Assembly (NCBI GenBank): GCA_024275165.1
Contig: JAJRZQ010000025.1
Location: 80,414 to 144,413, forward strand
Reading direction: 5' to 3'
DNA length: 64,000 bases
Source: a bacterium
Lineage (GTDB): Bacteria; SAR324; XYD2-FULL-50-16
A model generated the notes under the pieces. It was not told the origin of the DNA. It saw only the letters and a list, made by a program, of their open reading frames with translations, and ran no database searches. Below are positions 1 to 64,000 of the stretch, piece by piece. Position 1 is the stretch's first letter. The number at the start of each line of letters is the position of its first letter. A program made the position numbers and the translations under genes.

Positions 1-1
1 A

Positions 2-73
2 ATCCGCCAAGACCTGAGCCAATGGGTTTGGTTTCATCGCCGCTGGAAAACCCGCCCGCAAGAGGAGGGATAA
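2..73 (+). CDS. 3' end of a lipid A lauroyl/myristoyl acyltransferase (LpxL/HtrB family), partial
   Basis: The window opens inside a reading frame that ends at a TAA just before lptC. The last 23 residues include QWVWFHRRWKTRP, which matches the very end of LpxL/HtrB-family acyltransferases (typical form QWLWxHRRWKTRP). These inner-membrane enzymes add secondary acyl chains to Kdo2-lipid A. The stop lies 3 bases before the lptC start and the lptC ribosome binding site (AGGAGGG, 63-69) lies inside the last codons, so the genes are probably cotranscribed. Only the C-terminus is visible, so the exact acyl specificity cannot be given. Confidence 0.75.
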   Translation: MRQDLSQWVWFHRRWKTRPQEEG

Positions 74-76
74 AAC

Positions 77-640
77 ATGTTTCGTTATCTGAGCATTTTT
101 TTTATCTTGCTCGCCTTGGTCTTTTGGGGGGTGTTTCGATTGATGAACCGCCCCCAGCCCTTGGGGCTGAATTTGGCAAAAGACCTAGAACAAACGCGGG
201 ATTTAGAGCAGGCCCCCCCCTTGCAGCTTCGCCAGATGGAGCTGTACGAGTTTCAGGAGAATCAAGAATCCTTGCGGATCTTTGCCCAAGAGGCGTTGAT
301 TTATGAAGAGCAGGAAAAAAGTTTTCTCTTTGGGGTACTGGCAAAGATTTACGAAAAAAACCAAGCCAACCCCACTCAGGTCAAGGCACAAAAGGCAAGC
401 CTGAACGGAAAGACCGACATGGTCATTTTAAACGGCAAGGTGGAAGTAAACTGGGATCAAGAGAGCTTATTGCAAACCGACATTCTTTTTTACGATCACC
501 AGGCAGAACGGCTCTTTAACCGCAATAAGGTTTGGCTTCGCTCCCGCTTAGACGAGGTCGAGGGGGATAGCCTGTCTTATGATTTGAAAAAAGGGCTTCT
601 TTTGATCCAAAACCCGATCTTGACCTTATTTGAAGGATGA
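77..640 (+). CDS. lptC: LPS export ABC transporter periplasmic protein LptC
   Basis: A 187-residue protein with one N-terminal membrane anchor (about residues 5-22) followed by a periplasmic beta-rich domain, the architecture and length of LptC. LptC takes lipopolysaccharide from the LptB2FG transporter and hands it to LptA across the periplasm. Blocks resembling the family are the A-x-x-A-x-Y-x-E segment around residues 70-80 and the repeated L-x-G-x-V pattern near residues 115-125. The start has a strong AGGAGGG site 7 bases upstream. The stop overlaps the following LptA-like start (ATGA), so the two are translationally coupled. Confidence 0.85.
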   Translation: MFRYLSIFFILLALVFWGVFRLMNRPQPLGLNLAKDLEQTRDLEQAPPLQLRQMELYEFQENQESLRIFAQEALIYEEQEKSFLFGVLAKIYEKNQANPTQVKAQKASLNGKTDMVILNGKVEVNWDQESLLQTDILFYDHQAERLFNRNKVWLRSRLDEVEGDSLSYDLKKGLLLIQNPILTLFEG

Positions 641-1497
641 AAAAGCTACTGTTCAGCCTCTTTTGTTTGCTCCCCCTAAGCCTTGCCGCCGGGGACAAGG
701 CACGGATTACCAGCGAGCGCATGCGGGTGGATAAGGATCAGGGGGTAATGATACTCGAGGGCAAGGTTCGCGGGCTCTTGCGCAATAAGGGAACCAAACT
801 CCAAGCAGAACGCATGGAACTGAGACGCCCCCCCGAAGGGGGAAAGGTCAATTGGGGCCGCGCGGAGGGGAATTTATGGCTGAGCGAGGAAAACCACCTG
901 GCTTTGGCCGATTACGCCATTTTTGATGATGCCATCGCCACCACCCACCTTCAGGGGCGGGTCTTTGTCACCACGGGAGAGCTTTTTTTAAAAGGGCATA
1001 AGCTCGATTACCAGTACGAGGTGGATAAGGGCCGACTGGTGGGGAAAAAGCAACCCTGCGAGGTCATCTATCATAAAAAAGACCCGGATTCAACGGGGCA
1101 GCGCTTGCCCGTCGAGGCTTGGGCGGATGAGGTCTTGTTTAACCGCGAGCTTTCCAAGGTGGTTTTGCAGGGGAGAGTGAAGGTGATCTACCAGGGGGAT
1201 CGGTCCCAGATGCAGGCGAATCGGGTTACCCTGTATTTTAATGAGCAAGAGGAATTGGAGCGGGTCTTGGCGGAGGGGCATTTTCGCATGACCCAACCCA
1301 AGCGCGCCTCTCGCGCTGCCCGGGCTTTGTTCGACTACGGCCCGCAAACCGTCAAGCTGATGGGGAAGGCCTTTGCGCAAGAGGTCGGGGAAGCGGCGGT
1401 GCGAGGCGAGGTCATTAAAATGCACATGAACGAGGACTTAGGGATTATCGAATCAGGGAGGCATCAGCCAGTGCGGATTGATGTCGACATTAAATAA
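637..1497 (+). CDS. lptA: LptA/OstA-like LPS transport protein
   Basis: A 286-residue protein with a cleavable signal peptide (about residues 1-18, ending LSLAAG). The rest is OstA-type beta-jellyroll repeats: a segment beginning ITSERMRVDKDQGVMILEG near residue 25, and a second one near residue 165 beginning AWADEVLFN. LptA forms the periplasmic bridge that carries lipopolysaccharide to the outer membrane. It is about 100 residues longer than the enterobacterial protein and looks like two OstA units in tandem. It starts 4 bases inside lptC. The usual downstream partner lptB is not present: the next gene runs on the other strand, so the lpt cluster ends here. Confidence 0.8.
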   Translation: MKKLLFSLFCLLPLSLAAGDKARITSERMRVDKDQGVMILEGKVRGLLRNKGTKLQAERMELRRPPEGGKVNWGRAEGNLWLSEENHLALADYAIFDDAIATTHLQGRVFVTTGELFLKGHKLDYQYEVDKGRLVGKKQPCEVIYHKKDPDSTGQRLPVEAWADEVLFNRELSKVVLQGRVKVIYQGDRSQMQANRVTLYFNEQEELERVLAEGHFRMTQPKRASRAARALFDYGPQTVKLMGKAFAQEVGEAAVRGEVIKMHMNEDLGIIESGRHQPVRIDVDIK

Positions 1498-1531
1498 GCA
1501 AAACCTACCCTGCCAAAAGGAAAAAGCCGGT

Positions 1532-2398
1532 TTAAGGAAAGGCAAAACCCAAAGAAAACTTCTCGATTTTTCGGTTGTAGTCTAACAGGCTTTCCCCATA
1601 ACCTGAAAACCTTTGGAGGTACAACTCCACTCCAGGCGCCCTAAGGCCGAAGAAGAAGGCGAGAGGGAGACGCAGGTCCAATTGCGTGGTTTGATAACGA
1701 GCGTTCCACCCCTGGCGGTATTTCAAGAGGGCTCTCCAACTCTCCCCTTGAGCCTGGGCCTTTAGCTCCCCGTGACCTAGATATTGTTGAATATCAGGAT
1801 TATCCTGCCCAAAGCTGCCGAAATCGTTTTTTTCTCGGTCCATGACCTGCCAAAGCTTTGCCCCGACCACAAACCTGGCCCCCAAGGCGCGCTCTACCTC
1901 GATATAAGAGCGATTCCAACTGCGTGAGAGGTTGATTTCTTCCCCCTGGGCCGTAAAATAGGCTTTTTGGCCGTTGGATTCATGCTCCCACAAGCCGAGC
2001 CGTAAAACTCGCCAATCCCCCATCGGGCCGAAATCCCAAAAAAATTGAGGATTATAATTGGCGTCTCGAAAAAGACGGGAGTTTTGTTTGTCCCATAGCT
2101 GCCAGTAAAACCGTTGGGTATAAGCGAAATAAAGCGACTCCCAAAGTTGTTTTTGAAAGCTTAACTGAACCTTCAACTCCGCATCCTTCATGCCTTGGTT
2201 CTGCCCTTCGCCTTGGAGAAAACGAGAATAGAGGATGAAGTTGGGCCGGTAGGCCTGTAAGCTTTGTAAAAAAGGGGAGGGCTCTTGGGCCTGTAAAGGC
2301 CGGGCCTGAAAGAAAAAACAGAGAAAAGCGAACCCGAGCCCGGCCCGCGAAAGCCGCCGCCCCCAGTGGGGCGGCAGAGAAAAACTAATGCCCGCCAC
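1532..2398 (-). CDS. pldA: Outer membrane phospholipase A (OMPLA)
   Basis: A 288-residue outer-membrane beta-barrel phospholipase A1. The catalytic motif is clear: HESNG at residues 139-143 supplies the His and Ser, and SRSWNRSY at 158-165 supplies the Asn (residue 162); these correspond to His142, Ser144 and Asn156 of the E. coli enzyme. The insert between Ser and Asn is longer than in E. coli. Further family blocks are YTQRFYWQLWD near 93-103, NYNPQFFWD near 114-122, and a GYGESLLDYN block near the C-terminus, which ends in Phe-Pro. A hydrophobic signal peptide precedes it. The start is GTG, 14 bases inside the end of the upstream cytochrome peroxidase gene. OMPLA hydrolyses misplaced outer-leaflet phospholipids, which fits the neighbouring LPS export genes. 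Confidence 0.9.
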   Translation of the reverse strand: MAGISFSLPPHWGRRLSRAGLGFAFLCFFFQARPLQAQEPSPFLQSLQAYRPNFILYSRFLQGEGQNQGMKDAELKVQLSFQKQLWESLYFAYTQRFYWQLWDKQNSRLFRDANYNPQFFWDFGPMGDWRVLRLGLWEHESNGQKAYFTAQGEEINLSRSWNRSYIEVERALGARFVVGAKLWQVMDREKNDFGSFGQDNPDIQQYLGHGELKAQAQGESWRALLKYRQGWNARYQTTQLDLRLPLAFFFGLRAPGVELYLQRFSGYGESLLDYNRKIEKFSLGFAFP

Positions 2399-3428
2399 CG
2401 CTTACAGCGATGTTGGGGTAAGGGGTTTTATCTGTCCTTGCGGGAAGCACAGGATAAATAACGCGAGGCGCTTTGCCCGTCAAGCTCTTTAAAAAAGCCA
2501 CGATGCGGCTGCGTTGCCGAGTCGTTAAATCCACCCCCAATTGTACCTTGGCCATAATGGTTACCGCTTCATCCAAGCGATGCACCTTGCCGGAATGAAA
2601 ATAGGGTGCCGTTAAAGCGATATTGCGCAGGGTGGGCACGCGAAATACATATTTATCGGCGGCCTTCTTGGTCACCTTTTGCCGTCCCTTGTCCGCGGGT
2701 GGGCGAACTTGATCGCTCGGGGCCTTGACTACTCCGAATTTGGCGTACATTCCGCCGCCGATTCCCACCCCGTTATGGCAAGAATTACAGCCTTTATCCA
2801 AAAAGAGCTGCAAACCCTCTTTTTCAGCTCGGCTCAAGGCGTTCTTTTTTCCCTTCAGGTAGGCGTCAAAACGGCTTGGGGTATTTAAGGTACTCTCAAA
2901 CAGGGCAATGGCCTTGGCCATGTTGTCAAAAGTCACCGATTTTTTGCCGGGAAAGGCTTTTTTAAAGGCCCTGACATAACCGGGCATGCTTTTTAGGGTT
3001 TCTTCCACCTTAGCGGGGCTGTTGTTCATCTCTACCCCAGCTTGCACCGGGCCCTTGGCTTGAGCTTCCAGACTCGGCGCGCGACCATCCCAAAACTGAG
3101 CGAGATGAAAAACGGAGTTCAATACGGTGGGCGCGTTCCGCGGCCCCTTGGCCCATCCATGCCCAATGCTGGTTTCTTGTAGGTCCGCCCCTCCCAAACC
3201 GAGATTGTGGCAAGTGTTGCAACTGATCAATTGACTGGCGCTCAAACGGGGGTCGAAAAAAAGCATCTTGCCTAATTCTAAGCGAGCCCGGCTCATTTTA
3301 TTGCCTTTCAGGGCCGGGGCCGATTTGGGCAAAGGCTTAAAGGAGGCCTTTGCCTGATCCAATAAGGCATCCGCCTGTAGAGGTAGGGCTAAACACAATA
3401 AAACAAGGCTCAACAGGGTTTTTTTCAT
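2385..3428 (-). CDS. Dihaem cytochrome c peroxidase (CCP/MauG family)
   Basis: A 347-residue periplasmic protein with a signal peptide (MKKTLLSLVLLCLALPLQA). Two c-type haem motifs are present, CNTCH at residues 70-74 and CNSCH at 214-218, with the spacing of bacterial dihaem cytochrome c peroxidases. Supporting family blocks are KMLFFDPRLS (54-63), the RNAPTVLNS block near 97-105 and VPTLRNIALTAPYFHSG before the C-terminus. The enzyme reduces hydrogen peroxide with electrons from soluble cytochrome c. I chose the ATG at 3428 over a TTG two codons upstream because the signal peptide starts there. The gene overlaps pldA by 14 bases. Confidence 0.88.
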   Translation of the reverse strand: MKKTLLSLVLLCLALPLQADALLDQAKASFKPLPKSAPALKGNKMSRARLELGKMLFFDPRLSASQLISCNTCHNLGLGGADLQETSIGHGWAKGPRNAPTVLNSVFHLAQFWDGRAPSLEAQAKGPVQAGVEMNNSPAKVEETLKSMPGYVRAFKKAFPGKKSVTFDNMAKAIALFESTLNTPSRFDAYLKGKKNALSRAEKEGLQLFLDKGCNSCHNGVGIGGGMYAKFGVVKAPSDQVRPPADKGRQKVTKKAADKYVFRVPTLRNIALTAPYFHSGKVHRLDEAVTIMAKVQLGVDLTTRQRSRIVAFLKSLTGKAPRVIYPVLPARTDKTPYPNIAVSGGGH

Positions 3429-3663
3429 ATTCAAACTCTTAAATATTAAAATGGTCTAAAAAAATAAAATATACTCTCCCTTAGGTTTCTTGCCAAGCCC
3501 TCTCTTGCCAGAGGCGGTTTAAAGCCCCTAGACTAACGAGGTAAAACAAAAATTTTCCATGCTTTGACCGCGGTCGAGCCTCCCTCCATGGAGCGCTTCG
3601 GTCTCTTTTGGAGTTGGATTAAAAAAAATCCCCCTCTGGTGGATGCAAACCAAACGATACTTT

Positions 3664-4656
3664 ATGAAATTGTATTTTTTTCTTGTGCTGACTCTGCTCT
3701 CGGCCTGCGACTCCTGGGACACCCCTCGTCGTGTCCATCTCACCATTGGTACCGGAGGCTTGACCGGGGTTTATTATCCCACGGGGCAAAGCATCGCGAA
3801 GTTACTCAACCAAAAGAAAAAACAACACAACTTAAAGGCCCAGGCCGAATCCACTGCTGGTTCGGTATACAATATCAATGCCCTGCTCGCGGGAGAAATG
3901 GAAGTAGCCCTTGCCCAAAGCGACCGGGTTTATCAAGCTTACCAAGGGGAAAAGGAATGGAAAGAAGCCGGGCCCCAGCGAGAGTTGCGCAGTCTCTTTG
4001 CCCTGCACAGCGAAGTGGTTACCTTGATCGTCTCCAAAGCAAGCGGAATCCAACAATTCCAAGACCTAAAAGGCAAACGAATCAACTTGGGCAACTTAGG
4101 CAGTGGGCAGTTGGCCAACGCTCAAGATGCCCTAAATGCCTTTGGCATTTCAGTCAACGACATTCAGGCAGAATATGTCAAAGCCATTGAGGCCCCGGGA
4201 CTACTCCAAGACGAGCGGCTCGATGCCTTTTTCTACACCGTGGGCCACCCCAATGGAAACATCAAGGAAGCGGCAAATGGCCGCCTCCCCATCCGTATCC
4301 TGCCCATCACGGGGCCGGAGATCAAGTTAATGATCTTAGAACAACCCTATTACAGCCTCGCGGGCATCCCTTTAAAATATTACCAAAAAGGGGCCATGGA
4401 TGAGGTGGCGCAGAGTTTTGGAGTCAAGGCCATGGTCTTGACCCGGGCTCAGGTGAGCGACGAGATTGCCTATTGGGTTACCAAGCAAACCTTCGACAAT
4501 TTAGAGGAATTTAAGGCAACCCATCCCGCTTTTGCGGGCCTAACGAAGGCAAACATGCTCCAGGGGTTGTTTGCCCCCCTGCACCCCGGGGCAATTCGCT
4601 ATTATAAAGAGGTCGGAATGCGTATTCCTCCGAACCTGCTCCCTCCCCATGAGTGA
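3664..4656 (+). CDS. TAXI-family TRAP transporter substrate-binding lipoprotein
   Basis: A 330-residue binding protein. The N-terminus is a lipoprotein signal ending LLSAC (Cys15). The IGTGGLTGVYYPTG block directly after it is the signature of TAXI (TRAP-associated extracytoplasmic immunogenic) proteins, and later segments (LRSLFALHSEVVTLIV, DLKGKRINLGNLGSG, LDAFFYTVGHPNG) also match that family. It delivers a solute to the TRAP permease encoded immediately downstream, whose start overlaps this stop by 8 bases. Substrate cannot be read from the sequence; TAXI systems are often linked to glutamate or other carboxylates. An ATG 21 bases upstream is an alternative start, but 3664 places the lipobox at normal distance. 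Confidence 0.88.
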   Translation: MKLYFFLVLTLLSACDSWDTPRRVHLTIGTGGLTGVYYPTGQSIAKLLNQKKKQHNLKAQAESTAGSVYNINALLAGEMEVALAQSDRVYQAYQGEKEWKEAGPQRELRSLFALHSEVVTLIVSKASGIQQFQDLKGKRINLGNLGSGQLANAQDALNAFGISVNDIQAEYVKAIEAPGLLQDERLDAFFYTVGHPNGNIKEAANGRLPIRILPITGPEIKLMILEQPYYSLAGIPLKYYQKGAMDEVAQSFGVKAMVLTRAQVSDEIAYWVTKQTFDNLEEFKATHPAFAGLTKANMLQGLFAPLHPGAIRYYKEVGMRIPPNLLPPHE

Positions 4657-6577
4657 ATTGCCGCCAGAGGTCGAATCGACTTCAGCCCCTGTTTTAGGGC
4701 TGAAAACGAAGTGGCTTTATAGTGGCCTTGCCCTAAGTTGGGCCTTGTTCCAGCTTTCCTTAGCCAGTTGGCTGATTTTGGATTCCCTTGTCGCGCGGGC
4801 GATTCACTTGAGTTTTGGCCTGTTCTTGGCGTATCTGCTGTACCCTGCCCGAAAAAACGCCCCGGGCTTGCTCTGGATGGATTTGTTTTTTGCCGCGGCC
4901 AGCCTGCCGGTCGCCCTTTATGTGGTGTGGGATTTTCAAGGGCTGGCCTTGCGCATGGGCCGCCCCAGCAGCCTCGACCTAGGGATGGGGCTTTTGCTGG
5001 TCGCGCTTTTACTCGAGGCCACCCGCCGGGCGGTGGGCCTTGCCTTGCCTTTAATCGTCCTGGTAATCTCCGCCTATGGGTTTTTGGGCCCTTGGCTACC
5101 CGGCCCCTTCAGCCTGCGCGGGGTTAGCTTGGCCAAATATGTATCCCAGGTGAGTCTTTCCAGCGAAGGGATTTTTGGGATTCCCTTAGATGTCAGCGCC
5201 TCTACGATTTTTCTCTTTGTGCTGTTTGGAGCGATTTTAGAGCGGGGCGGAGCCGGTAAATTCTTTACCGACCTCGCCTTGGCTCTCTTGGGCCGGTACA
5301 AGGGCGGCCCCGCCAAGGCAGCGGTGGCCAGCAGCGGCTTGACGGGATTGGTGAGCGGTTCTTCCATCGCCAACATCGTCACCACCGGAACCTTTACCAT
5401 TCCCTTAATGAAAAAATCGGGCCTGCCCGCCACCAAAGCGGCGGCCACGGAGGTCGCCGCCAGCACGGACGGCCAACTGATGCCGCCCATCATGGGGGCG
5501 GCCGCTTTTATTATCGCCGAATATGTCAATATCCCCTATTGGGAGGTCGTTAAGGCGGCCTTTATTCCTGCTTTCATCAGTTATTTTGCCCTCTTTTGGT
5601 TGACCCATCTCGAAGCCGGTAAATTGGGGCTCAAGGGCCTGCCCGCGAATCTACTCCCGCAAGCGAAAGCGGTTTTAAAAGAGGGGTACCTGCACCTGCT
5701 TCCCTTAGGCGTGCTGCTTTTTGAATTGATGGTGCTGATGCACAGCCCGAAACTCGCTGTTTTTCGAGCGATTTTAATCGCCTTAGCCTTGATTTTATTG
5801 AAACATCGGGGGCGACCCGCCGCTTTTGTGTTGATCGCCCAGGGGATGATTCAAGGGAGCCGCAATATGGTCTCTTTGGCCCTGGCTACGGCTGCCGCGG
5901 GGATTATTGTCGGGGTCGTGGGGTTGGGGATTGGGGGGATGCTCAACAGCTTGGTCGAGGCCTTAAGCGGGGGAAACCTCCTTTTATTGCTCCTGATCAC
6001 CGCGATAGTCAGCCTCATCTTGGGGATGGGGCTGCCCACCACCGCAACCTATATCGTGATGGCGAGCCTGACGGCGCCGGTGATTGTGCATGTGGGAGCA
6101 GCGCAAAACTGGGCGATCCCCCTTTTGGCGGCGCACCTTTTCTGTTTTTATTTTGGTATTTTAGCCGATGACACCCCACCGGTGGGGCTGGCGAGCTATA
6201 CCGCCGCGGCCATTGCGGGTTCCGACCCCATTGCTACGGGTTGGCAGGGCTTTTTGTATGATCTGCGTACCGCCATCATTCCCTTTATGTTTGTTCTCAA
6301 CCCTGAACTGATCTTGCACGGGGTAACCCATTGGGGCGAGATTTTGCTGATCTTCTTTTTTGCCGCCATGGCCGCCATGGCCTTTACCAGTGCCCTGCAC
6401 GGCTGGTGGTTGCGACGGGTCAACCCGGTAGAACGAATCTTTTTATTTGCCGCCAGCTTGTTGCTTTTTTATCCTCAAGTCATGGGATTCGAGCGGATGT
6501 TCGGTTATGGATCGGGGTTGCTGATTTTAGGTTTCGTCTTTACCAGTCAGCGCCGACTTCACCGCGAAAAATCCTAG
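4649..6577 (+). CDS. TRAP transporter permease, fused small and large subunits (DctQM-type, TAXI-associated)
   Basis: A 642-residue polytopic inner-membrane protein. About four N-terminal helices correspond to the small (4TM) subunit and the remainder to the large 12-helix DctM-type subunit. Family marks are GLTGLVSGSSIANIVTTG near residues 228-245 and LGMGLPTTATYIVMASLTAP in the second half. It transports a carboxylate-like solute by ion symport with the upstream TAXI binding protein. The start ATG is inside the previous stop (ATGAGTGA), which signals coupled translation. A longer frame opening at 4571 exists but would lie within the binding-protein gene. Confidence 0.9.
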   Translation: MSELPPEVESTSAPVLGLKTKWLYSGLALSWALFQLSLASWLILDSLVARAIHLSFGLFLAYLLYPARKNAPGLLWMDLFFAAASLPVALYVVWDFQGLALRMGRPSSLDLGMGLLLVALLLEATRRAVGLALPLIVLVISAYGFLGPWLPGPFSLRGVSLAKYVSQVSLSSEGIFGIPLDVSASTIFLFVLFGAILERGGAGKFFTDLALALLGRYKGGPAKAAVASSGLTGLVSGSSIANIVTTGTFTIPLMKKSGLPATKAAATEVAASTDGQLMPPIMGAAAFIIAEYVNIPYWEVVKAAFIPAFISYFALFWLTHLEAGKLGLKGLPANLLPQAKAVLKEGYLHLLPLGVLLFELMVLMHSPKLAVFRAILIALALILLKHRGRPAAFVLIAQGMIQGSRNMVSLALATAAAGIIVGVVGLGIGGMLNSLVEALSGGNLLLLLLITAIVSLILGMGLPTTATYIVMASLTAPVIVHVGAAQNWAIPLLAAHLFCFYFGILADDTPPVGLASYTAAAIAGSDPIATGWQGFLYDLRTAIIPFMFVLNPELILHGVTHWGEILLIFFFAAMAAMAFTSALHGWWLRRVNPVERIFLFAASLLLFYPQVMGFERMFGYGSGLLILGFVFTSQRRLHREKS

Positions 6578-6601
6578 CGCGCTCGTTTTTTAGAGGGTTT
6601 T

Positions 6602-7180
6602 TCAATAAAGACTGCAATAGACAAGCGGCCACATTCCCAGAACAAAATACCAGCCATATCGGGTCATTCTAAATATTTCCGCTTCCGCGGCCCCCCGCAA
6701 GCGGGTACGGATCCAAGCTAGGGCGGTTATGGCACTCAGGGCATGCAGCCCCAGCAAGCAGAGCAATAAACAACAGACGACCGCTTCCTTGTTGGAAATC
6801 CAATTCAGGCTTTGTTGGATCAGCATGACCCATTCATAGCCCTGAAAAAGCATAAAAAAACCGCCGAGCGCCAAGGTATAGCATAACTGTTTTTTCGTTT
6901 TTTCCACCAAACCCTGAGAGAAAAAAAGCCCCCCAAGCCATAGACTGTACCCGCTATAGAGCAAAATTAGGCTATTGATGCCGGTGGTCCACAGGGGGAG
7001 GAAAACTTGATCGTTATGCCAGTGGGATTTAGCGGTGGTAAAACTCTGCCGCAGGCCGAGCAGAACCACGAAGAGAATCACCTCTACCGCCAAAAAAGTC
7101 AGCAGGGCCAGCGTCTCGGTGGAGAGGGACGGTTTATAAGGGTCTAAAGAGGGAGTCTCTGGGCTTGGCTTTAAGCTCAT
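6602..7180 (-). CDS. Cytochrome c oxidase subunit III-like membrane protein
   Basis: A 192-residue protein with five hydrophobic helices in the arrangement of haem-copper oxidase subunit III: a helix near 25-45, then a short soluble segment, and helices near 65-85, 98-120, 132-152 and 170-190. The GGFFMLFQGYEWVMLI segment and the GLHALSAI segment match the conserved helices of the CoxC/CtaE family. A GGAGA ribosome binding site precedes the ATG. No catalytic subunit I or copper subunit II lies nearby, so it is an orphan here and may serve an oxidase or nitric-oxide-reductase-like complex encoded elsewhere. It diverges from the metal-efflux operon. Confidence 0.72.
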   Translation of the reverse strand: MSLKPSPETPSLDPYKPSLSTETLALLTFLAVEVILFVVLLGLRQSFTTAKSHWHNDQVFLPLWTTGINSLILLYSGYSLWLGGLFFSQGLVEKTKKQLCYTLALGGFFMLFQGYEWVMLIQQSLNWISNKEAVVCCLLLCLLGLHALSAITALAWIRTRLRGAAEAEIFRMTRYGWYFVLGMWPLVYCSLY

Positions 7181-7280
7181 TTCATTCTCCAGTCCATTTA
7201 CAGTGAGTCTACTCCGCTGTTGGCAGAGATTCGGTAGGGCATTTTACCGATTTAAAAAGCATATTTTATTCCTTTCTCGC

Positions 7281-7309
7281 TTGACCGAAAATTTAAATTA
7301 AGATAATTT
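7281..7309 (+). promoter_or_regulatory. Sigma-70-type promoter of the metal-efflux operon
   Basis: TTGACC at 7281-7286 and TAATTT at 7304-7309 are separated by 17 bases, in an AT-rich intergenic region 27 bases before the first gene of the Cus-type operon. The spacing is normal, not the 19-20 bases usual for MerR-type copper promoters, so activation by a CueR-like protein is not indicated. Confidence 0.5.
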
Positions 7310-7335
7310 GAAGGCTAAAAATAAATAAACACCTC

Positions 7336-7728
7336 ATGAAATCAACCCTTCCCATTAGCAAAACCTTCGCATTTACAGGCCTTGTCGCTCTGTTACTGGC
7401 GTTTTTTTGCTTTGGGTGGCATTCTTTGCAAAGCTTCAGCAAACAGGGCGCCTATGCATACGCTGCCCCGCAAATGGCTCAAACCGCCCAACCTGGGGAG
7501 CATCACTCCGAGCAGGCGACTTGCTGTGCGAAAATCCAACATTCCGTCTTTTCTACCTTAACTCAAGTCGAATTGCGTTGGCCTAGCGCTGTTGGGGTAG
7601 GGGGGATGATTTTTTCTCTGCTCTTTTTTTCCTCTTCTTTTGTTTTCAAGGTTGCCCCCTGGTTATCGGTTCCCCCACCGATTTATGCCCAAGGGTTAGT
7701 GCGCCAAAAAATCCAGCTCAATCAATAA
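7336..7728 (+). CDS. Small membrane protein with His/Cys-rich loop, metal-efflux operon
   Basis: A 130-residue protein of no family I recognise. It has an N-terminal hydrophobic helix (about 12-32) and a second one (about 83-103), separated by a loop containing EHHSEQATCCAK near residues 55-66, a plausible metal-binding patch. It is the first gene of a run that continues with the efflux adaptor, 65 bases downstream, and the RND pump. Position and composition suggest a role in sensing or handling the metal exported by the system, but this is inference. Confidence 0.55.
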   Translation: MKSTLPISKTFAFTGLVALLLAFFCFGWHSLQSFSKQGAYAYAAPQMAQTAQPGEHHSEQATCCAKIQHSVFSTLTQVELRWPSAVGVGGMIFSLLFFSSSFVFKVAPWLSVPPPIYAQGLVRQKIQLNQ

Positions 7729-7793
7729 CCCCCCCTCTTAGGCTGAAGGGCGCGGATTCACCGCCCCCTGACTTTGCAACCTAGGAGGAGGCG

Positions 7794-9302
7794 ATGCGTC
7801 TACTTTTTACTCTATTTTTCTGTTTATTTTATGGGTTACCCCTCTGGGCAGAACCCAATGAGGTTTTTACCCAAAAGGGCTACCAACTCAAGAACTTTGA
7901 ACTCGATCCCAGCCCCGCGCAGGTTGGAGATTTGACCTGCTTTTTTGAGATATACGATAAAGAAGGCAACCCCTTAGAAGGGTTGGATATCGAGGTTGAA
8001 ATCTTCATGCCCGAAATGGGGACCATGCCCCGCATGGGCGCCGCTTACAAAGCGACCTCCATGGGTCAAGGCCGTTATGAGGTCGAGTTGGAAGTCGGGA
8101 TGGGCGGGAGTTGGGAACTCCCCATCCGTATCCTGGACCAGGAAAAACAAATTATCGTCGCTTGGCCCTTCAGCTTTACGGTGGGGACTCCCGGCATCAT
8201 CTACAAGGGGCGTAGAGAAAAAAGCGCCTCCAACTCCGCCGAGGCGCAAGGCCCCACCATCTATTTAGCCGAGCCCCGCCGCCAGTTGATCGGGGTGGAG
8301 TTGGGCCAAGCGACCATGAAACCCATCAGCCGCAAGGTCCGCACCTTGGCGCGCATCGAAACCGCCGAGTCTCTAACCTTTGACCTGCAACTCAAATACG
8401 ACGCCAACCTAGATAAACTCTACGCTGATCGGGAAGGGGAGTACATCACCAAGGGGCAACCTCTTTTTGAGGTCTATTCCGAAGAACTCTACACCGCTCA
8501 AGACATCTACTTGGAACTCTTGCGAGGCAAACGAAAAAGCCGGATGGATAAACGGCTCTTGCAGTCTGCTAAGGATAAGCTTTTACTCATGGATTTAACC
8601 GAGGAAGAGATTCACAGCTTAGAAAAACGCAATCGCCCCCCCCGCCGCTGGCTGGTCAAAAGTCCGGTCTCCGGCTATTTGATGAGAAAGTACCAAGCCG
8701 AGGGCAGTTTTGCCAAAAAAGGACAGAATATCTTTCGCATTACGGAGCTGAAAAAGCTCTGGGCCTTAGCCGATGTCTTTGAATACGAATCTTGGATTGT
8801 CCATAAAAACGATCCCGTCATCTTGAGCCTCTCTTACAGGCAGGATATACAGATTCGGGGCCGAGTCGATTATGTTTATCCCTATATGGAAGAAAAAACC
8901 CGCAGCATCAAGGTGCGAATCCTCTTGGAAAACCCGGATCTGGCCCTCAAACCAGGGATGTACGCCGATGCCCTGATCGAAAGCTATTTGGGCGAACGGC
9001 TGGTGCTGCCCCGCCGCGCGGTTTTGTTTTCGGGGCAACATAAGTATGTCTTTGTCTCTTTGGGCGATGGGTACTTTGAGCCAAGGGAGATTGAAACGGG
9101 GGTGGAAGACGGCAATCTCTTTGAGGTAGTCAAGGGCTTGAAAGCCGGTGACTGGGTCAGTTTCTCGGCCAACTTTTTAATCAGCTCCGAGGCGCGACTG
9201 CAAAAGGCCCTGCCCCGTTGGGGGGCCCCGAAAGCGAAAAAGACCGAAATGGCCGAACCCATGCAGGGAATGGAGCATACCCCCTCTGAGGCCGCGCCAT
9301 GA
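7794..9302 (+). CDS. cusB: CusB-type efflux RND periplasmic adaptor with N-terminal YtkA/FixH-like domain
   Basis: A 502-residue membrane-fusion protein. Residues 1-19 are a signal peptide; about 35-125 form a YtkA/FixH-like beta domain (PSPAQVGDLTCFFEIYDKEG with a Met-rich MPEMGTMPRMG stretch); from about 160 the HlyD/CusB adaptor follows, with LAEPRRQLIGVELGQA, a helical hairpin near 235-285, and the barrel segment VKSPVSGYLMRKYQAEGSF. It links the RND pump to the outer-membrane channel. The Met-rich patch suits Cu(I) or Ag(I). A strong AGGAGGAGG site precedes the ATG and the stop overlaps the pump start (ATGA). The added N-terminal domain is not part of E. coli CusB. Confidence 0.85.
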   Translation: MRLLFTLFFCLFYGLPLWAEPNEVFTQKGYQLKNFELDPSPAQVGDLTCFFEIYDKEGNPLEGLDIEVEIFMPEMGTMPRMGAAYKATSMGQGRYEVELEVGMGGSWELPIRILDQEKQIIVAWPFSFTVGTPGIIYKGRREKSASNSAEAQGPTIYLAEPRRQLIGVELGQATMKPISRKVRTLARIETAESLTFDLQLKYDANLDKLYADREGEYITKGQPLFEVYSEELYTAQDIYLELLRGKRKSRMDKRLLQSAKDKLLLMDLTEEEIHSLEKRNRPPRRWLVKSPVSGYLMRKYQAEGSFAKKGQNIFRITELKKLWALADVFEYESWIVHKNDPVILSLSYRQDIQIRGRVDYVYPYMEEKTRSIKVRILLENPDLALKPGMYADALIESYLGERLVLPRRAVLFSGQHKYVFVSLGDGYFEPREIETGVEDGNLFEVVKGLKAGDWVSFSANFLISSEARLQKALPRWGAPKAKKTEMAEPMQGMEHTPSEAAP

Positions 9303-10591
9303 TTGAAAAAATTATTCATACCTCGGTTCGCCATTGGGTGGTGGTGATCTTCTTCTGCCTGCTGTTGGGTTGGACGAGCTGGCAGGCCATGAAGGCCACA
9401 CCGCTGGACGCGCTGCCTGATTTATCCGATGTGCAGGTGATTGTCTATTCGGAGTGGACCGGGCAAAGTCCGGATCTGGTTGAGGATCAAGTCACCTATC
9501 CCTTGGTCACCGCCTTGATGGGGGCGCCCAAGGTGCGCTATGTGCGGGGGCAGAGCTTTTTTGGCTTAAGCTTCGTCAATGTGATCTTTGAAGAGGGGAC
9601 CGACCTCTATTGGGGCCGGACCCGGGTCTTGGAATACCTCTCCTCGATTCGCGCCGAACTGCCCCCGGGGGTCAACCCCGAGCTGGGGCCCGATGCCACC
9701 GGAGTGGGCTGGATTTATCAATACGCCTTGAAGGATACCTCGGGCAAACGCAGTCTGGCCGATTTGCGGAGCTTGCAGGACTGGGTGATCCGTTACGATT
9801 TAAAAGGCCTCTCTGGAGTGGCCGAGGTCGCCAGCCTGGGGGGCTTTATCCGCCAGTATCAGGTGGAAATCGACCCCATCAAGTTGCGGGCCTATGACAT
9901 CTCCATCGCCCAAGTGGTCAAGGCGGTGCAAAGCTCCAACCGGGATATGGGAGCCAAAATCTTGGAGGTTTCGGGTACCGAGCATTTCATCCGGGGAAGG
10001 GGCTATGTCAAGACCCCCGAAGACTTAGAAGTCATCCCCGTGGGGGAGTTTCAAGGCACCCCGATCTTTTTGCGGGAATTGGGACGGGTCACCTTAGGGC
10101 CCGCCATGCGCAGGGGCGCCGCTGACTTGGATGGATTAGGGGAAGCCGTGGGTGGAATCGTGGTCATGCGCTGGGGGGGAGACGCGAGAAAAATCCTCCA
10201 AAGCGTCAAGGACAAACTCACAGAGGTGCAAAAAAGCCTGCCCGAAGGGGTGGAGATCATCCCCGTCTATGACCGGAGCGAACTGATCGACGAGGCGATT
10301 GAAAACCTGATGCACAAGCTTATCGAAGAGGTTGTCATCGTCTCCTTGGTGGTGATTTTGTTCCTCTGGCATTTCAAAAGCGCTTTAATCGCCATCATCC
10401 CCTTGCCTTTGGCCATCATGGCAAGCTTCATCCCCTTAAGCGCCAGCGGGCTCAACGCCAATATCATGAGCCTCTCAGGAATCGCCATCGCCATTGGGGC
10501 CATGATCGACGCCAGCATTATCTTGGTGGAAAACGCCCATAAAAAATTGGAGAAATGGGAAGAGACGGGCCGGAAGGAGGCCCGCATCTAG
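9299..10591 (+). CDS. cusA: CusA-type heavy-metal efflux RND pump, N-terminal part ending at in-frame TAG
   Basis: The first 430 residues of a heavy-metal (HME) RND transporter. DALPDLSDVQVIVYSEWTGQ near residue 38 is the typical HME N-terminus, followed by the first periplasmic porter domain and transmembrane helices 2-4 (about 340-420). The frame stops at TAG 10589-10591 in the cytoplasmic loop after the fourth helix, and the same frame continues without a gap into the remaining 614 residues. Together they give 1044 sense codons, the usual CusA length of about 1050. The stop therefore interrupts one ancestral gene, either as a nonsense mutation, a sequencing error, or a tolerated split. By itself this part lacks half the pump. 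Confidence 0.85.
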   Translation: MIEKIIHTSVRHWVVVIFFCLLLGWTSWQAMKATPLDALPDLSDVQVIVYSEWTGQSPDLVEDQVTYPLVTALMGAPKVRYVRGQSFFGLSFVNVIFEEGTDLYWGRTRVLEYLSSIRAELPPGVNPELGPDATGVGWIYQYALKDTSGKRSLADLRSLQDWVIRYDLKGLSGVAEVASLGGFIRQYQVEIDPIKLRAYDISIAQVVKAVQSSNRDMGAKILEVSGTEHFIRGRGYVKTPEDLEVIPVGEFQGTPIFLRELGRVTLGPAMRRGAADLDGLGEAVGGIVVMRWGGDARKILQSVKDKLTEVQKSLPEGVEIIPVYDRSELIDEAIENLMHKLIEEVVIVSLVVILFLWHFKSALIAIIPLPLAIMASFIPLSASGLNANIMSLSGIAIAIGAMIDASIILVENAHKKLEKWEETGRKEARI

Positions 10592-12436
10592 GTGATTGCC
10601 AAAGCCATGGCCGAGATGGGGCGCCCTCTTTTTTTCGCCCTCTTGGTGATTACGGTAAGCTTTCTTCCCATCTTTGCCCTCACCGGGCAAGAGGGGAAGC
10701 TCTTTAAACCCTTGGCCTGGACCAAAACCTTTTCCATGGCTTGGGCCGCCATTTTGGCTATCACCCTGACCCCGGCCTTGGCCGTGCCCTTTTTGCGCGG
10801 CAAAATGCCCACCGAAGAACACCATCCTTTGAGCAAAATACTGCGGGCCGCTTATTTACCGGCTTGCAATTGGGCTTTGGAGCATAAGAAAACGGTCTTG
10901 ATATTGGCCTTGCTCATGGTGTCTTCCATTCCCATCATTGCCGGCCGTTTGGGCAGCGAGTTCATGCCGCCCTTAAACGAGGGAACTCTGTTGTACATGC
11001 CCACGGCGGTGCCGGGCATGAGCATGGATGAAGGGATTGATGTGGCCCACCGCATCGGAGCCCGCATCATGACCGTGCCCGAGGTCAAACATGTCATGAC
11101 CAAAGTGGGCCGGGCCGACAGCGCTACCGATGCCGCGCCCCTTTCCATGATCGAGGCGGTGATCAGTTTCAAGCCAACCGATGAGTGGCGCGAGGGCATG
11201 GATATGCCGAAACTCATCTCGGAACTGGATCAAACCAGCCAGATCCCCGGGATGCCCAACATCTGGTGGATGCCCATCCAAACCCGTACCGAAATGTTGG
11301 CTACGGGAATCCGTTCCGCCATTGGGATCAAAGTTTTAGGGGCAGACTTGGCTCAGATCGAAGAGGTCGGGAAAAACATCGAAACCCTACTCAAAGACAC
11401 CAAAGGAACCCGCAGTGTTTTTGCGGAACGCAGCACCGGCGGTTATTTTATTGATTTTGACATTGACCGCAAAGCCATCGCTCGTTACGGCCTGACCGTG
11501 GGAGAGGTCTTAGACGCCCTTTCGGTCGCCATCGGCGGCAAAGAAATCGGTAAGGTAATCTTGGGTCGAGAACGCTACCCCATCCAGATTCGCTACCAAC
11601 GAGATTCGAGGTCCAACCTCCCTGACCTGTTGCAGGTTTTGGTTCCCACGCCTAAAGGAATACAAATTCCCTTGGCCCACCTGGCTCAAATGAAGGTCAA
11701 AACCGGCCCTCCCATGATTCGCGACGAAAACGGGAGGTTGGCGAGCTTCGTTTTTGTGGAGATCAACGGGGAAGTCAGCCTAGGCGACTATGTGAGCCAC
11801 GCTAAGGAGGTACTCGATCAAAACCTCACCCTTCCCGTAGGCGTAAGTTTGGTTTGGGCGGGGCAGTACGAACATATGTCCAGGGCTTGGGATAGTTTAA
11901 AACTCTTGATCCCCGTTACCTTTGCCTTGATTTTTCTTTTGATCTTTTTCAACACCGGGAGCGCTATTGAGACGGCAATCGTTTTATTGGCGGTTCCCTT
12001 TAGCTTGATCGGAGCCTTTTGGCTTTTATGGATTTTAGGTTACAACCTCTCCATCGCCGTTTGGGTCGGGGTCATCGCGCTCGCGGGCCTGGACGCTGAA
12101 ACGGGAGTGGTCATGCTGTTATACCTCAAGCAAAGCTATACCCAATGGCAAGCTGAAGGCAAGATGCGTAACCTGAAGGATCTGCATGGCGCCATCATCG
12201 AGGGGGCGGTGCAGCGCATCCGCCCCAAAATGATGACCGCCGGAGCCATGCTGATCGGCCTCTTGCCCATTATGTGGGCAGGCGGTGTCGGGAGTCAGGC
12301 CATGAAACGAATCGCCGCCCCCATGGTGGGGGGAATCGTGACCAGTGTGGCTTTGGAACTCTTAATCTACCCGGTGATCTTTTCTCTTTGGAAAGGTCGC
12401 AAATTTAAAAAACCTCTTCTTGTGGAGAAAAAATGA
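10592..12436 (+). CDS. cusA: CusA-type heavy-metal efflux RND pump, C-terminal part after in-frame TAG
   Basis: 614 codons in the same frame as the preceding part, opening with a GTG placed directly after the TAG. It carries the rest of the transporter: the LLVITVSFLPIFALTGQEGK helix segment, GSEFMPPLNEGTLLYMPTAV, the second porter domain, and the last helices ending with AVQRIRPKMMTAGAMLIGLL. A GGAGG at 10576-10580 lies 11 bases before the GTG, so separate translation by reinitiation is conceivable. Homologues are continuous here, with a coding residue (often Gln or Glu) at the TAG position, so one base change explains the break. The stop overlaps the next gene (ATGA). Confidence 0.85.
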   Translation: MIAKAMAEMGRPLFFALLVITVSFLPIFALTGQEGKLFKPLAWTKTFSMAWAAILAITLTPALAVPFLRGKMPTEEHHPLSKILRAAYLPACNWALEHKKTVLILALLMVSSIPIIAGRLGSEFMPPLNEGTLLYMPTAVPGMSMDEGIDVAHRIGARIMTVPEVKHVMTKVGRADSATDAAPLSMIEAVISFKPTDEWREGMDMPKLISELDQTSQIPGMPNIWWMPIQTRTEMLATGIRSAIGIKVLGADLAQIEEVGKNIETLLKDTKGTRSVFAERSTGGYFIDFDIDRKAIARYGLTVGEVLDALSVAIGGKEIGKVILGRERYPIQIRYQRDSRSNLPDLLQVLVPTPKGIQIPLAHLAQMKVKTGPPMIRDENGRLASFVFVEINGEVSLGDYVSHAKEVLDQNLTLPVGVSLVWAGQYEHMSRAWDSLKLLIPVTFALIFLLIFFNTGSAIETAIVLLAVPFSLIGAFWLLWILGYNLSIAVWVGVIALAGLDAETGVVMLLYLKQSYTQWQAEGKMRNLKDLHGAIIEGAVQRIRPKMMTAGAMLIGLLPIMWAGGVGSQAMKRIAAPMVGGIVTSVALELLIYPVIFSLWKGRKFKKPLLVEKK

Positions 12437-12906
12437 AAATCTTAATCTCAATCCTCTTAATCGCCTTGTTGCCTTTCTTTGCCTTTGCTGGAGCCCCCAA
12501 TCACTCGGAAATGGGGCATTCCAAGATGGGGCACAAGGAGATGGGGCATGCGGATCATGCCAAAATGGTTACTTTAAAAAAAGCGAAAAAACCAAGCCGC
12601 AAAAGCAAAAAAGGGCATTTTCTGCTGACCCTGCCTGAGATTCCTACCGCGCCGGGCCTGGCCCACCTCAACTTAGCCTTGAGCCATGCTGACGGCAAAC
12701 CGATCAGCAACCAAGCGAAGCTGAGCATTACCCAAAAAATGCCGGGCATGGAAATGGACCTAACCCCCGTAAAAATCACCCCTAAAGGAGCAGGAGAATA
12801 CGCCTTAGAAGTTCATTTGCCCATGCCCGGTTTTTGGAAACTTCAAGTTCAGATCACCGATGGCCCGGTCCAAGACCAGGGAACCCTAAAAATCATTCTA
12901 CCCTAG
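12433..12906 (+). CDS. Secreted His/Met-rich protein with YtkA/FixH-like domain, probable metal chaperone
   Basis: A 157-residue exported protein (signal peptide about 1-19). Residues about 24-44 are a repeated His/Met motif: SEMGH, SKMGH, KEMGH, ADHAKM, a likely copper or silver ligand array. A basic linker follows, then a beta domain (about 65-157) with ITQKMPGMEMD and HLPMPGFWKLQVQI, resembling the YtkA/FixH-like module also found at the N-terminus of the adaptor in this operon. Its start overlaps the pump stop by 4 bases. I infer a periplasmic metal-binding accessory role comparable in position to CusF, though it is not a CusF homologue by sequence. Confidence 0.65.
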   Translation: MKILISILLIALLPFFAFAGAPNHSEMGHSKMGHKEMGHADHAKMVTLKKAKKPSRKSKKGHFLLTLPEIPTAPGLAHLNLALSHADGKPISNQAKLSITQKMPGMEMDLTPVKITPKGAGEYALEVHLPMPGFWKLQVQITDGPVQDQGTLKIILP

Positions 12907-12915
12907 AGAGGTCTT

Positions 12916-14172
12916 TTGAAACCCGTTGCTTTATTTTTGCTGCTCCTTTGTTTTGGAGCGCAATTTGTCGAGGCTGAAGAGACCGCGCCAACACCCCTAA
13001 AAAAACTGCTTGATCAAGCGATGAAGCAAAATCCCAGTTTAGCGGAGGCGCGCCTATCGAGCGAGCAAGGGCAGGTGGGCTATGAGGGGGCGGCGGCCTG
13101 GGCGCCGCCTCGACTCAGCGTAACCCAACTCTCCCAACCAATGGAAACGAGCATGGGGCTGCAAACTCGAACCTACAGCCTAACCCAACCCGTGCCCTTT
13201 CCCGGTTCGGGCTGGTTGCTGGAAGACATTGCCCAAGCCAAGACCGAAGCCTTACAGCACCAAGAAGAATGGACAAAACGCCGGATCATCGCTGAGGTGA
13301 AATCGGTTTATTACGACCTCTGGCAGTTGCAGGCTACCCCTGAATTGATTGAGGAAAACGAACAGATATCCGAAAAAATCGGGATTTTAGGCGGCCTGGA
13401 GCGCAGGGTAGAAACCCTAAAAGTCGTACTCACCGCGCAAGCGAAATTAGGAGAAAACGGAAAAATACTCTTTGACTTGGAACAAAAAGCCTTAGCGGCA
13501 AGGTATCATTTGAGTCACCTTTTAGGCCAAGGGAGTAAACTCTGGAACGGCAAGGTTCAAGACCCGGGGTTACCGGAACTCAAAACAAGCTTAAGCAAAC
13601 TGCTCGCCGCTGCCCGGGATTACTTCCCCCGTTTGCGGGCGCAAGACAAAAAAGCTCAGGCCGCAAAGGCGCAAGCTCGTTACCATGAATACCAAGCCTG
13701 GGTGCCTGAGTTTTCATTTGGTTTAAACTACACCCAAAACGACCCCTTAAGCGATGGAACCAAGGGGCAGAACTCAACCAGCCTCAGCTTAGGGATGAGC
13801 CTACCCTTTGGCAATGGAGAGATCGGAACCAAGAAAAGACAAGCGCAACTAGAAGAGGAAAAACAACAACTCCAATACGAGGAAGAAAGCAACCAATTGG
13901 AAGCCGATTTAGCCCAAGCTTATGCCCAGGCCCAACAAGCTTATAAATTGGTCGCCCTTTATCAAGAAGAATTGTTGCCCCCGGCGCGCCAGCAAATCTC
14001 CATCGCGCAACGAATGTATAAAACCGGTAAAAGCGGGGCCATTGAAGCCTTAGCCGCGAGCGCCCAAATGATCGGGCTCAAGGTCGGCGAACTCCAGGCA
14101 AAAAGTGATTACCTTAAATCCTTAGTTCGCTTAGAACTCTTTACGGGGCTCATCCTTACTGAATCTGAATGA
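12916..14172 (+). CDS. cusC: TolC-family outer membrane efflux protein (CusC role)
   Basis: A 418-residue exported protein with long helical repeats typical of TolC-family channels: LKKLLDQAMKQNPSLAEARL near residue 30 and the second-repeat equivalent AQAYAQAQQAYKLVALYQEE near 340. It would form the outer-membrane exit duct of the metal-efflux complex. The start is TTG with GAGAGGT upstream; no ATG fits better. It is the last gene of the operon and its end overlaps the convergent SPOR-domain gene by 17 bases. Confidence 0.82.
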   Translation: MKPVALFLLLLCFGAQFVEAEETAPTPLKKLLDQAMKQNPSLAEARLSSEQGQVGYEGAAAWAPPRLSVTQLSQPMETSMGLQTRTYSLTQPVPFPGSGWLLEDIAQAKTEALQHQEEWTKRRIIAEVKSVYYDLWQLQATPELIEENEQISEKIGILGGLERRVETLKVVLTAQAKLGENGKILFDLEQKALAARYHLSHLLGQGSKLWNGKVQDPGLPELKTSLSKLLAAARDYFPRLRAQDKKAQAAKAQARYHEYQAWVPEFSFGLNYTQNDPLSDGTKGQNSTSLSLGMSLPFGNGEIGTKKRQAQLEEEKQQLQYEEESNQLEADLAQAYAQAQQAYKLVALYQEELLPPARQQISIAQRMYKTGKSGAIEALAASAQMIGLKVGELQAKSDYLKSLVRLELFTGLILTESE

Positions 14173-14905
14173 TTTTCAACTCACTCCCCATCCCTTTTAA
14201 ATTGCGGTTGAGTTTGCTTTTAATCTGGGTGATCCGTTTTTTCGGCTCTCGCCCTACCCGAATGCGGTAGATGGTGGCGCTTTCCAATTTCACCTCTTCT
14301 AAATAAGCGTCAAAGCCTTTGGTTCTCAGTTGATTGACTAAGGCTTGAGCCCGGTCGCGGCTTCTTGTGGCCATAACCTGTACGCTAAAGAGAGGCCCGG
14401 AGTGAGAAGGGGTATCGCTTAAGACTTGATCCGTCCAACTGGGTTTGAATTTCTCCACCTTTTTTGCGGGGGCTTTTTTCTTTGCCTTAGCAGGCTTTTC
14501 AGGCTCAATTGCCAATCCGCCCTGGCTTTGAGCCTGTTTTAAGACAGCGCGGCTTTTTTGCCTGCGTGTTTCTTCGCCTTGAACTTGATCCGCCTCTTGA
14601 GTGATTTTTTCAAAATCCCGTTTTAAATCCTCCAAGCCGGTTTGATCTTTTTTCAGATTATAAATCGAGAGGTCTTCGTTTGAGCTCTCTTCTACCCTAG
14701 GGGCGGTGATTTGTTGTCTTTCAAGGGGGGGCAAGGCCTCTGGAACCCGCTGGGCCTTGCCGAAAATCACCCCAAGATAAAAAGCGGTCGCCAAAGAAAG
14801 CCCGGCTAAGACTAAGAGAGTGATTAGGCCCTTGGCATCCATATCTAAAGAGAATTGTGAGCCCTGAGCCCGCTTTTTGGGTTTGGGAGGGGGTATTGAT
14901 GCCAT
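14156..14905 (-). CDS. SPOR-domain membrane protein
   Basis: A 249-residue protein. A short cytoplasmic tail rich in Pro and Lys is followed by one transmembrane helix (about 28-48), a charged linker (about 50-165, including an Ala/Lys-rich AKKKAPAKKVEK segment) and a C-terminal SPOR domain from about residue 172 (FSVQVMATRSRDRAQALVNQ, ending IYRIRVG...). SPOR domains bind denuded glycan strands at the division septum, so a division or envelope role is likely. It lies 5 bases after the sugar transferase gene and ends the minus-strand operon. Confidence 0.8.
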   Translation of the reverse strand: MASIPPPKPKKRAQGSQFSLDMDAKGLITLLVLAGLSLATAFYLGVIFGKAQRVPEALPPLERQQITAPRVEESSNEDLSIYNLKKDQTGLEDLKRDFEKITQEADQVQGEETRRQKSRAVLKQAQSQGGLAIEPEKPAKAKKKAPAKKVEKFKPSWTDQVLSDTPSHSGPLFSVQVMATRSRDRAQALVNQLRTKGFDAYLEEVKLESATIYRIRVGREPKKRITQIKSKLNRNLKGMGSELKIIQIQ

Positions 14906-14910
14906 GATGC

Positions 14911-16290
14911 TTAGTATGCGTTAGGGTGAACAAAACCCTTGACCAGGGTGAGGAGCAGAATTTTTATGTCAAACCACAAAGACCAATTGGTTAGGTAATA
15001 GATATCGTATTCGATCCGTTTTTCCAAGGAGGTATTTCCCCGCCAGCCATTCACCTGGGCCCAGCCTGTAATCCCCGCTTTCATCTTATGGCGCAGCATG
15101 TAGTTGGGGATTTCTTTTTTAAATTCCTCAATCAAAACGGGTCGCTCCGGCCTGGGGCCGACCAAACTCATGTTGCCTTTAAAGACATTAAAAAATTGGG
15201 GAATCTCGTCTAAACTGGTTTTGCGCATCAAGGCCCCGATAGGGGTAACCCGTTCATCCCCCGCCTTAGCCCAAACCGCGCCGGTAGCCTGTTCGGCGTC
15301 CATGCGCATGCTGCGGAACTTATACATCCAAAAGGTAACCCCATCGAGCCCGGTACGCTCCTGCCTGTACAGCACCGGCCCTTTGCTGGTCAACTTGATC
15401 CACAAGGGCAAACCCAAGAAAAAGGGACTAAACAGCACGATGCCCACCAAAGCGCCAAAAAGATCGAACAATCGTTTGAGCACTCGGTTCCAACCAGAAA
15501 GCGGGCTTTGGCGCAGGGCTAAAATCGGCATGCCCTCAAGGTCTAAAATCTCTGGATTGATGTTCAAGCTGTGCTGGATATCGGGCACGCTAAACAGATC
15601 GGCCAGGGATTCGCGTAGATGAAAACTGATCTCGTCTAAGTCGGATTGATCCTTGGCATCGACCGCGATATAAACCTGCTGCACCCCCTCTTGCTCGATG
15701 AGGAGGGGCAAATCTCGATACTTCCCCAAATACAAGGCTCCCTTTAAGCTTGTCGTAGGAGCCACATAGCCATGTACCTTCAAACCCAAACCGGGATGAG
15801 CCGCGATTTTTTCCAAAAAGCTTTGCGCTGTCGCCCCTCCCCCGACCACCAAAATATGCAGGAGATTTTTTCCCTTACGGCGCACAAAGGCTAAAAACAT
15901 CCGCGCGGCAAAACGCCCCGTTGCGAGAAACAATAGGGTAGACCAAGCAAAATGCAGGGCAAAAACCCGCGAAAAACTAAAGTCGCGATAAAAGAAGGAC
16001 AGACCCAAAAGCATGACCAAAAAGAGGCCGTATCCTTTAAACAACCGCCAGGCCTCATGACGAGAGCGCATGAGATTTTTATAAAGGCCCGAGAGCAAAG
16101 AACAAACCCCCGCTAAAGCGATGATCAAGGGAAGGGGGTCTAAGTAAGCGGAAAAAAGCGGCGGATCACTCACAAAAGGCCGATTATGCCAATGAAATCG
16201 CAACTCGTAGGCAAAGAGCCACGCCGCTCCGACCAAGGCGAGATCCAGCAGGAACAGCAAGGAGATAAAAATTTGCGATAAACGAATCAT
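14911..16290 (-). CDS. Undecaprenyl-phosphate sugar phosphotransferase (WcaJ/EpsL-type)
   Basis: A 459-residue polyprenyl glycosylphosphotransferase. Four N-terminal helices (about residues 5-125) precede a Rossmann-like domain (LLHILVVGGGATAQSFLEKI near 145) and a C-terminal bacterial sugar-transferase domain from about 268: KRLFDLFGALVGIVLFSPFF, then YRQERTGLDG, MYKFRSMRMDAE, KTSLDEIPQFFNVFKGNMSL and VGPRPERP. It transfers a sugar-1-phosphate to undecaprenyl phosphate, the first step of exopolysaccharide or O-antigen repeat synthesis. Its start overlaps the upstream glycosyltransferase stop by 4 bases, so the two act in the same pathway. Confidence 0.88.
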   Translation of the reverse strand: MIRLSQIFISLLFLLDLALVGAAWLFAYELRFHWHNRPFVSDPPLFSAYLDPLPLIIALAGVCSLLSGLYKNLMRSRHEAWRLFKGYGLFLVMLLGLSFFYRDFSFSRVFALHFAWSTLLFLATGRFAARMFLAFVRRKGKNLLHILVVGGGATAQSFLEKIAAHPGLGLKVHGYVAPTTSLKGALYLGKYRDLPLLIEQEGVQQVYIAVDAKDQSDLDEISFHLRESLADLFSVPDIQHSLNINPEILDLEGMPILALRQSPLSGWNRVLKRLFDLFGALVGIVLFSPFFLGLPLWIKLTSKGPVLYRQERTGLDGVTFWMYKFRSMRMDAEQATGAVWAKAGDERVTPIGALMRKTSLDEIPQFFNVFKGNMSLVGPRPERPVLIEEFKKEIPNYMLRHKMKAGITGWAQVNGWRGNTSLEKRIEYDIYYLTNWSLWFDIKILLLTLVKGFVHPNAY

Positions 16291-17402
16291 GGGCGCTGTT
16301 CCATAAATTCTTTGACGAGTTGGGTGAACCTCACTAAAAAGGCGTCTTCGCCAAAGCCCCGCGCGTGGCTGCGAATCCAGATCGGGTCAAATTTTGCTTC
16401 TAGTTGCTCGAAATCTTCTAAGGCCTGGTTGACTTCACGGGCTTCTTGCCGCAAAAAAAAGATTCCGCTCGACTTATCTGGCTGTTGGCGGTTTTCGACT
16501 ACCGTTTCCAACACCCCTCCGGCCTTGTAGGCGATCACGGGCAAGCCTTGGGCCATCGCTTCTAGAGGGATCATGCCAAAATCTTCCTCTCCCGCAAAGA
16601 GCAAGGCCTTAGCCCCCTGAATCCAGCTTTTTACTTTTTCCAGGGATTGATAGCCCACAAAGCGGATGTTGTCCTTTGCCGCGGCCTTTAGTTTTGCTTT
16701 TTCGGAGCCCTCCCCAATCACCACTAAGGGTTTGCCGGTCTGGTTGAAGGCTTGGACTAAGAGGTCCACTTTTTTATAGGGGGTCAAGGCCCCGAAGCTA
16801 AGGTAGTATTCCCCTCCTAGTGGTTTTACTTCTCCCATAAAGAGGTCCAACTCAATGGGGGGATAACAAACCTTGGCCTCTTTGCGCCAAAAGCGGCGTA
16901 TTCGCTCTTGCACATTGACCGAGTTGGCCAAAAAGGCATCGACATTGTCCACCGTGGTTTCATCCCACTTGCGCAAGGCAACAAGCCGATTGGCCGCCAA
17001 GTTGCGCAGCAAAAAGGGAAGGGGCTCTAGGTAGGCCCGCTCAAAGCCGTAGCAATAGCGCATGGGGGTATGGACATAACACAAGTGCGGGGTATTTTGG
17101 TTGAGTTTCCCCCGGGGGATACCCTTGGCGGGGCCGGACTCGGAAGAAAGGATTAAATCGTATTTTTTCTTCAGTTTTAAGCTTTGGACCCCTTTGGGGT
17201 AGAGGGGAAAGACTTTTTGGTGGTGTTTGCGCAAAAAGGGGGTATTGATCACCGAAGCTTGAACCTCATGCCCTTGCAAATGGTTTTTCATCTTGGCTTC
17301 ATCGTAAAAGAGGGTGTAGATGTCTGCCTTGGGGAACAGCTTTAAGAGGCTCTCGATTACTTTTTCCCCCCCCCGCCAGGTGACAAACCAATAATGGATC
17401 AC
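16287..17402 (-). CDS. Glycosyltransferase family 4 (WbaZ-like mannosyltransferase type)
   Basis: A 371-residue GT-B glycosyltransferase. The N-terminal half begins VIHYWFVTWRGGEKVIESLL and the C-terminal half contains VIGEGSEKAKLK, FVGYQSLEKVKSWIQGAKAL and the donor-binding EDFGMIPLEAMAQGLPVIAY. It adds a sugar from a nucleotide donor to a lipid-linked glycan. The open frame extends upstream to 17507 but would overlap dut; GTG at 17402 is preceded by GGAGG at 5 bases, starts exactly at the conserved domain and removes the overlap, so I chose it. TTG at 17414 is a second option. Confidence 0.8.
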   Translation of the reverse strand: MIHYWFVTWRGGEKVIESLLKLFPKADIYTLFYDEAKMKNHLQGHEVQASVINTPFLRKHHQKVFPLYPKGVQSLKLKKKYDLILSSESGPAKGIPRGKLNQNTPHLCYVHTPMRYCYGFERAYLEPLPFLLRNLAANRLVALRKWDETTVDNVDAFLANSVNVQERIRRFWRKEAKVCYPPIELDLFMGEVKPLGGEYYLSFGALTPYKKVDLLVQAFNQTGKPLVVIGEGSEKAKLKAAAKDNIRFVGYQSLEKVKSWIQGAKALLFAGEEDFGMIPLEAMAQGLPVIAYKAGGVLETVVENRQQPDKSSGIFFLRQEAREVNQALEDFEQLEAKFDPIWIRSHARGFGEDAFLVRFTQLVKEFMEQRP

Positions 17403-17433
17403 CGCCACCTCCAACTCGGCTAGGTTGAGCGCA

Positions 17434-17874
17434 TTACCGTCCGCTGCTGCCAAAACCGCCCTCGCCTCGTTGCGTGTTTTTGATTTCTTCAACCTCTTGC
17501 ACCTCAAAGGGTTCTAGTTTGCGCAAAATCAATTGCCCAACGCGGCTTCCGATCAAGGCCCGGGCCTCTTCCAATCCGTTCCCTCGGCCCAAGTAGCGCA
17601 TGGGCATGAACAAGCGGCCCCGATAATCCGGGTCGATGATGCCCAAACCGTTGCTCATCATAAAATCATGTTTATAGATGGAAGAGCGAGGGAGCAACTC
17701 GGTATAGTAGCCCGCGGGGGGCTCGATGGAGATGCCGCAATCGAAAAAAAAGATGCCGGCTCTTTTTTCCACGACCTCCATCAAGGTTAAATCCAACCCG
17801 GCGTCGCTGGCATGGGCCTTTTGGGGGGTGTCCATCCCCGAATAATGGAGTTTGACCTTTAAAACCAAGCTCAT
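17434..17874 (-). CDS. dut: Deoxyuridine 5'-triphosphate nucleotidohydrolase (dUTPase)
   Basis: A 146-residue trimeric-type dUTPase. All five family motifs can be seen: ASDAGLDL near 22-29, LPRSSIYK near 61-68, NGLGIIDPDYRG near 75-86, GSRVGQLIL near 109-117 and the C-terminal RGEGGFGSSGR. It converts dUTP to dUMP, limiting uracil in DNA and feeding thymidylate synthesis. Motif 3 has D-P-D-Y, and the nucleotide-gripping P-loop-like end is intact. Its start overlaps the tyrS stop (ATGA). Confidence 0.87.
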   Translation of the reverse strand: MSLVLKVKLHYSGMDTPQKAHASDAGLDLTLMEVVEKRAGIFFFDCGISIEPPAGYYTELLPRSSIYKHDFMMSNGLGIIDPDYRGRLFMPMRYLGRGNGLEEARALIGSRVGQLILRKLEPFEVQEVEEIKNTQRGEGGFGSSGR

Positions 17875-19127
17875 ACAACCTCAACAAGGCGGTAGTTTTT
17901 CTTACCTGTTCGTAAAACCAAGTATGTTTCGCTGGCAAGGTTCTCTAAGGTTAAGCGATATTCCAAAGAGCCTTGGGGTTGGTTGTTCACATAAGTCCCT
18001 CCCTGCTCGATCAACTTTCTCGCCTGCCCCTTCGAGGCGCAGGCTCCGGTTTCCACTAGAGCGTCGATCAGGCTCCAACCCTGTTCCAGGGTCGCTTTTT
18101 TAATCCGGCTACCGGGGATATGGGCAAAGATCTCGCTCAAGGTCGGGTCGTCTAGGTTTTCAATTGCCGCCCCAAACAGCACCTTGCTCGCTTGAATCGC
18201 CTTGGCGAGCTGCTCGGGCCCATGCACCCGGCCGGTGACTTCTGCGGCGAGGCGTTGTTGCGCCTTTCTCAAATGGGGTTCTTTTAGGGTTGCTTGGGCC
18301 AAGTCTTCAATCTCTGCCAAGGGCACCTCGGTAAAAACCTTCAAAAAGCGGATTACATCCTCATCGGCTTGCCGCAGAAAAAACTGATAAAAAGCGTAGG
18401 GGCTGGTTTTTTCCGCCGAGAGCCAGATGGTACCCTTTTCCGACTTGCCGAATTTGCTCCCGTCGGACTTGGTGATCAAGGGCATGGTCAGGCCATAAAG
18501 AGGGTCTGCTCCTCCCATGCGGCGAGAGAGGTCAATGCCGCTGACGATATTGCCCCACTGGTCGGAGCCGCCAACTTGCAGCGTCACCCCCCTGCTTTGA
18601 TTGAGTTCATAAAAGTCATAGGCCTGCAACAGCATATAACTGAATTCGGTGTAGCTGATTCCGTTGCCCTCTAAACGGCTTTTTATCGAATCGCGAGTCA
18701 CCATTTGGTTGACGGAGAAATGCTTGCCCACATCACGGAGAAACTCAATATAGCTGAATTTACCCAGCCAATCGGCATTGTTGACCACCTCGGTGGAGCC
18801 CTTTAAAAACAGGTTGATTTGGCTTACAATACCTTGAATGTTGGCGGCAATCTGCTCTGGCGAAAGCAGGTTTCGCTCAGCGCTCTTCCCCCCCGGGTCG
18901 CCGATCATTCCCGTGGCCCCGCCCGCCAAGCCAAGGGGCTCATGCCCCGCTTTTTGCAGGATCCCCATTAAGTTAAACAGGGCGAGCTGCCCCACATGCA
19001 GGCTGTCTGCCGTGGGATCAAAACCCACATAAAATTTCAATCCCCCTTGATTAAGCTTTTCTTCCAGCTCTGCATGGGTCATGTTTTCAATCAAGCCTCG
19101 GGCTTGCAGTTCTTCGCTCAGTTTCAT
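17871..19127 (-). CDS. tyrS: Tyrosine--tRNA ligase
   Basis: A 418-residue class I aminoacyl-tRNA synthetase. The HIGH-type motif is HVGQ (about residues 45-48), within FDPTADSLHVGQLALFNLMG. The second signature is the KFGKS form of KMSKS near 230, and GGSDQWGNI gives the tyrosine pocket. A C-terminal S4 RNA-binding domain (about 350-415; SKGQARKLIEQGGTYVNN) completes it. The KFGKS signature and S4 domain indicate the TyrRS-1 type. It is cotranscribed with aroK (14 bases upstream) and overlaps dut. Confidence 0.95.
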   Translation of the reverse strand: MKLSEELQARGLIENMTHAELEEKLNQGGLKFYVGFDPTADSLHVGQLALFNLMGILQKAGHEPLGLAGGATGMIGDPGGKSAERNLLSPEQIAANIQGIVSQINLFLKGSTEVVNNADWLGKFSYIEFLRDVGKHFSVNQMVTRDSIKSRLEGNGISYTEFSYMLLQAYDFYELNQSRGVTLQVGGSDQWGNIVSGIDLSRRMGGADPLYGLTMPLITKSDGSKFGKSEKGTIWLSAEKTSPYAFYQFFLRQADEDVIRFLKVFTEVPLAEIEDLAQATLKEPHLRKAQQRLAAEVTGRVHGPEQLAKAIQASKVLFGAAIENLDDPTLSEIFAHIPGSRIKKATLEQGWSLIDALVETGACASKGQARKLIEQGGTYVNNQPQGSLEYRLTLENLASETYLVLRTGKKNYRLVEVV

Positions 19128-19141
19128 GGATCGTTTTCCGG

Positions 19142-19636
19142 TTATAGGGCGCGAATGATTTCGGTGACGATTTTCTGTTTGCTCAAGCCCTTGGTTTGGA
19201 CTTGAATATCCGCCTGTTCATAGATGGGGCGGCGTTTTTGATAAAGTTCGATCAGGGTTTGCGTGGGATCGTCTGTTTGCAACAGAGGGCGGGTGTTTTT
19301 TCTCGCTACCCTTTCTTTAATATCTTCAAAGTCCGCGTCTAAAAAAACGCTGGGGCCCAAGGCCTTGACCTTTTCCCAGTTCCCCTCGGTAGCGACCATC
19401 CCGCCGCCTGTAGAAATCACCAGGTTTTGGTAATGACTAAAAGCAAAAAGGGTTTCGGTTTCTTTTTTTCGAAACCAGGGCTCACCCTTTTCCGCAAAAA
19501 TCTGCGAGATGCTCAAGCCCACATCGGCCTCAATCAACTTATCGGTATCCACAAAGCGATAACCGAGCCGCTCGGCAAGCTTTCTCCCAATGGCGCTTTT
19601 TCCCGCTCCCATAAAACCCACTAAAAAAATGCGCAT
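19142..19636 (-). CDS. aroK: Shikimate kinase
   Basis: A 164-residue P-loop kinase that phosphorylates shikimate at the 3-position in aromatic amino-acid synthesis. Walker A is GFMGAGKSAIG (about 7-17), followed by FVDTDKLIEADVGLSISQIF with the shikimate-binding Asp, the catalytic-site Arg in EPWFRKKETETL, the substrate-binding STGGGMV (about 76-82) and the lid region RKNTRPLLQTDD. Length is standard. ATG overlaps the upstream isomerase stop (TAATG). Confidence 0.93.
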   Translation of the reverse strand: MRIFLVGFMGAGKSAIGRKLAERLGYRFVDTDKLIEADVGLSISQIFAEKGEPWFRKKETETLFAFSHYQNLVISTGGGMVATEGNWEKVKALGPSVFLDADFEDIKERVARKNTRPLLQTDDPTQTLIELYQKRRPIYEQADIQVQTKGLSKQKIVTEIIRAL

Positions 19637-20601
19637 TAAAAGCCCTCTTCACTCTGGAGCATCTCTTGGTCGATCTGAATGGTTGCCCTTTCTTTAAGCT
19701 TCGCCATCCAAATGGCGTAGGCCTTGGGTTGTTTTTGGCGGATTAAGGTCTGCTTGATCAAGGAGCTGGCTTCCTCTTGCCGCAGGCGTTTTCTGGCTCG
19801 ATATTTGACATAAAAGAAAATATGGTAGCCATCTTGCGAATGCACCACCTCGCTCACTTTATTTTGATAATTGAGGGCAAAAATGGCGTTTTCCATCTCT
19901 AAGGGGAGCTCACCCCGCTCCACGAAACCCATGTCTCCGCCCGCGTCCCGGTCGGGGCTGATGGAATATTGCGCAATCGCCTTGTCGATTTTCCCCTTGC
20001 GAATCAGTTGCTGGCGCAAGCTGTTTGCCTCGGCAAGAGTGGAAAGGGTGATGTTTTTTACCTTAATGGCTTTGGGCTGGATCAATTTTTTTCGATTCGC
20101 CCGGTAGTAGGCATTGATTTCTCGCTTGGTAATGGGGATGCGGCTCACCACCTCTTGATGGAGCAATTTTCTGGTTAAAATGATGAGGCGCAAGCGTTCC
20201 ACCCATTCATCCCGGGTGAGGCCCTGTTGTTTTAAAATTCGCTCAAAACCCGCTTGGGGGTAAGGGGACAAGGCGGCTTCGACCTCGGATTGCAGTTCTT
20301 TATCCATCACCTGCACCCCGCGGCGAGCCGCTTCTTGCTGAATCAGCTCTGCTTCGATCATGCGCTGGATGACTAAGCTTTTGACGGCCGGTAGATGTTC
20401 CTTATCTTGCTGCAACAGCTTGGAATAATTGTTTACAAATTCCTGTACCTTGGTCTGAAAGCGTTTGAGGGGGATTTTTTTATTGTTGACCACCGCAATG
20501 GTTTCGTCTTCAATCCCAATCCCGCGTTCCAACTGGGCTGAGTCACAGGCCGTCAGCAAGAACAAGGAAAGGCAGAACAAGAAAATTCGCTTTAATCTCA
20601 T
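19636..20601 (-). CDS. Parvulin-type peptidyl-prolyl isomerase lipoprotein (SurA/PrsA-like)
   Basis: A 321-residue protein with a lipoprotein signal (LFLLTAC, Cys19). A SurA-like N-terminal chaperone region (about 30-170, ending in YYRANRKKLIQPKAIKVKNI) is followed by one parvulin domain (about 180-270; AIAQYSISPDRDAGGDMGFV, ELPLEMENAIFAL, SQDGYHIFFYVK). It probably assists folding of outer-membrane or secreted proteins. It sits between mfd (start overlaps mfd stop, ATGA) and aroK. The lipid anchor and single isomerase domain are closer to PrsA than to the two-domain SurA. Confidence 0.85.
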   Translation of the reverse strand: MRLKRIFLFCLSLFLLTACDSAQLERGIGIEDETIAVVNNKKIPLKRFQTKVQEFVNNYSKLLQQDKEHLPAVKSLVIQRMIEAELIQQEAARRGVQVMDKELQSEVEAALSPYPQAGFERILKQQGLTRDEWVERLRLIILTRKLLHQEVVSRIPITKREINAYYRANRKKLIQPKAIKVKNITLSTLAEANSLRQQLIRKGKIDKAIAQYSISPDRDAGGDMGFVERGELPLEMENAIFALNYQNKVSEVVHSQDGYHIFFYVKYRARKRLRQEEASSLIKQTLIRQKQPKAYAIWMAKLKERATIQIDQEMLQSEEGF

Positions 20602-23600
20602 GGATTCGCTGGGGCTATAACCTGACTGAAAAAATCGAGCAGCCTTTGAGCGATGGCCTTGGGGGCCGGCTCTTTAAGTTGAAACTTCAGTCCGCCTTGG
20701 GGCAACAGCCTCGCCCCCCTTTGCCCCTGGAGCCAAGGCATGAGCAGGGCCGGATCGGGGTTGAAGGCTTCACTAAAATAAAGGGTCAATTCTGTTTTTT
20801 GCTGCGCCAATTGGATCAATCCCATTTCCTTGGCTAAAAGGCGAATCTGCATCACATAAAATAGATTTAAGGCCTCCAGGGGTAAGGGGCCGTAACGGTC
20901 TTCCAAGTTGCTCCGTACTTCCCACAGGCCAGCTTGATTTTTCGCCGCAGCGATTGCCTTGTAAGCCTCTAACCTTTGATTCATACTTGGAATGAAGGGT
21001 TCTGGCAAGCTGCCTTGCTGCTCTAAATGCAGCTTGAACTCCGCCTGGGGCGCGGTTTCAAGCGGCTCGTCCCCGGTTAGTTTACCCACCGCCTCTTCAA
21101 TCATCTGGGTGTAAAGCTCAAAACCCAATTGATTGATATGCCCCGATTGCTTTGAGCCCAAAAGATCCCCGGCCCCCCGCAATTCTAAATCGTAACTGGC
21201 AAGCTTAAACCCCGCGCCCAAATGATTGAGTTCGCTTAAGATATTTAGGCGTTTCTTGGCCACCTCGCTTAAAAGCTTTTCCTTAGGGGTTAAGAGATAG
21301 CAGTAAGCCTGCTCCTTGGCGCGGCCCACTCGGCCCCGCAACTGATAAAGCTGGGAGAGGCCGAGTTGATCGGCATTGTTGATTAAGATGGTATTGGCAT
21401 TGGGGATATCCAACCCCGACTCGACAATGGTGGTGGCCAGCAAAAGATCGGTTTTTTTATGGATGAAATCGAACATGATTTTTTCCAATTCATGTTCGTG
21501 CATCTGCCCATGCCCAATCGCGATACGCACCTTAGGGAGAATTGATTTTAAGAAATTCCCCACCTCGTGAATGGATTCCACCCGATTGTGGATAAAGAAA
21601 ATCTGCCCCCCTCGGCGGAGTTCTCGACTCACCGCCTCTTTGATGACAAACTCGTTAAGCTTCATCAAACGGGTACGCACGGCGCGGCGGTCTAAAGGGG
21701 CGGTGTTGATGATGGAGATATCGCGAATCCCCATCAAGGCCATGTGCAGGGTACGGGGGATGGGAGTGGCAGAGAGGGTGAGGCAGTCAATCGAGGTCCG
21801 CATCTGCTTGATTCGCTCTTTGTGTTTCACTCCAAAGCGTTGTTCCTCGTCCACCACCAACAGGCCTAGGTTTTTAAACTCCACATCCTTGGATAAAAGC
21901 CGATGGGTGCCCACGAGAATATCGACCTTGCCTTGTTTCAGGTCTTGGAGGGTTTCATTGATTTGTTTCGGAGAGACAAAGCGGCTGATCAAGGCGACCT
22001 TTACCGCTTGATCCCGCATGCGCTCTTTAAAGGTATCAAAATGCTGCTGCGCCAAGATGGTCGTCGGCGCCAAAATCCCGACCTGCATCCCCCCCACAAC
22101 GGCTTTAAAGGCGGCGCGCAAGGCGATTTCAGTCTTGCCGAAGCCCACATCCCCACAAACGAGGCGATCCATGGGTTGCTCGCTTTCCATGTCTGTCTTG
22201 ACCTCTTCAATGACCTTGGTTTGGTCTGGAGTTTCGGCAAAGGGAAAGGCCAAGGCGAACTCCTGACCCAGTTCCCCATCGGGGGCAAAGGCGTGACCCC
22301 TTCGCGCCGCTCGTTTTGCGTAGAGTACCACCAACTCCTGAGCGAGTTCATCCACCTCGGCTTGAATCTTGGCCTTGGTTTTGACCCAGGCCCGATCCCC
22401 CAACTTCGCCAAACGGGGGCGCTGCCCCTCAGCCCCCTTATATTTTTGCACCAAGTGAAATTTTTCCACGGGAACATAAACCTTGTCGCTCCCTTGGTAG
22501 TTCAACACTAAAAAATCGGCTTCTCCGCCGTTACCGGTGGATATTTTTTTCAAGCCCTCATACGCCCCGACCCCATACTCCACATGGACAACAAAATCCC
22601 CCTCTTTTAAATCGCCTAGGCTGGACATGAAATATTTCAGGCTCGATTCCTTGACTCTGCGCTTTTTTTCCTTGGGGCCGAAGATATCTTCTTCGGTCAC
22701 CACCGCGAGCGAGCACTGCCCCTCTGCCCCCACAAAACGGTAGCCCTGATTAAGCCCCTGGGTATCTAAGATCAGCCCCGGGCTGCTGGGGCTGGAGGGC
22801 AAGAGCATCCAGGCTAAGCGTTCCTCAGGGCTCACTGAAGATTGAAGGGTGGGGCTGATCTGATAGGATTCTAAGAATTGGCGTAGATGATCGGCCCTGG
22901 ATTCACTCCCCGCGGCGATCCATACCTTGGCCCCCTCTTTTTGCCATTGGATCAACCGCTCCAATACTCGTTGGGCCGAGCTTTTCATCGCCTGATCGGG
23001 TTGCAGGGCGTAGGCCGCGATCTCGCCGGTTCCGCTTGCCTGTAAGTCCAAGCCGGAGGGGCCCTCTTCATGGAGGGGAGTCAAGTCAATCCTCTGCAAG
23101 CCAAAGAGCTGGGAAAACATTTCCGTATCCGAACGATAAAGCCGTTGCGGCTCCAAAGAAGGCTCCCCCTGCTCCAAGGCGTATTGGTATTCTTGCAACA
23201 CCTGCTCAAAGGCTTGTTTAGCTTGGTTTTGGGTTGTTTCTTGGTCTAAAAACAGCAGCAGAGGCGGAGTTAAAAAATATTCTTCCAAGCCGCGAGTGGT
23301 TTCATAAAAAAGAGGTAAAAAGGCTTCGATCCCTGAAAAGAGTTGCCCGGCCTCTAAGGCTTCACGAATCTGAAAAAAACGGTTTTTTTCCGCTCGTTCA
23401 CGGGTTTCATTGAGCCCCTGCGACCCCCGCCGAGCATAGGGATCCGCTAAAATCACCTCGCTGGCGGGAAAGAGTTTCACCCGCTCTAGACTCGCCCCGC
23501 TGCCTTGGGTTTCAACGGAAAAATGCCGCAGGCTTTCGATTTCGATATCAAAAAAGTCCAAGCGCACCGGTTCATCCAAATCCAAGGGGAAAAGGTCGAA

Positions 23601-24131
23601 AATTCCTCCCCGGCGGCTGAACTCACCTTTTTCTTCCACCATCTCCACTCGGTTGTAGCCCAATTGGATCAAGCGGTGGGCGAGGTCTTCGGGGTCGATT
23701 TCCTCCCCCACTTGCAAGTCAAAGGCAAATTCCTGTAAGGGCTCTGGGGGCAAAAGCCGTTGCAATAAGGCCTGCGCCGTGGTCACCAGAATTTTCACCT
23801 CTCCTTGTCGCAAGGCCATCAGGGTTTTGAGCCTTAAAGCGGTGACCCCCTTGGAAGGGGATTGATTGTCATAGGGCAGGCAGTCTTGATGAGGGAAAAA
23901 ACCGATCCGGCAGGGAGGAAAATAAAAACGCAGGTCTTCATAAGCTTCCAACCCCTCTTCATAGGTGGGGGCGATGAGCAACAAGTCTTTCGGGGTTTCT
24001 TTGGCTAAGAGGGCCGCAAAAAGCAACCCCGCCCCGCCGGGGGCGGAAAAAATTCTAGCCCCCCCCCTAGAGCTGTTTATGGCTTGACTGGAAAGGGATT
24101 GCAGGTGCTGAGTTAAAGAAAGCTTGCTCAT
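20598..24131 (-). CDS. mfd: Transcription-repair coupling factor
   Basis: A 1177-residue Mfd, the expected length. Order: UvrB-like region (1-480; GFFPHQDCLPYDNQSPSKG near 77-95, EFSRRGGIFDLFPL near 170-183), RNA-polymerase-interacting CarD-like domain (about 505-575; GDFVVHVEYGVGAYEGL), SF2 translocase with Walker A GDVGFGKTE (660-668), DEEQ (761-764) and SATPIPRTLHMALMG (788-802), and a C-terminal TRCF domain (about 1000-1150). Mfd displaces RNA polymerase stalled at lesions and recruits UvrA. It is the first gene of the minus-strand operon running to the SPOR protein. Confidence 0.97.
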   Translation of the reverse strand: MSKLSLTQHLQSLSSQAINSSRGGARIFSAPGGAGLLFAALLAKETPKDLLLIAPTYEEGLEAYEDLRFYFPPCRIGFFPHQDCLPYDNQSPSKGVTALRLKTLMALRQGEVKILVTTAQALLQRLLPPEPLQEFAFDLQVGEEIDPEDLAHRLIQLGYNRVEMVEEKGEFSRRGGIFDLFPLDLDEPVRLDFFDIEIESLRHFSVETQGSGASLERVKLFPASEVILADPYARRGSQGLNETRERAEKNRFFQIREALEAGQLFSGIEAFLPLFYETTRGLEEYFLTPPLLLFLDQETTQNQAKQAFEQVLQEYQYALEQGEPSLEPQRLYRSDTEMFSQLFGLQRIDLTPLHEEGPSGLDLQASGTGEIAAYALQPDQAMKSSAQRVLERLIQWQKEGAKVWIAAGSESRADHLRQFLESYQISPTLQSSVSPEERLAWMLLPSSPSSPGLILDTQGLNQGYRFVGAEGQCSLAVVTEEDIFGPKEKKRRVKESSLKYFMSSLGDLKEGDFVVHVEYGVGAYEGLKKISTGNGGEADFLVLNYQGSDKVYVPVEKFHLVQKYKGAEGQRPRLAKLGDRAWVKTKAKIQAEVDELAQELVVLYAKRAARRGHAFAPDGELGQEFALAFPFAETPDQTKVIEEVKTDMESEQPMDRLVCGDVGFGKTEIALRAAFKAVVGGMQVGILAPTTILAQQHFDTFKERMRDQAVKVALISRFVSPKQINETLQDLKQGKVDILVGTHRLLSKDVEFKNLGLLVVDEEQRFGVKHKERIKQMRTSIDCLTLSATPIPRTLHMALMGIRDISIINTAPLDRRAVRTRLMKLNEFVIKEAVSRELRRGGQIFFIHNRVESIHEVGNFLKSILPKVRIAIGHGQMHEHELEKIMFDFIHKKTDLLLATTIVESGLDIPNANTILINNADQLGLSQLYQLRGRVGRAKEQAYCYLLTPKEKLLSEVAKKRLNILSELNHLGAGFKLASYDLELRGAGDLLGSKQSGHINQLGFELYTQMIEEAVGKLTGDEPLETAPQAEFKLHLEQQGSLPEPFIPSMNQRLEAYKAIAAAKNQAGLWEVRSNLEDRYGPLPLEALNLFYVMQIRLLAKEMGLIQLAQQKTELTLYFSEAFNPDPALLMPWLQGQRGARLLPQGGLKFQLKEPAPKAIAQRLLDFFSQVIAPANP

Positions 24132-27055
<2,924 letters not shown>

Positions 27056-27059
<4 letters not shown>

Positions 27060-27328
27060 CCGGCAGGTAAAATAGAACCAAAATGCTTCGCGATCACGAT
27101 AGCAAAGCAAAAAACGCAGACTTGCACCCAGACCACGGTCAGAAATAACCCGGCCTCTCCACTGCGGAAACTAAAAAAAACGCCTCGCATGGAAAACTCA
27201 TCGGACTTCGTTGCCATTCCAGGTTGCACCTCGGTGCTGCGGGTTTTGCCCAAAAACTGGAGCAAGATGGTTCCCGCGACAGCTCCGGTGAGCCAAAACA
27301 TCCAACTATCTACAATCGACTCAATCAT
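27056..27328 (-). CDS. Small membrane protein, unrecognised
   Basis: A 90-residue protein with two hydrophobic helices (about 8-25 and 60-82) around a polar loop. No family recognised. It follows the 122-residue membrane protein by 8 bases and is probably cotranscribed with it. It overlaps the 3' end of dacB by 4 bases convergently. Confidence 0.5.
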
Positions 27329-27336
27329 TTTTCCCT

Positions 27337-27705
27337 TTATTGAGGCGGTGATTTAAAATGCACGCTCAAGGCGATAAAAAAGAGCAGGGTCGCGCCGAGG
27401 TGAATCTCACTGATCGGGCTGATTCGCTTTGAGCCATAGAGGTACAAGACAAAACCGCTCAACAGCAGCGTCAGCCCTAAAACAACCTGCAAACTTCCCG
27501 TTAGGTTGCGGCGGTGGCCGGTTTTTAATAAAGCCTGATGCTGACTGAGATGATCATAACAAAAAAGCAGAAAAATCACGCTGTAAAAAAAACCTAAGAT
27601 CAGGTGCCCCCAAGTAAGTAGGTCGTTCCCTTCCAAAACCCAGGGGGTGAGGGCAAAGCCGCTCAGGGTCAAAAGCAGGGTTAAGGCTTGTAAAAGTCGT
27701 TTCAT
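27337..27705 (-). CDS. Four-helix membrane protein, possible b-type haem binder
   Basis: A 122-residue protein with four hydrophobic helices (about 5-22, 30-50, 70-92, 100-118). Histidines occur in the second helix (WGHLILGFF), after it (CYDHLSQHQ) and in the fourth helix (EIHLGATLLFFIALSVHF). A four-helix bundle with buried histidines is typical of small cytochrome b561/DUF4405-like proteins, so haem binding is plausible but unproven. Its neighbours are another small membrane protein and a coiled-coil protein. Confidence 0.5.
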   Translation of the reverse strand: MKRLLQALTLLLTLSGFALTPWVLEGNDLLTWGHLILGFFYSVIFLLFCYDHLSQHQALLKTGHRRNLTGSLQVVLGLTLLLSGFVLYLYGSKRISPISEIHLGATLLFFIALSVHFKSPPQ

Positions 27706-27723
27706 AAAACCGCTGGCATCCCC

Positions 27724-28125
27724 TCAGCTTTTTTGCTTGCGCAATAACATTTCCACCCCTTCTAAGAGCATTTTATTTTCCTGTTCGCGCAGTTCCAATT
27801 GCCTGCTTCGGCTCTGATTTTCAAGTAAGAGTTCCCGCTTGTTGGACTCTAACTCTTCGATCTGAGTGCTTAGGGTCAGCTCTTTTTGTTGTTGCGCAGC
27901 CGGATCAAGCTTTGTCTTTTCTCGTTGGACCCAAGCGCGAATGGATTCCCGCAAAAGCTGAGACATTCCGTTGAGCTCTTTGCGCACCGTGCTGCGAAGA
28001 TGTTCTTTCATGCGTTCTTGAAAGGAATCTTCAAAAAAAACATCCAATATCCGTTGTTCCATCGGATTGGTCGGGCTCATCCCCGCAGGGGGAAGAGGCG
28101 GATGAAGGTTGCGCTCGTCGCTCAT
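27724..28125 (-). CDS. Coiled-coil protein, unrecognised
   Basis: A 133-residue soluble protein. After a Pro-rich N-terminus (HPPLPPAGMSP) the chain is almost entirely helical and charged, with a likely coiled coil over about 75-130 (KELTLSTQIEELESNKREL and onwards). No family recognised. It appears to be the first gene of a three-gene minus-strand unit with the two small membrane proteins. Confidence 0.5.
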   Translation of the reverse strand: MSDERNLHPPLPPAGMSPTNPMEQRILDVFFEDSFQERMKEHLRSTVRKELNGMSQLLRESIRAWVQREKTKLDPAAQQQKELTLSTQIEELESNKRELLLENQSRSRQLELREQENKMLLEGVEMLLRKQKS

Positions 28126-28355
28126 ATCACATGCCGAATTAGAGGCTATTTAAAAACCCCGCCCTGGACTTTTCAGGTTCGAAGGGTTGGGGAGTGCGTT
28201 CACCACCCCATCATTCATTCATTTTTTATGGTTCACCTTGGGCTTGCGAGCCCTTGGCCTAGCGCAAAAGACTCACCCAGCAGGGCTCTCTTTGCCAATG
28301 CAAAGACCCCGCCAAAACATAGCCTTACCAAGGTGGTTGGACCTTTTTATAGTAT
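28126..28355. other. Intergenic region before dispersed repeat
   Basis: The 580-base gap between the coiled-coil gene and gspC consists of this segment, a 213-bp mobile-like repeat (separate entry) and about 138 bases after it. No convincing gene, tRNA or terminator was seen in 28126-28355 or 28569-28706. Two frames cross the area but neither has family resemblance. Confidence 0.4.
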
Positions 28356-28568
28356 AGGAACCTCTGAAAAACTCCTTGCCTACCGCTTGCTCAAACGGTA
28401 GGTTCGTGCCCTTCGGGCTGATTATGGCCCCTGGGGCGCGTCGAGTTTTTCCGTCTTTTCTGCTGGGAATGAAATCCACAATCCCAACGCGAATCAATAA
28501 GTCGCGCTTTTTGATTTGGCAAGGCATCCCTGCCTTGCTGGGAAACTCCGCGTTTTTCAGGGTTTCCT
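28356..28568 (-). repeat. 213-bp dispersed element with terminal inverted repeats, copy 1
   Basis: This segment is the reverse complement of 37469-37681, with about 17 differences counted by eye over 213 bases (roughly 92 percent identity). The ends are imperfect inverted repeats (AGGAACCTCTGAAAAACTCC against AGGAAACCCTGAAAAACGCG), so it resembles a MITE. It is flanked by TA on both sides (28353-28354 and 28570-28571), which fits a TA target duplication if the element includes one more base each side. Inside are conserved hairpins: GCAAGGCA/TGCCTTGC with a 4-base loop, and CCTACCG/CGGTAGG. Both copies keep an open frame starting MPCQ and containing KKRDLLIRVG. Confidence 0.75.
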
Positions 28569-28706
28569 ATACTCCACCTTGCGGTAAATGCCATGCGGCT
28601 TCTTTGTCCATTGAAGACGCAGTCACAGCCCCTTACCGGTTCAATGCTCCGTCCTGGAGGTTCAAAGTCGCGGTAGCCTTGCATAAAATTGAATCCCCAA
28701 ACCAGC

Positions 28707-29651
28707 TTATTGCACATGATAGGTCAAATTCACCGGGTCGCCACCCCGCTGTAACTTAAGACTAAAATTCTTTTCACTGCGGAGTACCTTGAACAATTCC
28801 ATGGCTTTTTCCGGACTGTCGATCTGGTTGCCGTTCACCTCTAAAATCACATCTTCGTTTTTTAAGCCTAGTTTATCATAGAGGCTACCGGGGTCAATCG
28901 CTTTGATTTGATAGCCCTCAAAGCCGCCATCCTTTTCAAAAGGAACGACTCTCGCCTGATTGAGCAGTTTGGTGAAATTGTTCAACTCCGCGTCCAACTC
29001 TTCAGAGCGGAGAAAAAATTCATTGCCCTGTTGGCGCACCTTCATGTCCCCTTTTTGAGCGGTAGAGGGAGGGGCGCTCCCTTGAGCCGTCGCGCTTTGC
29101 GCTGGGGCCTTGGCCCCGCTGCGATCCACCAGGTTTAGACGCAAGGTTTCCTCTCCTTGACGAATCTCAACATAATTCTCAGCCGCCACGACCCGCCCTA
29201 AAAAAGCGGAACCAAGCGCATCCCCAGTACCATAAGGCGATTCTTGCTTGGTTTTTTTATCATAGATAATGGCAAAACCCAAAAAAAAGCCCCGCAACTC
29301 CAAAGTGGAGACCATCTGATTTAAACCCACGCTGCTTTGGGTCGGCTTAGAGGGGGCGGCGTTGGCAAAGCTCCCTACCTCCACTTGAAACAGGTTCGCG
29401 CGCAAAATACCGGCATACTGCTCGAGGTGTTTTGTCGTTGCGGGAGCGGGGCGCCGGTTGCCAAGTCTCATTGTTGCGCTGGAGGTTTGCTCCAACAGCT
29501 CGTATTCGATAAGCTTAGCCCCCCAAGTCGCGCTTTGCCACAAGACCCCGAGCAAAAAAAGGAGATTGATCCAGCGAATCCCTACTTCTAAGGTGAGCTT
29601 TCCTTTGAGTTGAGACCCAAATTGAGCCCCCATTTGCGCCCATTGTTCCAT
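28707..29651 (-). CDS. gspC: GspC-like type II secretion protein with PDZ domain
   Basis: A 314-residue protein with one N-terminal membrane helix (about 28-48), a GspC homology region (about 80-170; ANLFQVEVG, STLELRGFFLGFAIIYDK, the latter typical of GspC) and a C-terminal PDZ domain (about 230-314; IKAIDPGSLYDKLGLKNED, VILEVNG). GspC links the inner-membrane platform of the type II secretion system to the secretin. No other gsp gene is adjacent, so the rest of the system is elsewhere. The ATG at 29651 follows GTG at 29654 and has AAAGGG just upstream. Confidence 0.82.
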   Translation of the reverse strand: MEQWAQMGAQFGSQLKGKLTLEVGIRWINLLFLLGVLWQSATWGAKLIEYELLEQTSSATMRLGNRRPAPATTKHLEQYAGILRANLFQVEVGSFANAAPSKPTQSSVGLNQMVSTLELRGFFLGFAIIYDKKTKQESPYGTGDALGSAFLGRVVAAENYVEIRQGEETLRLNLVDRSGAKAPAQSATAQGSAPPSTAQKGDMKVRQQGNEFFLRSEELDAELNNFTKLLNQARVVPFEKDGGFEGYQIKAIDPGSLYDKLGLKNEDVILEVNGNQIDSPEKAMELFKVLRSEKNFSLKLQRGGDPVNLTYHVQ

Positions 29652-29752
29652 CACCCTTTCCTTTTCCCTTTTGCATTGCCTTTAAAACCCCCTGAGTTCG
29701 CACCAGGAATTGAGATTTTATTGTACAACGCTCAACCAAAGCAAGCAATCCC

Positions 29753-30688
29753 TTAACCTCGATAGCTTTTTCCCTGCCAACTTTGGGCTTTTTTGAGGTT
29801 GTTTAAAATATAGTTCTGGGTTTTGCGTTTTTCCAAACACCAATTGGGGGCAACGAGCTGAGCGGGGTCTTCTACGCTGGCGGCGAGCCGTTGCACGGCG
29901 ATCTCCGGATTGAGCCCCTCTAAAAAGAACTTCACCTTGTCGGTATAAACTTCCAGGTTATCGGGGGTAAATTCCCCTTGTTGGTACATCTCTGCTAAAG
30001 GGGTGCCGGTCAAGACATGCAGGTTATGCAGCTTCACACTCTCTAAGGGGAGGCCGTTGCAAATCTCTGCCGCCTCTCGCACCTCCTTGAAGTCTTCATT
30101 GGGAAAGCCAAAAATCAGGTGAACCCCGACCTCGACCCCGGCCTCTTCCCTTAACCGCGTCACCGCGTCCAAGCTGGCTTGGGCACTGTGCCCCCGTTTG
30201 AGCCAAGCTACCCGGCCCTCTCTAAAGGACTGGGCGCCGATTTCAATGGAGAGGTAGGCCTGCTCGGCGATGCGGCGAAAAAGCGGAAAAATCCCCTTGG
30301 GTAAACAATCGGGCCTGGTGCCGATCACCAGCCCCTTTACCCCGGGCTGGCTGAGCGCGTCCATGAGGTTTTTTTCCAAATGCCGCAAGCGACCAAAGGT
30401 GCTGGTATAGGGCTGAAAATAGACCAAAAAGGCGTCAATGCCCATTTTATCGCGCATTCGTTTTGTATTAACGCGAATCTGGGTTTCCAAAGATTGCCCA
30501 TAGATCACCTGCTGCCCCCCGGCGCCCCAATCGTCGCAAAAAATACAGACTTCTTTCGCCTCTCTGACCGGGCAGGTCTCGCTGATCTGTACCGAGATTT
30601 TACGCACCTTTTGCCCAAAGCGCTTGCGATAATACTGCCCAATGGAATAATAGGGTAGGCCGCCTTCAAAAACCACGGTAGGCCCCAT
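29753..30688 (-). CDS. Radical SAM protein, YhcC/TIGR01212 family
   Basis: A 311-residue radical SAM enzyme. The cluster cysteines are in TCPVREAKEVCIFCDDWGAGG: one Cys, nine residues, then CxxC. AFLVYFQPYTSTFGRL, GTRPDCLPKGIF, SIEIGAQSF and GVHLIFGFPNED match the YhcC family, whose precise reaction I cannot state. The start overlaps the helicase gene end by 23 bases, suggesting coexpression. Confidence 0.85.
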   Translation of the reverse strand: MGPTVVFEGGLPYYSIGQYYRKRFGQKVRKISVQISETCPVREAKEVCIFCDDWGAGGQQVIYGQSLETQIRVNTKRMRDKMGIDAFLVYFQPYTSTFGRLRHLEKNLMDALSQPGVKGLVIGTRPDCLPKGIFPLFRRIAEQAYLSIEIGAQSFREGRVAWLKRGHSAQASLDAVTRLREEAGVEVGVHLIFGFPNEDFKEVREAAEICNGLPLESVKLHNLHVLTGTPLAEMYQQGEFTPDNLEVYTDKVKFFLEGLNPEIAVQRLAASVEDPAQLVAPNWCLEKRKTQNYILNNLKKAQSWQGKSYRG

Positions 30689-32057
30689 GTTCTCTGCGTT
30701 TTTTGCTGGTGTAGATCTCGGTGGTGCCGAGGGTGACCAATTCGTATAAAATAGCTTGCTTGCCGGTTTGGGGCCGCAAGATACGGCCTAGGCGCTGTAC
30801 ATGCTCGCGGGTCGTGCTGCTGCCCGAAACCACAATGGCCACCCCTGCCTCGGGGACATCCACCCCTTCGTTCAATACTCGAGAATTCACCAAGTAGGGC
30901 CAACGACCAGAACGAAAGTGAGCTAAAATCTTCTTGCGCTCCTTGGCTTTGGTTTCGTGGGTGATCAAGGGCAATAAAAAAAGGGAAGCGATTTTTAAAG
31001 CGGTTTTATTGTCTTGGGTAAAAATCAATATTCGGTCTTGTTTGTGTTGGTGCAACAGGGCGGCGATTTGTTCCAGCTTCGCCCCAGAACTGGTTGAAAT
31101 CTCTTTTTGACGGCGAAAGGCCTGTAAGGCTTCCCTTCCTTCGGGGCTGCGATAGGCGCGCGTGACAAAGCGTTCCCAGGCACCGGGAAAGGAAAAATTT
31201 TCCCCCCGCTCATCGCGAAAAGCGAGGTAGATGCCCCTGGCGTATTCATACTCCTCTCGTTCTTCTTCGTTCAGTTCGACCTCCACCACGCGCGTCTCAT
31301 AGGGGGCCAAATATTGACCGCTCATCTGCTGAATCTGCTGCTGGTACACCAAGGGGCCGCAGACCTCGTTCAACAAAAGCAACCGGTCGGCCTCTTCATT
31401 GGGAGTGGCGGTCAGCCCTAAGCGATAGGGGGCTAAGTAACTGCGGGCCATTTCTCCATAACCGGGGGCAGGCAAATGGTGGCACTCGTCGAAAACCAAA
31501 AGGCCAAATCGCCTCCCCAACGATTCGGCGTGAATCCTCGCGGAGTCATAGGTGGAAACGGTGAGAGGTAAAATCTCCTTCGCTCCCCCACCCAACAAAC
31601 CCACCGGTTGCTTAAATTGCTCGCTCAAAATCCTTTGCCATTGTAAAATAAGATCAATCGTGGGGGCCAAAACCAAGGTGGAGCGTCCTATTTTTTCCAT
31701 CACCATGGCGGCCAAATAACTCTTTCCCGAGCCGGTGGGCAATACGCAAACCCCTCTTTTAGCCTTTTGCCAAGCCTTTAAGGCGGCAAGCTGATAGGCA
31801 TGAGGGGGAAAGGGGTTGTGCAGTTTTAAGTTGAGATGAGCATAGTTTGGCGCGGAATCTGAATAGCTTAGCCTGTTTCGATGCAGATAACGAATCAACT
31901 CGCGATATTGGTAGGCGTGAGCTAGATATAGCCCTTGCCGATCATCCCAAGTTAGAAAAGAAAACTCCTGGGGTAAGGGTTTGCGCCCAGAAAAATCAAC
32001 CTGGAGGCTACCTGCGGCAAAGGTGATGGTGGGAGCAGTCCAGTTTGAAAAAACCAT
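30666..32057 (-). CDS. XPB/UvsW-like SF2 DNA helicase
   Basis: A 463-residue superfamily 2 helicase. An N-terminal XPB-type damage-recognition-like region (about 1-85; SFLTWDDRQGLYLAHAYQYR) precedes motif I VLPTGSGKS (about 105), motif II DECHH, motif III LTATPN, an IFTQDNKTA strand opening the second RecA domain, VNSRVLNEGVDVP and motif VI HVQRLGRILRP. Similar stand-alone bacterial XPB-like proteins act in DNA repair; the substrate here is unknown. It diverges from the Hfq-like gene with only 9 bases between starts. Confidence 0.85.
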   Translation of the reverse strand: MVFSNWTAPTITFAAGSLQVDFSGRKPLPQEFSFLTWDDRQGLYLAHAYQYRELIRYLHRNRLSYSDSAPNYAHLNLKLHNPFPPHAYQLAALKAWQKAKRGVCVLPTGSGKSYLAAMVMEKIGRSTLVLAPTIDLILQWQRILSEQFKQPVGLLGGGAKEILPLTVSTYDSARIHAESLGRRFGLLVFDECHHLPAPGYGEMARSYLAPYRLGLTATPNEEADRLLLLNEVCGPLVYQQQIQQMSGQYLAPYETRVVEVELNEEEREEYEYARGIYLAFRDERGENFSFPGAWERFVTRAYRSPEGREALQAFRRQKEISTSSGAKLEQIAALLHQHKQDRILIFTQDNKTALKIASLFLLPLITHETKAKERKKILAHFRSGRWPYLVNSRVLNEGVDVPEAGVAIVVSGSSTTREHVQRLGRILRPQTGKQAILYELVTLGTTEIYTSKKRREHGAYRGF

Positions 32058-32066
32058 GAGCGGTCA

Positions 32067-32273
32067 ATGGAAAAAAAAGATAAAAACACCGTCCCCCATG
32101 AGGCGATTTTACTCAGTAAATTGATTACCGAACAACGCAGCATAAAGATCACCTTTCCCGATGGGGAGTACTTGATTGATCAGCTCCGATGGCATACCGT
32201 AAATCAACTGGGCCTCGTCTCGGGAAAAGTCGTCAATAAACAGGCGATTAAATATTGGGAGCCTGTCATATAG
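32067..32273 (+). CDS. Divergent Hfq-like (Sm-fold) RNA-binding protein
   Basis: A 68-residue protein aligning by eye with Hfq: an N-terminal helix (HEAILLSKLITEQ), Sm1-like strands (SIKITFPDGEYLIDQLRW, compare VSIYLVNGIKLQGQI of Hfq), a shortened loop, then VVNKQAIKYWEPV, which matches the Sm2 motif MVYKHAISTVVP of Hfq. Hfq hexamers pair small RNAs with targets. The usual YKH is NKQ here, which may change RNA binding. No canonical Hfq is seen in the window. The ribosome binding site is weak. Confidence 0.6.
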   Translation: MEKKDKNTVPHEAILLSKLITEQRSIKITFPDGEYLIDQLRWHTVNQLGLVSGKVVNKQAIKYWEPVI

Positions 32274-32311
32274 GCTACCCCAAGCACAACACCTTGAAAA
32301 GCCGTTTCCCC

Positions 32312-33967
32312 ATGTCTAGGCTGAAAAAAACAAAATATTCCAAAAGCACTTTTGAGGTTTTAACCGCAGAAGAACAGGCAGAGATGCGAACTCGGCCTAG
32401 GCTGGTTGAAAAAACCTCCTTCAGGGCTAAGCTTAATGAATGGTTTATGCCCACCAGCCTGCTCTTAGGCTTTACCTTGGCCTTTTATCTGTTGCAGGTG
32501 ACCTTGAGCGTGGGGTGGTCGAACCCCTTTGCGCTCCTTTCCCGCTCCTTGGGGGTCACCTTAGAGAACATGGACAACGCCACGAGCTTTTTTGTGGAGG
32601 CTTCGGCGGCGATCTTAGGCATTGTCATCACCGTGGTCGCGATTGTGCTGCAATTGGCGGCGCAGCGCTATGGCGCGCGCTTGGTTGATTTGTTTTTGGC
32701 CGACTCGATCAATCGGATTTATTTCTTTTATATGGTTTCGGCGTTGCTGTACGCGATCATGACCGCCTTTAGCCCCAAAGAGGGGTTCTTTCCCCAATAC
32801 GCTATCGAAACCTTGCTCTTTGGCACCTTGGTGGAAATCGCCCTGTTGGCGCCTTACTTTCTTTATATGTTTCGCTTTTTGACCCCCACCAATCTGCTCA
32901 GCGCGATTCAGGAGTCCAACCAAGAAGCAATGAAAAAAGCCTGCGCCGCCACCAATCAAACTGAATTGAGGAAGCTGCAACTCGAATCGGGTCGAACCAT
33001 TGAACAGGTCACCGATACCGCCCTTTCGGCGACCAGTCAGATGGATCGAAATTTAGGCCTCATGGCGATCAATCAGATTCGAGAAATCGGGATGGACTAT
33101 TTGGAGATGAAAAACAAACTCCCCGAAGAATGGTTTGCCATTGGCCCCGAGATGTTTATTGGAATCAGTTCGGAGTTTTATAAAGAAATCTGTGAAAAAA
33201 AACTTTGGTTCGAAGCCAAAGCCTTCATGGATATGGAGCTGATTTATAAATCCTCCATTCGTACCATGCCCGACGCGGTCTCCGCCATTGCTTACAATAT
33301 TCGGGTGTTGGGCCTTGAGGCCATGAAAATCAAAGACGATGATTTATTAGACCTCGTGGTTCAATTCTTAAATACCTTTATCCGCATCAGCCTCAATGAA
33401 AAAAATGTCCGGGCTATTTTCAATCTCTTTTACCAATATCGGCTTTTGGCAGAAGAAATCTTCATCTATAACCCGGAAATGTCGCAAAAAATTCTCTTTT
33501 ATTTTAAATATTACGGGGAAACCTGTTTGCAGCAAGGCCTTTTTTTCGTCATGTATACCGCTGCCTACGACATGGAGACCATGGTAGCCGCCGCTTTTGA
33601 CCGAGAAGCCACCAATATAAAAGAATTGCTTTTGATTTTTTTAGGGCTCGAAGATAATGTGGATCGAAAAAAGGATGTTTTCGCTTTTACGGGGATTCGC
33701 AAAGCGCAGCTTATTTTGGCGACTTATTTTTACTCCAAGGGAGACCGAGAACTGATCCAATTGATTCTAAACGACCTGAAATCAGAAACCGTAGAGCAGT
33801 TGACGGCTTGGCGCGATGGCCTGCTCGCCGTGCAAAGTCGAAAATTTTGGGAAGTCACGGATCGGGGGGTTAATTTAGAATATATCGACTTGGAACAAAA
33901 AAAACAATTGAAGCTCTTTTATAATGAATTTATTCTAGCCCATGCAGATCAATTTAAGAGTTCGTAA
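32312..33967 (+). CDS. DUF2254-like membrane protein
   Basis: A 551-residue protein with four predicted helices in the first 200 residues (starting near MPTSLLLGFTLAFYLLQVTL and including AAILGIVITVVAIVLQLAAQ then RYGARLVDLFLAD). That segment resembles the conserved start of DUF2254 membrane proteins. The long C-terminal half (about 210-551) is soluble and helical, without a recognised domain. I chose ATG 32312; the frame opens at a TTG inside the Hfq-like gene. The following exported protein starts inside its last 26 bases. Confidence 0.55.
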   Translation: MSRLKKTKYSKSTFEVLTAEEQAEMRTRPRLVEKTSFRAKLNEWFMPTSLLLGFTLAFYLLQVTLSVGWSNPFALLSRSLGVTLENMDNATSFFVEASAAILGIVITVVAIVLQLAAQRYGARLVDLFLADSINRIYFFYMVSALLYAIMTAFSPKEGFFPQYAIETLLFGTLVEIALLAPYFLYMFRFLTPTNLLSAIQESNQEAMKKACAATNQTELRKLQLESGRTIEQVTDTALSATSQMDRNLGLMAINQIREIGMDYLEMKNKLPEEWFAIGPEMFIGISSEFYKEICEKKLWFEAKAFMDMELIYKSSIRTMPDAVSAIAYNIRVLGLEAMKIKDDDLLDLVVQFLNTFIRISLNEKNVRAIFNLFYQYRLLAEEIFIYNPEMSQKILFYFKYYGETCLQQGLFFVMYTAAYDMETMVAAAFDREATNIKELLLIFLGLEDNVDRKKDVFAFTGIRKAQLILATYFYSKGDRELIQLILNDLKSETVEQLTAWRDGLLAVQSRKFWEVTDRGVNLEYIDLEQKKQLKLFYNEFILAHADQFKSS

Positions 33968-34517
33968 AATACTGACCCGGTTGTCGCTCACAGCAGGGCT
34001 GATCGGGGCCTTGAGCGGCGTTCTTTTGGCGGCCCCCAACCCTTATGAGTCCGCTATCATCAAAAAGCAGGTGCAAGCTTCCTTTCGCATTTTTATCGAC
34101 ATGTGGAAAGAGGAACTCTATTTTGACATGTATGACCAAGGACAAGGATTTTCGAAAAAAAAGCTCTCCAAGGCTGAATTTTCCCAGCGGATGGTGGATT
34201 TGCCTTGGCGGCCCTCGCTGCGAAAAATTCGGATTATCGACATCAAGACCGATTATCGCAATTTCACCTCCATCTATTTTATCATGGAGATGGAAAATAA
34301 AATCAACCCGCAGCGCAAACTGCTCAAGCAATATACCTTTCACGCGATTATGGAGAAAAAGGGTTGGGTTTTTGACCTCACTCAAATTATCCGCGTCCCC
34401 TTTATCGGCAAGCATGTCGATTATGAAGAGGAGGCCAAGGAACTGGCTCTGCAAGCGAAAAAAGCGCAACAACCAACCCCAGGCACGCCGCCGGCAGCGG
34501 CGCCAACACCACCCTAA
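33942..34517 (+). CDS. Exported protein of unknown function
   Basis: A 191-residue protein with a signal peptide (about 12-31, ending VLLAAPNP). The mature part (about 35-155) mixes strands and helices, including a long aromatic stretch (FRIFIDMWKEELYFDMYDQG), and ends in a Pro/Ala-rich tail (TPGTPPAAAPTPP). No family recognised; the fold might be NTF2-like, but that is a guess. It overlaps the upstream membrane-protein gene by 26 bases and precedes the ACAD-like gene by 12, so the three are probably one operon. Confidence 0.55.
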   Translation: MQINLRVRKILTRLSLTAGLIGALSGVLLAAPNPYESAIIKKQVQASFRIFIDMWKEELYFDMYDQGQGFSKKKLSKAEFSQRMVDLPWRPSLRKIRIIDIKTDYRNFTSIYFIMEMENKINPQRKLLKQYTFHAIMEKKGWVFDLTQIIRVPFIGKHVDYEEEAKELALQAKKAQQPTPGTPPAAAPTPP

Positions 34518-34529
34518 GCCACCGACACC

Positions 34530-36194
34530 TTGAACTTAAAAAAAACTATCGTGGGACCTCATTTTTTACTCAAAGAAATTTTAAAGGTCGAGATCTTAGG
34601 CCATGCGCAAGAGTTAAGCCCCTTTGCCTTAGATGACATCTTCCAGCGGCTTGGCGAATTGCAAAAAAAAATCCGCGACCGGGCCTTAACCGGGGATCAG
34701 CTTTACGACCTCGCTTTTAGCGCCTCGATGTTTACTACCGGCCTACCGGCCTCCATACAGGGGGAGGCCTTGGCAGAAACTGTTTCCATGCTGTTTTTTG
34801 CCCAATGGGCGGAGGTGGATAGCCGGGTGGGGTTTGAACTCTTACAAAACCTGGCCTGCTGCAGGTTGCTGCTGCGCTTTAATCAAGAGGGCCGCTATGA
34901 TCAAATCCTAGAACAACTCAGCCAAGGGAGCTTGCAAGGGGTTTTATCTCCCCTGGACCCCCGTGGGCCGCTACATTCCGCGGAGCCGATTCAGTATAGG
35001 CAAACAGCGGATAAAATCTCTCTCCAAGGGAGTGAAACCGTTTTTTTTACCCCCTCGGCGCGGGCAAAACTCATTTTAACCCTGGCCCAAAAGCCGAATC
35101 GAGATTGGGCCTTGGCGCTGGTTTACGATCAGGGGCTCGCCCTGCAGCCACTCGCTGAAGGCAGCTATTTCAGCCCGATTCAATTGGGGTTTTCCTCCGC
35201 TTGCCAAGTGGAAGAAGTCGCCATATTGCAAGGGGAGGACATCTACGAAATCAGTGGATTCCGCAAATATATCAACCTTCTCTACATGGTGCAAAGTCGG
35301 CTAAACTATAAGCGGGCCTTGGGTTGGGCCCAGTCTGAGCAAATTTATCCGAGTTGGCGCAAGACAGAGCAGGCGCAAAAACGGGTTCCCCTGTCACATC
35401 ACCCTAGGGTAGCCGATAGCCTGATCGGGATGATGGCAATTTGCCAGGGGCTGGAATCTTTATTTTACCATTCCGTTTTTTATACAGACTGCCTGCGTCA
35501 TGGGGCAAGCAGTCAAAGCCGCTATTTTACCGACCTCAATCAGATTTTTGATCTCATCTTTAAGTTTTACGCCCCGAAGTTGGCCAACCGGGTTGCCGTG
35601 GGAACCCGCCACATTTTAGGAGCGCGGTACTTTCAGCAAGTAGATTGCGACTTGCTGGCCCAATTGGAACTCATGGGGGGGAGCCCCTTGGAATTGAGCG
35701 GTCAATTGATCCTCCAGACCCTGCAAGCCAACGGAGGGATCGCCTTGCAAACCCTGCTCAAAGAGTTTGAACAGGTCGATGCCCATTTGGCGATCAGCGA
35801 AGACCTAAAAGAAACGATTAATATTTGGCGCGATTTTGTGGGAGGGCTCTTTTTGCTGCATGCCGACCTGTTAGAAGAAGGCGGAGAGGAAAAAACCTGG
35901 GCGAGCGCAATCTACTCGGAAAAAATCGCCACCCTGTTGGGGGATGTGATCCTAGCTCACCTTTTGATTAAGGAGGCCCTGGCAGGAGAAAAGGAACTCG
36001 CTAAACTAGAAGTGAGCTTTTTTAACCTAGAGCAAGAAGCCATCAATCGCCCCGAAGCCCGCCCTTGGTATAATAAAATCCTGCTTGCCTTGTATTTCAC
36101 CCACATGGAGCTTTCGGGGCAGGACGCTCAGATTCGCATGATCCAAGAGGCGAAGCTTATGCCTGTGGAGTTGATGTTGGCCGAGAGCGACTAA
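34530..36194 (+). CDS. Divergent acyl-CoA dehydrogenase-like protein
   Basis: A 554-residue protein. Parts recall acyl-CoA dehydrogenases: LPASIQGEALAETVSMLFFA near 72-91 (the middle-domain entry), GVLSPLDPRG near 145, and SHHPRVADSLIGMMAICQGL near 287-306, which matches the C-terminal HPxVRxxLxxxKAxxEG helix of the family. The catalytic Glu and FAD-contact motifs are not convincing, so it may have lost activity or be a distant relative. Start is TTG; no upstream ATG is in frame. Its end overlaps the convergent barrel protein by 4 bases. Confidence 0.45.
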   Translation: MNLKKTIVGPHFLLKEILKVEILGHAQELSPFALDDIFQRLGELQKKIRDRALTGDQLYDLAFSASMFTTGLPASIQGEALAETVSMLFFAQWAEVDSRVGFELLQNLACCRLLLRFNQEGRYDQILEQLSQGSLQGVLSPLDPRGPLHSAEPIQYRQTADKISLQGSETVFFTPSARAKLILTLAQKPNRDWALALVYDQGLALQPLAEGSYFSPIQLGFSSACQVEEVAILQGEDIYEISGFRKYINLLYMVQSRLNYKRALGWAQSEQIYPSWRKTEQAQKRVPLSHHPRVADSLIGMMAICQGLESLFYHSVFYTDCLRHGASSQSRYFTDLNQIFDLIFKFYAPKLANRVAVGTRHILGARYFQQVDCDLLAQLELMGGSPLELSGQLILQTLQANGGIALQTLLKEFEQVDAHLAISEDLKETINIWRDFVGGLFLLHADLLEEGGEEKTWASAIYSEKIATLLGDVILAHLLIKEALAGEKELAKLEVSFFNLEQEAINRPEARPWYNKILLALYFTHMELSGQDAQIRMIQEAKLMPVELMLAESD

Positions 36195-36829
36195 AAGGTC
36201 AACAAGGCCCCGACCCCGTTGATCTTAAGGTAGTGGGCACCTGCCTTGAGCTGGATTTGATCGACCCGCACCCGCAAGCCGTCAAAAATCAGATCAAAGC
36301 CCCAGCGCATATAAGGGACTGTTTTTTTAAAAGCATAATCTACCTTATTGAGGGTAAAACTCTCTTCAATTTGAGAGAGACCACCACCAAAAAAGAACCC
36401 GGCTAAATCGCGAGACATCTCGTAATTGAGCCCGATTCGGGCCTCCTTCATCCGCATTTCAATCCGTTGGCTGGCTAAAGCCCCTGCAGGCTGAATCTCA
36501 CTCGGGTAAGCCCAGTCCGCCGTTTCGTATAATCCCGTCCAATTATCGACCTGAATCCCGATCCATTGGTTATCCGCCAAGGTGCTGCTCATCGGGTTCG
36601 GTTGATAGGTTAGCTTGCCTTGGGGGCTTTCATAAGTTTGCAACCCCGCGCCTAGAGCAGGGCGGCTTTTTTTGACTCCCACCTGAAAATCCCAAGCCGT
36701 CAGGGGCTGACTGAAGAAGAACAAAGCAACAACGCAGCAGGCCCCTTGCCGAACAGAGCAAAGCCCCATGCTTAAACCGCGCAAAAGGCCCTTTAGGGGG
36801 GCAAAAAAGCTCTGTGGTGAATGCAACAT
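36191..36829 (-). CDS. Putative outer-membrane beta-barrel protein
   Basis: A 212-residue protein with a long N-terminal region and a hydrophobic signal segment (about 30-45, ending PLTAWDF). The mature part alternates polar and aromatic residues in amphipathic strands (IEMRMKEARIGLNYEMS, YMRWGFDLIFDGLRVRV) and ends in Phe (GVGALLTF), the usual sorting signal of outer-membrane barrels. No specific family recognised. Confidence 0.5.
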   Translation of the reverse strand: MLHSPQSFFAPLKGLLRGLSMGLCSVRQGACCVVALFFFSQPLTAWDFQVGVKKSRPALGAGLQTYESPQGKLTYQPNPMSSTLADNQWIGIQVDNWTGLYETADWAYPSEIQPAGALASQRIEMRMKEARIGLNYEMSRDLAGFFFGGGLSQIEESFTLNKVDYAFKKTVPYMRWGFDLIFDGLRVRVDQIQLKAGAHYLKINGVGALLTF

Positions 36830-37024
36830 TTTTTATATCAGCTCATTGGTTTGTTTCATTGGGTGAGGCTTTACTCAAAGGCGTTGGCAAGTTATGTTTT
36901 TTTTATTTTCTTTTAATTTTATCTTCTTTTAAGTTTTGCAAATTTCTAGCCTTTTGCCTAGTCCTTGCCTTTTTTCTTGCCAATTACCTCGCTCTGGCTA
37001 AAGATATTTCTTTAAAAGGAAAGC

Positions 37025-37390
37025 ATGGACAATCCTCGAAAATGCGCGGTTTACTTTGAAGCCGACTTGACCCCCGAAGCCATCGAGCAAAGAATTGCCG
37101 CGATTCGCCTGCTGCAAGGGGTGCGCTTGGTCACCACCGATCAGACCTCGGTCAAGGTGCCGAGGAGAGAAGAAGAAGTGATTTACGATACCTCCCCCGA
37201 CACCACGGCCCAGCGGCATACCATTGACCGCGCCTTGTTATGGGGGGTCGAGCAGGGCAAAATCAACGCCAACCAACTCGCCAAATTGGATGCCCAACAA
37301 CTCATTGATCTCGCCTTTGGTTTTTTAGAAATTATGCCGGAAGCGGAAAAAAGAAAACTCGGTGATGAGATCAGTCATTTTATGAAATAG
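37025..37390 (+). CDS. Small soluble protein of unknown function
   Basis: A 121-residue protein starting MDNPRKCAVYFEADLTPEAI, with AAAGGAAAG before the ATG. The first half could form a beta-alpha-beta unit, the second half is helical (NANQLAKLDAQQLIDLAFGF). No family recognised. A 195-base T-rich stretch without genes (36830-37024) precedes it and the second copy of the dispersed repeat follows. Confidence 0.45.
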   Translation: MDNPRKCAVYFEADLTPEAIEQRIAAIRLLQGVRLVTTDQTSVKVPRREEEVIYDTSPDTTAQRHTIDRALLWGVEQGKINANQLAKLDAQQLIDLAFGFLEIMPEAEKRKLGDEISHFMK

Positions 37391-37468
37391 CCGCAAACCC
37401 TAGTCCAGTCTCTATTGACGAATAAGCTTAAGGCTTGATCCGGTTGGTCGGCTTAAAAAGTGGATTCA

Positions 37469-37681
37469 AGGAAACTTTGAAAAACGCGGAGTTTCTTCGC
37501 AAGGCAGGGATGCCTTGCCAAACCAAAAAGCGCGACTTATTGATTCGCGTTGGAGTTGTGGATTTCATTCCCAACCGAAAAGACGGAAAAACTCGACGCG
37601 CCCCAAGGGCTATAATCAGCCCGAAGGGCACGAACCTACCGCTTGGACCAGCGGTAGGCAAGGAGTTTTTTAGAGGTTCCT
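37469..37681 (+). repeat. 213-bp dispersed element with terminal inverted repeats, copy 2
   Basis: Inverted second copy of the element at 28356-28568 and exactly the same length. The start AGGAAACTTTGAAAAACGCG and the reverse complement of the end form the terminal inverted repeats. The inner hairpin CCTACCGC/GCGGTAGG has changed loop bases yet keeps pairing. The surrounding 350-base gap (37391-37740) shows no gene. Flanking TA duplication is unclear for this copy. Confidence 0.75.
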
Positions 37682-37740
37682 AAAATAGGTTTTGCCCATT
37701 CTTTTTTTTTAACATAAGATTTTTCATATTCATCCTGGTT

Positions 37741-38883
37741 GTGACCTTGCGTTTAAAGCCCCAAAGCAAAATAAAGGTTTGGGAATCAATGATTCGGTTT
37801 TTTCATTGGTCCTTGGCTCTGTTGGTCAGCGGCCTGCTGGTCACCTCTCAGGTAGAGCGGTTTTTACCGCTCCACGCTTGGTTTGGGCAGGCCTTGGTTC
37901 CCTTGCTGCTCTTGCGCCTGCTCTGGGGGTTTGTGGGCAACGAATACGCCCGCTTCAGCGATTTTATCAAGGGGCCGAAAGAGACCCTAGAGCACCTCAA
38001 AGCCCTGAAAAGGGGGCAAAACGAACGGTTTTTAGGTCACAACCCTCTGGCTGGCTGGGTCTTTATCTTGATGGGTTTAAGCTTATTGGCGCTGACCGTC
38101 AGCGGGTTGGTGTTGCTGGGGGGGCAAGAAGAAATCGGTGTTTTCGCCGCCTTGTTTACCCCTGCCCTGGCAGCCCGCTTCGCGCCCTGGCATGAGGCCT
38201 TTGCCTGGGGAATGGGGCTGCTGGTGCTGGCGCATTTAGCGGGGATGCTGAAAGAAAGCCTTTTGCAAAAAGAAAACCTCCCCCTCGCGATGTTGACGGG
38301 GAAAAAGGCACTGAGGAACAATCAACCCAAATCACAGCTTACCCCAAAGCCTTGGCTACAGGCCCTGTTGATCTTGGGTATCTTAGGGGGCAGCGGGTAT
38401 TATTTAACTCTCGGCCCCATGCAAAGTCACAATGCAGAAACCTTAAGGGCAGACCGGAAAGAAAAAGGGAAGTATTTCGCTTTATATCAAGAAGAATGCG
38501 GTGACTGCCATTTTGAATTTCCTCCCAACCTGCTCCCCCGGCGTAGCTGGGAACGCATGATGAAACCCGAAGAGCTGGAGGCTCATTTTGAGGAGGATGT
38601 TTCTTTAGAAGAGGAAACAAGAGTCAAGATACTCTCTCATTTAACGACCTATGCCCAAGAAACCAGCCACTCTGAAGTGGCTTATTATTTAAGTGAAGAA
38701 ATCGGCCCCACCCAAAGCCCCTTGCAATTTAGCCACACCAACTGGTGGAAAGAGCGACATGAAGATATTGACGCAGAAACCTATAAAAAAGAAAAAATAG
38801 GGGGCAAACTCAACTGTAAGGCCTGTCACGCCAAGGCGGCTTATGGTTCTTTTGAAGACCGGGATATTTACATTCCTGATTAA
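37741..38883 (+). CDS. Cytochrome b561-type membrane domain fused to dihaem cytochrome c (DHC-like)
   Basis: A 380-residue fusion. Residues about 10-195 are a four-helix cytochrome b561/hydrogenase type-b domain with candidate haem histidines in FHWSLALLVSG, LPLHAWFG, PWHEAFAWG and VLAHLAGM. A further helix (about 202-220) leads to a periplasmic dihaem part with CGDCH near 250 and CKACH near 359. The block LLPRRSWERMM followed by HFEEDVS is shared with the next gene and is typical of DHC-type cytochromes. It likely moves electrons between the quinone pool and periplasmic cytochromes. Start is GTG. Confidence 0.8.
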   Translation: MTLRLKPQSKIKVWESMIRFFHWSLALLVSGLLVTSQVERFLPLHAWFGQALVPLLLLRLLWGFVGNEYARFSDFIKGPKETLEHLKALKRGQNERFLGHNPLAGWVFILMGLSLLALTVSGLVLLGGQEEIGVFAALFTPALAARFAPWHEAFAWGMGLLVLAHLAGMLKESLLQKENLPLAMLTGKKALRNNQPKSQLTPKPWLQALLILGILGGSGYYLTLGPMQSHNAETLRADRKEKGKYFALYQEECGDCHFEFPPNLLPRRSWERMMKPEELEAHFEEDVSLEEETRVKILSHLTTYAQETSHSEVAYYLSEEIGPTQSPLQFSHTNWWKERHEDIDAETYKKEKIGGKLNCKACHAKAAYGSFEDRDIYIPD

Positions 38884-38920
38884 ATGGCGACACTTTTGAA
38901 TTGAAAAAAGGTATTCTATA

Positions 38921-39514
38921 ATGTCTATGAAAAATCTACTTTGGGCTTTCTTGCTCATCACCCTTTTCCCGCTCTATGCCGGGGCCAATAATTTTAAGGA
39001 AAAACGACGACTGATGGCAAAAAGGCCCGGTCACTCTCACAGCCCTCAGCCTTGTGAAATTTGCCACTTGGCCCGCAACCCGGAGCTGGTTCCGAAATTA
39101 AAGCGGGTTACCTATGAGCTTTATAATGAGGAATGCGGTGCCTGCCATTTGGCCTATCAGCCAGAATTGCTCCCACGCGCGAGCTGGAAAAAAATCATGG
39201 GAGACCTCTCCCAACATTTTGGCGATGATGTGCAGGTTGCCGATAAAAAACAATCCGCCCTAGCGAAGTATATCTATAACAACACGGCGGACCATTCCCG
39301 GGCGGTGCGTGCCAAGGCGGTCATGAAAAGCCTCAAGGGGGCCGCTCCCATGCGGATTACCGAGGTGCCCTACATTAAAAAGCGACACCAGGAGATCACC
39401 CCTGAAGTTTTTGCCAGAAAGTCGATTCGCAGTTTTGCCAATTGCGAGGCCTGCCACCTCAGTGCTGATGGGGGGTTGTATTACAAGCCCCACATTCATA
39501 TTCCCGCTGAATAG
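38921..39514 (+). CDS. Trihaem cytochrome c (DHC-related)
   Basis: A 197-residue exported protein (signal peptide about 5-22) with three haem motifs: CEICH (about residue 45), CGACH (about 72) and CEACH (about 180). The section from CGACH through LLPRASWKKIM and HFGDDVQ to CEACH repeats the layout of the dihaem half of the upstream gene, so they are paralogous. The extra first motif is new. A redox partner of the neighbouring b561 fusion is the natural reading. Confidence 0.78.
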   Translation: MSMKNLLWAFLLITLFPLYAGANNFKEKRRLMAKRPGHSHSPQPCEICHLARNPELVPKLKRVTYELYNEECGACHLAYQPELLPRASWKKIMGDLSQHFGDDVQVADKKQSALAKYIYNNTADHSRAVRAKAVMKSLKGAAPMRITEVPYIKKRHQEITPEVFARKSIRSFANCEACHLSADGGLYYKPHIHIPAE

Positions 39515-39564
39515 ACCAAGCTCAAGCGCGCCTCGGCTTTGACCTCTAAGCCCTTGCGCTCCTC

Positions 39565-39610
39565 AAAAATCCCTCTCTCCACCCTGCTGAGCGCGGGGTT
39601 GGGATTTTTC
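39565..39610 (+). terminator. Hairpin terminator after the cytochrome genes
   Basis: AAAAATCCC at 39565-39573 pairs perfectly with GGGATTTTT at 39601-39609, with further pairing of ACCC and GGGGT inside. The T-run at the end gives an intrinsic terminator, and the A-run at the start would let it work on the other strand too. Confidence 0.6.
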
Positions 39611-39690
39611 CGGACAAGCGCCTTCTAGCCCCAAGCCCTCAAAGGCTCTCCGCCATCCTCTTTTTTCGTCTCTGCTCAGGTTTGTTTCAT

Positions 39691-39706
39691 CTGCACGCTT
39701 TTTGCA
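39691..39706 (+). promoter_or_regulatory. Sigma-54-like promoter upstream of flgF
   Basis: CTGCACGCTTTTTGCA matches the sigma-54 consensus TGGCACG-N4-TTGCA except for the first two bases; GC at -12 and the spacing to the -24 G are exact. The same core GCA-x-GCTTTTTGCA recurs before flgK. Hook and basal-body genes are often sigma-54 dependent. The first G of the usual GG pair is missing, which lowers certainty. Confidence 0.45.
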
Positions 39707-39818
39707 TAACTTTTTTGCGGTCCATTGCGGCAGGGAGCCGCTGGCATGGGCAATGCATTTCTTTTTTACAGACCACCGCCAACGACTCTTGAAGTCTAGC
39801 CGAACCAAGGAAGGTATT

Positions 39819-40589
39819 ATGGATTCGATTTTTACCCTTTTGAGCGGGTTGAAGGGCCAGCAGCGGCAAATGGACGCTACGGCCAACAATATCGCCAACG
39901 CCAATACTCCCGGCTACAAAAAAGACACCGTACTCTTTCGCGAAATCTACAGCGAATTCGCCACCCAGGACTTAGAAAGCGAGCAAGAAAGCTTTGCCCA
40001 TGATGAGTTCATCAACCCCTTAAGCCGAGGCGGAAGCAGCTTTGTGATGCCCGATCATGTGAGCCCTCAAATGAGTTCGGGGAGAATGATCCCCACCAAC
40101 AGCCCCAAGGACTTAGCCTTGCAAGGAGAGGGGTTTTTTGTCGTTGAAACCCCCTACGGCACTCGCTACACCCGTAGCGGCCAATTCATGGAAGACGCCC
40201 AAGGTTATTTGATCACCCCCGAGGGGGATCGAGTTCAAGGGGAGAAAGGCCCGATCTTAGTGAAAAACCGTGAGTTTTCCGTGGGCCAAGAAGGCACCAT
40301 CATGATTGATCGCCAAAGGGTAGATAAACTCAAAATCATGAAATTTGAACAACCTGATCGCCTCACCAAATTGGGGAAGGGCTATTGGGTTCCGGGCAGT
40401 GATCGGCAGGTCCCCATTGCCATGAAAAATCCGCAAGTTCATCAAGGGGTCTATGAACGCTCGAATGTGGAAATCGTAGAGGAAATGGTGGATATGATTG
40501 CCATCAACCGCTCTTACGAAGCCAGTCAAAAGGCCATGAAAGCCTATGACGACCTCGACAGTCAAGCCATTTCCCTGGCTCGTATTTAA
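39819..40589 (+). CDS. flgF: Flagellar basal-body rod protein FlgF
   Basis: A 256-residue rod protein. MDSIFTLLSGLKGQQRQMDA, then NNIANANTPGYKKD, is the conserved N-terminal export and assembly region; the C-terminal EEMVDMIAINRSYEASQKAM helix pairs with it. GEGFFVVETPYGTRYTRSGQ in the middle is typical of FlgF/FlgG. FlgF sits in the proximal part of the distal rod. The open frame extends to 39702, but ATG 39819 with AAGGAAGG upstream begins exactly at the family start. It heads the flagellar block. Confidence 0.92.
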   Translation: MDSIFTLLSGLKGQQRQMDATANNIANANTPGYKKDTVLFREIYSEFATQDLESEQESFAHDEFINPLSRGGSSFVMPDHVSPQMSSGRMIPTNSPKDLALQGEGFFVVETPYGTRYTRSGQFMEDAQGYLITPEGDRVQGEKGPILVKNREFSVGQEGTIMIDRQRVDKLKIMKFEQPDRLTKLGKGYWVPGSDRQVPIAMKNPQVHQGVYERSNVEIVEEMVDMIAINRSYEASQKAMKAYDDLDSQAISLARI

Positions 40590-40613
40590 TCTAATTCAAC
40601 TGAGGACCCAGCT

Positions 40614-41402
40614 ATGATGACCAGCCTTTTCACCTCCGCAACGGGGATGAGCGCTCAACAAAGCCAAATCGACACCATTTCCAACAACTTGGCCAATGTA
40701 AATACCAACGGCTTTAAAAAGAGCCGCAACAATTTTCAAGACCTGCTTTATTCCAACGAAATCGTTCCCGGCTCGGCAACCAGTTCCAATACCATCTCTC
40801 CCACGGGGTTGCATAAGGGGCACGGGGTCAAACTGATCGGCACCCAAAAGGTATTCACCCAAGGAAACCTAACCCATACGGGCAACGAATTGGATCTCTC
40901 CATTGACGGAGACGGCTTTTTTCAAGTGCTGCGCCCCAACGGCTCGATTGCCTACACCCGGGATGGGGCATGGCAACGAGACAACAATGGTCGTATCGTC
41001 AACTCCGATGGATATCCCTTAGAGCCGGAAATTATTGTTCCCCCAGAGGCAACCAAACTGATTGTCAGTCAAGACGGGGTGGTACAGATTTTAGTGGGAG
41101 ACGACCCCAACCCGGTGCGAATCGGCAATATCCAACCGGCAAAATTCATCAATCCCGCGGGCTTAAACCCTATCGGCAAAAACCTCTATATGCCGACTTT
41201 AGCCAGCGGACAAGCCGTCAGCACCGACCCGGGGCAAGAGGGAATCGGGTTGTTGAGCCAAGGCTTTTTGGAAAAATCCAATGTGAGCGTGGTCGATGAA
41301 ATGGTGAACATGATTGTCGCCCAGAGAGCCTATGAAGTGAACTCGAAATCCATCCAGACCTCCGACAACATGCTGCAAACCGCCGTCAATCTTGTTAGGT
41401 AA
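40614..41402 (+). CDS. flgG: Flagellar distal rod protein FlgG
   Basis: A 262-residue protein, the standard FlgG length. It begins MMTSLFTSATGMSAQQSQID, followed by NNLANVNTNGFKKSRNNFQD; the central DGDGFFQVLRPNGSIAYTRD and the C-terminal FLEKSNVSVVDEMVNMIVAQ, RAYEVNSKSIQT are diagnostic. It forms the distal rod through the outer rings. It lies 24 bases after flgF and 2 bases before flgA. Confidence 0.96.
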   Translation: MMTSLFTSATGMSAQQSQIDTISNNLANVNTNGFKKSRNNFQDLLYSNEIVPGSATSSNTISPTGLHKGHGVKLIGTQKVFTQGNLTHTGNELDLSIDGDGFFQVLRPNGSIAYTRDGAWQRDNNGRIVNSDGYPLEPEIIVPPEATKLIVSQDGVVQILVGDDPNPVRIGNIQPAKFINPAGLNPIGKNLYMPTLASGQAVSTDPGQEGIGLLSQGFLEKSNVSVVDEMVNMIVAQRAYEVNSKSIQTSDNMLQTAVNLVR

Positions 41403-41404
41403 TC

Positions 41405-42388
41405 ATGAAACAGCTTATTTTTTTTCTTTTGCTGAGCTGGGTTTTGTTATTTCAGGCCCCCCTACAGGCTGAAAACGCGCTGGAGGGAATCGACCTGATT
41501 GAAATCAAGGTCATGGCTCACCCGCAAGTAATCGGCAGAAACTACCGCTTAGGCGAAATCGCTCAATTAGACGGGTTTGATGTGGATCTCATCTCTCAAT
41601 TGGCGGAGTTGAAAGTCGGCCTTTCCCCCCGGCCCGGCAAAAGCCTCCCCTTGAGCAAGGGCTTGCTCAACAGCAAGCTGAGAAAAATTTTAGCTCCGAA
41701 CCAATACCGGTTGCATCTACCCAAAAACACCAAGGTGACAAGGGCCTACAACTTGATTCCCGCCCAGGAAGTGGCCGACAAACTCAAAGCGGAGATTCAA
41801 AAGGGCTACCCCAACTATGATCAGGTAAAAATTGAGATTAAAAGCCAGATCAAAGACCAAGCCGTGCCCCAGGGGAAAACGGCCTTCTCCTTTGAACGGG
41901 TGGGGAAAACGGATCAAATCGGCGGTTGGTCTTCTTGGAAGGTAAAAATCCTCAGCAAAGGCAAGGAATTCAAGCAGATGATTGTTCGGGCCAAGGTCGA
42001 AGTGGTCAGCCAGGTGGTGGTCGCCAAGAGCCCGATCAAAAAAGGAAAAACCATTGCCAAAGAAGACCTCATTATGGTGCCCAAAGATATTTCGAGGGAG
42101 AGAAAAGGCTTTAAGCCAACCTCGGACTTGATCGTGGGCCAGCAGGCAAAAAGAGATATTCTGCAAATGGAAACGCTGAAACCCAGTTTGGTGGAAGAGC
42201 CCGTCATCGTAATCAAGGGGGCCCCCCTGCGCATCGTTTACCAAAGCGCATCTTTGAGGTTTACCAACTTAGGCGTTGCCATGAAGGCGGCGCGCAAGGG
42301 AGAGATGATCCCTATTCGCACCCTGCAGAATAAAACCACGATCTACGCGGTAGTCAAAGACTCCAAAACCGCTGAGGTGGCCTTATAA
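41405..42388 (+). CDS. flgA: Flagellar P-ring assembly chaperone FlgA
   Basis: A 327-residue periplasmic protein (signal peptide about 1-22). The C-terminal half carries the SAF-type domain: VVVAKSPIKKGKTIAKEDLI near 200, KDISRERKGF and the chaperone SAF barrel ending GEMIPIRTLQNKTTIYAVVK. FlgA helps FlgI polymerise into the P ring. At 327 residues it is longer than enteric FlgA because of an N-terminal extension. It is two bases after flgG and 18 before flgH. Confidence 0.9.
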   Translation: MKQLIFFLLLSWVLLFQAPLQAENALEGIDLIEIKVMAHPQVIGRNYRLGEIAQLDGFDVDLISQLAELKVGLSPRPGKSLPLSKGLLNSKLRKILAPNQYRLHLPKNTKVTRAYNLIPAQEVADKLKAEIQKGYPNYDQVKIEIKSQIKDQAVPQGKTAFSFERVGKTDQIGGWSSWKVKILSKGKEFKQMIVRAKVEVVSQVVVAKSPIKKGKTIAKEDLIMVPKDISRERKGFKPTSDLIVGQQAKRDILQMETLKPSLVEEPVIVIKGAPLRIVYQSASLRFTNLGVAMKAARKGEMIPIRTLQNKTTIYAVVKDSKTAEVAL

Positions 42389-42406
42389 CCCCTGGGGGAA
42401 AACGAT

Positions 42407-43219
42407 ATGAAACAGCTATTTTTTTTACTCTTGATTCTGACCACGCTTTCGGGCTGCCTAAAGCACCGCATGCCCCTGCCCAAAGCGCCGGAGCCCCCAC
42501 CGCCACAGACGAAGCCGGAAATTGACTATACCGATGTGCGCGAATACAGTTACCGCAGCCGCTCGGAAGTACCGGCGGAGCAAAACCGCTACGAGGGCAG
42601 CCTTTGGCAGGATGAATCCAGTTGGGGCAACCTCTTGCGCGATCACCGCGCCCGCTTTAAGCATGATGTGGTGACCATTGTGAACCTGCAAGAGTTGATC
42701 GTAGTGCCCAAGCCCGAACCCAAACCCGTTGCCCCCACTCCCGCCCCGGGGAGCCCTGCCGCCACAGGCGAGGCCGCCGCTGCGCAAGCCAATAAAGCTT
42801 TGGATATCCTGCAGGCGGCATCGGGTAGAGACACCGAAAGACAAGCAGAAGAAGAGCAAAACGAGGTTTTATCCAGTTTGAAAACCATCAGTGCCCGGGT
42901 GACCAATGTACTGCCCAACGGGAACATGGTGATCCTAGGAGAAAAGGTAGACTACCGGCAGCAAAACTCGATTCGCTATGTCACCAAGATCAGGGGGGTA
43001 ATCCGCCCTGAAGATGTAACCGAAAAAAACGAAATCGAATCTTTAAAACTCGCTTCCAGCGAAGTGAAGATCAAGCGGCAGGTGCAGGCCAGGAAGCTCA
43101 ATTTAGGCGCGCTCGCCCCGGTCATCGGGGGGCAAAAGGCCGGTTTTCTCGATCGCTTGAGCCATTTGGCGACCCCCAACGCAAAGAAAAAAACCGCTCC
43201 CGTAACCACAACGAAATAA
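42407..43219 (+). CDS. flgH: Flagellar L-ring lipoprotein FlgH
   Basis: A 270-residue lipoprotein (lipobox LTTLSGC, Cys17). SLWQDESSWGNLLRDHRARF near 64-83, then HDVVTIVNL, and the C-terminal ISARVTNVLPNGNMVILGEK with IRGVIRPEDV are FlgH signatures. It builds the outer-membrane L ring. A Pro/Ala/Glu-rich stretch (about 103-148) separates the halves. A terminator follows, so flgF-G-A-H is a unit. Confidence 0.92.
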   Translation: MKQLFFLLLILTTLSGCLKHRMPLPKAPEPPPPQTKPEIDYTDVREYSYRSRSEVPAEQNRYEGSLWQDESSWGNLLRDHRARFKHDVVTIVNLQELIVVPKPEPKPVAPTPAPGSPAATGEAAAAQANKALDILQAASGRDTERQAEEEQNEVLSSLKTISARVTNVLPNGNMVILGEKVDYRQQNSIRYVTKIRGVIRPEDVTEKNEIESLKLASSEVKIKRQVQARKLNLGALAPVIGGQKAGFLDRLSHLATPNAKKKTAPVTTTK

Positions 43220-43230
43220 CCCCCCACCGC

Positions 43231-43256
43231 AAAAAGGGTCTTGACGCCCTTTTTTT
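43231..43256 (+). terminator. Intrinsic terminator after flgH
   Basis: AAAAAGGG at 43231-43238 pairs with CCCTTTTT at 43247-43254 around an 8-base loop and is followed by T residues. It separates flgFGAH from flgIJ. Confidence 0.6.
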
Positions 43257-43274
43257 ATCCGCTTTTTTAAACAA

Positions 43275-43288
43275 GGTATAGCAAATGC
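43275..43288 (+). promoter_or_regulatory. Weak sigma-54-like element upstream of flgI
   Basis: GG at 43275-43276 and GC at 43287-43288 are separated by exactly 10 bases, but the rest of the consensus is poor. It lies about 90 bases before flgI after a terminator, so some promoter is needed here; identification with sigma-54 is tentative. Confidence 0.22.
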
Positions 43289-43376
43289 ATTGTTCATAGA
43301 AGCAATAATGGGTTGAAGGAATGGGGTTTCTTTCCAGCCCTTGCAGACTATTCTAAACTTTTGACCTGACTCCGGC

Positions 43377-44501
43377 ATGAAACAAACTCAAACCTTAAAA
43401 ATTCTGACCCTGACCCTCCTTTTATGGCTTGGGGTTGTCGAGTCGGCACTGGCGGTGCGGGTTAAGGACTTAGCGGGGATACGGGGAATGCGAGAAAACC
43501 AACTGATTGGTTTTTCCATCGTCATCGGTCTCAACGGCACCGGAGACAGTCAAGAATCCCTCATGGCCAAAAAACCTTTAAGGAACTCCTTAGAGCGTAT
43601 GGGAATCTCGATTAACCTAAATGAGATCAAAGGGCGCAGTCTCGCCGCGGTCATGGTGACGGCCAAACTCCCCCCCTTTGCCAAACAGGGGCAGAAGCTC
43701 GATGTTACGGTGAGTTCTTTAGGGAATTCTTCCAGTTTGCGCGGCGGGGTATTGATCATGACCCCTTTGCGGGGCCCGAACCGTGAGGTTTACGCAGTGG
43801 CCCAGGGGCCGATTATCGACATTCCCATGGGGGTGGAGCTCCCCGACGCCAGGAGTACAATCGGCTCGGAAAAATATAAATTCGACCCCCGCAGAAACAT
43901 CGTCCCCACGGTGGGGCGGGTTGTGGGCGGCGCCTTGGTCGAGCGAGAGGTGGAAATCGACCTCAACGCGAGAACCCGCCTCTTTTTAAACTTAAAAGAA
44001 CCCGATTTTACCACCGCGTACCGTTTGGCGAAAGTCATCAACCGCAGTTTAGGCGACGGCTCCGCTCGGGCATCCGACGCGGGAACCGTAGAGGTTTCGG
44101 TTCCTTCCAGTTATTTAGGTCAAGCGGTTGAATTGATCAGTCGAATAGAAAACATGGAAATCGAGCCCGACGCCATTGCCAAGGTCGTCTTAGATGAACG
44201 AACCGGTACCATTGTCATGGGCACCCATGTGCGCATCCTGCCCATTGCCATCTCTTATGGAAACCTAAACATTCAAATCGGGCAATTTCAATCCCAGACC
44301 GAGCCCAGGCGTGGTCAAAGGGCCTTGAAACCCGCGGCGAACCGACAAGAGAACAATGTGATTCTATTTAAGGGCGGAGTCGACATCAAAGAAGTGGTCG
44401 ATGGCTTGAATAAAATTGGCATCTCCAACTCCGACTTGATCGAAGTCTTAAAAACCATTAAGTCCGCCGGCGCCTTGCAGGCGGAATTGATCATCAAATA
44501 A
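43377..44501 (+). CDS. flgI: Flagellar P-ring protein FlgI
   Basis: A 374-residue periplasmic protein, normal length. Signal peptide about 1-25, then VRVKDLAGIRGMRENQLIGF, the family start, NGTGDSQESL, ALVEREVEIDLN and the C-terminal NEPDFTTAYR-like segment and LNKIGISNSDLIEVLKTIKS. It forms the P ring around the rod. Followed by flgJ after 7 bases. Confidence 0.95.
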   Translation: MKQTQTLKILTLTLLLWLGVVESALAVRVKDLAGIRGMRENQLIGFSIVIGLNGTGDSQESLMAKKPLRNSLERMGISINLNEIKGRSLAAVMVTAKLPPFAKQGQKLDVTVSSLGNSSSLRGGVLIMTPLRGPNREVYAVAQGPIIDIPMGVELPDARSTIGSEKYKFDPRRNIVPTVGRVVGGALVEREVEIDLNARTRLFLNLKEPDFTTAYRLAKVINRSLGDGSARASDAGTVEVSVPSSYLGQAVELISRIENMEIEPDAIAKVVLDERTGTIVMGTHVRILPIAISYGNLNIQIGQFQSQTEPRRGQRALKPAANRQENNVILFKGGVDIKEVVDGLNKIGISNSDLIEVLKTIKSAGALQAELIIK

Positions 44502-44508
44502 AGGCAAC

Positions 44509-44850
44509 ATGATCTCTCGATTTTCCAATCTCAATGCCGAAGCGATTGCCTTGAGAATGCGCCACCAAAACCAACTCAAAACAGCGGCGGAAGCTCCCAC
44601 CAGTGATAACGACAAAAGCAAGCGCAATCAAAAACTTCGAGAAGCCTGTGATGGATTTGAAGAACTTTTTGTTCACAAGATGATCCAAGTCATGCGAGAA
44701 TCCAGTCAACCAGAAGACAACATTCTCAGTGGCGGGCACGGAGAGGAAATCTTTCAAGACATGCTCGACGAGCAATACGCGAAGATCTTTACCCAAACAA
44801 AGTCGCTGGGTCTTGCGGATATGATCTACAAAAACACCAAAGAGGGTTAA
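44509..44850 (+). CDS. flgJ: FlgJ-type rod-binding protein without muramidase domain
   Basis: A 113-residue protein with the FlgJ N-terminal rod-binding domain only: LREACDGFEELFVHKMIQVM near 44-63, the FxxxMLDEQYAKIFTQ block and LGLADMIYKN at the end. Enteric FlgJ carries a C-terminal peptidoglycan hydrolase; its absence means another enzyme opens the wall. The stop codon overlaps the first of two sigma-28-type promoters. Confidence 0.88.
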   Translation: MISRFSNLNAEAIALRMRHQNQLKTAAEAPTSDNDKSKRNQKLREACDGFEELFVHKMIQVMRESSQPEDNILSGGHGEEIFQDMLDEQYAKIFTQTKSLGLADMIYKNTKEG

Positions 44851-44873
44851 GTTTTTTACTCTCTTGCCGATAA
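44847..44873 (+). promoter_or_regulatory. Sigma-28 (FliA)-type promoter, distal, before flgM
   Basis: TTAAGTTT at 44847-44854, 11 bases, then GCCGATAA at 44866-44873: only one base differs from TAAAGTTT-N11-GCCGATAA. The -35 overlaps the flgJ stop codon. It reads towards flgM-flgN. Confidence 0.8.
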
Positions 44874-44925
44874 GAAAGAGAGGAGCAAAAAGAATCCCTT
44901 TTTTTTAATTGCTCCAAAAACGGTT

Positions 44926-44952
44926 TAAGTTTTTCTCGTGAAGAACCGATAA
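44926..44952 (+). promoter_or_regulatory. Sigma-28 (FliA)-type promoter, proximal, before flgM
   Basis: TAAGTTTT at 44926-44933, 11 bases, then ACCGATAA at 44945-44952. It is a second good match to the flagellar sigma-28 consensus, 79 bases after the first and 47 bases before the flgM start. Surrounding sequence resembles the first site, suggesting local duplication. Confidence 0.72.
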
Positions 44953-44998
44953 GAAGAAAAAAGCCTTTTGACCTAAACTGTATGACACAAAATTGATC

Positions 44999-45298
44999 AT
45001 GAAAATTCAAGGCAATCAACCTAAACTGACGGGACAGGAAAAGGCGACCCAAGGCGATAAGATTCGCAATGAGGGAGGCCGTCTCCAGGCGGATCAAGCT
45101 CAGTCGCAACGAAAATTAAGCACCGACCTGCCGAACTTGAGCGTCAGTAAGATGCGTGAACGCATCCAAGCCGAGCCCGATGTAAACCTAGATCGGGTAA
45201 AGGCGCTGAAAGCAAAAATCAAAGAAGGGGCTTATAAAATCGATACCGCCAAGTTGGCGGGGAATCTTTTGCAAGCATCGACATCCGAAGACATTTGA
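44999..45298 (+). CDS. flgM: Anti-sigma-28 factor FlgM
   Basis: A 99-residue, largely disordered, hydrophilic protein ending in the FlgM sigma-binding region: RVKALKAKIKEGAYKIDTAK then LAGNLL. FlgM holds FliA (sigma-28) until the hook is complete and is then exported. The sigma-28-type promoters before it give the usual feedback. A TTG two codons upstream is in frame, but ATG 44999 is preferred. Confidence 0.85.
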   Translation: MKIQGNQPKLTGQEKATQGDKIRNEGGRLQADQAQSQRKLSTDLPNLSVSKMRERIQAEPDVNLDRVKALKAKIKEGAYKIDTAKLAGNLLQASTSEDI

Positions 45299-45308
45299 GC
45301 AAAAAACC

Positions 45309-45797
45309 ATGCTTTACGATCAACTGATTCGTAATTTACAAGCCCAAGCAATAGGCTACACCAGCATGCTCGAAGCCTTAGAGGCCGAGGCCATGCTGCC
45401 TGCGGCAGCCGACTTGGAAGACTTGATCGCCTGCCAACAAGAAAAAGAAAAGGCCGCCCATCAGGTGCGCGAACTCGAAGAGGATCGAGCGCGTACCGTG
45501 GCTCAACTCGCAGGGCCTTTAAACCTCCCCTTAAATTCCAAATTAGAAGTCTTGGCGCAAACCACCGATGAGTTGCGAGGGCAGAGATTGCTCCAACTCA
45601 AGAGTGAGTTGATTGACTTGGTTCAGCATATTGAGGCCCAAGCCCATTTTGTCGCCGAACGGGGCGTGGTACGGAGTAATTGTATCTTGGAGGTACAAGA
45701 AAACCTAGCAAAGCACTTAAATCGCTCTAAAACCTACGGTAAAACCGGGCAGCTCAGCAAACATGCCGGGGGCTTTATTTACCGGGGAAAGGTTTGA
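45309..45797 (+). CDS. flgN: Flagellar export chaperone FlgN
   Basis: A 162-residue helical protein 10 bases after flgM. Two long amphipathic helices (about 5-75, containing LEDLIACQQEKEKAAHQVRE, and about 80-125) are typical of FlgN, which escorts FlgK and FlgL to the export gate. The C-terminal tail is basic. The match is by length, helices and position more than by strong motifs, but flgM-flgN pairing and flgKL downstream support it. Confidence 0.82.
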   Translation: MLYDQLIRNLQAQAIGYTSMLEALEAEAMLPAAADLEDLIACQQEKEKAAHQVRELEEDRARTVAQLAGPLNLPLNSKLEVLAQTTDELRGQRLLQLKSELIDLVQHIEAQAHFVAERGVVRSNCILEVQENLAKHLNRSKTYGKTGQLSKHAGGFIYRGKV

Positions 45798-45809
45798 TCC
45801 TTTGATTTT

Positions 45810-47840
45810 TTAGCGTTCCGTACCGTCTGGTAAAAACTGGATGACCAACAAGTCGCTCTGCCCCTGGTTCACCCGCCCGGGAAAAGCCCCCAAGGTATAC
45901 CCCCCGACAAAAACCCGATCATAGTCGTCTAAAGAAACCCCGACAAAGGAATCTTGCGCTGCCGTACCGCGAACGCGAGTCCAGAGCCTGTTGCCTGCGG
46001 GGTTGATTTTCATGATCAAAGCGTCTTCGATTCCCCCGGCAAAAACCTCCCCATCAAAAGCGGCGGTCGTGCTGCCGGCCAGATAAATATCCCCCGCTGA
46101 ATCAATGACCGCGCCGTTGGCCCCATTGACCTTTTGATCTCCAGGGCCGCCGTAAAGCTTCGTCCAGAGTTTGACCCCTTGAGAATCGAACTTGGTGATG
46201 AAGATATCCTGCCCTCCATAGGTCGGTTGCCCGTCAAACAGCAAAGCGCTGGTTCCGGCAAAGGTGTTGCCGACAGCGTAGAGGTTGCCTTGATTGTCGA
46301 TCAGCAGCTTGACCACTTCGTCTTGGTTGCCGCTCCCCCATTGGAAAGAGCCCAAAAGGCTGCCCGCGCCGTTTACCTTGATCCAAAAGGCATCGCCTAA
46401 GCCCAATTGGGTCGAGGCGGGCCAGGCGCCCATGGTCATCCCGCCAAGCAAATATTCTCCATTGGGCAAGAGCGCCAAGCTGTAACCTTGGTCGTCCGAG
46501 GCGGTGCCGAAGCGCTGGGCGGTAAAGTTGACGCCCCCTTGGTCGGTGTGGATTAAAAGGAGGTCAAAGCCTCCGAGATTCGCCCCCCCCAAGGCCCCGT
46601 CCGAGTAGCCCAAAAGATGCAGGTTGCCGAGCGCATCCGCGACCCCCGCAGTACCGTAGTCCGCGCTGGCATCGCCATAAAGGCGAGCGAAACGGGTTGT
46701 GCCTTGCGCATCCTTGCTCAAGACAAAGATGTCGCTTAAGCCCCCGTTGTAGACTTGGCCAAAAGAGGCTCCATCGGTACTGCCGAGAATCAGCAGGTCT
46801 CCGCTAAAGGGATCGGAACGGGCGAAACGAATCTGCTCATTCACCGCAGAGCCCTCCAAGGTGGTCCAGTTCCGGGTGCCGTCGAGATTAAATTGAATGT
46901 TATAGACATCTTTCCCCCCCAAGGCGGGAACCCCATCGAGCGACCCGTTTGTCTCCCCAAGGGCAAACAATCGGCCTTGACTTAAAAGCACGACGCCGGA
47001 CTCGGCTCCCGGCCCTCCGTGTTCGATGAGACCGGGCCAAATCTTAGCGGTCCTAAAATCGCTGGTCGCCTCTATCGTCATGACTTGCCCCGCCTGACTC
47101 GCCGCGGGTGGGCCGACTCGAACCTGATAATAGGCCTCATCTGCCAGGGGAAAATTCGGTGTAAAGCCGAATGTCACTCCATCTAGACTCGGTTGCAGGT
47201 TGTCTAAGGGGTGACAATGAATAAATTGATCGGTACTGATTTGAAAAAATTCCGTGCAGTTTCCGTTCCCGGGGCCCAGGGTTAGGCTGGCAGGGTCCAT
47301 GACCTCGCTAAAAACAAGAGTAAGCGGCCCCGCGACCCCAACCCCGGTTTGCCCCTTTGCGGGGGTGATGCTTACCAGGGTGAGATTTTCGCTCACCTTA
47401 AAGCCGGTGGTCATGGTATAGGGGATGAGCAAGGGGTTGCCTAGGACATCAAAGATCGCCGAGGTCAATCTGAGTCGGTAGCTTGCCCCCGCAAGTAAAG
47501 CCTGTACTGGAGTGAGGGTGATCACCCTTCCTTGTTCCGATGCTTGAGGGGTGGGGGTAAAAGCGACGCAAGTGGCAAATTGATCGCGGCTCAACTGCCA
47601 ACTCCCTTGGCAAGGGCCTGGTTGGGTATTGGCCGTAATGCTCTCTAGGCTCACGGGTTGATTGAAGGTGGCCTGAAGGGGGCGATTGACCGCAACGCCT
47701 AAATCCCCATCCGTTGGCGAAAGGCTCACCACCTTAAATGGACTGGGGTCGCGTGTGGCGACCTCACCGGCTTGTTGTCGGCAAGCCCCTAGGGCCGCAA
47801 GCAAAAAAAGAAGAAAACTCCCTGCAACAAACCAACGCAT
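45810..47840 (-). CDS. Lipoprotein with Ig-like (Big_5) domains and SBBP-type beta-propeller repeats
   Basis: A 676-residue lipoprotein (lipobox LAALGAC, Cys19). Two Ig-like domains follow, each opening alike: VVSLSPTDGDLGVAVNRPLQ (about 35-140) and LVSITPAKGQTGVGVAGPLT (about 150-260). Residues about 275-676 hold repeats of the SBBP/Kelch-like kind, with the recurring pattern G-D-x-Y/H-L-x-G-x-T and (T/A)-x-x-Y/F-G. It is probably displayed at the cell surface. The open frame extends upstream to 47981, but 47840 gives a proper signal peptide and a promoter fits just before. It runs against the flagellar genes around it. Confidence 0.75.
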   Translation of the reverse strand: MRWFVAGSFLLFLLAALGACRQQAGEVATRDPSPFKVVSLSPTDGDLGVAVNRPLQATFNQPVSLESITANTQPGPCQGSWQLSRDQFATCVAFTPTPQASEQGRVITLTPVQALLAGASYRLRLTSAIFDVLGNPLLIPYTMTTGFKVSENLTLVSITPAKGQTGVGVAGPLTLVFSEVMDPASLTLGPGNGNCTEFFQISTDQFIHCHPLDNLQPSLDGVTFGFTPNFPLADEAYYQVRVGPPAASQAGQVMTIEATSDFRTAKIWPGLIEHGGPGAESGVVLLSQGRLFALGETNGSLDGVPALGGKDVYNIQFNLDGTRNWTTLEGSAVNEQIRFARSDPFSGDLLILGSTDGASFGQVYNGGLSDIFVLSKDAQGTTRFARLYGDASADYGTAGVADALGNLHLLGYSDGALGGANLGGFDLLLIHTDQGGVNFTAQRFGTASDDQGYSLALLPNGEYLLGGMTMGAWPASTQLGLGDAFWIKVNGAGSLLGSFQWGSGNQDEVVKLLIDNQGNLYAVGNTFAGTSALLFDGQPTYGGQDIFITKFDSQGVKLWTKLYGGPGDQKVNGANGAVIDSAGDIYLAGSTTAAFDGEVFAGGIEDALIMKINPAGNRLWTRVRGTAAQDSFVGVSLDDYDRVFVGGYTLGAFPGRVNQGQSDLLVIQFLPDGTER

Positions 47841-47870
47841 AAGCCACTCTAAAACAATTTTTTGAGTTTT

Positions 47871-47899
47871 ATTATATACCGACAAGATGAATTCGTAAA
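47871..47899 (-). promoter_or_regulatory. Sigma-70-type promoter of the Big_5/SBBP lipoprotein gene
   Basis: Read on the minus strand: TTTACG (47899-47894), 17 bases, then a perfect TATAAT (47876-47871), ending about 30 bases before the start codon. The gene therefore has its own housekeeping promoter, independent of flagellar control. Confidence 0.6.
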
Positions 47900-48071
47900 G
47901 TCTTGATCTTTTGTCGAAAAACAACCTTACAGAACCCTTTTTTACAGCTCCCTCAGCGATAAACCCCCTTAAAAAAAGCAAAGGGAATCAACCGATGTTT
48001 TTGGCCCCTATCTTGCTATTTCTTCTTTAGGCCATCCCCTTTTTAGAGAAAAAAAACCCTTGATGACAAAA

Positions 48072-48087
48072 GAGCAGGCTTTTTGCA
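48072..48087 (+). promoter_or_regulatory. Sigma-54-like promoter upstream of flgK
   Basis: GAGCAGGCTTTTTGCA has the -12 TTGCA, the correct spacing and GCA at -24, lacking the first G of the GG pair just as the flgF element does. It shares GCTTTTTGCAT with that site. It lies 60 bases before flgK in the 306-base gap 47841-48146, where no gene is visible. Confidence 0.42.
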
Positions 48088-48146
48088 TCTCTACCAGAGG
48101 AAGTGGCCCCAACCGCCATCGACAAAGGAACAACTAGGCTCAATTC

Positions 48147-49901
48147 ATGTCATTACTCGGCTCATTAGAAATCGGCAAAAAGTCGATGACCAACGCTCAG
48201 CAGGGGCAATCCACCACGGGGCATAACATTGCCAATGTGGATACCAAGGGGTTTTCTCGCCAAGAGATTGACCAGGTCACGGCTGCCCCCGCGGTAGCGG
48301 GCTATGGGCAGGGGGCGGACATTCGTTCGGTGCGTCGGATTCAAGACGGCTTCACCAAGGAAAAGGTGGTGGGAGAGCAAACAAAAGTCGGCAGTTGGGA
48401 CACCAAAGAAAAGATTTTAAGTGAAGTCGAAGCAATTTTTACCGATTTAGAGGGCAATAAACTGCGCAATGCCTTAGACGAGTTCTGGAGCGCCTGGGGG
48501 ACCCTCGCCCATGAGCCGGAATCCAGCACCATGAGAAAGGCCTTGCTTTCAAAAGCGGAAACCTTATCCGAACGGTTCCATATTTTTAACGAACGACTGA
48601 CCGGGCTGCGCGATACCTTAAATAGCCGTATCTCTTCTCGCATTTTAGAGGCAAACCAATTGGCCAGGCAAATCGCGACCACCAACAAGCAGGTGGAACA
48701 ACTTGAAAATAAAGGACTCCAGGCAAATGACGCGCGGGATCAACGCGAGCAGCTATTGCAACAACTCAGCAAGATCATTGAGGTGCGTTGGGATGAAAGC
48801 TCCAGGGGGACTTTAGATGTACAGATTCAAAACGGGCAAAGCATCGTCCATGGACGGGAAGCCTATGCCCTCATTCCCATGAAGCAAGCGGCTCGTCAAG
48901 GGGATGTGCAAATCGGCCTGAAAGGCCCCACGGGCCTGGTGACCGATGTGACCCATATTGTTGGGGGCGGCGTGTTAAAAGAACTGGTGCAACAACGAGA
49001 TGGCAATGTCAGCGAATTTGCCGGGAATATCGACCTCATGGCCAAGGAATTGGTCTTTCGGGTCAATGGCCTGCACTCGGGGGGCACGGGGTTAAAGGGC
49101 GCTAAGGTGCAAGAGACCTCGGCCTACAGCCTCAACGATGAAGCGCGCAACCAACCCTTGCCCTTTTTGCAAAGCGGTAGTTTTGGCATCAACCTCGTGG
49201 GGATTGACGGCATCAAGGAGCGGGAACTCAACATTCAGGTTGAAGCGGGAAAAGACACGCTGGAAACCCTGGTCGATAAGATCAACACCGCTGCCGGCGC
49301 TTATGAGGAAGTCCGCAGTGAAGGAGCCCCTGAAGATGAAAATGCCCCGAAAGAAAAACGCCTCAAAGCCCAAACCCCCTTTAAGGCGGTCATCAATCCA
49401 GAAGGGAGCCTGAGCTTGATCGCCGACCAGGGGCGCAAGTTTTATTTTAACGGGGACAACACCAACTTCAACACCATCATGGGGTTCAACTCCTTTTTTC
49501 ATGGGGTCAACGGGGCGGCGGACATTCAGGTCAATCAAGCATTGCTCGATGACGAAATGAACCTTGTCGCCGGTTACGGCATGACCCCCAGCGATAACCG
49601 CATCGCCGCGCAGATTGCCGAATTGCAGCGCACCGGGGTTTTAGCTGACGGGACCTTAAGTTTTGATGAGTTTTACAACGGGCAGACAACCGAGATCGGC
49701 TTAAAAGTCCAAGACGCGCAAAAAGGAGCCCAGTCCCATGGGCAGATGTTGGATCAATACGAGGCGTTGCGAGATTCGGTTTCCGCGGTCAACCTCGATG
49801 AAGAAATGGCCAATATGGTCAAATATCAGAGGTCTTATGAAGCCTCGGCAAAGTATTTAAGCACCATAGATGAAATGACCCAGTCGGTCATTAATATGTA
49901 G
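48147..49901 (+). CDS. flgK: Hook-associated protein 1, FlgK
   Basis: A 584-residue protein. The N-terminus SLLGSLEIGKKSMTNAQQGQ then GHNIANVDTKGFSRQ is the FlgK form of the rod/hook motif; DEFWSAWGTLAHEPESSTMR is characteristic, and the C-terminus (VNLDEEMANMVKYQRSYEAS, AKYLSTIDEM) pairs with the N-terminus. It forms the first hook-filament junction ring. flgL follows after 5 bases. Confidence 0.95.
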   Translation: MSLLGSLEIGKKSMTNAQQGQSTTGHNIANVDTKGFSRQEIDQVTAAPAVAGYGQGADIRSVRRIQDGFTKEKVVGEQTKVGSWDTKEKILSEVEAIFTDLEGNKLRNALDEFWSAWGTLAHEPESSTMRKALLSKAETLSERFHIFNERLTGLRDTLNSRISSRILEANQLARQIATTNKQVEQLENKGLQANDARDQREQLLQQLSKIIEVRWDESSRGTLDVQIQNGQSIVHGREAYALIPMKQAARQGDVQIGLKGPTGLVTDVTHIVGGGVLKELVQQRDGNVSEFAGNIDLMAKELVFRVNGLHSGGTGLKGAKVQETSAYSLNDEARNQPLPFLQSGSFGINLVGIDGIKERELNIQVEAGKDTLETLVDKINTAAGAYEEVRSEGAPEDENAPKEKRLKAQTPFKAVINPEGSLSLIADQGRKFYFNGDNTNFNTIMGFNSFFHGVNGAADIQVNQALLDDEMNLVAGYGMTPSDNRIAAQIAELQRTGVLADGTLSFDEFYNGQTTEIGLKVQDAQKGAQSHGQMLDQYEALRDSVSAVNLDEEMANMVKYQRSYEASAKYLSTIDEMTQSVINM

Positions 49902-49906
49902 GCACC

Positions 49907-51757
49907 ATGAGAGTCAGCGAGCAAACCAAGCACAACACGGTGCAAAAAAATCTAAACCAGAACGCGAACGAGCTGCAACAATTGCAGACCTCGATGTCGA
50001 ACGGGAAGATTTTAAACAAACCCAGCGATGACCCCGTAGGGGCCGCCATGGTGCAGGACTACCGGACTTCCATCAATCACGCGAAAAATATTGAAAAGAA
50101 TATCGGTAGTGACAAGGTCTGGCTCGACGCGACAGAAACCGCGATTACGCAAATGACCCAGACCATGATGAAGGTCAAAACCTTGGCCATGGATGGGGGG
50201 AACGGCGGAGCCAGTATGGAGCAACGCGCCGCCTTAGCCGATGAGATCGAGCTTCTGGCCAAGGATTTGGTGAATGTGGCGAACAGTAAAAAGGGAAAAC
50301 TTTTCCTTTTCTCGGGCACCAAAAGCTTCACCGAGCCCTTAAAAATGAATTCGCGCATTCAAGAATCCGAAACCTTTTTTATGGGAACGAGGATCAAGTC
50401 GAGCGCCAAGGTGATCCCCCTAAAGCAAAATCAGCCTTTAGAAGGGCTGAAACCGGGCCCCTTAACCTTAACCTTAACCCCAACCAAGGAAAAACAAGCG
50501 GAATTGGACGCCTTGGCGGCAGCTAAAGCGGAAATCGCAAAAAAAACCTTGGATCAAGAGACGACTTCTCCAACAGAAACCGAGGCTGCCGCTGCCGCGG
50601 AAACAACCGCAAAAGAAGAAAAAACCGCCGACACCGCAGAAACTGCGGCTAAAGAAACCAAGCCCGGTGAAATCCCCACGGCCCCTCCGCTGCCGGTCAG
50701 CAACAGCATTACGATTATGCTCACCGGGCAAGAATCGTTCAACGAGATCATCGAAAAAATCAACAAGGCGGCGATTGAACAGGAAAAGTTTACCCCAGAC
50801 CCCCATAGCCCTTTAGGCTTTCAAACTCGTCTCAGTGCCGAGGTAGGGCCGGATAACTATCTCTATTTAGACCCTACCGCGGGCTATCGTTTGAGTTTTG
50901 GGGAGGACCTATCCGGTTTTTTACAAAAAATGGGTTTTGTCACCCTTTCGAGTGGGGAGCAGGTTGCCCAGAACGCCGAGGGAACCGATCAAGTGGAAGA
51001 AACCGATCAGGTTCAAGTCACCGAGCCCTTGACCTTACCCAAAGAAATTTATGCCGCCGAGTTTAAGGGCTTTTCCAAAGACACCTACATCGTCAAGGTG
51101 GTTCAAGGTGGCACCTATGGCAACGCGCGCTATATTGTCAGTGACGACGGGGGCGAAACCTGGTCTAAAATTCAAGTGCTGCAAAAACAAAACGAAATCT
51201 ACAACCCCGAGGGGAAGGCGAATAATAAGGTCCTCTTACAGTTTGGGGCAGAGGGCGAACCCTTCTTTAAAGAGGGGGTTGAATTCCGTTTTGAAGGCAA
51301 CGAGTTCGTTGAATATAAAGGGAATGATCAAATTAAAGAGGTTCCCATTGATAATGGTATCAAAGTTGCTTTGAATATAACTGCAAGTGAGTTGCTCTTT
51401 AAAGAGGAAAACGACAAAGAAACGGTCAATGCTTTCGATGTCTTAAACCGCTTGATCGAATCTTTGCAAGATGATGATCAAGAAGCTGTTTTAGAGAGTC
51501 TCAATGAGATTGAAACCAGCATCCACCAGCTTTTAAAAAAGCAGAGCCAGGTCGGCTCAACGGTGCTGGAACTGGAAGCAAGCGAAGAACGGATGGCTAG
51601 TGAAATGGATACCAAGGCGGCAGAAATTTCAGAGATTGAGGATATCGACCTAGCCAAGGGCGCGGTGGATTTAAACAAGGCGGAACTCAAACATAAGGTT
51701 GCCTTGGACTCCGCGGCACGATTAGTGCAACCCACCTTGATTAGTTTCCTCAAATAG
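49907..51757 (+). CDS. flgL: Hook-associated protein 3, FlgL, with long insert
   Basis: A 616-residue protein, about twice the common FlgL length. The N-terminus (MRVSEQTKHNTVQKNLNQNA, LQTSMSNGKILNKPSDDPVG) and C-terminus (EDIDLAKGAVDLNKAELKHK, ALDSAARLVQPTLISFLK) form the flagellin-like D0/D1 core. Between them lies a large variable region with an Ala/Thr/Glu/Lys-rich low-complexity stretch (about 195-262) and further domains exposed on the filament-hook junction. FlgL joins FlgK to flagellin. Confidence 0.9.
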   Translation: MRVSEQTKHNTVQKNLNQNANELQQLQTSMSNGKILNKPSDDPVGAAMVQDYRTSINHAKNIEKNIGSDKVWLDATETAITQMTQTMMKVKTLAMDGGNGGASMEQRAALADEIELLAKDLVNVANSKKGKLFLFSGTKSFTEPLKMNSRIQESETFFMGTRIKSSAKVIPLKQNQPLEGLKPGPLTLTLTPTKEKQAELDALAAAKAEIAKKTLDQETTSPTETEAAAAAETTAKEEKTADTAETAAKETKPGEIPTAPPLPVSNSITIMLTGQESFNEIIEKINKAAIEQEKFTPDPHSPLGFQTRLSAEVGPDNYLYLDPTAGYRLSFGEDLSGFLQKMGFVTLSSGEQVAQNAEGTDQVEETDQVQVTEPLTLPKEIYAAEFKGFSKDTYIVKVVQGGTYGNARYIVSDDGGETWSKIQVLQKQNEIYNPEGKANNKVLLQFGAEGEPFFKEGVEFRFEGNEFVEYKGNDQIKEVPIDNGIKVALNITASELLFKEENDKETVNAFDVLNRLIESLQDDDQEAVLESLNEIETSIHQLLKKQSQVGSTVLELEASEERMASEMDTKAAEISEIEDIDLAKGAVDLNKAELKHKVALDSAARLVQPTLISFLK

Positions 51758-51762
51758 ACACG

Positions 51763-51783
51763 CTAATCCAAGGAACGGATTAG
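51763..51783 (+). promoter_or_regulatory. Leader hairpin exposing GGA, probable CsrA site
   Basis: CTAATCC (51763-51769) and GGATTAG (51777-51783) pair perfectly, presenting loop AAGGAAC with the central GGA recognised by CsrA. A second GGA lies in the ribosome binding site of csrA (GGAGGG, 51803-51808). The pair of sites fits CsrA autorepression. Confidence 0.55.
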
Positions 51784-51813
51784 AGATGATTCCCATCGCC
51801 ATGGAGGGTGAAC

Positions 51814-52047
51814 ATGTTGATTCTAACAAGAAAACTTGGTGAAAGCATCACGATTGGTGACGACATTAAGATTCAAGTCCTTGAGATCAAGGGCAAGCAG
51901 GTGCGATTGGGCATTCAAGCCCCGAAGAAATATACGATTCATCGGGAAGAGATTTACCAGCGCATTCAAGACGAGAACAAACTGGCTGCTCAGCAGAGCC
52001 CCTTAAGCCTGAAGAGTATCTCGGACATTTGGAAGAAAAGAAAATAA
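51814..52047 (+). CDS. csrA: Carbon storage/flagellar translation regulator CsrA
   Basis: A 77-residue RNA-binding regulator: [20 protein letters not shown], then [20 protein letters not shown], which contains the RNA-contact Arg-Glu. CsrA dimers bind GGA motifs and block translation, classically of flagellin, and are antagonised by FliW encoded next. GGAGGG spaced 5 bases fixes the ATG at 51814 over the GTG at 51808. The tail ([18 protein letters not shown]) is longer than in enteric CsrA. Confidence 0.95.
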
Positions 52048-52051
52048 ACCC

Positions 52052-52072
52052 ATTGCGGGCAAGCTCCGCAAT
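52052..52072 (+). promoter_or_regulatory. Intercistronic hairpin csrA/fliW
   Basis: ATTGCGG and CCGCAAT pair perfectly around GCAAGCT. There is no T-run, so it is not a terminator; it may adjust mRNA stability or expression of fliW. Function unknown. Confidence 0.35.
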
Positions 52073-52110
52073 ATTCCCCGCAAGGGATCAATTGTAAATT
52101 AGAGGATAAA

Positions 52111-52608
52111 ATGAAATTCGAAACCTCCCGCTTTGGTCAGATTGACGTAAAAAACGAAGAGATCTTAATCTTTCCCGAAGGCCCTTTGGGCTTTCCCGAC
52201 TGCACCCGCTTTACCCTGATTCAAGAAGAAAAGGCGCACCCCTTTTCCATGTTGCAATCCTTGGATAACGCCAACTTGGCTTTTGTCATTATTGACCCCT
52301 TGGTGGTTCGCCATGACTATCACTTCAATGTGACTAAAGAAGACTTGCAACTGGTAAAGGCAGAAAGCGTGGATGAAATGGTAGTCTACGCGATTGTTAC
52401 CATGGCCGCGGAGCTTTCCGATGTGACGGTGAACCTGCAAGGCCCTCTGGTCATCAACAAGAAGCGCCGGATTGGCCACCAGTTTGTTTTAATCGACTCA
52501 GAATATACCACTCGCGAGTCTTTGGTTCAAACGATTGAAAATATTGGTGGTACGGACTCTCAACAGTCTGTTTCTTCAGGTAAGGAAGAACAGAAAAAGG
52601 CAATTTAA
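52111..52608 (+). CDS. fliW: Flagellar assembly factor FliW
   Basis: A 165-residue FliW: GQIDVKNEEILIFPEGPLGF near 8-27, then FTLIQEEKAHPFSMLQSLDN, AFVIIDP and AIVTMAAELSDVTVNLQGPL. FliW binds CsrA allosterically and is itself sequestered by flagellin, so filament growth and flagellin synthesis stay in step. It ends the flagellar block; flagellin itself is not in the window. Confidence 0.93.
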   Translation: MKFETSRFGQIDVKNEEILIFPEGPLGFPDCTRFTLIQEEKAHPFSMLQSLDNANLAFVIIDPLVVRHDYHFNVTKEDLQLVKAESVDEMVVYAIVTMAAELSDVTVNLQGPLVINKKRRIGHQFVLIDSEYTTRESLVQTIENIGGTDSQQSVSSGKEEQKKAI

Positions 52609-52643
52609 CTCCCCTTTTGTATTTCTTCCAATTCCTTTGCGGG

Positions 52644-52680
52644 AAAGCCCTCCAGCCTTTGGCCAGAGGGCTTTTTTTTT
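52644..52680 (+). terminator. Intrinsic terminator after fliW
   Basis: AAAGCCCTC (52644-52652) pairs with GAGGGCTTT (52666-52674), followed by T residues. It closes the flgK-flgL-csrA-fliW unit. Confidence 0.75.
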
Positions 52681-52771
52681 GCCTTGATTTCTTGACCATT
52701 GAAGTCATGTTTTTAACATATATGATTTCAGTTAATTAAAATATTTACCTCCCAACGCAGCTGGCTTTTAT

Positions 52772-52801
52772 TTGACAGGAGTGCCACAAGCAAGGCACTA
52801 T
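52772..52801 (+). promoter_or_regulatory. cysK promoter with dyad operator in the spacer
   Basis: A perfect -35 TTGACA (52772-52777) and a weak -10 CACTAT (52796-52801) are 18 bases apart. The spacer contains the perfect dyad AGTGCC-N8-GGCACT (52780-52799), placed where a dimeric repressor or a MerR-type activator would bind. Confidence 0.45.
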
Positions 52802-52845
52802 CTAGATAAAATCTCTATTTTTTTTGCATCGACTCCAACCAGACC

Positions 52846-53778
52846 ATGACACAGTTTTTTGATAATTATTCCTCTTGCGTTGGCTCGACCCCCTTAGTGG
52901 AAATGAAGCGATTGTCTCTCAACCGCGACACTCGCTTGCTCGCTAAGATGGAAATGTTCAACCCCGGCGGCAGCCTGAAAGACCGCATTGGTTTAGCCAT
53001 GATTGAAACCGCGGAAAAATCGGGAAAACTCAAACCCGGCAGCGTGGTCGTAGAGCCTACCAGTGGAAATACCGGAATCGCCCTCGCTTGGATTTGTACC
53101 GCTAAGGGCTACCGCTGCATTTTGACCATGCCCGAAACCATGAGTTTGGAACGAAGAAAACTCTTGCAGGCCTTGGGGGCGGAACTGGTGCTGACCGAGG
53201 GTTCGAAAGGGATGAAAGGGGCCATTGAAAAGGCGAAAGAAATTGCGAGTTCCGACCCCGGTTACTACATGCCCCAACAGTTTCAAAACCCCGCTAATTC
53301 TGAAGTTCATCGGCAAACCACGGCCCTGGAGGTTTGGGAAGGGGCGGGAGAAAAGGTCGATTTCTTTATTGCCGGAGTGGGTACCGGCGGCACCATTACC
53401 GGAGTGGGAGAGGTTTTAAAAAAGAAAAACCCCCAGGTCAAGATTATTGCCGTCGAGCCCAAAAGCAGCCCTGTCTTAAGCGGAGGGCAGCCGGGCCTGC
53501 ACAAAATTCAAGGAATCGGGGCCGGCTTTGTCCCCGAGGTTTTAAATGTACAAATCATTGATGAGATCATTCAAGTTACGGATGAAGCCGCCATGCGGGG
53601 CGCACGACTTTTAGCCTCCAAAGAGGGGGTCTTGGCGGGGATCAGTTCCGGGGCGGCAATCCATGCCGCTTTAGAGGTGACCCAACGGCCCGAGGCGGCA
53701 GGAAAGCAGATCGTGGTCGTGCTGCCCGACACGGGAGAGCGTTATCTCTCCACTCCTCTTTTTGACCCTCTGGGTTAA
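52846..53778 (+). CDS. cysK: Cysteine synthase (O-acetylserine sulfhydrylase)
   Basis: A 310-residue PLP enzyme that makes cysteine from O-acetylserine and sulfide. The PLP lysine is in [11 protein letters not shown] (about 41-51), the substrate loop is [13 protein letters not shown], the phosphate-binding loop is [12 protein letters not shown], and [12 protein letters not shown] completes the site. Length is standard for CysK/CysM. No ribosome binding site is evident before the ATG, so the leader may be short or the start unusual. A dyad-containing promoter precedes it. Confidence 0.94.
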
Positions 53779-53814
53779 AAGAGGCCTTGATTGAACCTTC
53801 AGCCCCGAGGTGCG

Positions 53815-54093
53815 ATGAAAAAGAATCTACAAAAAATTCAGATCACTTGGATCGGACTTTTATTCATTTTGGTTCCCAATGTTCTTTTCGCCCCTGACTA
53901 CGGCAAGGCGATGAAGCTGTACAACGCGCGGAGAAATGTACTCAGTGAGATTTTGCAGGTTATAGCCTTGGTCGCTATTATCGTCGCGGTGGTTTACGCG
54001 GTGAAGTATTATAAAAAATGGAAAGAGGGGAAAAAGCCGCCCCGAGGCGGTATGGGGAGTGGCAACAGTTGGGATGAAAAGGATATGATGTAG
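53815..54093 (+). CDS. Small membrane protein of unknown function
   Basis: A 92-residue protein with an N-terminal hydrophobic segment (about 9-25, possibly a signal) and a second helix (about 45-65; VIALVAIIVAVVYAV), ending in a basic, Gly-rich tail (KKPPRGGMGSGNSWDEK). No family recognised. It follows cysK by 36 bases and is followed by a terminator. ATG 53815 is preferred to the TTG at 53791. Confidence 0.5.
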   Translation: MKKNLQKIQITWIGLLFILVPNVLFAPDYGKAMKLYNARRNVLSEILQVIALVAIIVAVVYAVKYYKKWKEGKKPPRGGMGSGNSWDEKDMM

Positions 54094-54135
54094 GCCGCCC
54101 CGGACGAGTTGAGCCAATGCGGACCGTCGGCAAAA

Positions 54136-54169
54136 ACGGTTGGAGCGTTTGGTCCCAACCGTCTTTTTT
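54136..54169. terminator. Terminator between convergent genes
   Basis: ACGGTTGG (54136-54143) and CCAACCGT (54155-54162) form a perfect 8-base stem followed by C and six T; preceding A residues could serve the minus-strand asd gene. Confidence 0.72.
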
Positions 54170-54181
54170 GAGGGCTTTTAT

Positions 54182-55189
54182 CTAACCGAGCTTTCCCTTA
54201 GAAACTAAGAACTCCGCGATTTGAATGGCGTTTAAGGCCGCCCCCTTCCAGAGTTGATCGGCAACAACCCAAAAAGCCAATCCCCTAGGATGGGAGAGGT
54301 CTTCACGGATACGGCCCACGAAGGTGTCATAGGTTTTTGAAGCCAGACGGGGCATGGGATAGCCGCCCTTTTTTTGCTCATCTATCACGGTTACTCCCGG
54401 AGCAAGGGCCCAGAGTTCTTTGGCCTTGCCTGCGGTTACCTTGTCCTTGGTTTCGATCCAAATCGCCTCGGAGTGGGCCCGCAAGACGGGAACCCGCACG
54501 CAGGTGGCCGAAACCTTGAGCCCTGGAATGCTCATGATTTTTCGGGTTTCATGGACCATTTTCATTTCTTCTTTGGTGTACCCGCCTTCTAAAAAGACAT
54601 CCACCTGGGGAATCACATTCAACAAAATCGGAGCGGGGTACACCTCCGCCTTTTCTTCTTTTCCCGTCGCGAAGGCTTTGGTTTGGGCTTTTAATTCCTC
54701 TACCGCCTTGGCTCCCGAGCCCGATACACTTTGGTAGGTGGCAACCACCACCCGCTCAATGGGGGAAAAATCATGGATCGGCTGGAGCGCCACGACCATT
54801 TGAATGGTGGTGCAATTGGGATTGGCGATGATTCCTTGGTGGGTCAAGGCGGCTTCGGGGTTCACCTCGGGCACGACCAGGGGAATCTCAGCGTCCATGC
54901 GAAAGGCACTGGAATTATCAATGACCAAGGCCCCCGCCTGGGCTGCCGCGGAGGCAAATTCCTTGGAGCGCTCAGCACCGGCGCTGAAAAAGGCGAGCTC
55001 AACGCCCTTAAAGCTGTCGTGGGTCAACTCTTCTACAATGATTTCTCGCCCCTTGAACTTGAGTTTTTTGCCCGCGCTCTGAGCGCTGGCCAAAAGACGC
55101 AAGGAGGTCACCGGAAAATTTCGCCGTTCTAAGAGTTCGATGAATTCAGCTCCAACAGCGCCGGTCGCGCCTGCAATGGCAATCTTCAT
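54182..55189 (-). CDS. asd: Aspartate-semialdehyde dehydrogenase
   Basis: A 335-residue enzyme that makes aspartate semialdehyde for lysine, threonine, methionine and diaminopimelate. NADP-binding MKIAIAGATGAVGAEFIELL at the start, the catalytic Cys in ANPNCTTIQMVVAL (about 128-141), SVSGSGAKAVEEL, and the catalytic His in TCVRVPVLRAHSEAIW. The frame opens at 55237, but ATG 55189 begins the Rossmann fold directly. Confidence 0.94.
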   Translation of the reverse strand: MKIAIAGATGAVGAEFIELLERRNFPVTSLRLLASAQSAGKKLKFKGREIIVEELTHDSFKGVELAFFSAGAERSKEFASAAAQAGALVIDNSSAFRMDAEIPLVVPEVNPEAALTHQGIIANPNCTTIQMVVALQPIHDFSPIERVVVATYQSVSGSGAKAVEELKAQTKAFATGKEEKAEVYPAPILLNVIPQVDVFLEGGYTKEEMKMVHETRKIMSIPGLKVSATCVRVPVLRAHSEAIWIETKDKVTAGKAKELWALAPGVTVIDEQKKGGYPMPRLASKTYDTFVGRIREDLSHPRGLAFWVVADQLWKGAALNAIQIAEFLVSKGKLG

Positions 55190-55414
55190 GGATAAGGACC
55201 AAAAGAGGAAACAAATTAAAAAGAATCTTTTATTCAACCAGAACGGCGCAAGAAGTCAAGGGGCAGCTTGAAAAGAGGTGACTCTGGGTTTATGGAAGCA
55301 CAAGCAATCAACCGGTGGAAGGGAATCAAGGCGAAGGGGCTTGCTCCCTGCCTGCCCAAGGCATGGGTCTTGGATTTTGGGCAGCCCCCACCTGTAGGGC
55401 CAGCCCCATCCCCC

Positions 55415-56221
55415 TCAACTTAAATCCTCCTGTCCCAACTCCAACAGGCTCTCCGGCAAGCTTTTCTTGGTCTTGGCTCCTAATTTTTTCAAGGCTCCCG
55501 CTTTGCCCACTAAATTGCCCGACCCGCTGGAAAGCTGTTTGTGAGCCCCTTCATAGGCTCTTTGCGCCCGATCTAAGTTTTTCCCAATCTCTTCTAAGCT
55601 GTTTAAAAAACCCACGAACTTATCGTGGAGTTTTCCCGCTTCTTCGGCGATGATCTGGGCATTTTTATTCTGACTGTCGATTCGCCAAAGGTTATTGATG
55701 GTCCGCAGGTTGACAATCAAGGTCGAGGGGCTGACCGGGATCAGGTTTTTTTCATAGGCCTCTTTAAAAATATCTGGATCCTCTTTCAGGGCGAGCAAAA
55801 AGGCCGGTTCAATGGGGATGAACAAAAAAACATAATCCAGGGTATTGATTCCGGTGATTCCCTCATAATGCTTTAAATGCAATCCCTTGATGTGGTTGCG
55901 AGTCGCTTGCAGGTGTTCCGCGAGGGCCTGTTTTCGCTCTTCTGCGGTTTCTGCGGAACTGTAGCGCTCATAGGCCCTTAAAGGTACCTTCGCGTCAATC
56001 ACCAAATGCCTTTGGTTGGGCAAATGTACCACCACATCGGGGCGGAGTTGCCCGCCCCCTTCCTCATCCCCCTGTTTGTAGCTCGCTTGCGTCTCGAAAT
56101 GAATTCCCTTTTGCAACCCCGAGCGTTCTAAAATTTGCTCTAATTGCATCTCTCCCCAGTCCCCCTGAACCTTTGCGTCCCCCTTGAGCGCCCGGGTCAA
56201 GTTCGCGGCCTCTTGGGTCAT
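55415..56221 (-). CDS. rmuC: RmuC-domain protein, C-terminal part
   Basis: 268 residues forming the RmuC nuclease-like domain: NLTRALKGDAKVQGDWGEMQ near 7-26, LRPDVVVHLPNQRHLVIDAK near 59-78, the conserved D-x-K (IDAKVPL), DYVFLFIPIEPAFLLAL and VSPSTLIVNLRTINNLWR. In other bacteria this is fused to an N-terminal coiled coil in one protein. Here the coiled coil is in the previous frame and the two overlap by 4 bases (ATGA). RmuC limits DNA inversions at short repeats. Confidence 0.85.
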   Translation of the reverse strand: MTQEAANLTRALKGDAKVQGDWGEMQLEQILERSGLQKGIHFETQASYKQGDEEGGGQLRPDVVVHLPNQRHLVIDAKVPLRAYERYSSAETAEERKQALAEHLQATRNHIKGLHLKHYEGITGINTLDYVFLFIPIEPAFLLALKEDPDIFKEAYEKNLIPVSPSTLIVNLRTINNLWRIDSQNKNAQIIAEEAGKLHDKFVGFLNSLEEIGKNLDRAQRAYEGAHKQLSSGSGNLVGKAGALKKLGAKTKKSLPESLLELGQEDLS

Positions 56222-56802
56222 TTTTGGTTCAAGGCTTTTAAAAGGTGGAGTTCTTTTGCTTCTTTTTCGTGGATCTCTTCCACCTTTTTTTTAAAACCTT
56301 CTAAATCTTTCTGAAAGGGGTTTAAAAGCTTTTCCAGATTCTCGCTGTGGGATTTCTGAAATTTGCTTCCCTTTTCCTCTAAAATCTTCTGCGCCAAGTT
56401 GGTAAAACTTTCGCCCAAGCGGGCTTCTGCGTTGGTTAAAAGTTCTTTTTGCTCGGCAAGTTTTTCCTTTTCCCCGGCTAACCGAATTGCCCCTTCTTGC
56501 AGGGATTCTCTCAGGTGGCGCAGTTCTTTCTCTTGCCTTTCCTTGTTGAAGATAAAAGCGGTTTTTTCCTCCTCCAGAGCTTGGTTTTGCTGGGTGCGCT
56601 CTTCTAAGCGGGCGGTAGCGGCCTTCAATTCCGCTTCAACAGGGGCCAGCCGTTGCAGTTCAGCTGTAAGCTTTGTGAGTTTCTCTTCTAAAAAGGGCAA
56701 CCGCGCCCTTTTTAAGGCGCCGAAAACATAGACCGCCAGAGCCAACAGCAAACCCAAGGCAAGGCCGAGGGAAAAATAAAGGAACAGAATAGAATCCATC
56801 AT
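56218..56802 (-). CDS. rmuC: RmuC N-terminal membrane anchor and coiled coil, separate frame
   Basis: 194 residues: an N-terminal membrane helix (about 5-25; FLYFSLGLALGLLLALAVYV), then a continuous coiled coil (about 35-185) ending LEGFKKKVEEIHEKEAKELH. Intact RmuC proteins continue from precisely this point into the catalytic domain. The TGA stop here and the following ATG overlap at CAAAAATGACC, so a one-base shift would join them. Its start overlaps the thioesterase stop. Confidence 0.8.
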   Translation of the reverse strand: MMDSILFLYFSLGLALGLLLALAVYVFGALKRARLPFLEEKLTKLTAELQRLAPVEAELKAATARLEERTQQNQALEEEKTAFIFNKERQEKELRHLRESLQEGAIRLAGEKEKLAEQKELLTNAEARLGESFTNLAQKILEEKGSKFQKSHSENLEKLLNPFQKDLEGFKKKVEEIHEKEAKELHLLKALNQK

Positions 56803-57224
56803 TCAACCGGATTGGGAGTGGAAAGAGCTTCTGGGGCAAAACAGGCTTTAAGTTCTTGGGGGATCTTCGGCCTTCCCCTCTCGTTTAAGGCGGTGCCGAT
56901 GATCTTTGCTTCCAACACCAAGACCCCGTCGCTGCGGCGGATCTCCTGTTCAAACAGAAAGCGCGCCCTGGATTGACGGCGGAAGTTTAAAAACACCGTA
57001 AACCGATCCCCGGAGGTGAGAATTTGTTTATAATCCAGCTCTGCCCGAGTGACCACCAAGCGAATCCCCTGCCGGTGCAAACTCGCGAAGTCCAAACCGA
57101 TGTCTTTTAAAAACTCGTGTCGGCAATGTTCCAAGTAACCTTGATAAACCCCATTGTTGACCATGCCCAATAGGTCTAACTCGTAGTCTCGAACCTGAAA
57201 GTCCAACTGATATTGCCAATCCAT
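56799..57224 (-). CDS. Acyl-CoA thioesterase, YbgC/FadM-type hotdog fold
   Basis: A 141-residue single-hotdog protein. FQVRDYELDLLGMVNNGVYQ then YLEHCRHEFL is the YbgC/4HBT signature; the usual catalytic Asp region reads E-L-D-L-L-G-M-V-N-N here. Likely hydrolyses an acyl-CoA. The frame opens at 57311, but ATG 57224 overlaps the upstream stop (TAATG) and starts at the domain. Confidence 0.8.
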   Translation of the reverse strand: MDWQYQLDFQVRDYELDLLGMVNNGVYQGYLEHCRHEFLKDIGLDFASLHRQGIRLVVTRAELDYKQILTSGDRFTVFLNFRRQSRARFLFEQEIRRSDGVLVLEAKIIGTALNERGRPKIPQELKACFAPEALSTPNPVE

Positions 57225-57916
57225 TAGGGGGCCTGTAATTGGTTGATATAATTTCTCCAGGCGATCCAGCGGGATTCTTGCCGATGCACGAAGTTCGCTT
57301 CTAAACGCCAATCCCCAGTTTGAATTAAATTAATCATGCGATCCAATTTATGTTTTTTTAAATAGCGCTCAAAAATCTTTGGGATAATACCTTCTGTGTC
57401 GTGCGCCGTGATATGCCGCAAGGCGCGAATGATGGCGGGGTCTTCAATCTCTTGCTCCGCCTTGGCTAAAAACAGCAATCGTTCGACCTCAGGGGTGGTT
57501 TGAATCCATTCAAAAATCACCGAGAAATCCTCATAGGCGAAATATTTTTTGGTTATGAAGAGGTACAGACGATTGGTGCGCCAAGGGGTGACTTGAGCGC
57601 TCGTTTCGTAATCGGTGATCATCTTGGCTAGACTGTAAACAATCTCGGGCTTGGCCTTGACTTTTTCTCTAAAAACGGCAAAAAACTTATCCCCTAAGAG
57701 CTGCATAAAAACTAAGGAAATCTTCTTCTCCAACTCCTTAGAGATGATTTGATGCTCTGCGAGCAACCAGCCTACCAAAAACTGCAAAAATCGGCCTTGG
57801 ATCATATTGGCCAAAAACTGGGCGTTATTGCTATCGAGTTCATCGGGAGCAGAGGTAAACTGACTTAAGCAGTTGACCATGGCCTGAGTATAAGAGTTAA
57901 GCTTATTTTGCTTCAT
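57224..57916 (-). CDS. Helical protein of unknown function
   Basis: A 230-residue, mostly helical soluble protein without recognised domain. Blocks include GRFLQFLVGWLLAEHQIISK near 41-60, LRHITAHDTEGIIPKIFERY near 168-187 and a Trp-rich end (ESRWIAWRNYINQL). It is locked between the aminotransferase (4-base overlap upstream) and the thioesterase (TAATG), so it is part of that operon. Confidence 0.5.
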   Translation of the reverse strand: MKQNKLNSYTQAMVNCLSQFTSAPDELDSNNAQFLANMIQGRFLQFLVGWLLAEHQIISKELEKKISLVFMQLLGDKFFAVFREKVKAKPEIVYSLAKMITDYETSAQVTPWRTNRLYLFITKKYFAYEDFSVIFEWIQTTPEVERLLFLAKAEQEIEDPAIIRALRHITAHDTEGIIPKIFERYLKKHKLDRMINLIQTGDWRLEANFVHRQESRWIAWRNYINQLQAP

Positions 57917-59109
57917 GGCTGGGGACGAGCTGTTTGGTATCGAGCCATCAAGCGGGCAAATAAGGGTAGAGCCCCTTGTACCTTTTTGGGCTCAACGCAA
58001 TAGGCGATACGAAAATAACCGGGCCGGGCAAAAGCGCGGCCCGGCACAAGCAGCAGGTTTTCTGCTTGTGCCTCGGCGACAAAAGCGGCATCGTCCGGGT
58101 TGGGGCTTTTGGGAAAGAGATAAAAGGCCCCCTCGGGCTGGGTCACTTCGTACCCCGCCGCGCGCAAACCCCGCACCAAGGCGTCTCGATTTTGTCGGTA
58201 GGGGGTTAAATCCACCATGGCGTTTCCCACCAGGGGAAGGACGCGCTGCCAAATCGCCGGAGCGTTGACAAAACCTAAAATGCGTAAAGCCACGCTGGCG
58301 ACTTGAAAAAGCAACTCCCGCTCCGCATGTTGGGGGGAGATGGCCAAATAGCCGATGCGCTCCCCCGGAAGAGCTAAGTCTTTGGAATAGCTGGTTACGA
58401 TCACGCTGTTGGGATAGGCCGCTAAAATGCTGGGAACCTCGTCCACATAAGCGATCCGGCGATAGGGCTCATCCGAGAGCAGCGTGATGCCGCTGCCGAA
58501 GGTTTGCGCTTTATGACGCAACAATTCGCCGAGAGCGGCAAGTTCTTCTTTAGAATAAACGACCCCCGTCGGGTTATTGGGGCTATTGATGATCAAGGCT
58601 TTGGTTTTTTTGCTGATCGCCCGTTCCAGGGCCGCTAAATCCAGGTGAAAATCAATCTGGGTGGGCACTTGAATCGGAATGCCTCCATGATTTTGAATAT
58701 AGGCGTCATATTCTACAAAGTAAGGGGAAAAGACAATCACCTCTTCCCCCGGGTTGAGCAATGCCTTTAAGGCTACATTTAAGCCTCCGCCGGCTCCCAC
58801 GGTCATGATCAGGTCGGTTTGTCGGAAGTCTAGACCGGTTTCTTTTTTCAATTGCGCCGCCAAAAAGCGACGCACCTCGGGCAGCCCCGCGTTGGGCATA
58901 TAGCGATGCAAGCCCTTTTTGTCTTCGGTCAGCACCTGGGCAATCGCTTGATGCACCTCTTTGGGGGGCTCAAACACAGGGTTGCCGAGGGAAAAATCAA
59001 AGACCTGCTCGGCGCCATAGAGTTTGGAGCGTTTCTCCCCCTCTTCAAACATCTTGCGAATGCTCGAACCGGCCTGTAAAGAATCCAGCATCTTTTGGTT
59101 TAAACCCAT
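57913..59109 (-). CDS. Pyridoxal-phosphate aminotransferase, class I/II (AspC-like)
   Basis: A 398-residue fold-type I aminotransferase. FDFSLGNPVFEPP near the N-terminus, VGAGGGLNVALKALLNPGEE, INSPNNPTGVVYSKEEL, the PLP lysine in SYSKDLALPGERIGYLA and the carboxylate-binding Arg in GYFRIAYC at the end. Substrate pair not resolvable. ATG 59109 overlaps the LOG-family stop (TAATG) and is preferred over an in-frame start at 59133 inside that gene. Confidence 0.88.
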   Translation of the reverse strand: MGLNQKMLDSLQAGSSIRKMFEEGEKRSKLYGAEQVFDFSLGNPVFEPPKEVHQAIAQVLTEDKKGLHRYMPNAGLPEVRRFLAAQLKKETGLDFRQTDLIMTVGAGGGLNVALKALLNPGEEVIVFSPYFVEYDAYIQNHGGIPIQVPTQIDFHLDLAALERAISKKTKALIINSPNNPTGVVYSKEELAALGELLRHKAQTFGSGITLLSDEPYRRIAYVDEVPSILAAYPNSVIVTSYSKDLALPGERIGYLAISPQHAERELLFQVASVALRILGFVNAPAIWQRVLPLVGNAMVDLTPYRQNRDALVRGLRAAGYEVTQPEGAFYLFPKSPNPDDAAFVAEAQAENLLLVPGRAFARPGYFRIAYCVEPKKVQGALPLFARLMARYQTARPQP

Positions 59110-59969
59110 TATAAAAACTCCTGGGTGAGGCAATGTTTAATATAATCCGCCGCCTCGGTGGGGTCGTCGTGCAGGGTGAAAAGGTCTAAATCCTTTTGGC
59201 TGATCACCTGCCACTTTAAGAGGTGCTTAAAATCCAAAAAGCCTTCCCAAAACTCACGACCAAAAAGCACGATGGGCATTTGTAAATGAATCTTCCCGGT
59301 TTGGCGCAAGGTGAGAAACTCAAAAAGTTCATCCATGGTGCCAAAGCCGCCGGGGAACACGACCAGGCAACGGGCTAGGTTGGCAAACCAGTATTTGCGC
59401 ATAAAGAAATAATGAAATTCAAAGCTTAAATGCTCGGTCTGATAGGGGTTGGGGTTTTGTTCATGGGGCAGAGTAATATTTAATCCAATGCTGGGCGCGT
59501 TGGCTTGTTCCGAGCCCCGGTTTGCCGCCTCCATCATCCCCGGTCCCCCGCCAGAGCAAATGGTGAAACGCTTTTCCGGTTGTACAATGGATTGCGACCA
59601 GTCCGCCAACTGCCGAGCCAGCTCCACGGCGTCATCGTAATATTTGGCCAGTTTGAGTTGCATGGGAGCGGTTTTCAATTCCCTTAAGGCAGCCTTGTCG
59701 CCATTTTGCGCTGTTTTTTCCAGGCGAGTAATATGTTGCTCTACCTCGGCTCTACCTTTAGAGCGAGCCGAGCCAAAAAACACGATGGTATTATAAATCT
59801 CTTCTTTTTGGTAGGTTTCCCCCGGGGCCAACATTTCGCTTAAGACCCGAATGGGGCGGCCCTCGTCGGACATGATAAAATCCATATCGCGGTAGGTCTT
59901 TCTCCGCCAACTGGCATCGGCAAGGAAATCTTTTTGTAAACTTTGCTCTTCTAAACTACTCTTTTTCAT
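59109..59969 (-). CDS. LOG-family nucleotide-binding protein (TIGR00730-like)
   Basis: A 286-residue Rossmann protein with the two LOG motifs: SGGGPGMMEAANRGSEQA near 140-157 and PGGFGTMDELFEF near 209-221, plus VFFGSARS. The PGGxGTxxE motif is the phosphoribohydrolase (lysine-decarboxylase-like) signature; relatives release the base from nucleoside monophosphates, for example in cytokinin formation. It heads a minus-strand operon and diverges from smpB. Confidence 0.85.
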   Translation of the reverse strand: MKKSSLEEQSLQKDFLADASWRRKTYRDMDFIMSDEGRPIRVLSEMLAPGETYQKEEIYNTIVFFGSARSKGRAEVEQHITRLEKTAQNGDKAALRELKTAPMQLKLAKYYDDAVELARQLADWSQSIVQPEKRFTICSGGGPGMMEAANRGSEQANAPSIGLNITLPHEQNPNPYQTEHLSFEFHYFFMRKYWFANLARCLVVFPGGFGTMDELFEFLTLRQTGKIHLQMPIVLFGREFWEGFLDFKHLLKWQVISQKDLDLFTLHDDPTEAADYIKHCLTQEFL

Positions 59970-60048
59970 TTGACCCTTGAAAGGAATTAGGGACTATGAA
60001 ACCTTAGGCTTCGTTCCCCTTTTGTTATTCTTCATCCACCTTCGAGCG

Positions 60049-60471
60049 ATGTCAAACCTGATCATCCGAAACAAAAAAGCTTTTCACAATTACGAAATTC
60101 TAGATCGTATGGAGGCGGGGATCGCCTTGGTGGGAACAGAGGTGAAAAGCATCCGTTTGGGCAGGGTAAAAATCTTAGAAGCCTTTTGCCGCATCAATCA
60201 AGACTATGAACTGGAGCTTTGGCAATTGGAAATCAGCCCCTACAGCCACGGCAATTTGCACAATCACAAGGTGGACCGGGTACGCAAGCTTTTAATGCAT
60301 AAAAAAGAGATTGTTAAACTGGCGGCTAAGATGCAGGAAAAAGGTTTGAGCCTTGTCCCCCTCTCCATGTATTTCAAGCGGGGTAAGGTGAAGGTGCAGA
60401 TTGCTTTGGCCAAGGGCAAAAAACTGCATGATAAAAGGCAGGATATGAAAGAAAAGGATGCCAAGTTATAG
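60049..60471 (+). CDS. smpB: SsrA-binding protein SmpB
   Basis: A 140-residue SmpB that delivers tmRNA to stalled ribosomes. NKKAFHNYEILDRMEAGIAL, then GTEVKSIRLGRVKILEAFCR, and the C-terminal KKLHDKRQDMKEKDAKL tail that enters the decoding path. The frame opens earlier at 59977; ATG 60049 matches the family start. The ssrA gene lies 2.2 kb downstream on the same strand. Confidence 0.93.
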   Translation: MSNLIIRNKKAFHNYEILDRMEAGIALVGTEVKSIRLGRVKILEAFCRINQDYELELWQLEISPYSHGNLHNHKVDRVRKLLMHKKEIVKLAAKMQEKGLSLVPLSMYFKRGKVKVQIALAKGKKLHDKRQDMKEKDAKL

Positions 60472-60538
60472 ATTGACCGCGCCATGAAGCAAAATCGCTA
60501 GGCCAATGGCCAACCTCTTGTCTTAAAAGGGTTGATGG

Positions 60539-60904
60539 CTAATTTTCCGTTGCTTTTTCCCAATCGCTGCCTTGAAAAAAAACCTTCTCCAACTGGTGTT
60601 GCAGGCTTGCAAAATCGTCTAGACTGCGCGCGTTCAGGCTATATTTATCAGGCGCGATACGCGGGCGGCTGTAGACATGAATTCCGCAAAGCGGGCAAAA
60701 GCGGTGGCTGGCGGTTCTGGTGCCAAAACGATACTCGCTTAAGGGAGTGGACTCGTTTAAAACATGAAAATTCTCCGGTTCCACCCGTAGGTGCAAGGCT
60801 CCCTTTCGGGCGCAGATGCTGCAATCGCATTCGATCACTCTCAAACTTTCTACCTGCGCCGTGTAGCGGAAATTTCCGCAGTGGCATTGCCCTGTCAAAT
60901 TCAT
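60539..60904 (-). CDS. GFA-family zinc protein (Gfa/CENP-V-like)
   Basis: A 121-residue protein with the GFA zinc ligands: CHCG (about 7-10, in GQCHCGNFRYTAQV), CDCSIC (about 26-31) and FCPLCGIHVYSR (about 68-79). The family includes proteins annotated as glutathione-dependent formaldehyde-activating enzymes; activity here is unknown. ATG 60904 follows an AGGGCAAAT stretch. Confidence 0.82.
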   Translation of the reverse strand: MNLTGQCHCGNFRYTAQVESLRVIECDCSICARKGALHLRVEPENFHVLNESTPLSEYRFGTRTASHRFCPLCGIHVYSRPRIAPDKYSLNARSLDDFASLQHQLEKVFFQGSDWEKATEN

Positions 60905-61006
60905 TTGCCCTCTTGAAGGATTCTAGGCCCTTAAAGCGGACCTACCTCTTGTCGTTTCTTCCACCTTTAGGCTAAGTTAAATCAAACACCCCAAAAAAGT
61001 CAAAAC

Positions 61007-61801
61007 ATGAAACAGGTAAAACATCATTTCTGCTGGGCGGAATGCGTATCCTTAAAGGCAACGGCAGCCAGGGATTTTTACACCCAACTCTTCGGCTGGA
61101 CTCATCAAGACAAAACCATGCACAATGGGCTGGATTATACCACTTTTTTACTTCAAGAAGAGCCCTGTAGCGCTTTGCATGCCATGCCCAATGAACTGGC
61201 GGCCCAAGGCGTGCCCAGTCACTGGGCCTATTTCATCTCTACCCCCGACTTAGAACAGAGCTTAGCCAAGGCCCGTGAGCTGGGCGCGGAAATCGTGCAA
61301 GAAGCGGCCCTGGTAGAGGGTTCGGGCCGCATTGGGGTGATTACCGATCCGACCGGGGTTTTACTGCATTTTTGGGAAGCGGGGAAAGAAAAGGGTTTTG
61401 GCCAGTTCCCCCCGGGCCAAGCCGGGGCCCCTTGCTGGTTTGAATTGATCAGTGGACAACCAGAAAAGGCAATCGAATTTTATACCGCTCTTTTTGGCTG
61501 GGAGGCGAGAGCGATGGAACTCCCTAATTTAAACTACTGGCTTTTTACGCAAGACAACATCCCCGTGGCGGGGTTGTTGGACGCTCCGGATTCTTGTAAG
61601 GAGATCCCCCCAACCTGGATGATTTATTTCAACTCCCAAAACTTAGACGCAGATACTGAAAAATCCAAAGCCTTAGGGGGGCAGGTTGTCGAGCCTCCGC
61701 AAACCATTTCTGTAGGAAGTTTCAGCCTGCTTGCCGACCCGGCCGGGGCGGTTTTTGCGCTGTTGTGGATGGACCCGAATTTTTCTTCTTCTTCAAACTA
61801 A
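61007..61801 (+). CDS. VOC-family protein with two glyoxalase-like domains
   Basis: A 264-residue protein of two vicinal-oxygen-chelate domains (about 5-120 and 135-255). Each opens alike: FCWAECVSLKATAARDFYTQ with LFGWTHQD, and CWFELISGQPEKAIEFYTAL with LFGWEARA. Each ends with a D-P-T/A-G-x-x-x-x-L strand. Possible lyase or resistance role; substrate unknown. The selenoprotein candidate starts 12 bases after its stop and may be cotranscribed. Confidence 0.82.
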   Translation: MKQVKHHFCWAECVSLKATAARDFYTQLFGWTHQDKTMHNGLDYTTFLLQEEPCSALHAMPNELAAQGVPSHWAYFISTPDLEQSLAKARELGAEIVQEAALVEGSGRIGVITDPTGVLLHFWEAGKEKGFGQFPPGQAGAPCWFELISGQPEKAIEFYTALFGWEARAMELPNLNYWLFTQDNIPVAGLLDAPDSCKEIPPTWMIYFNSQNLDADTEKSKALGGQVVEPPQTISVGSFSLLADPAGAVFALLWMDPNFSSSSN

Positions 61802-61813
61802 AGCGAGGCCTGG

Positions 61814-62422
61814 ATGCAAATCGAAATTTTTACCGACTTCATTTGACCTTTTTGCTATCTCAGTACCGGGCGTATTGAAGGCTTACGAAAAAAAACAGGG
61901 GCCACGCTGCTTTGGCGCTATTTCCCTCTGCACCCAGAGATACCTGAAGCAGGCCAAGATATAGCAAGTTATTTTCAAGTCGATTCAGCGCGAATGGAGA
62001 AAATTCATCAAGGAATTGCCAAACGATTAGAGCAAGAAGGCCTAGACTACGCCGCCAAACCAGGGGGAATTTATAACACGAGGCAAGCCCAAGAATTGGC
62101 CAAATGGATTGACTTGCGCTACCCCCAGCACGATGCCAGGAAAATTTTTTATCGCGCTTTTTTGGTGGAAAACCTAAACCTTGGGCAAACAGAATTACTG
62201 TTGGATTATGTGGCGACGCAGGGCCTCCCCCGATTTGAAGCAGCGGAGGTGCTGCAAAAAAAGAAAATGAAAGAGGCAGTGGACCAAGATTGGGGCAGAG
62301 CCATGTCAATGGGGGTGAGGTCCATCCCCAGTTTTTTGGCAAACCAAACTTTGATGGTCGGGGCCCAAAGTGAAGAAAAAATGCTGGAATTTTATCGTTA
62401 CGCCTCCAACAGGCCAAGCTAA
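61814..62422 (+). CDS. FrnE/DsbA-family thioredoxin-fold protein, probable selenoprotein with UxxC active site (UGA at 61844-61846)
   Basis: Read through one TGA, the frame codes for 202 residues of a FrnE-like DsbA-family oxidoreductase. The start MQIEIFTDFI-U-PFCYL lines up with the family start (K/M-I-E-I-x-S-D-F-V-C-P-W-C-Y), so the TGA occupies the first Cys of CxxC (residue 11); the second is Cys14. GVRSIPSFLANQTLMVGAQ near the end is the conserved cis-Pro loop and GAQ motif, and the helical insert lies between. The frame continues exactly across the TGA to TAA-free sequence up to 62422. A SECIS-like hairpin follows the TGA. Conventional calling would begin at 61994 and lose the active site. 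A nonsense mutation (TGC or TGT to TGA) is the alternative. Confidence 0.75.
61860..61878 (+). promoter_or_regulatory. Candidate bacterial SECIS element
   Basis: TCAGTAC (61860-61866) pairs with GTATTGA (61872-61878) over seven base pairs including one G-U, closing loop CGGGC. It starts 13 bases after the TGA and the loop lies 21 bases after it, within the distance range of bacterial SECIS hairpins, and the loop is G-rich as SelB recognition demands. Confidence 0.6.
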
Positions 62423-62623
62423 TCCAGGCAGGGTTGGATATCCACCAAACAGTGGCTCAGCTAAGCTTGGCGCAAAAGCTCTTCCTTAAGAAAAAACCAG
62501 CTGGCAACAAGCCTGCCCCCTCTCCCTAAAAGCCTTCCTTGACTAAGCTTAAGCAATTACGGTATCTTAACATTATAGAGATAGTAGACAATCGACCCTT
62601 CTTGATCTTTGCCCATCATCTTT
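62423..62623 (+). promoter_or_regulatory. ssrA promoter region
   Basis: No gene is seen in these 201 bases. TTGACT (62539-62544) and TATCTT (62563-62568) are 18 bases apart, a fair sigma-70 promoter about 55 bases before the mature tmRNA end. TATAGA at 62574-62579 is a second possible -10. Confidence 0.45.
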
Positions 62624-63027
62624 GGGGGTGCATTTGGATTTCGACTGGGAGAGGTGTCGGCTGAACAGCAAGCCCTGGTTGATCGAATGGCCAGGTAAAA
62701 ATTCGATCATTTTATAACTGCCAACAACGCAGAATACAGCCTGAACGAAGCAGCCATCGCTGCCTAGTTTTAGGCCTCCGGCCCCGGGGCAACCTCGGGC
62801 TGGGCGGAGGAGCGAGGAACGCCTAAATTACTCGCCACCTTTGAACAAAATATATGGGCTTACTTCCCTTATCGCCTTGCTGAGGGGAGAACATGAAAGA
62901 GGCTGGCCCGATGTGAGTCTTGTTTTCTAGCAACAGAATCGGGTAAGAAGGCAAGAAGAAAACTAAGCTTGTAGAACACTGCCTATTCCCTTTCAGGACG
63001 GGGGTTCGACTCCCCCCACCTCCACCA
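62624..63027 (+). ncRNA. ssrA: Transfer-messenger RNA (tmRNA)
   Basis: A 404-base tmRNA. The 5' GGGGGTG (62624-62630) pairs with CACCTCC before ACCA at the 3' end (one G-U), giving the acceptor stem. The 5' side has the conserved GGATTTCGACTGGG. The T arm is GGGGG-TTCGACT-CCCCC near 63000-63016, and CCA is encoded. The internal coding part begins at 62720 and gives ANNAEYSLNEAAIAA followed by TAG, a typical hydrophobic AxAA-ending proteolysis tag. It tags peptides from stalled ribosomes with SmpB. Confidence 0.92.
62720..62767 (+). other. tmRNA proteolysis-tag reading frame
   Basis: Fifteen codons from GCC 62720, reading ANNAEYSLNEAAIAA, then TAG at 62765-62767. The resume codon is inferred to be GCC or the following one; the AIAA end suits ClpXP-type recognition. 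Confidence 0.8.
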
Positions 63028-63113
63028 TTTGTTCTAAAGGTCGGACTAGGCCTATACTCACTTTACTTAGTAACTACGGGCCTCTGTAGAGGTCACAGTG
63101 CTTGGATTTCACC

Positions 63114-63527
63114 ATGAAATTCAGACCCCATCGAATGGTCTGGGTCCGAACGCATAAAAGTGGCCCATTTTACTACCGCTGCCTTATTCCAAAGTCAATA
63201 CAGCCCTACCTTCAAGGGAAATCTGAATTCAAGATTTCACTGTCAACAGGTTTGGAAAAACAAGCACATAGACTATCTTTAAAACTCCAAGAATATGCCA
63301 ATAAACTTTTTATAGCTGTTAATATTCGCCGTAAGTCCTTTTCTTTAAGCATTCTTAAAAATTTGCTGAAAGCGGAGTTAAAGAAAATTATTGCAGAACA
63401 GGAAGATAGGGGCTATGTTGTGACTAAAAAGATAGCCCTAAAGAATATTATTACATGTGGAAGAACAGGAACTATAGGAAAAAGACTAAAATTACTTAGT
63501 CGCCCCTTAAGAACCAGCAAAAGCTAA
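63114..63527 (+). pseudogene. Tyrosine integrase fragment (N-terminal arm) next to ssrA
   Basis: 137 residues. The start KFRPHRMVWVRTHKSGPFYY then RCLIPKSIQPYLQGKSEFKI resembles the N-terminal region of phage-type integrases of the DUF6538 group (R-G-x-x-Y-Y-x-R-R-x-I-P). The core-binding and catalytic domains (RHR-Y) are missing because the transposase fragment begins about residue 130; the end of this frame comes from the inserted sequence. It lies 86 bases after the tmRNA end, a classic attachment site for such elements, and has higher A/T content than its neighbours. Confidence 0.6.
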
Positions 63528-63928
63528 GCAAGCTGATCGGTTGGAGGAACGATTTGCTCCAGAAGCAATATCCAAATCCAGGCAAAAAGAAGGGCCAAGG
63601 CCCTCATGGCTTTCTTGAAGTTGAAGGCCGCCGCCGCCAACAGGACATTGATCTCGTCCCCAACCATACCTTTAAGAAAATTCCGCTTCATCCGGTGGTC
63701 CGATTTCAAATGCCCGATGATGGGCTCAATCGCCGCCCTGCGGCGGAAGCGTTTTCTCATTTTCTGTTTCTCATAAGCGGTGGCATCTTTTTTGGGAGGT
63801 CTTGGAATCAGGATGACCGTGTCTTTGATCCAGCTTTTGCCTCGATACCCCCTGTCGCAAACCGCCACTTCTGGTTGTAAAAATTTGAATCTGATCTGAC
63901 AGTACACCCTATTTTGAGCGTTGAGCAA
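63524..63928 (-). mobile_element. IS5-like transposase, C-terminal fragment
   Basis: 134 codons. VAVCDRGYRGKSW carries the second Asp of a DDE transposase and RRAAIEPIIGHLKSDHRMKR carries the Glu and the Y/R-type helix, followed by FLKGMVGDEINVLLAAAAFN, typical of IS5-family ends. The first Asp and N-terminus are absent: reading upstream, a TAG meets the frame within a few codons and unrelated structured DNA follows. It is inserted in, or joined to, the integrase frame. Confidence 0.7.
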
Positions 63929-64000
63929 ACTCTATTCGAGTTTGCTTGCAGTGCCTACGGCGCAGTATCGCCTGCGCGGCGGGCGTGTCCGTTAGTTTAA
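63924..64000. repeat. Palindromic GC-rich sequence at the window end
   Basis: Two perfect hairpins are adjacent: AGCAAACTC/GAGTTTGCT (63924-63932 and 63938-63946) and GCGCAG/CTGCGC (63960-63965 and 63972-63977). They mark the broken upstream end of the transposase. Whether they belong to a further mobile element cannot be judged because the window stops. Confidence 0.45.

Follow-up and report, generated by a model that had tools for sequence, protein, structure and literature searches.

Introduction

Selenocysteine (Sec)-containing DsbA-like proteins with a UxxC motif have been known since 2005, when nine sequences assigned to COG2761 were reported from the Sargasso Sea (PMC1088965). A group named "DsbA 1", with 63 sequences, was later described from the Global Ocean Sampling set (PMC2398784), the DsbA-like selenoprotein was counted in 41 organisms by 2016 (PMC5029168), and a "DsbA-like protein form 1" is listed in 2026 (PMC13188914). 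FrnE proteins are cytoplasmic; in FrnE of Deinococcus radiodurans the active site is regenerated through a C-terminal CXXXXC motif, which is present in many FrnE proteins and absent from some (PMC8945050).

Here we describe a gene from a 64,000-nucleotide stretch of DNA of a SAR324 bacterium (the whole stretch analysed, hereafter the window), in which a TGA codon at the active site of a FrnE/DsbA-like protein is, judging from the sequence, almost certainly read as selenocysteine. The first-pass annotation of this gene stated correctly that DsbA-like UxxC selenoproteins had already been reported; the novelty that it implied was too high, given the Sec-containing, COG2761-type UxxC proteins published since 2005 (PMC1088965).

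An in-frame TGA at the active site

The reading frame at 61814-62422 on the forward strand contains a single internal stop, the TGA at 61844-61846, and no frameshift. With the TGA read through, the N-terminus of the protein reads MQIEIFTDFI-U-PFCYLS, and U11 falls on the first Cys of the CPWC motif of D. radiodurans FrnE (5CNW), confirming the earlier alignment of the TGA with the first Cys of CxxC. The claim that family sequence lies on both sides of the TGA also holds, as the match to PF01323 (DSBA) spans residues 2-194 of the read-through protein (89.1 bits against a cut-off of 25.6, E 4e-25). The first 60 residues are conserved within the family and contain the first strand and the active site. 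Since the next in-frame start after the TGA is at 61994, just where truncation had been predicted, standard gene callers would drop all 60, active site included, and the annotation is corrected here. The features of the gene and its surroundings are as follows.

61007..61801, + strand: glyoxalase/VOC-domain gene, upstream, ending 12 nt before the ATG
61805..61808, + strand: GAGG, probable Shine-Dalgarno sequence as read from the sequence, 5 nt before the ATG
61814..62422, + strand: CDS, predicted Sec-containing FrnE/DsbA-like protein of 202 aa; ATG start, TAA stop, UGA as Sec at residue 11
61844..61846, + strand: TGA codon for Sec11, the U of UPFC and attacking residue of CxxC; TGA at this column in 32 sequences, Cys in homologues elsewhere
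61853..61855, + strand: TGC codon for Cys14, the C of UPFC and resolving residue; the sole Cys in the protein
61994..62422, + strand: truncated ORF of 142 aa expected from a standard gene caller, from the first in-frame start after the TGA
62327..62329, + strand: codon for Pro172 (SIPSF), invariant in the alignment; presumably the cis-proline facing the active site, the cis configuration being taken from family knowledge
62624-63027, + strand: tmRNA gene, tag peptide ANNAEYSLNEAAIAA, 200 nt downstream
63524-63928, - strand: 134-aa ORF near the window end that looks, by eye only, like part of an IS5-type transposase

The 12-nt gap suggests that the glyoxalase/VOC gene may be co-transcribed with the Sec gene as an operon.

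Family assignment and fold

By phmmer, FrnE of D. radiodurans (5CNW) matches residues 2-191 of the protein (E 5e-11). This full-length homology to a characterised FrnE, together with the C/U-P-W/F-C motif, places the protein in the FrnE subfamily, which we take to correspond to COG2761; the PF01323 match above cut-off and the UxxC (UPFC) at the active site make it a DsbA-like selenoprotein. The C-terminal CXXXXC of the subfamily, a feature that is not strictly defining, is absent, as Cys14 is the only Cys. An AlphaFold model built from a three-row alignment was of moderate confidence (pLDDT 67), and a fold search with this model returned FrnE as the best matches (E 4e-8), yet with a TM-score of 0.40 and an rmsd of 13.7, so that the fold supports the assignment weakly. 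No NCBIfam family scored above its cut-off in a search with the protein, a PADLOC search found nothing, and no signal peptide is evident in the N-terminus MQIEIFTDFIUPFC.

PF01323 also includes the HCCA isomerases and GST kappa, and both appear among the weaker fold matches, which raises the question of whether the protein is a selenoprotein that performs a different reaction, either of a GST-kappa/HCCA-isomerase-like kind or as a scavenger of peroxides or selenols. We consider this unlikely: UxxC still has a redox residue at each of the two positions, in contrast to the SPYS of the phylum's HCCA-like paralogues, and the best matches in both sequence and fold are FrnE oxidoreductases. A FrnE-type role in disulfide chemistry is the assignment that we carry forward.

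Selenocysteine machinery

Family searches of the genome from which the window comes (2.69 Mb, 98% complete) recovered the whole set of selA, selB, selC and selD, which the first-pass annotation had proposed to look for. The tRNA-Sec (selC) scores 69.9 bits, above the Rfam cut-off, and is called SeC(tca) by ARAGORN; SelB is 666 aa long and has the SelB-specific winged-helix domain (SelB-wing_3); SelA and SelD score 437 and 344 bits. Across the phylum, surveyed in 52 genomes of one class, SelB was found in 49. One genome that has the Sec gene gave no SelB match (G001, 73% complete), which is most simply explained by incompleteness of that genome.

The SelD gene of the same genome (L047, 1294-2445, - strand, contig C41) itself has one internal TGA, in the N-terminal motif TCGUAAK, a position at which SelD proteins often carry Sec; this SelD is thus probably a selenoprotein too. 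Scanning the window for further ORFs that read through a single TGA yielded five candidates with no evident selenoprotein motif.

A SECIS hairpin maintained by compensatory changes

The 7-bp hairpin with a G-rich loop that the first-pass annotation placed at SECIS distance is present, agrees with the bacterial SECIS model and shows covariation. Its parts are given below; the main clade is the group of Sec relatives described in the next section.

61860..61866, + strand: 5' arm of the SECIS upper stem, UCAGUAC, from pairing and covariation
61867..61871, + strand: SECIS apical loop, CGGGC; G at loop position 2, then G or U, in 28 main-clade sequences
61872..61878, + strand: 3' arm of the SECIS upper stem, GUAUUGA, from pairing and covariation

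The seven pairs include one G-U, the loop is 5 nt long and 20 nt from the TGA, and the folding energy is -8.4 kcal/mol. Published limits for bacterial SECIS elements are a loop of 3-9 nt, an upper stem of 4-16 bp, a distance of 16-37 nt from the UGA, a G in the first two loop positions and an MFE of at most -7.5 kcal/mol (PMC13188914). The hairpin lies within all of these, with its G at loop position 2. Against shuffled sequences its energy is unremarkable (z of -0.4 and -1.7 at two sizes of folding window), and because energy by itself is not significant, the case for the SECIS rests on covariation and on synonymous recoding.

In the 28 main-clade sequences the distance between the TGA and the hairpin is free of indels. 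Three stem pairs vary on both sides: pairs 18/34, 19/33 and 21/31 alternate between C-G, U-A and G-C, between A-U and G-C, and between U-A and C-G, respectively. Pairs 22/30 and 23/29 are invariant, and pair 20/32 is G-U, A-U or an unpaired U-U or U-C (unpaired in 11 of 27 sequences). Of the alignment cells in the stem 92.6% pair, whereas sliding the 3' arm lowers this to 24-44%, and in 500 column shuffles neither the pairing nor the covariation of the real alignment was ever attained. As the hairpin region is coding, we also ran a codon-aware control in which the peptides of these sequences were recoded synonymously 20,000 times; it gave a mean of 101 and a maximum of 123 paired cells out of 196 where 181 are observed, a pooled figure that is inflated by shared ancestry; for the window gene alone, all seven positions pair in 0.3% of recodings. 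The outer pairs are kept across distinct codon pairs (AGT..ATT, AAT..ATT, ATT..ATT, GTC..GTC and ATC..GCT), and all 28 sequences use CGT for the Arg encoded within the stem, although CGT makes up about one fifth of the Arg codons in these genes. Compensatory changes preserve the stem, and selection acts on the SECIS.

Any readthrough of the UGA would yield the full-length protein, and a suppressor tRNA that inserts Cys would even create an active CPFC site, so that one could imagine decoding as a residue other than Sec, by such a tRNA or by a code change to Trp. This is very improbable. The tRNA-Trp has the anticodon CCA, and TGA is otherwise a normal stop: of the 39 ORFs in the window that do not overlap and reach 200 aa or more, 10 end in it. 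A canonical tRNA-Sec is present with SelA, SelB and SelD, a general suppressor would have no need of a SECIS under selection, and Trp would be inactive at the position of the catalytic thiol. Decoding as selenocysteine remains the reading that we adopt below.

Conservation of the TGA and exchange with Cys

Relatives of the window gene occur in 24 other genomes of the 52 surveyed, in 16 other genera, at about 27-44% identity. In every one of them the only internal stop is a TGA aligned with that of the window gene, the surrounding residues being D-[FYI]-[VI]-U-P-[WF]-C. Seven further sequences have one TGA at this column, six from genomes outside the phylum and one (L040) from a MAG titled Acidobacteria bacterium NP936, which brings the total to 32 with the window gene, a count of sequences that share ancestry and not of independent events. 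The TGA has thus outlived extensive divergence between genera, which effectively excludes both an error and a pseudogene. Neither TGC or TGT at this codon nor scattered stops elsewhere, which had been named as grounds for rejecting a selenoprotein, were found among relatives in the Sec clade.

In homologues from other bacteria, plasmid-borne FrnE genes among them, the TGA column holds Cys, so that U and C alternate across the wider family, a point on which an alignment of FrnE homologues had been suggested as a check. No Cys-type orthologue was seen within the phylum, where the other PF01323 matches examined over their whole length proved HCCA-isomerase-like, with SPYS or STYS. A tree built from 48 proteins shows the main Sec clade (27 rows, support 100/99) to be free of Cys proteins. 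Four further Sec sequences lie in other parts of the tree, in the company of Cys proteins, and a minimum of three to four changes is required to explain the Sec/Cys label. The Cys homologues and these label changes represent the exchange between Sec and Cys that is characteristic of true selenoproteins.

A second set of Sec FrnE-like sequences (L034 and L058-L060; UPFCF/YI) has downstream hairpins of a different shape; their position apart from the main clade on the tree suggests that Sec and Cys have been exchanged more than once in this family. One relative (L033/L037; genome G026, contig C3, 273205-273790) is split into two frames a few bases apart, with TGA and SECIS intact, probably through a frameshift or an assembly error in that genome. 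Within the Sec clade the window protein itself forms a long branch, with 1.59 changes per column, and may therefore act on a different substrate from its relatives; near relatives have UPWC in place of its UPFC.

It is highly improbable that the TGA is a true stop, leaving a pseudogene or a protein that begins at 61994, even if the 142-aa ORF is what standard gene callers would give: the first 60 residues are conserved together with strand and active site, there is no second stop or frameshift, and all close relatives share the same architecture. An error of sequencing or assembly that turned the codon of an ordinary Cys-type FrnE into TGA, which is one base from TGC or TGT at a column where Cys is common elsewhere, has a negligible probability in view of 31 other sequences from independent assemblies, at about 24-44% identity, with TGA at the exact codon, and of the SECIS covariation that goes with the gene. 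An in-frame UGA inside a conserved coding region, Cys homologues at its column, the covarying SECIS and SelA, SelB, SelC (tRNA-Sec) and SelD in the same genome all point to a true selenoprotein, as first proposed.

Discussion

Our analysis makes it very probable that the gene encodes a cytoplasmic, thioredoxin-fold selenoprotein of the FrnE/DsbA-like kind. Translation would start at 61814, and at UGA 61844 the SECIS at 61860-61878 would recruit SelB-GTP-Sec-tRNA(Sec), leading to insertion of selenocysteine instead of termination. Sec11 would then act as the nucleophile that attacks a substrate disulfide, with Cys14 as the resolving thiol, and the U-P-F-C site would serve in disulfide reduction or isomerisation. 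Since the protein has no Cys besides Cys14, the resulting Sec11-Cys14 selenylsulfide would have to be reset by an outside reductant, for example thioredoxin or glutathione. A cytoplasmic location is suggested by the lack of an evident signal peptide and is in line with FrnE proteins (PMC8945050). Sec insertion itself, like the location, the direction of the redox reaction and the recycling partner, is deduced from sequence.

It is conceivable, and we offer it tentatively as somewhat doubtful, that a phylum-wide FrnE clade that is Sec without a Cys exception (28 sequences, from four families or fewer of one class and a few outside genomes), lacks C-terminal regenerating cysteines and has its selenylsulfide reset externally is a characteristic selenoenzyme of this lineage. 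The gene adds no new kind of recoding. It does offer a clean, divergent test case, with measurable selection on the SECIS and the complete Sec machinery in the lineage, and the set of Sec and Cys orthologues of FrnE could be used to measure what cytoplasmic disulfide exchange gains from Sec.

Among known systems, two relatives by fold are readily set apart. The HCCA-isomerase-like PF01323 paralogues found in the phylum (L036 and L038) share the fold family and a similar length, whereas they carry SPYS without a TGA where the window protein has UPFC, at 20-26% identity. The DsbG-like selenoproteins (NF041057, Rcas_1661 family) are likewise a UxxC thioredoxin-fold selenoprotein family, but the window protein is only a weak match (20.6 bits against a cut-off of 190) and is not a member. 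FrnE of D. radiodurans (DR_0659) resembles it in the position of CP(W/F)C, in a GAQ motif near the C-terminus and in having no evident signal peptide; it differs in having Cys where the window protein has Sec at the first motif position, in its length of about 250 aa against 202, and in the C-terminal CXXXXC that regenerates its active site (PMC8945050), which the window protein lacks. From the published DsbA-like selenoproteins we found no difference in kind: PF01323, UxxC with Sec first, a SECIS directly downstream of the UGA and widespread Cys homologues are common to both, the grouping being by domain, motif and COG and not by direct sequence comparison. The closest relatives forming an all-Sec clade, and the missing C-terminal CXXXXC, are modest additions to the known picture, and the window protein is a divergent addition to the DsbA-like selenoproteins published since 2005.
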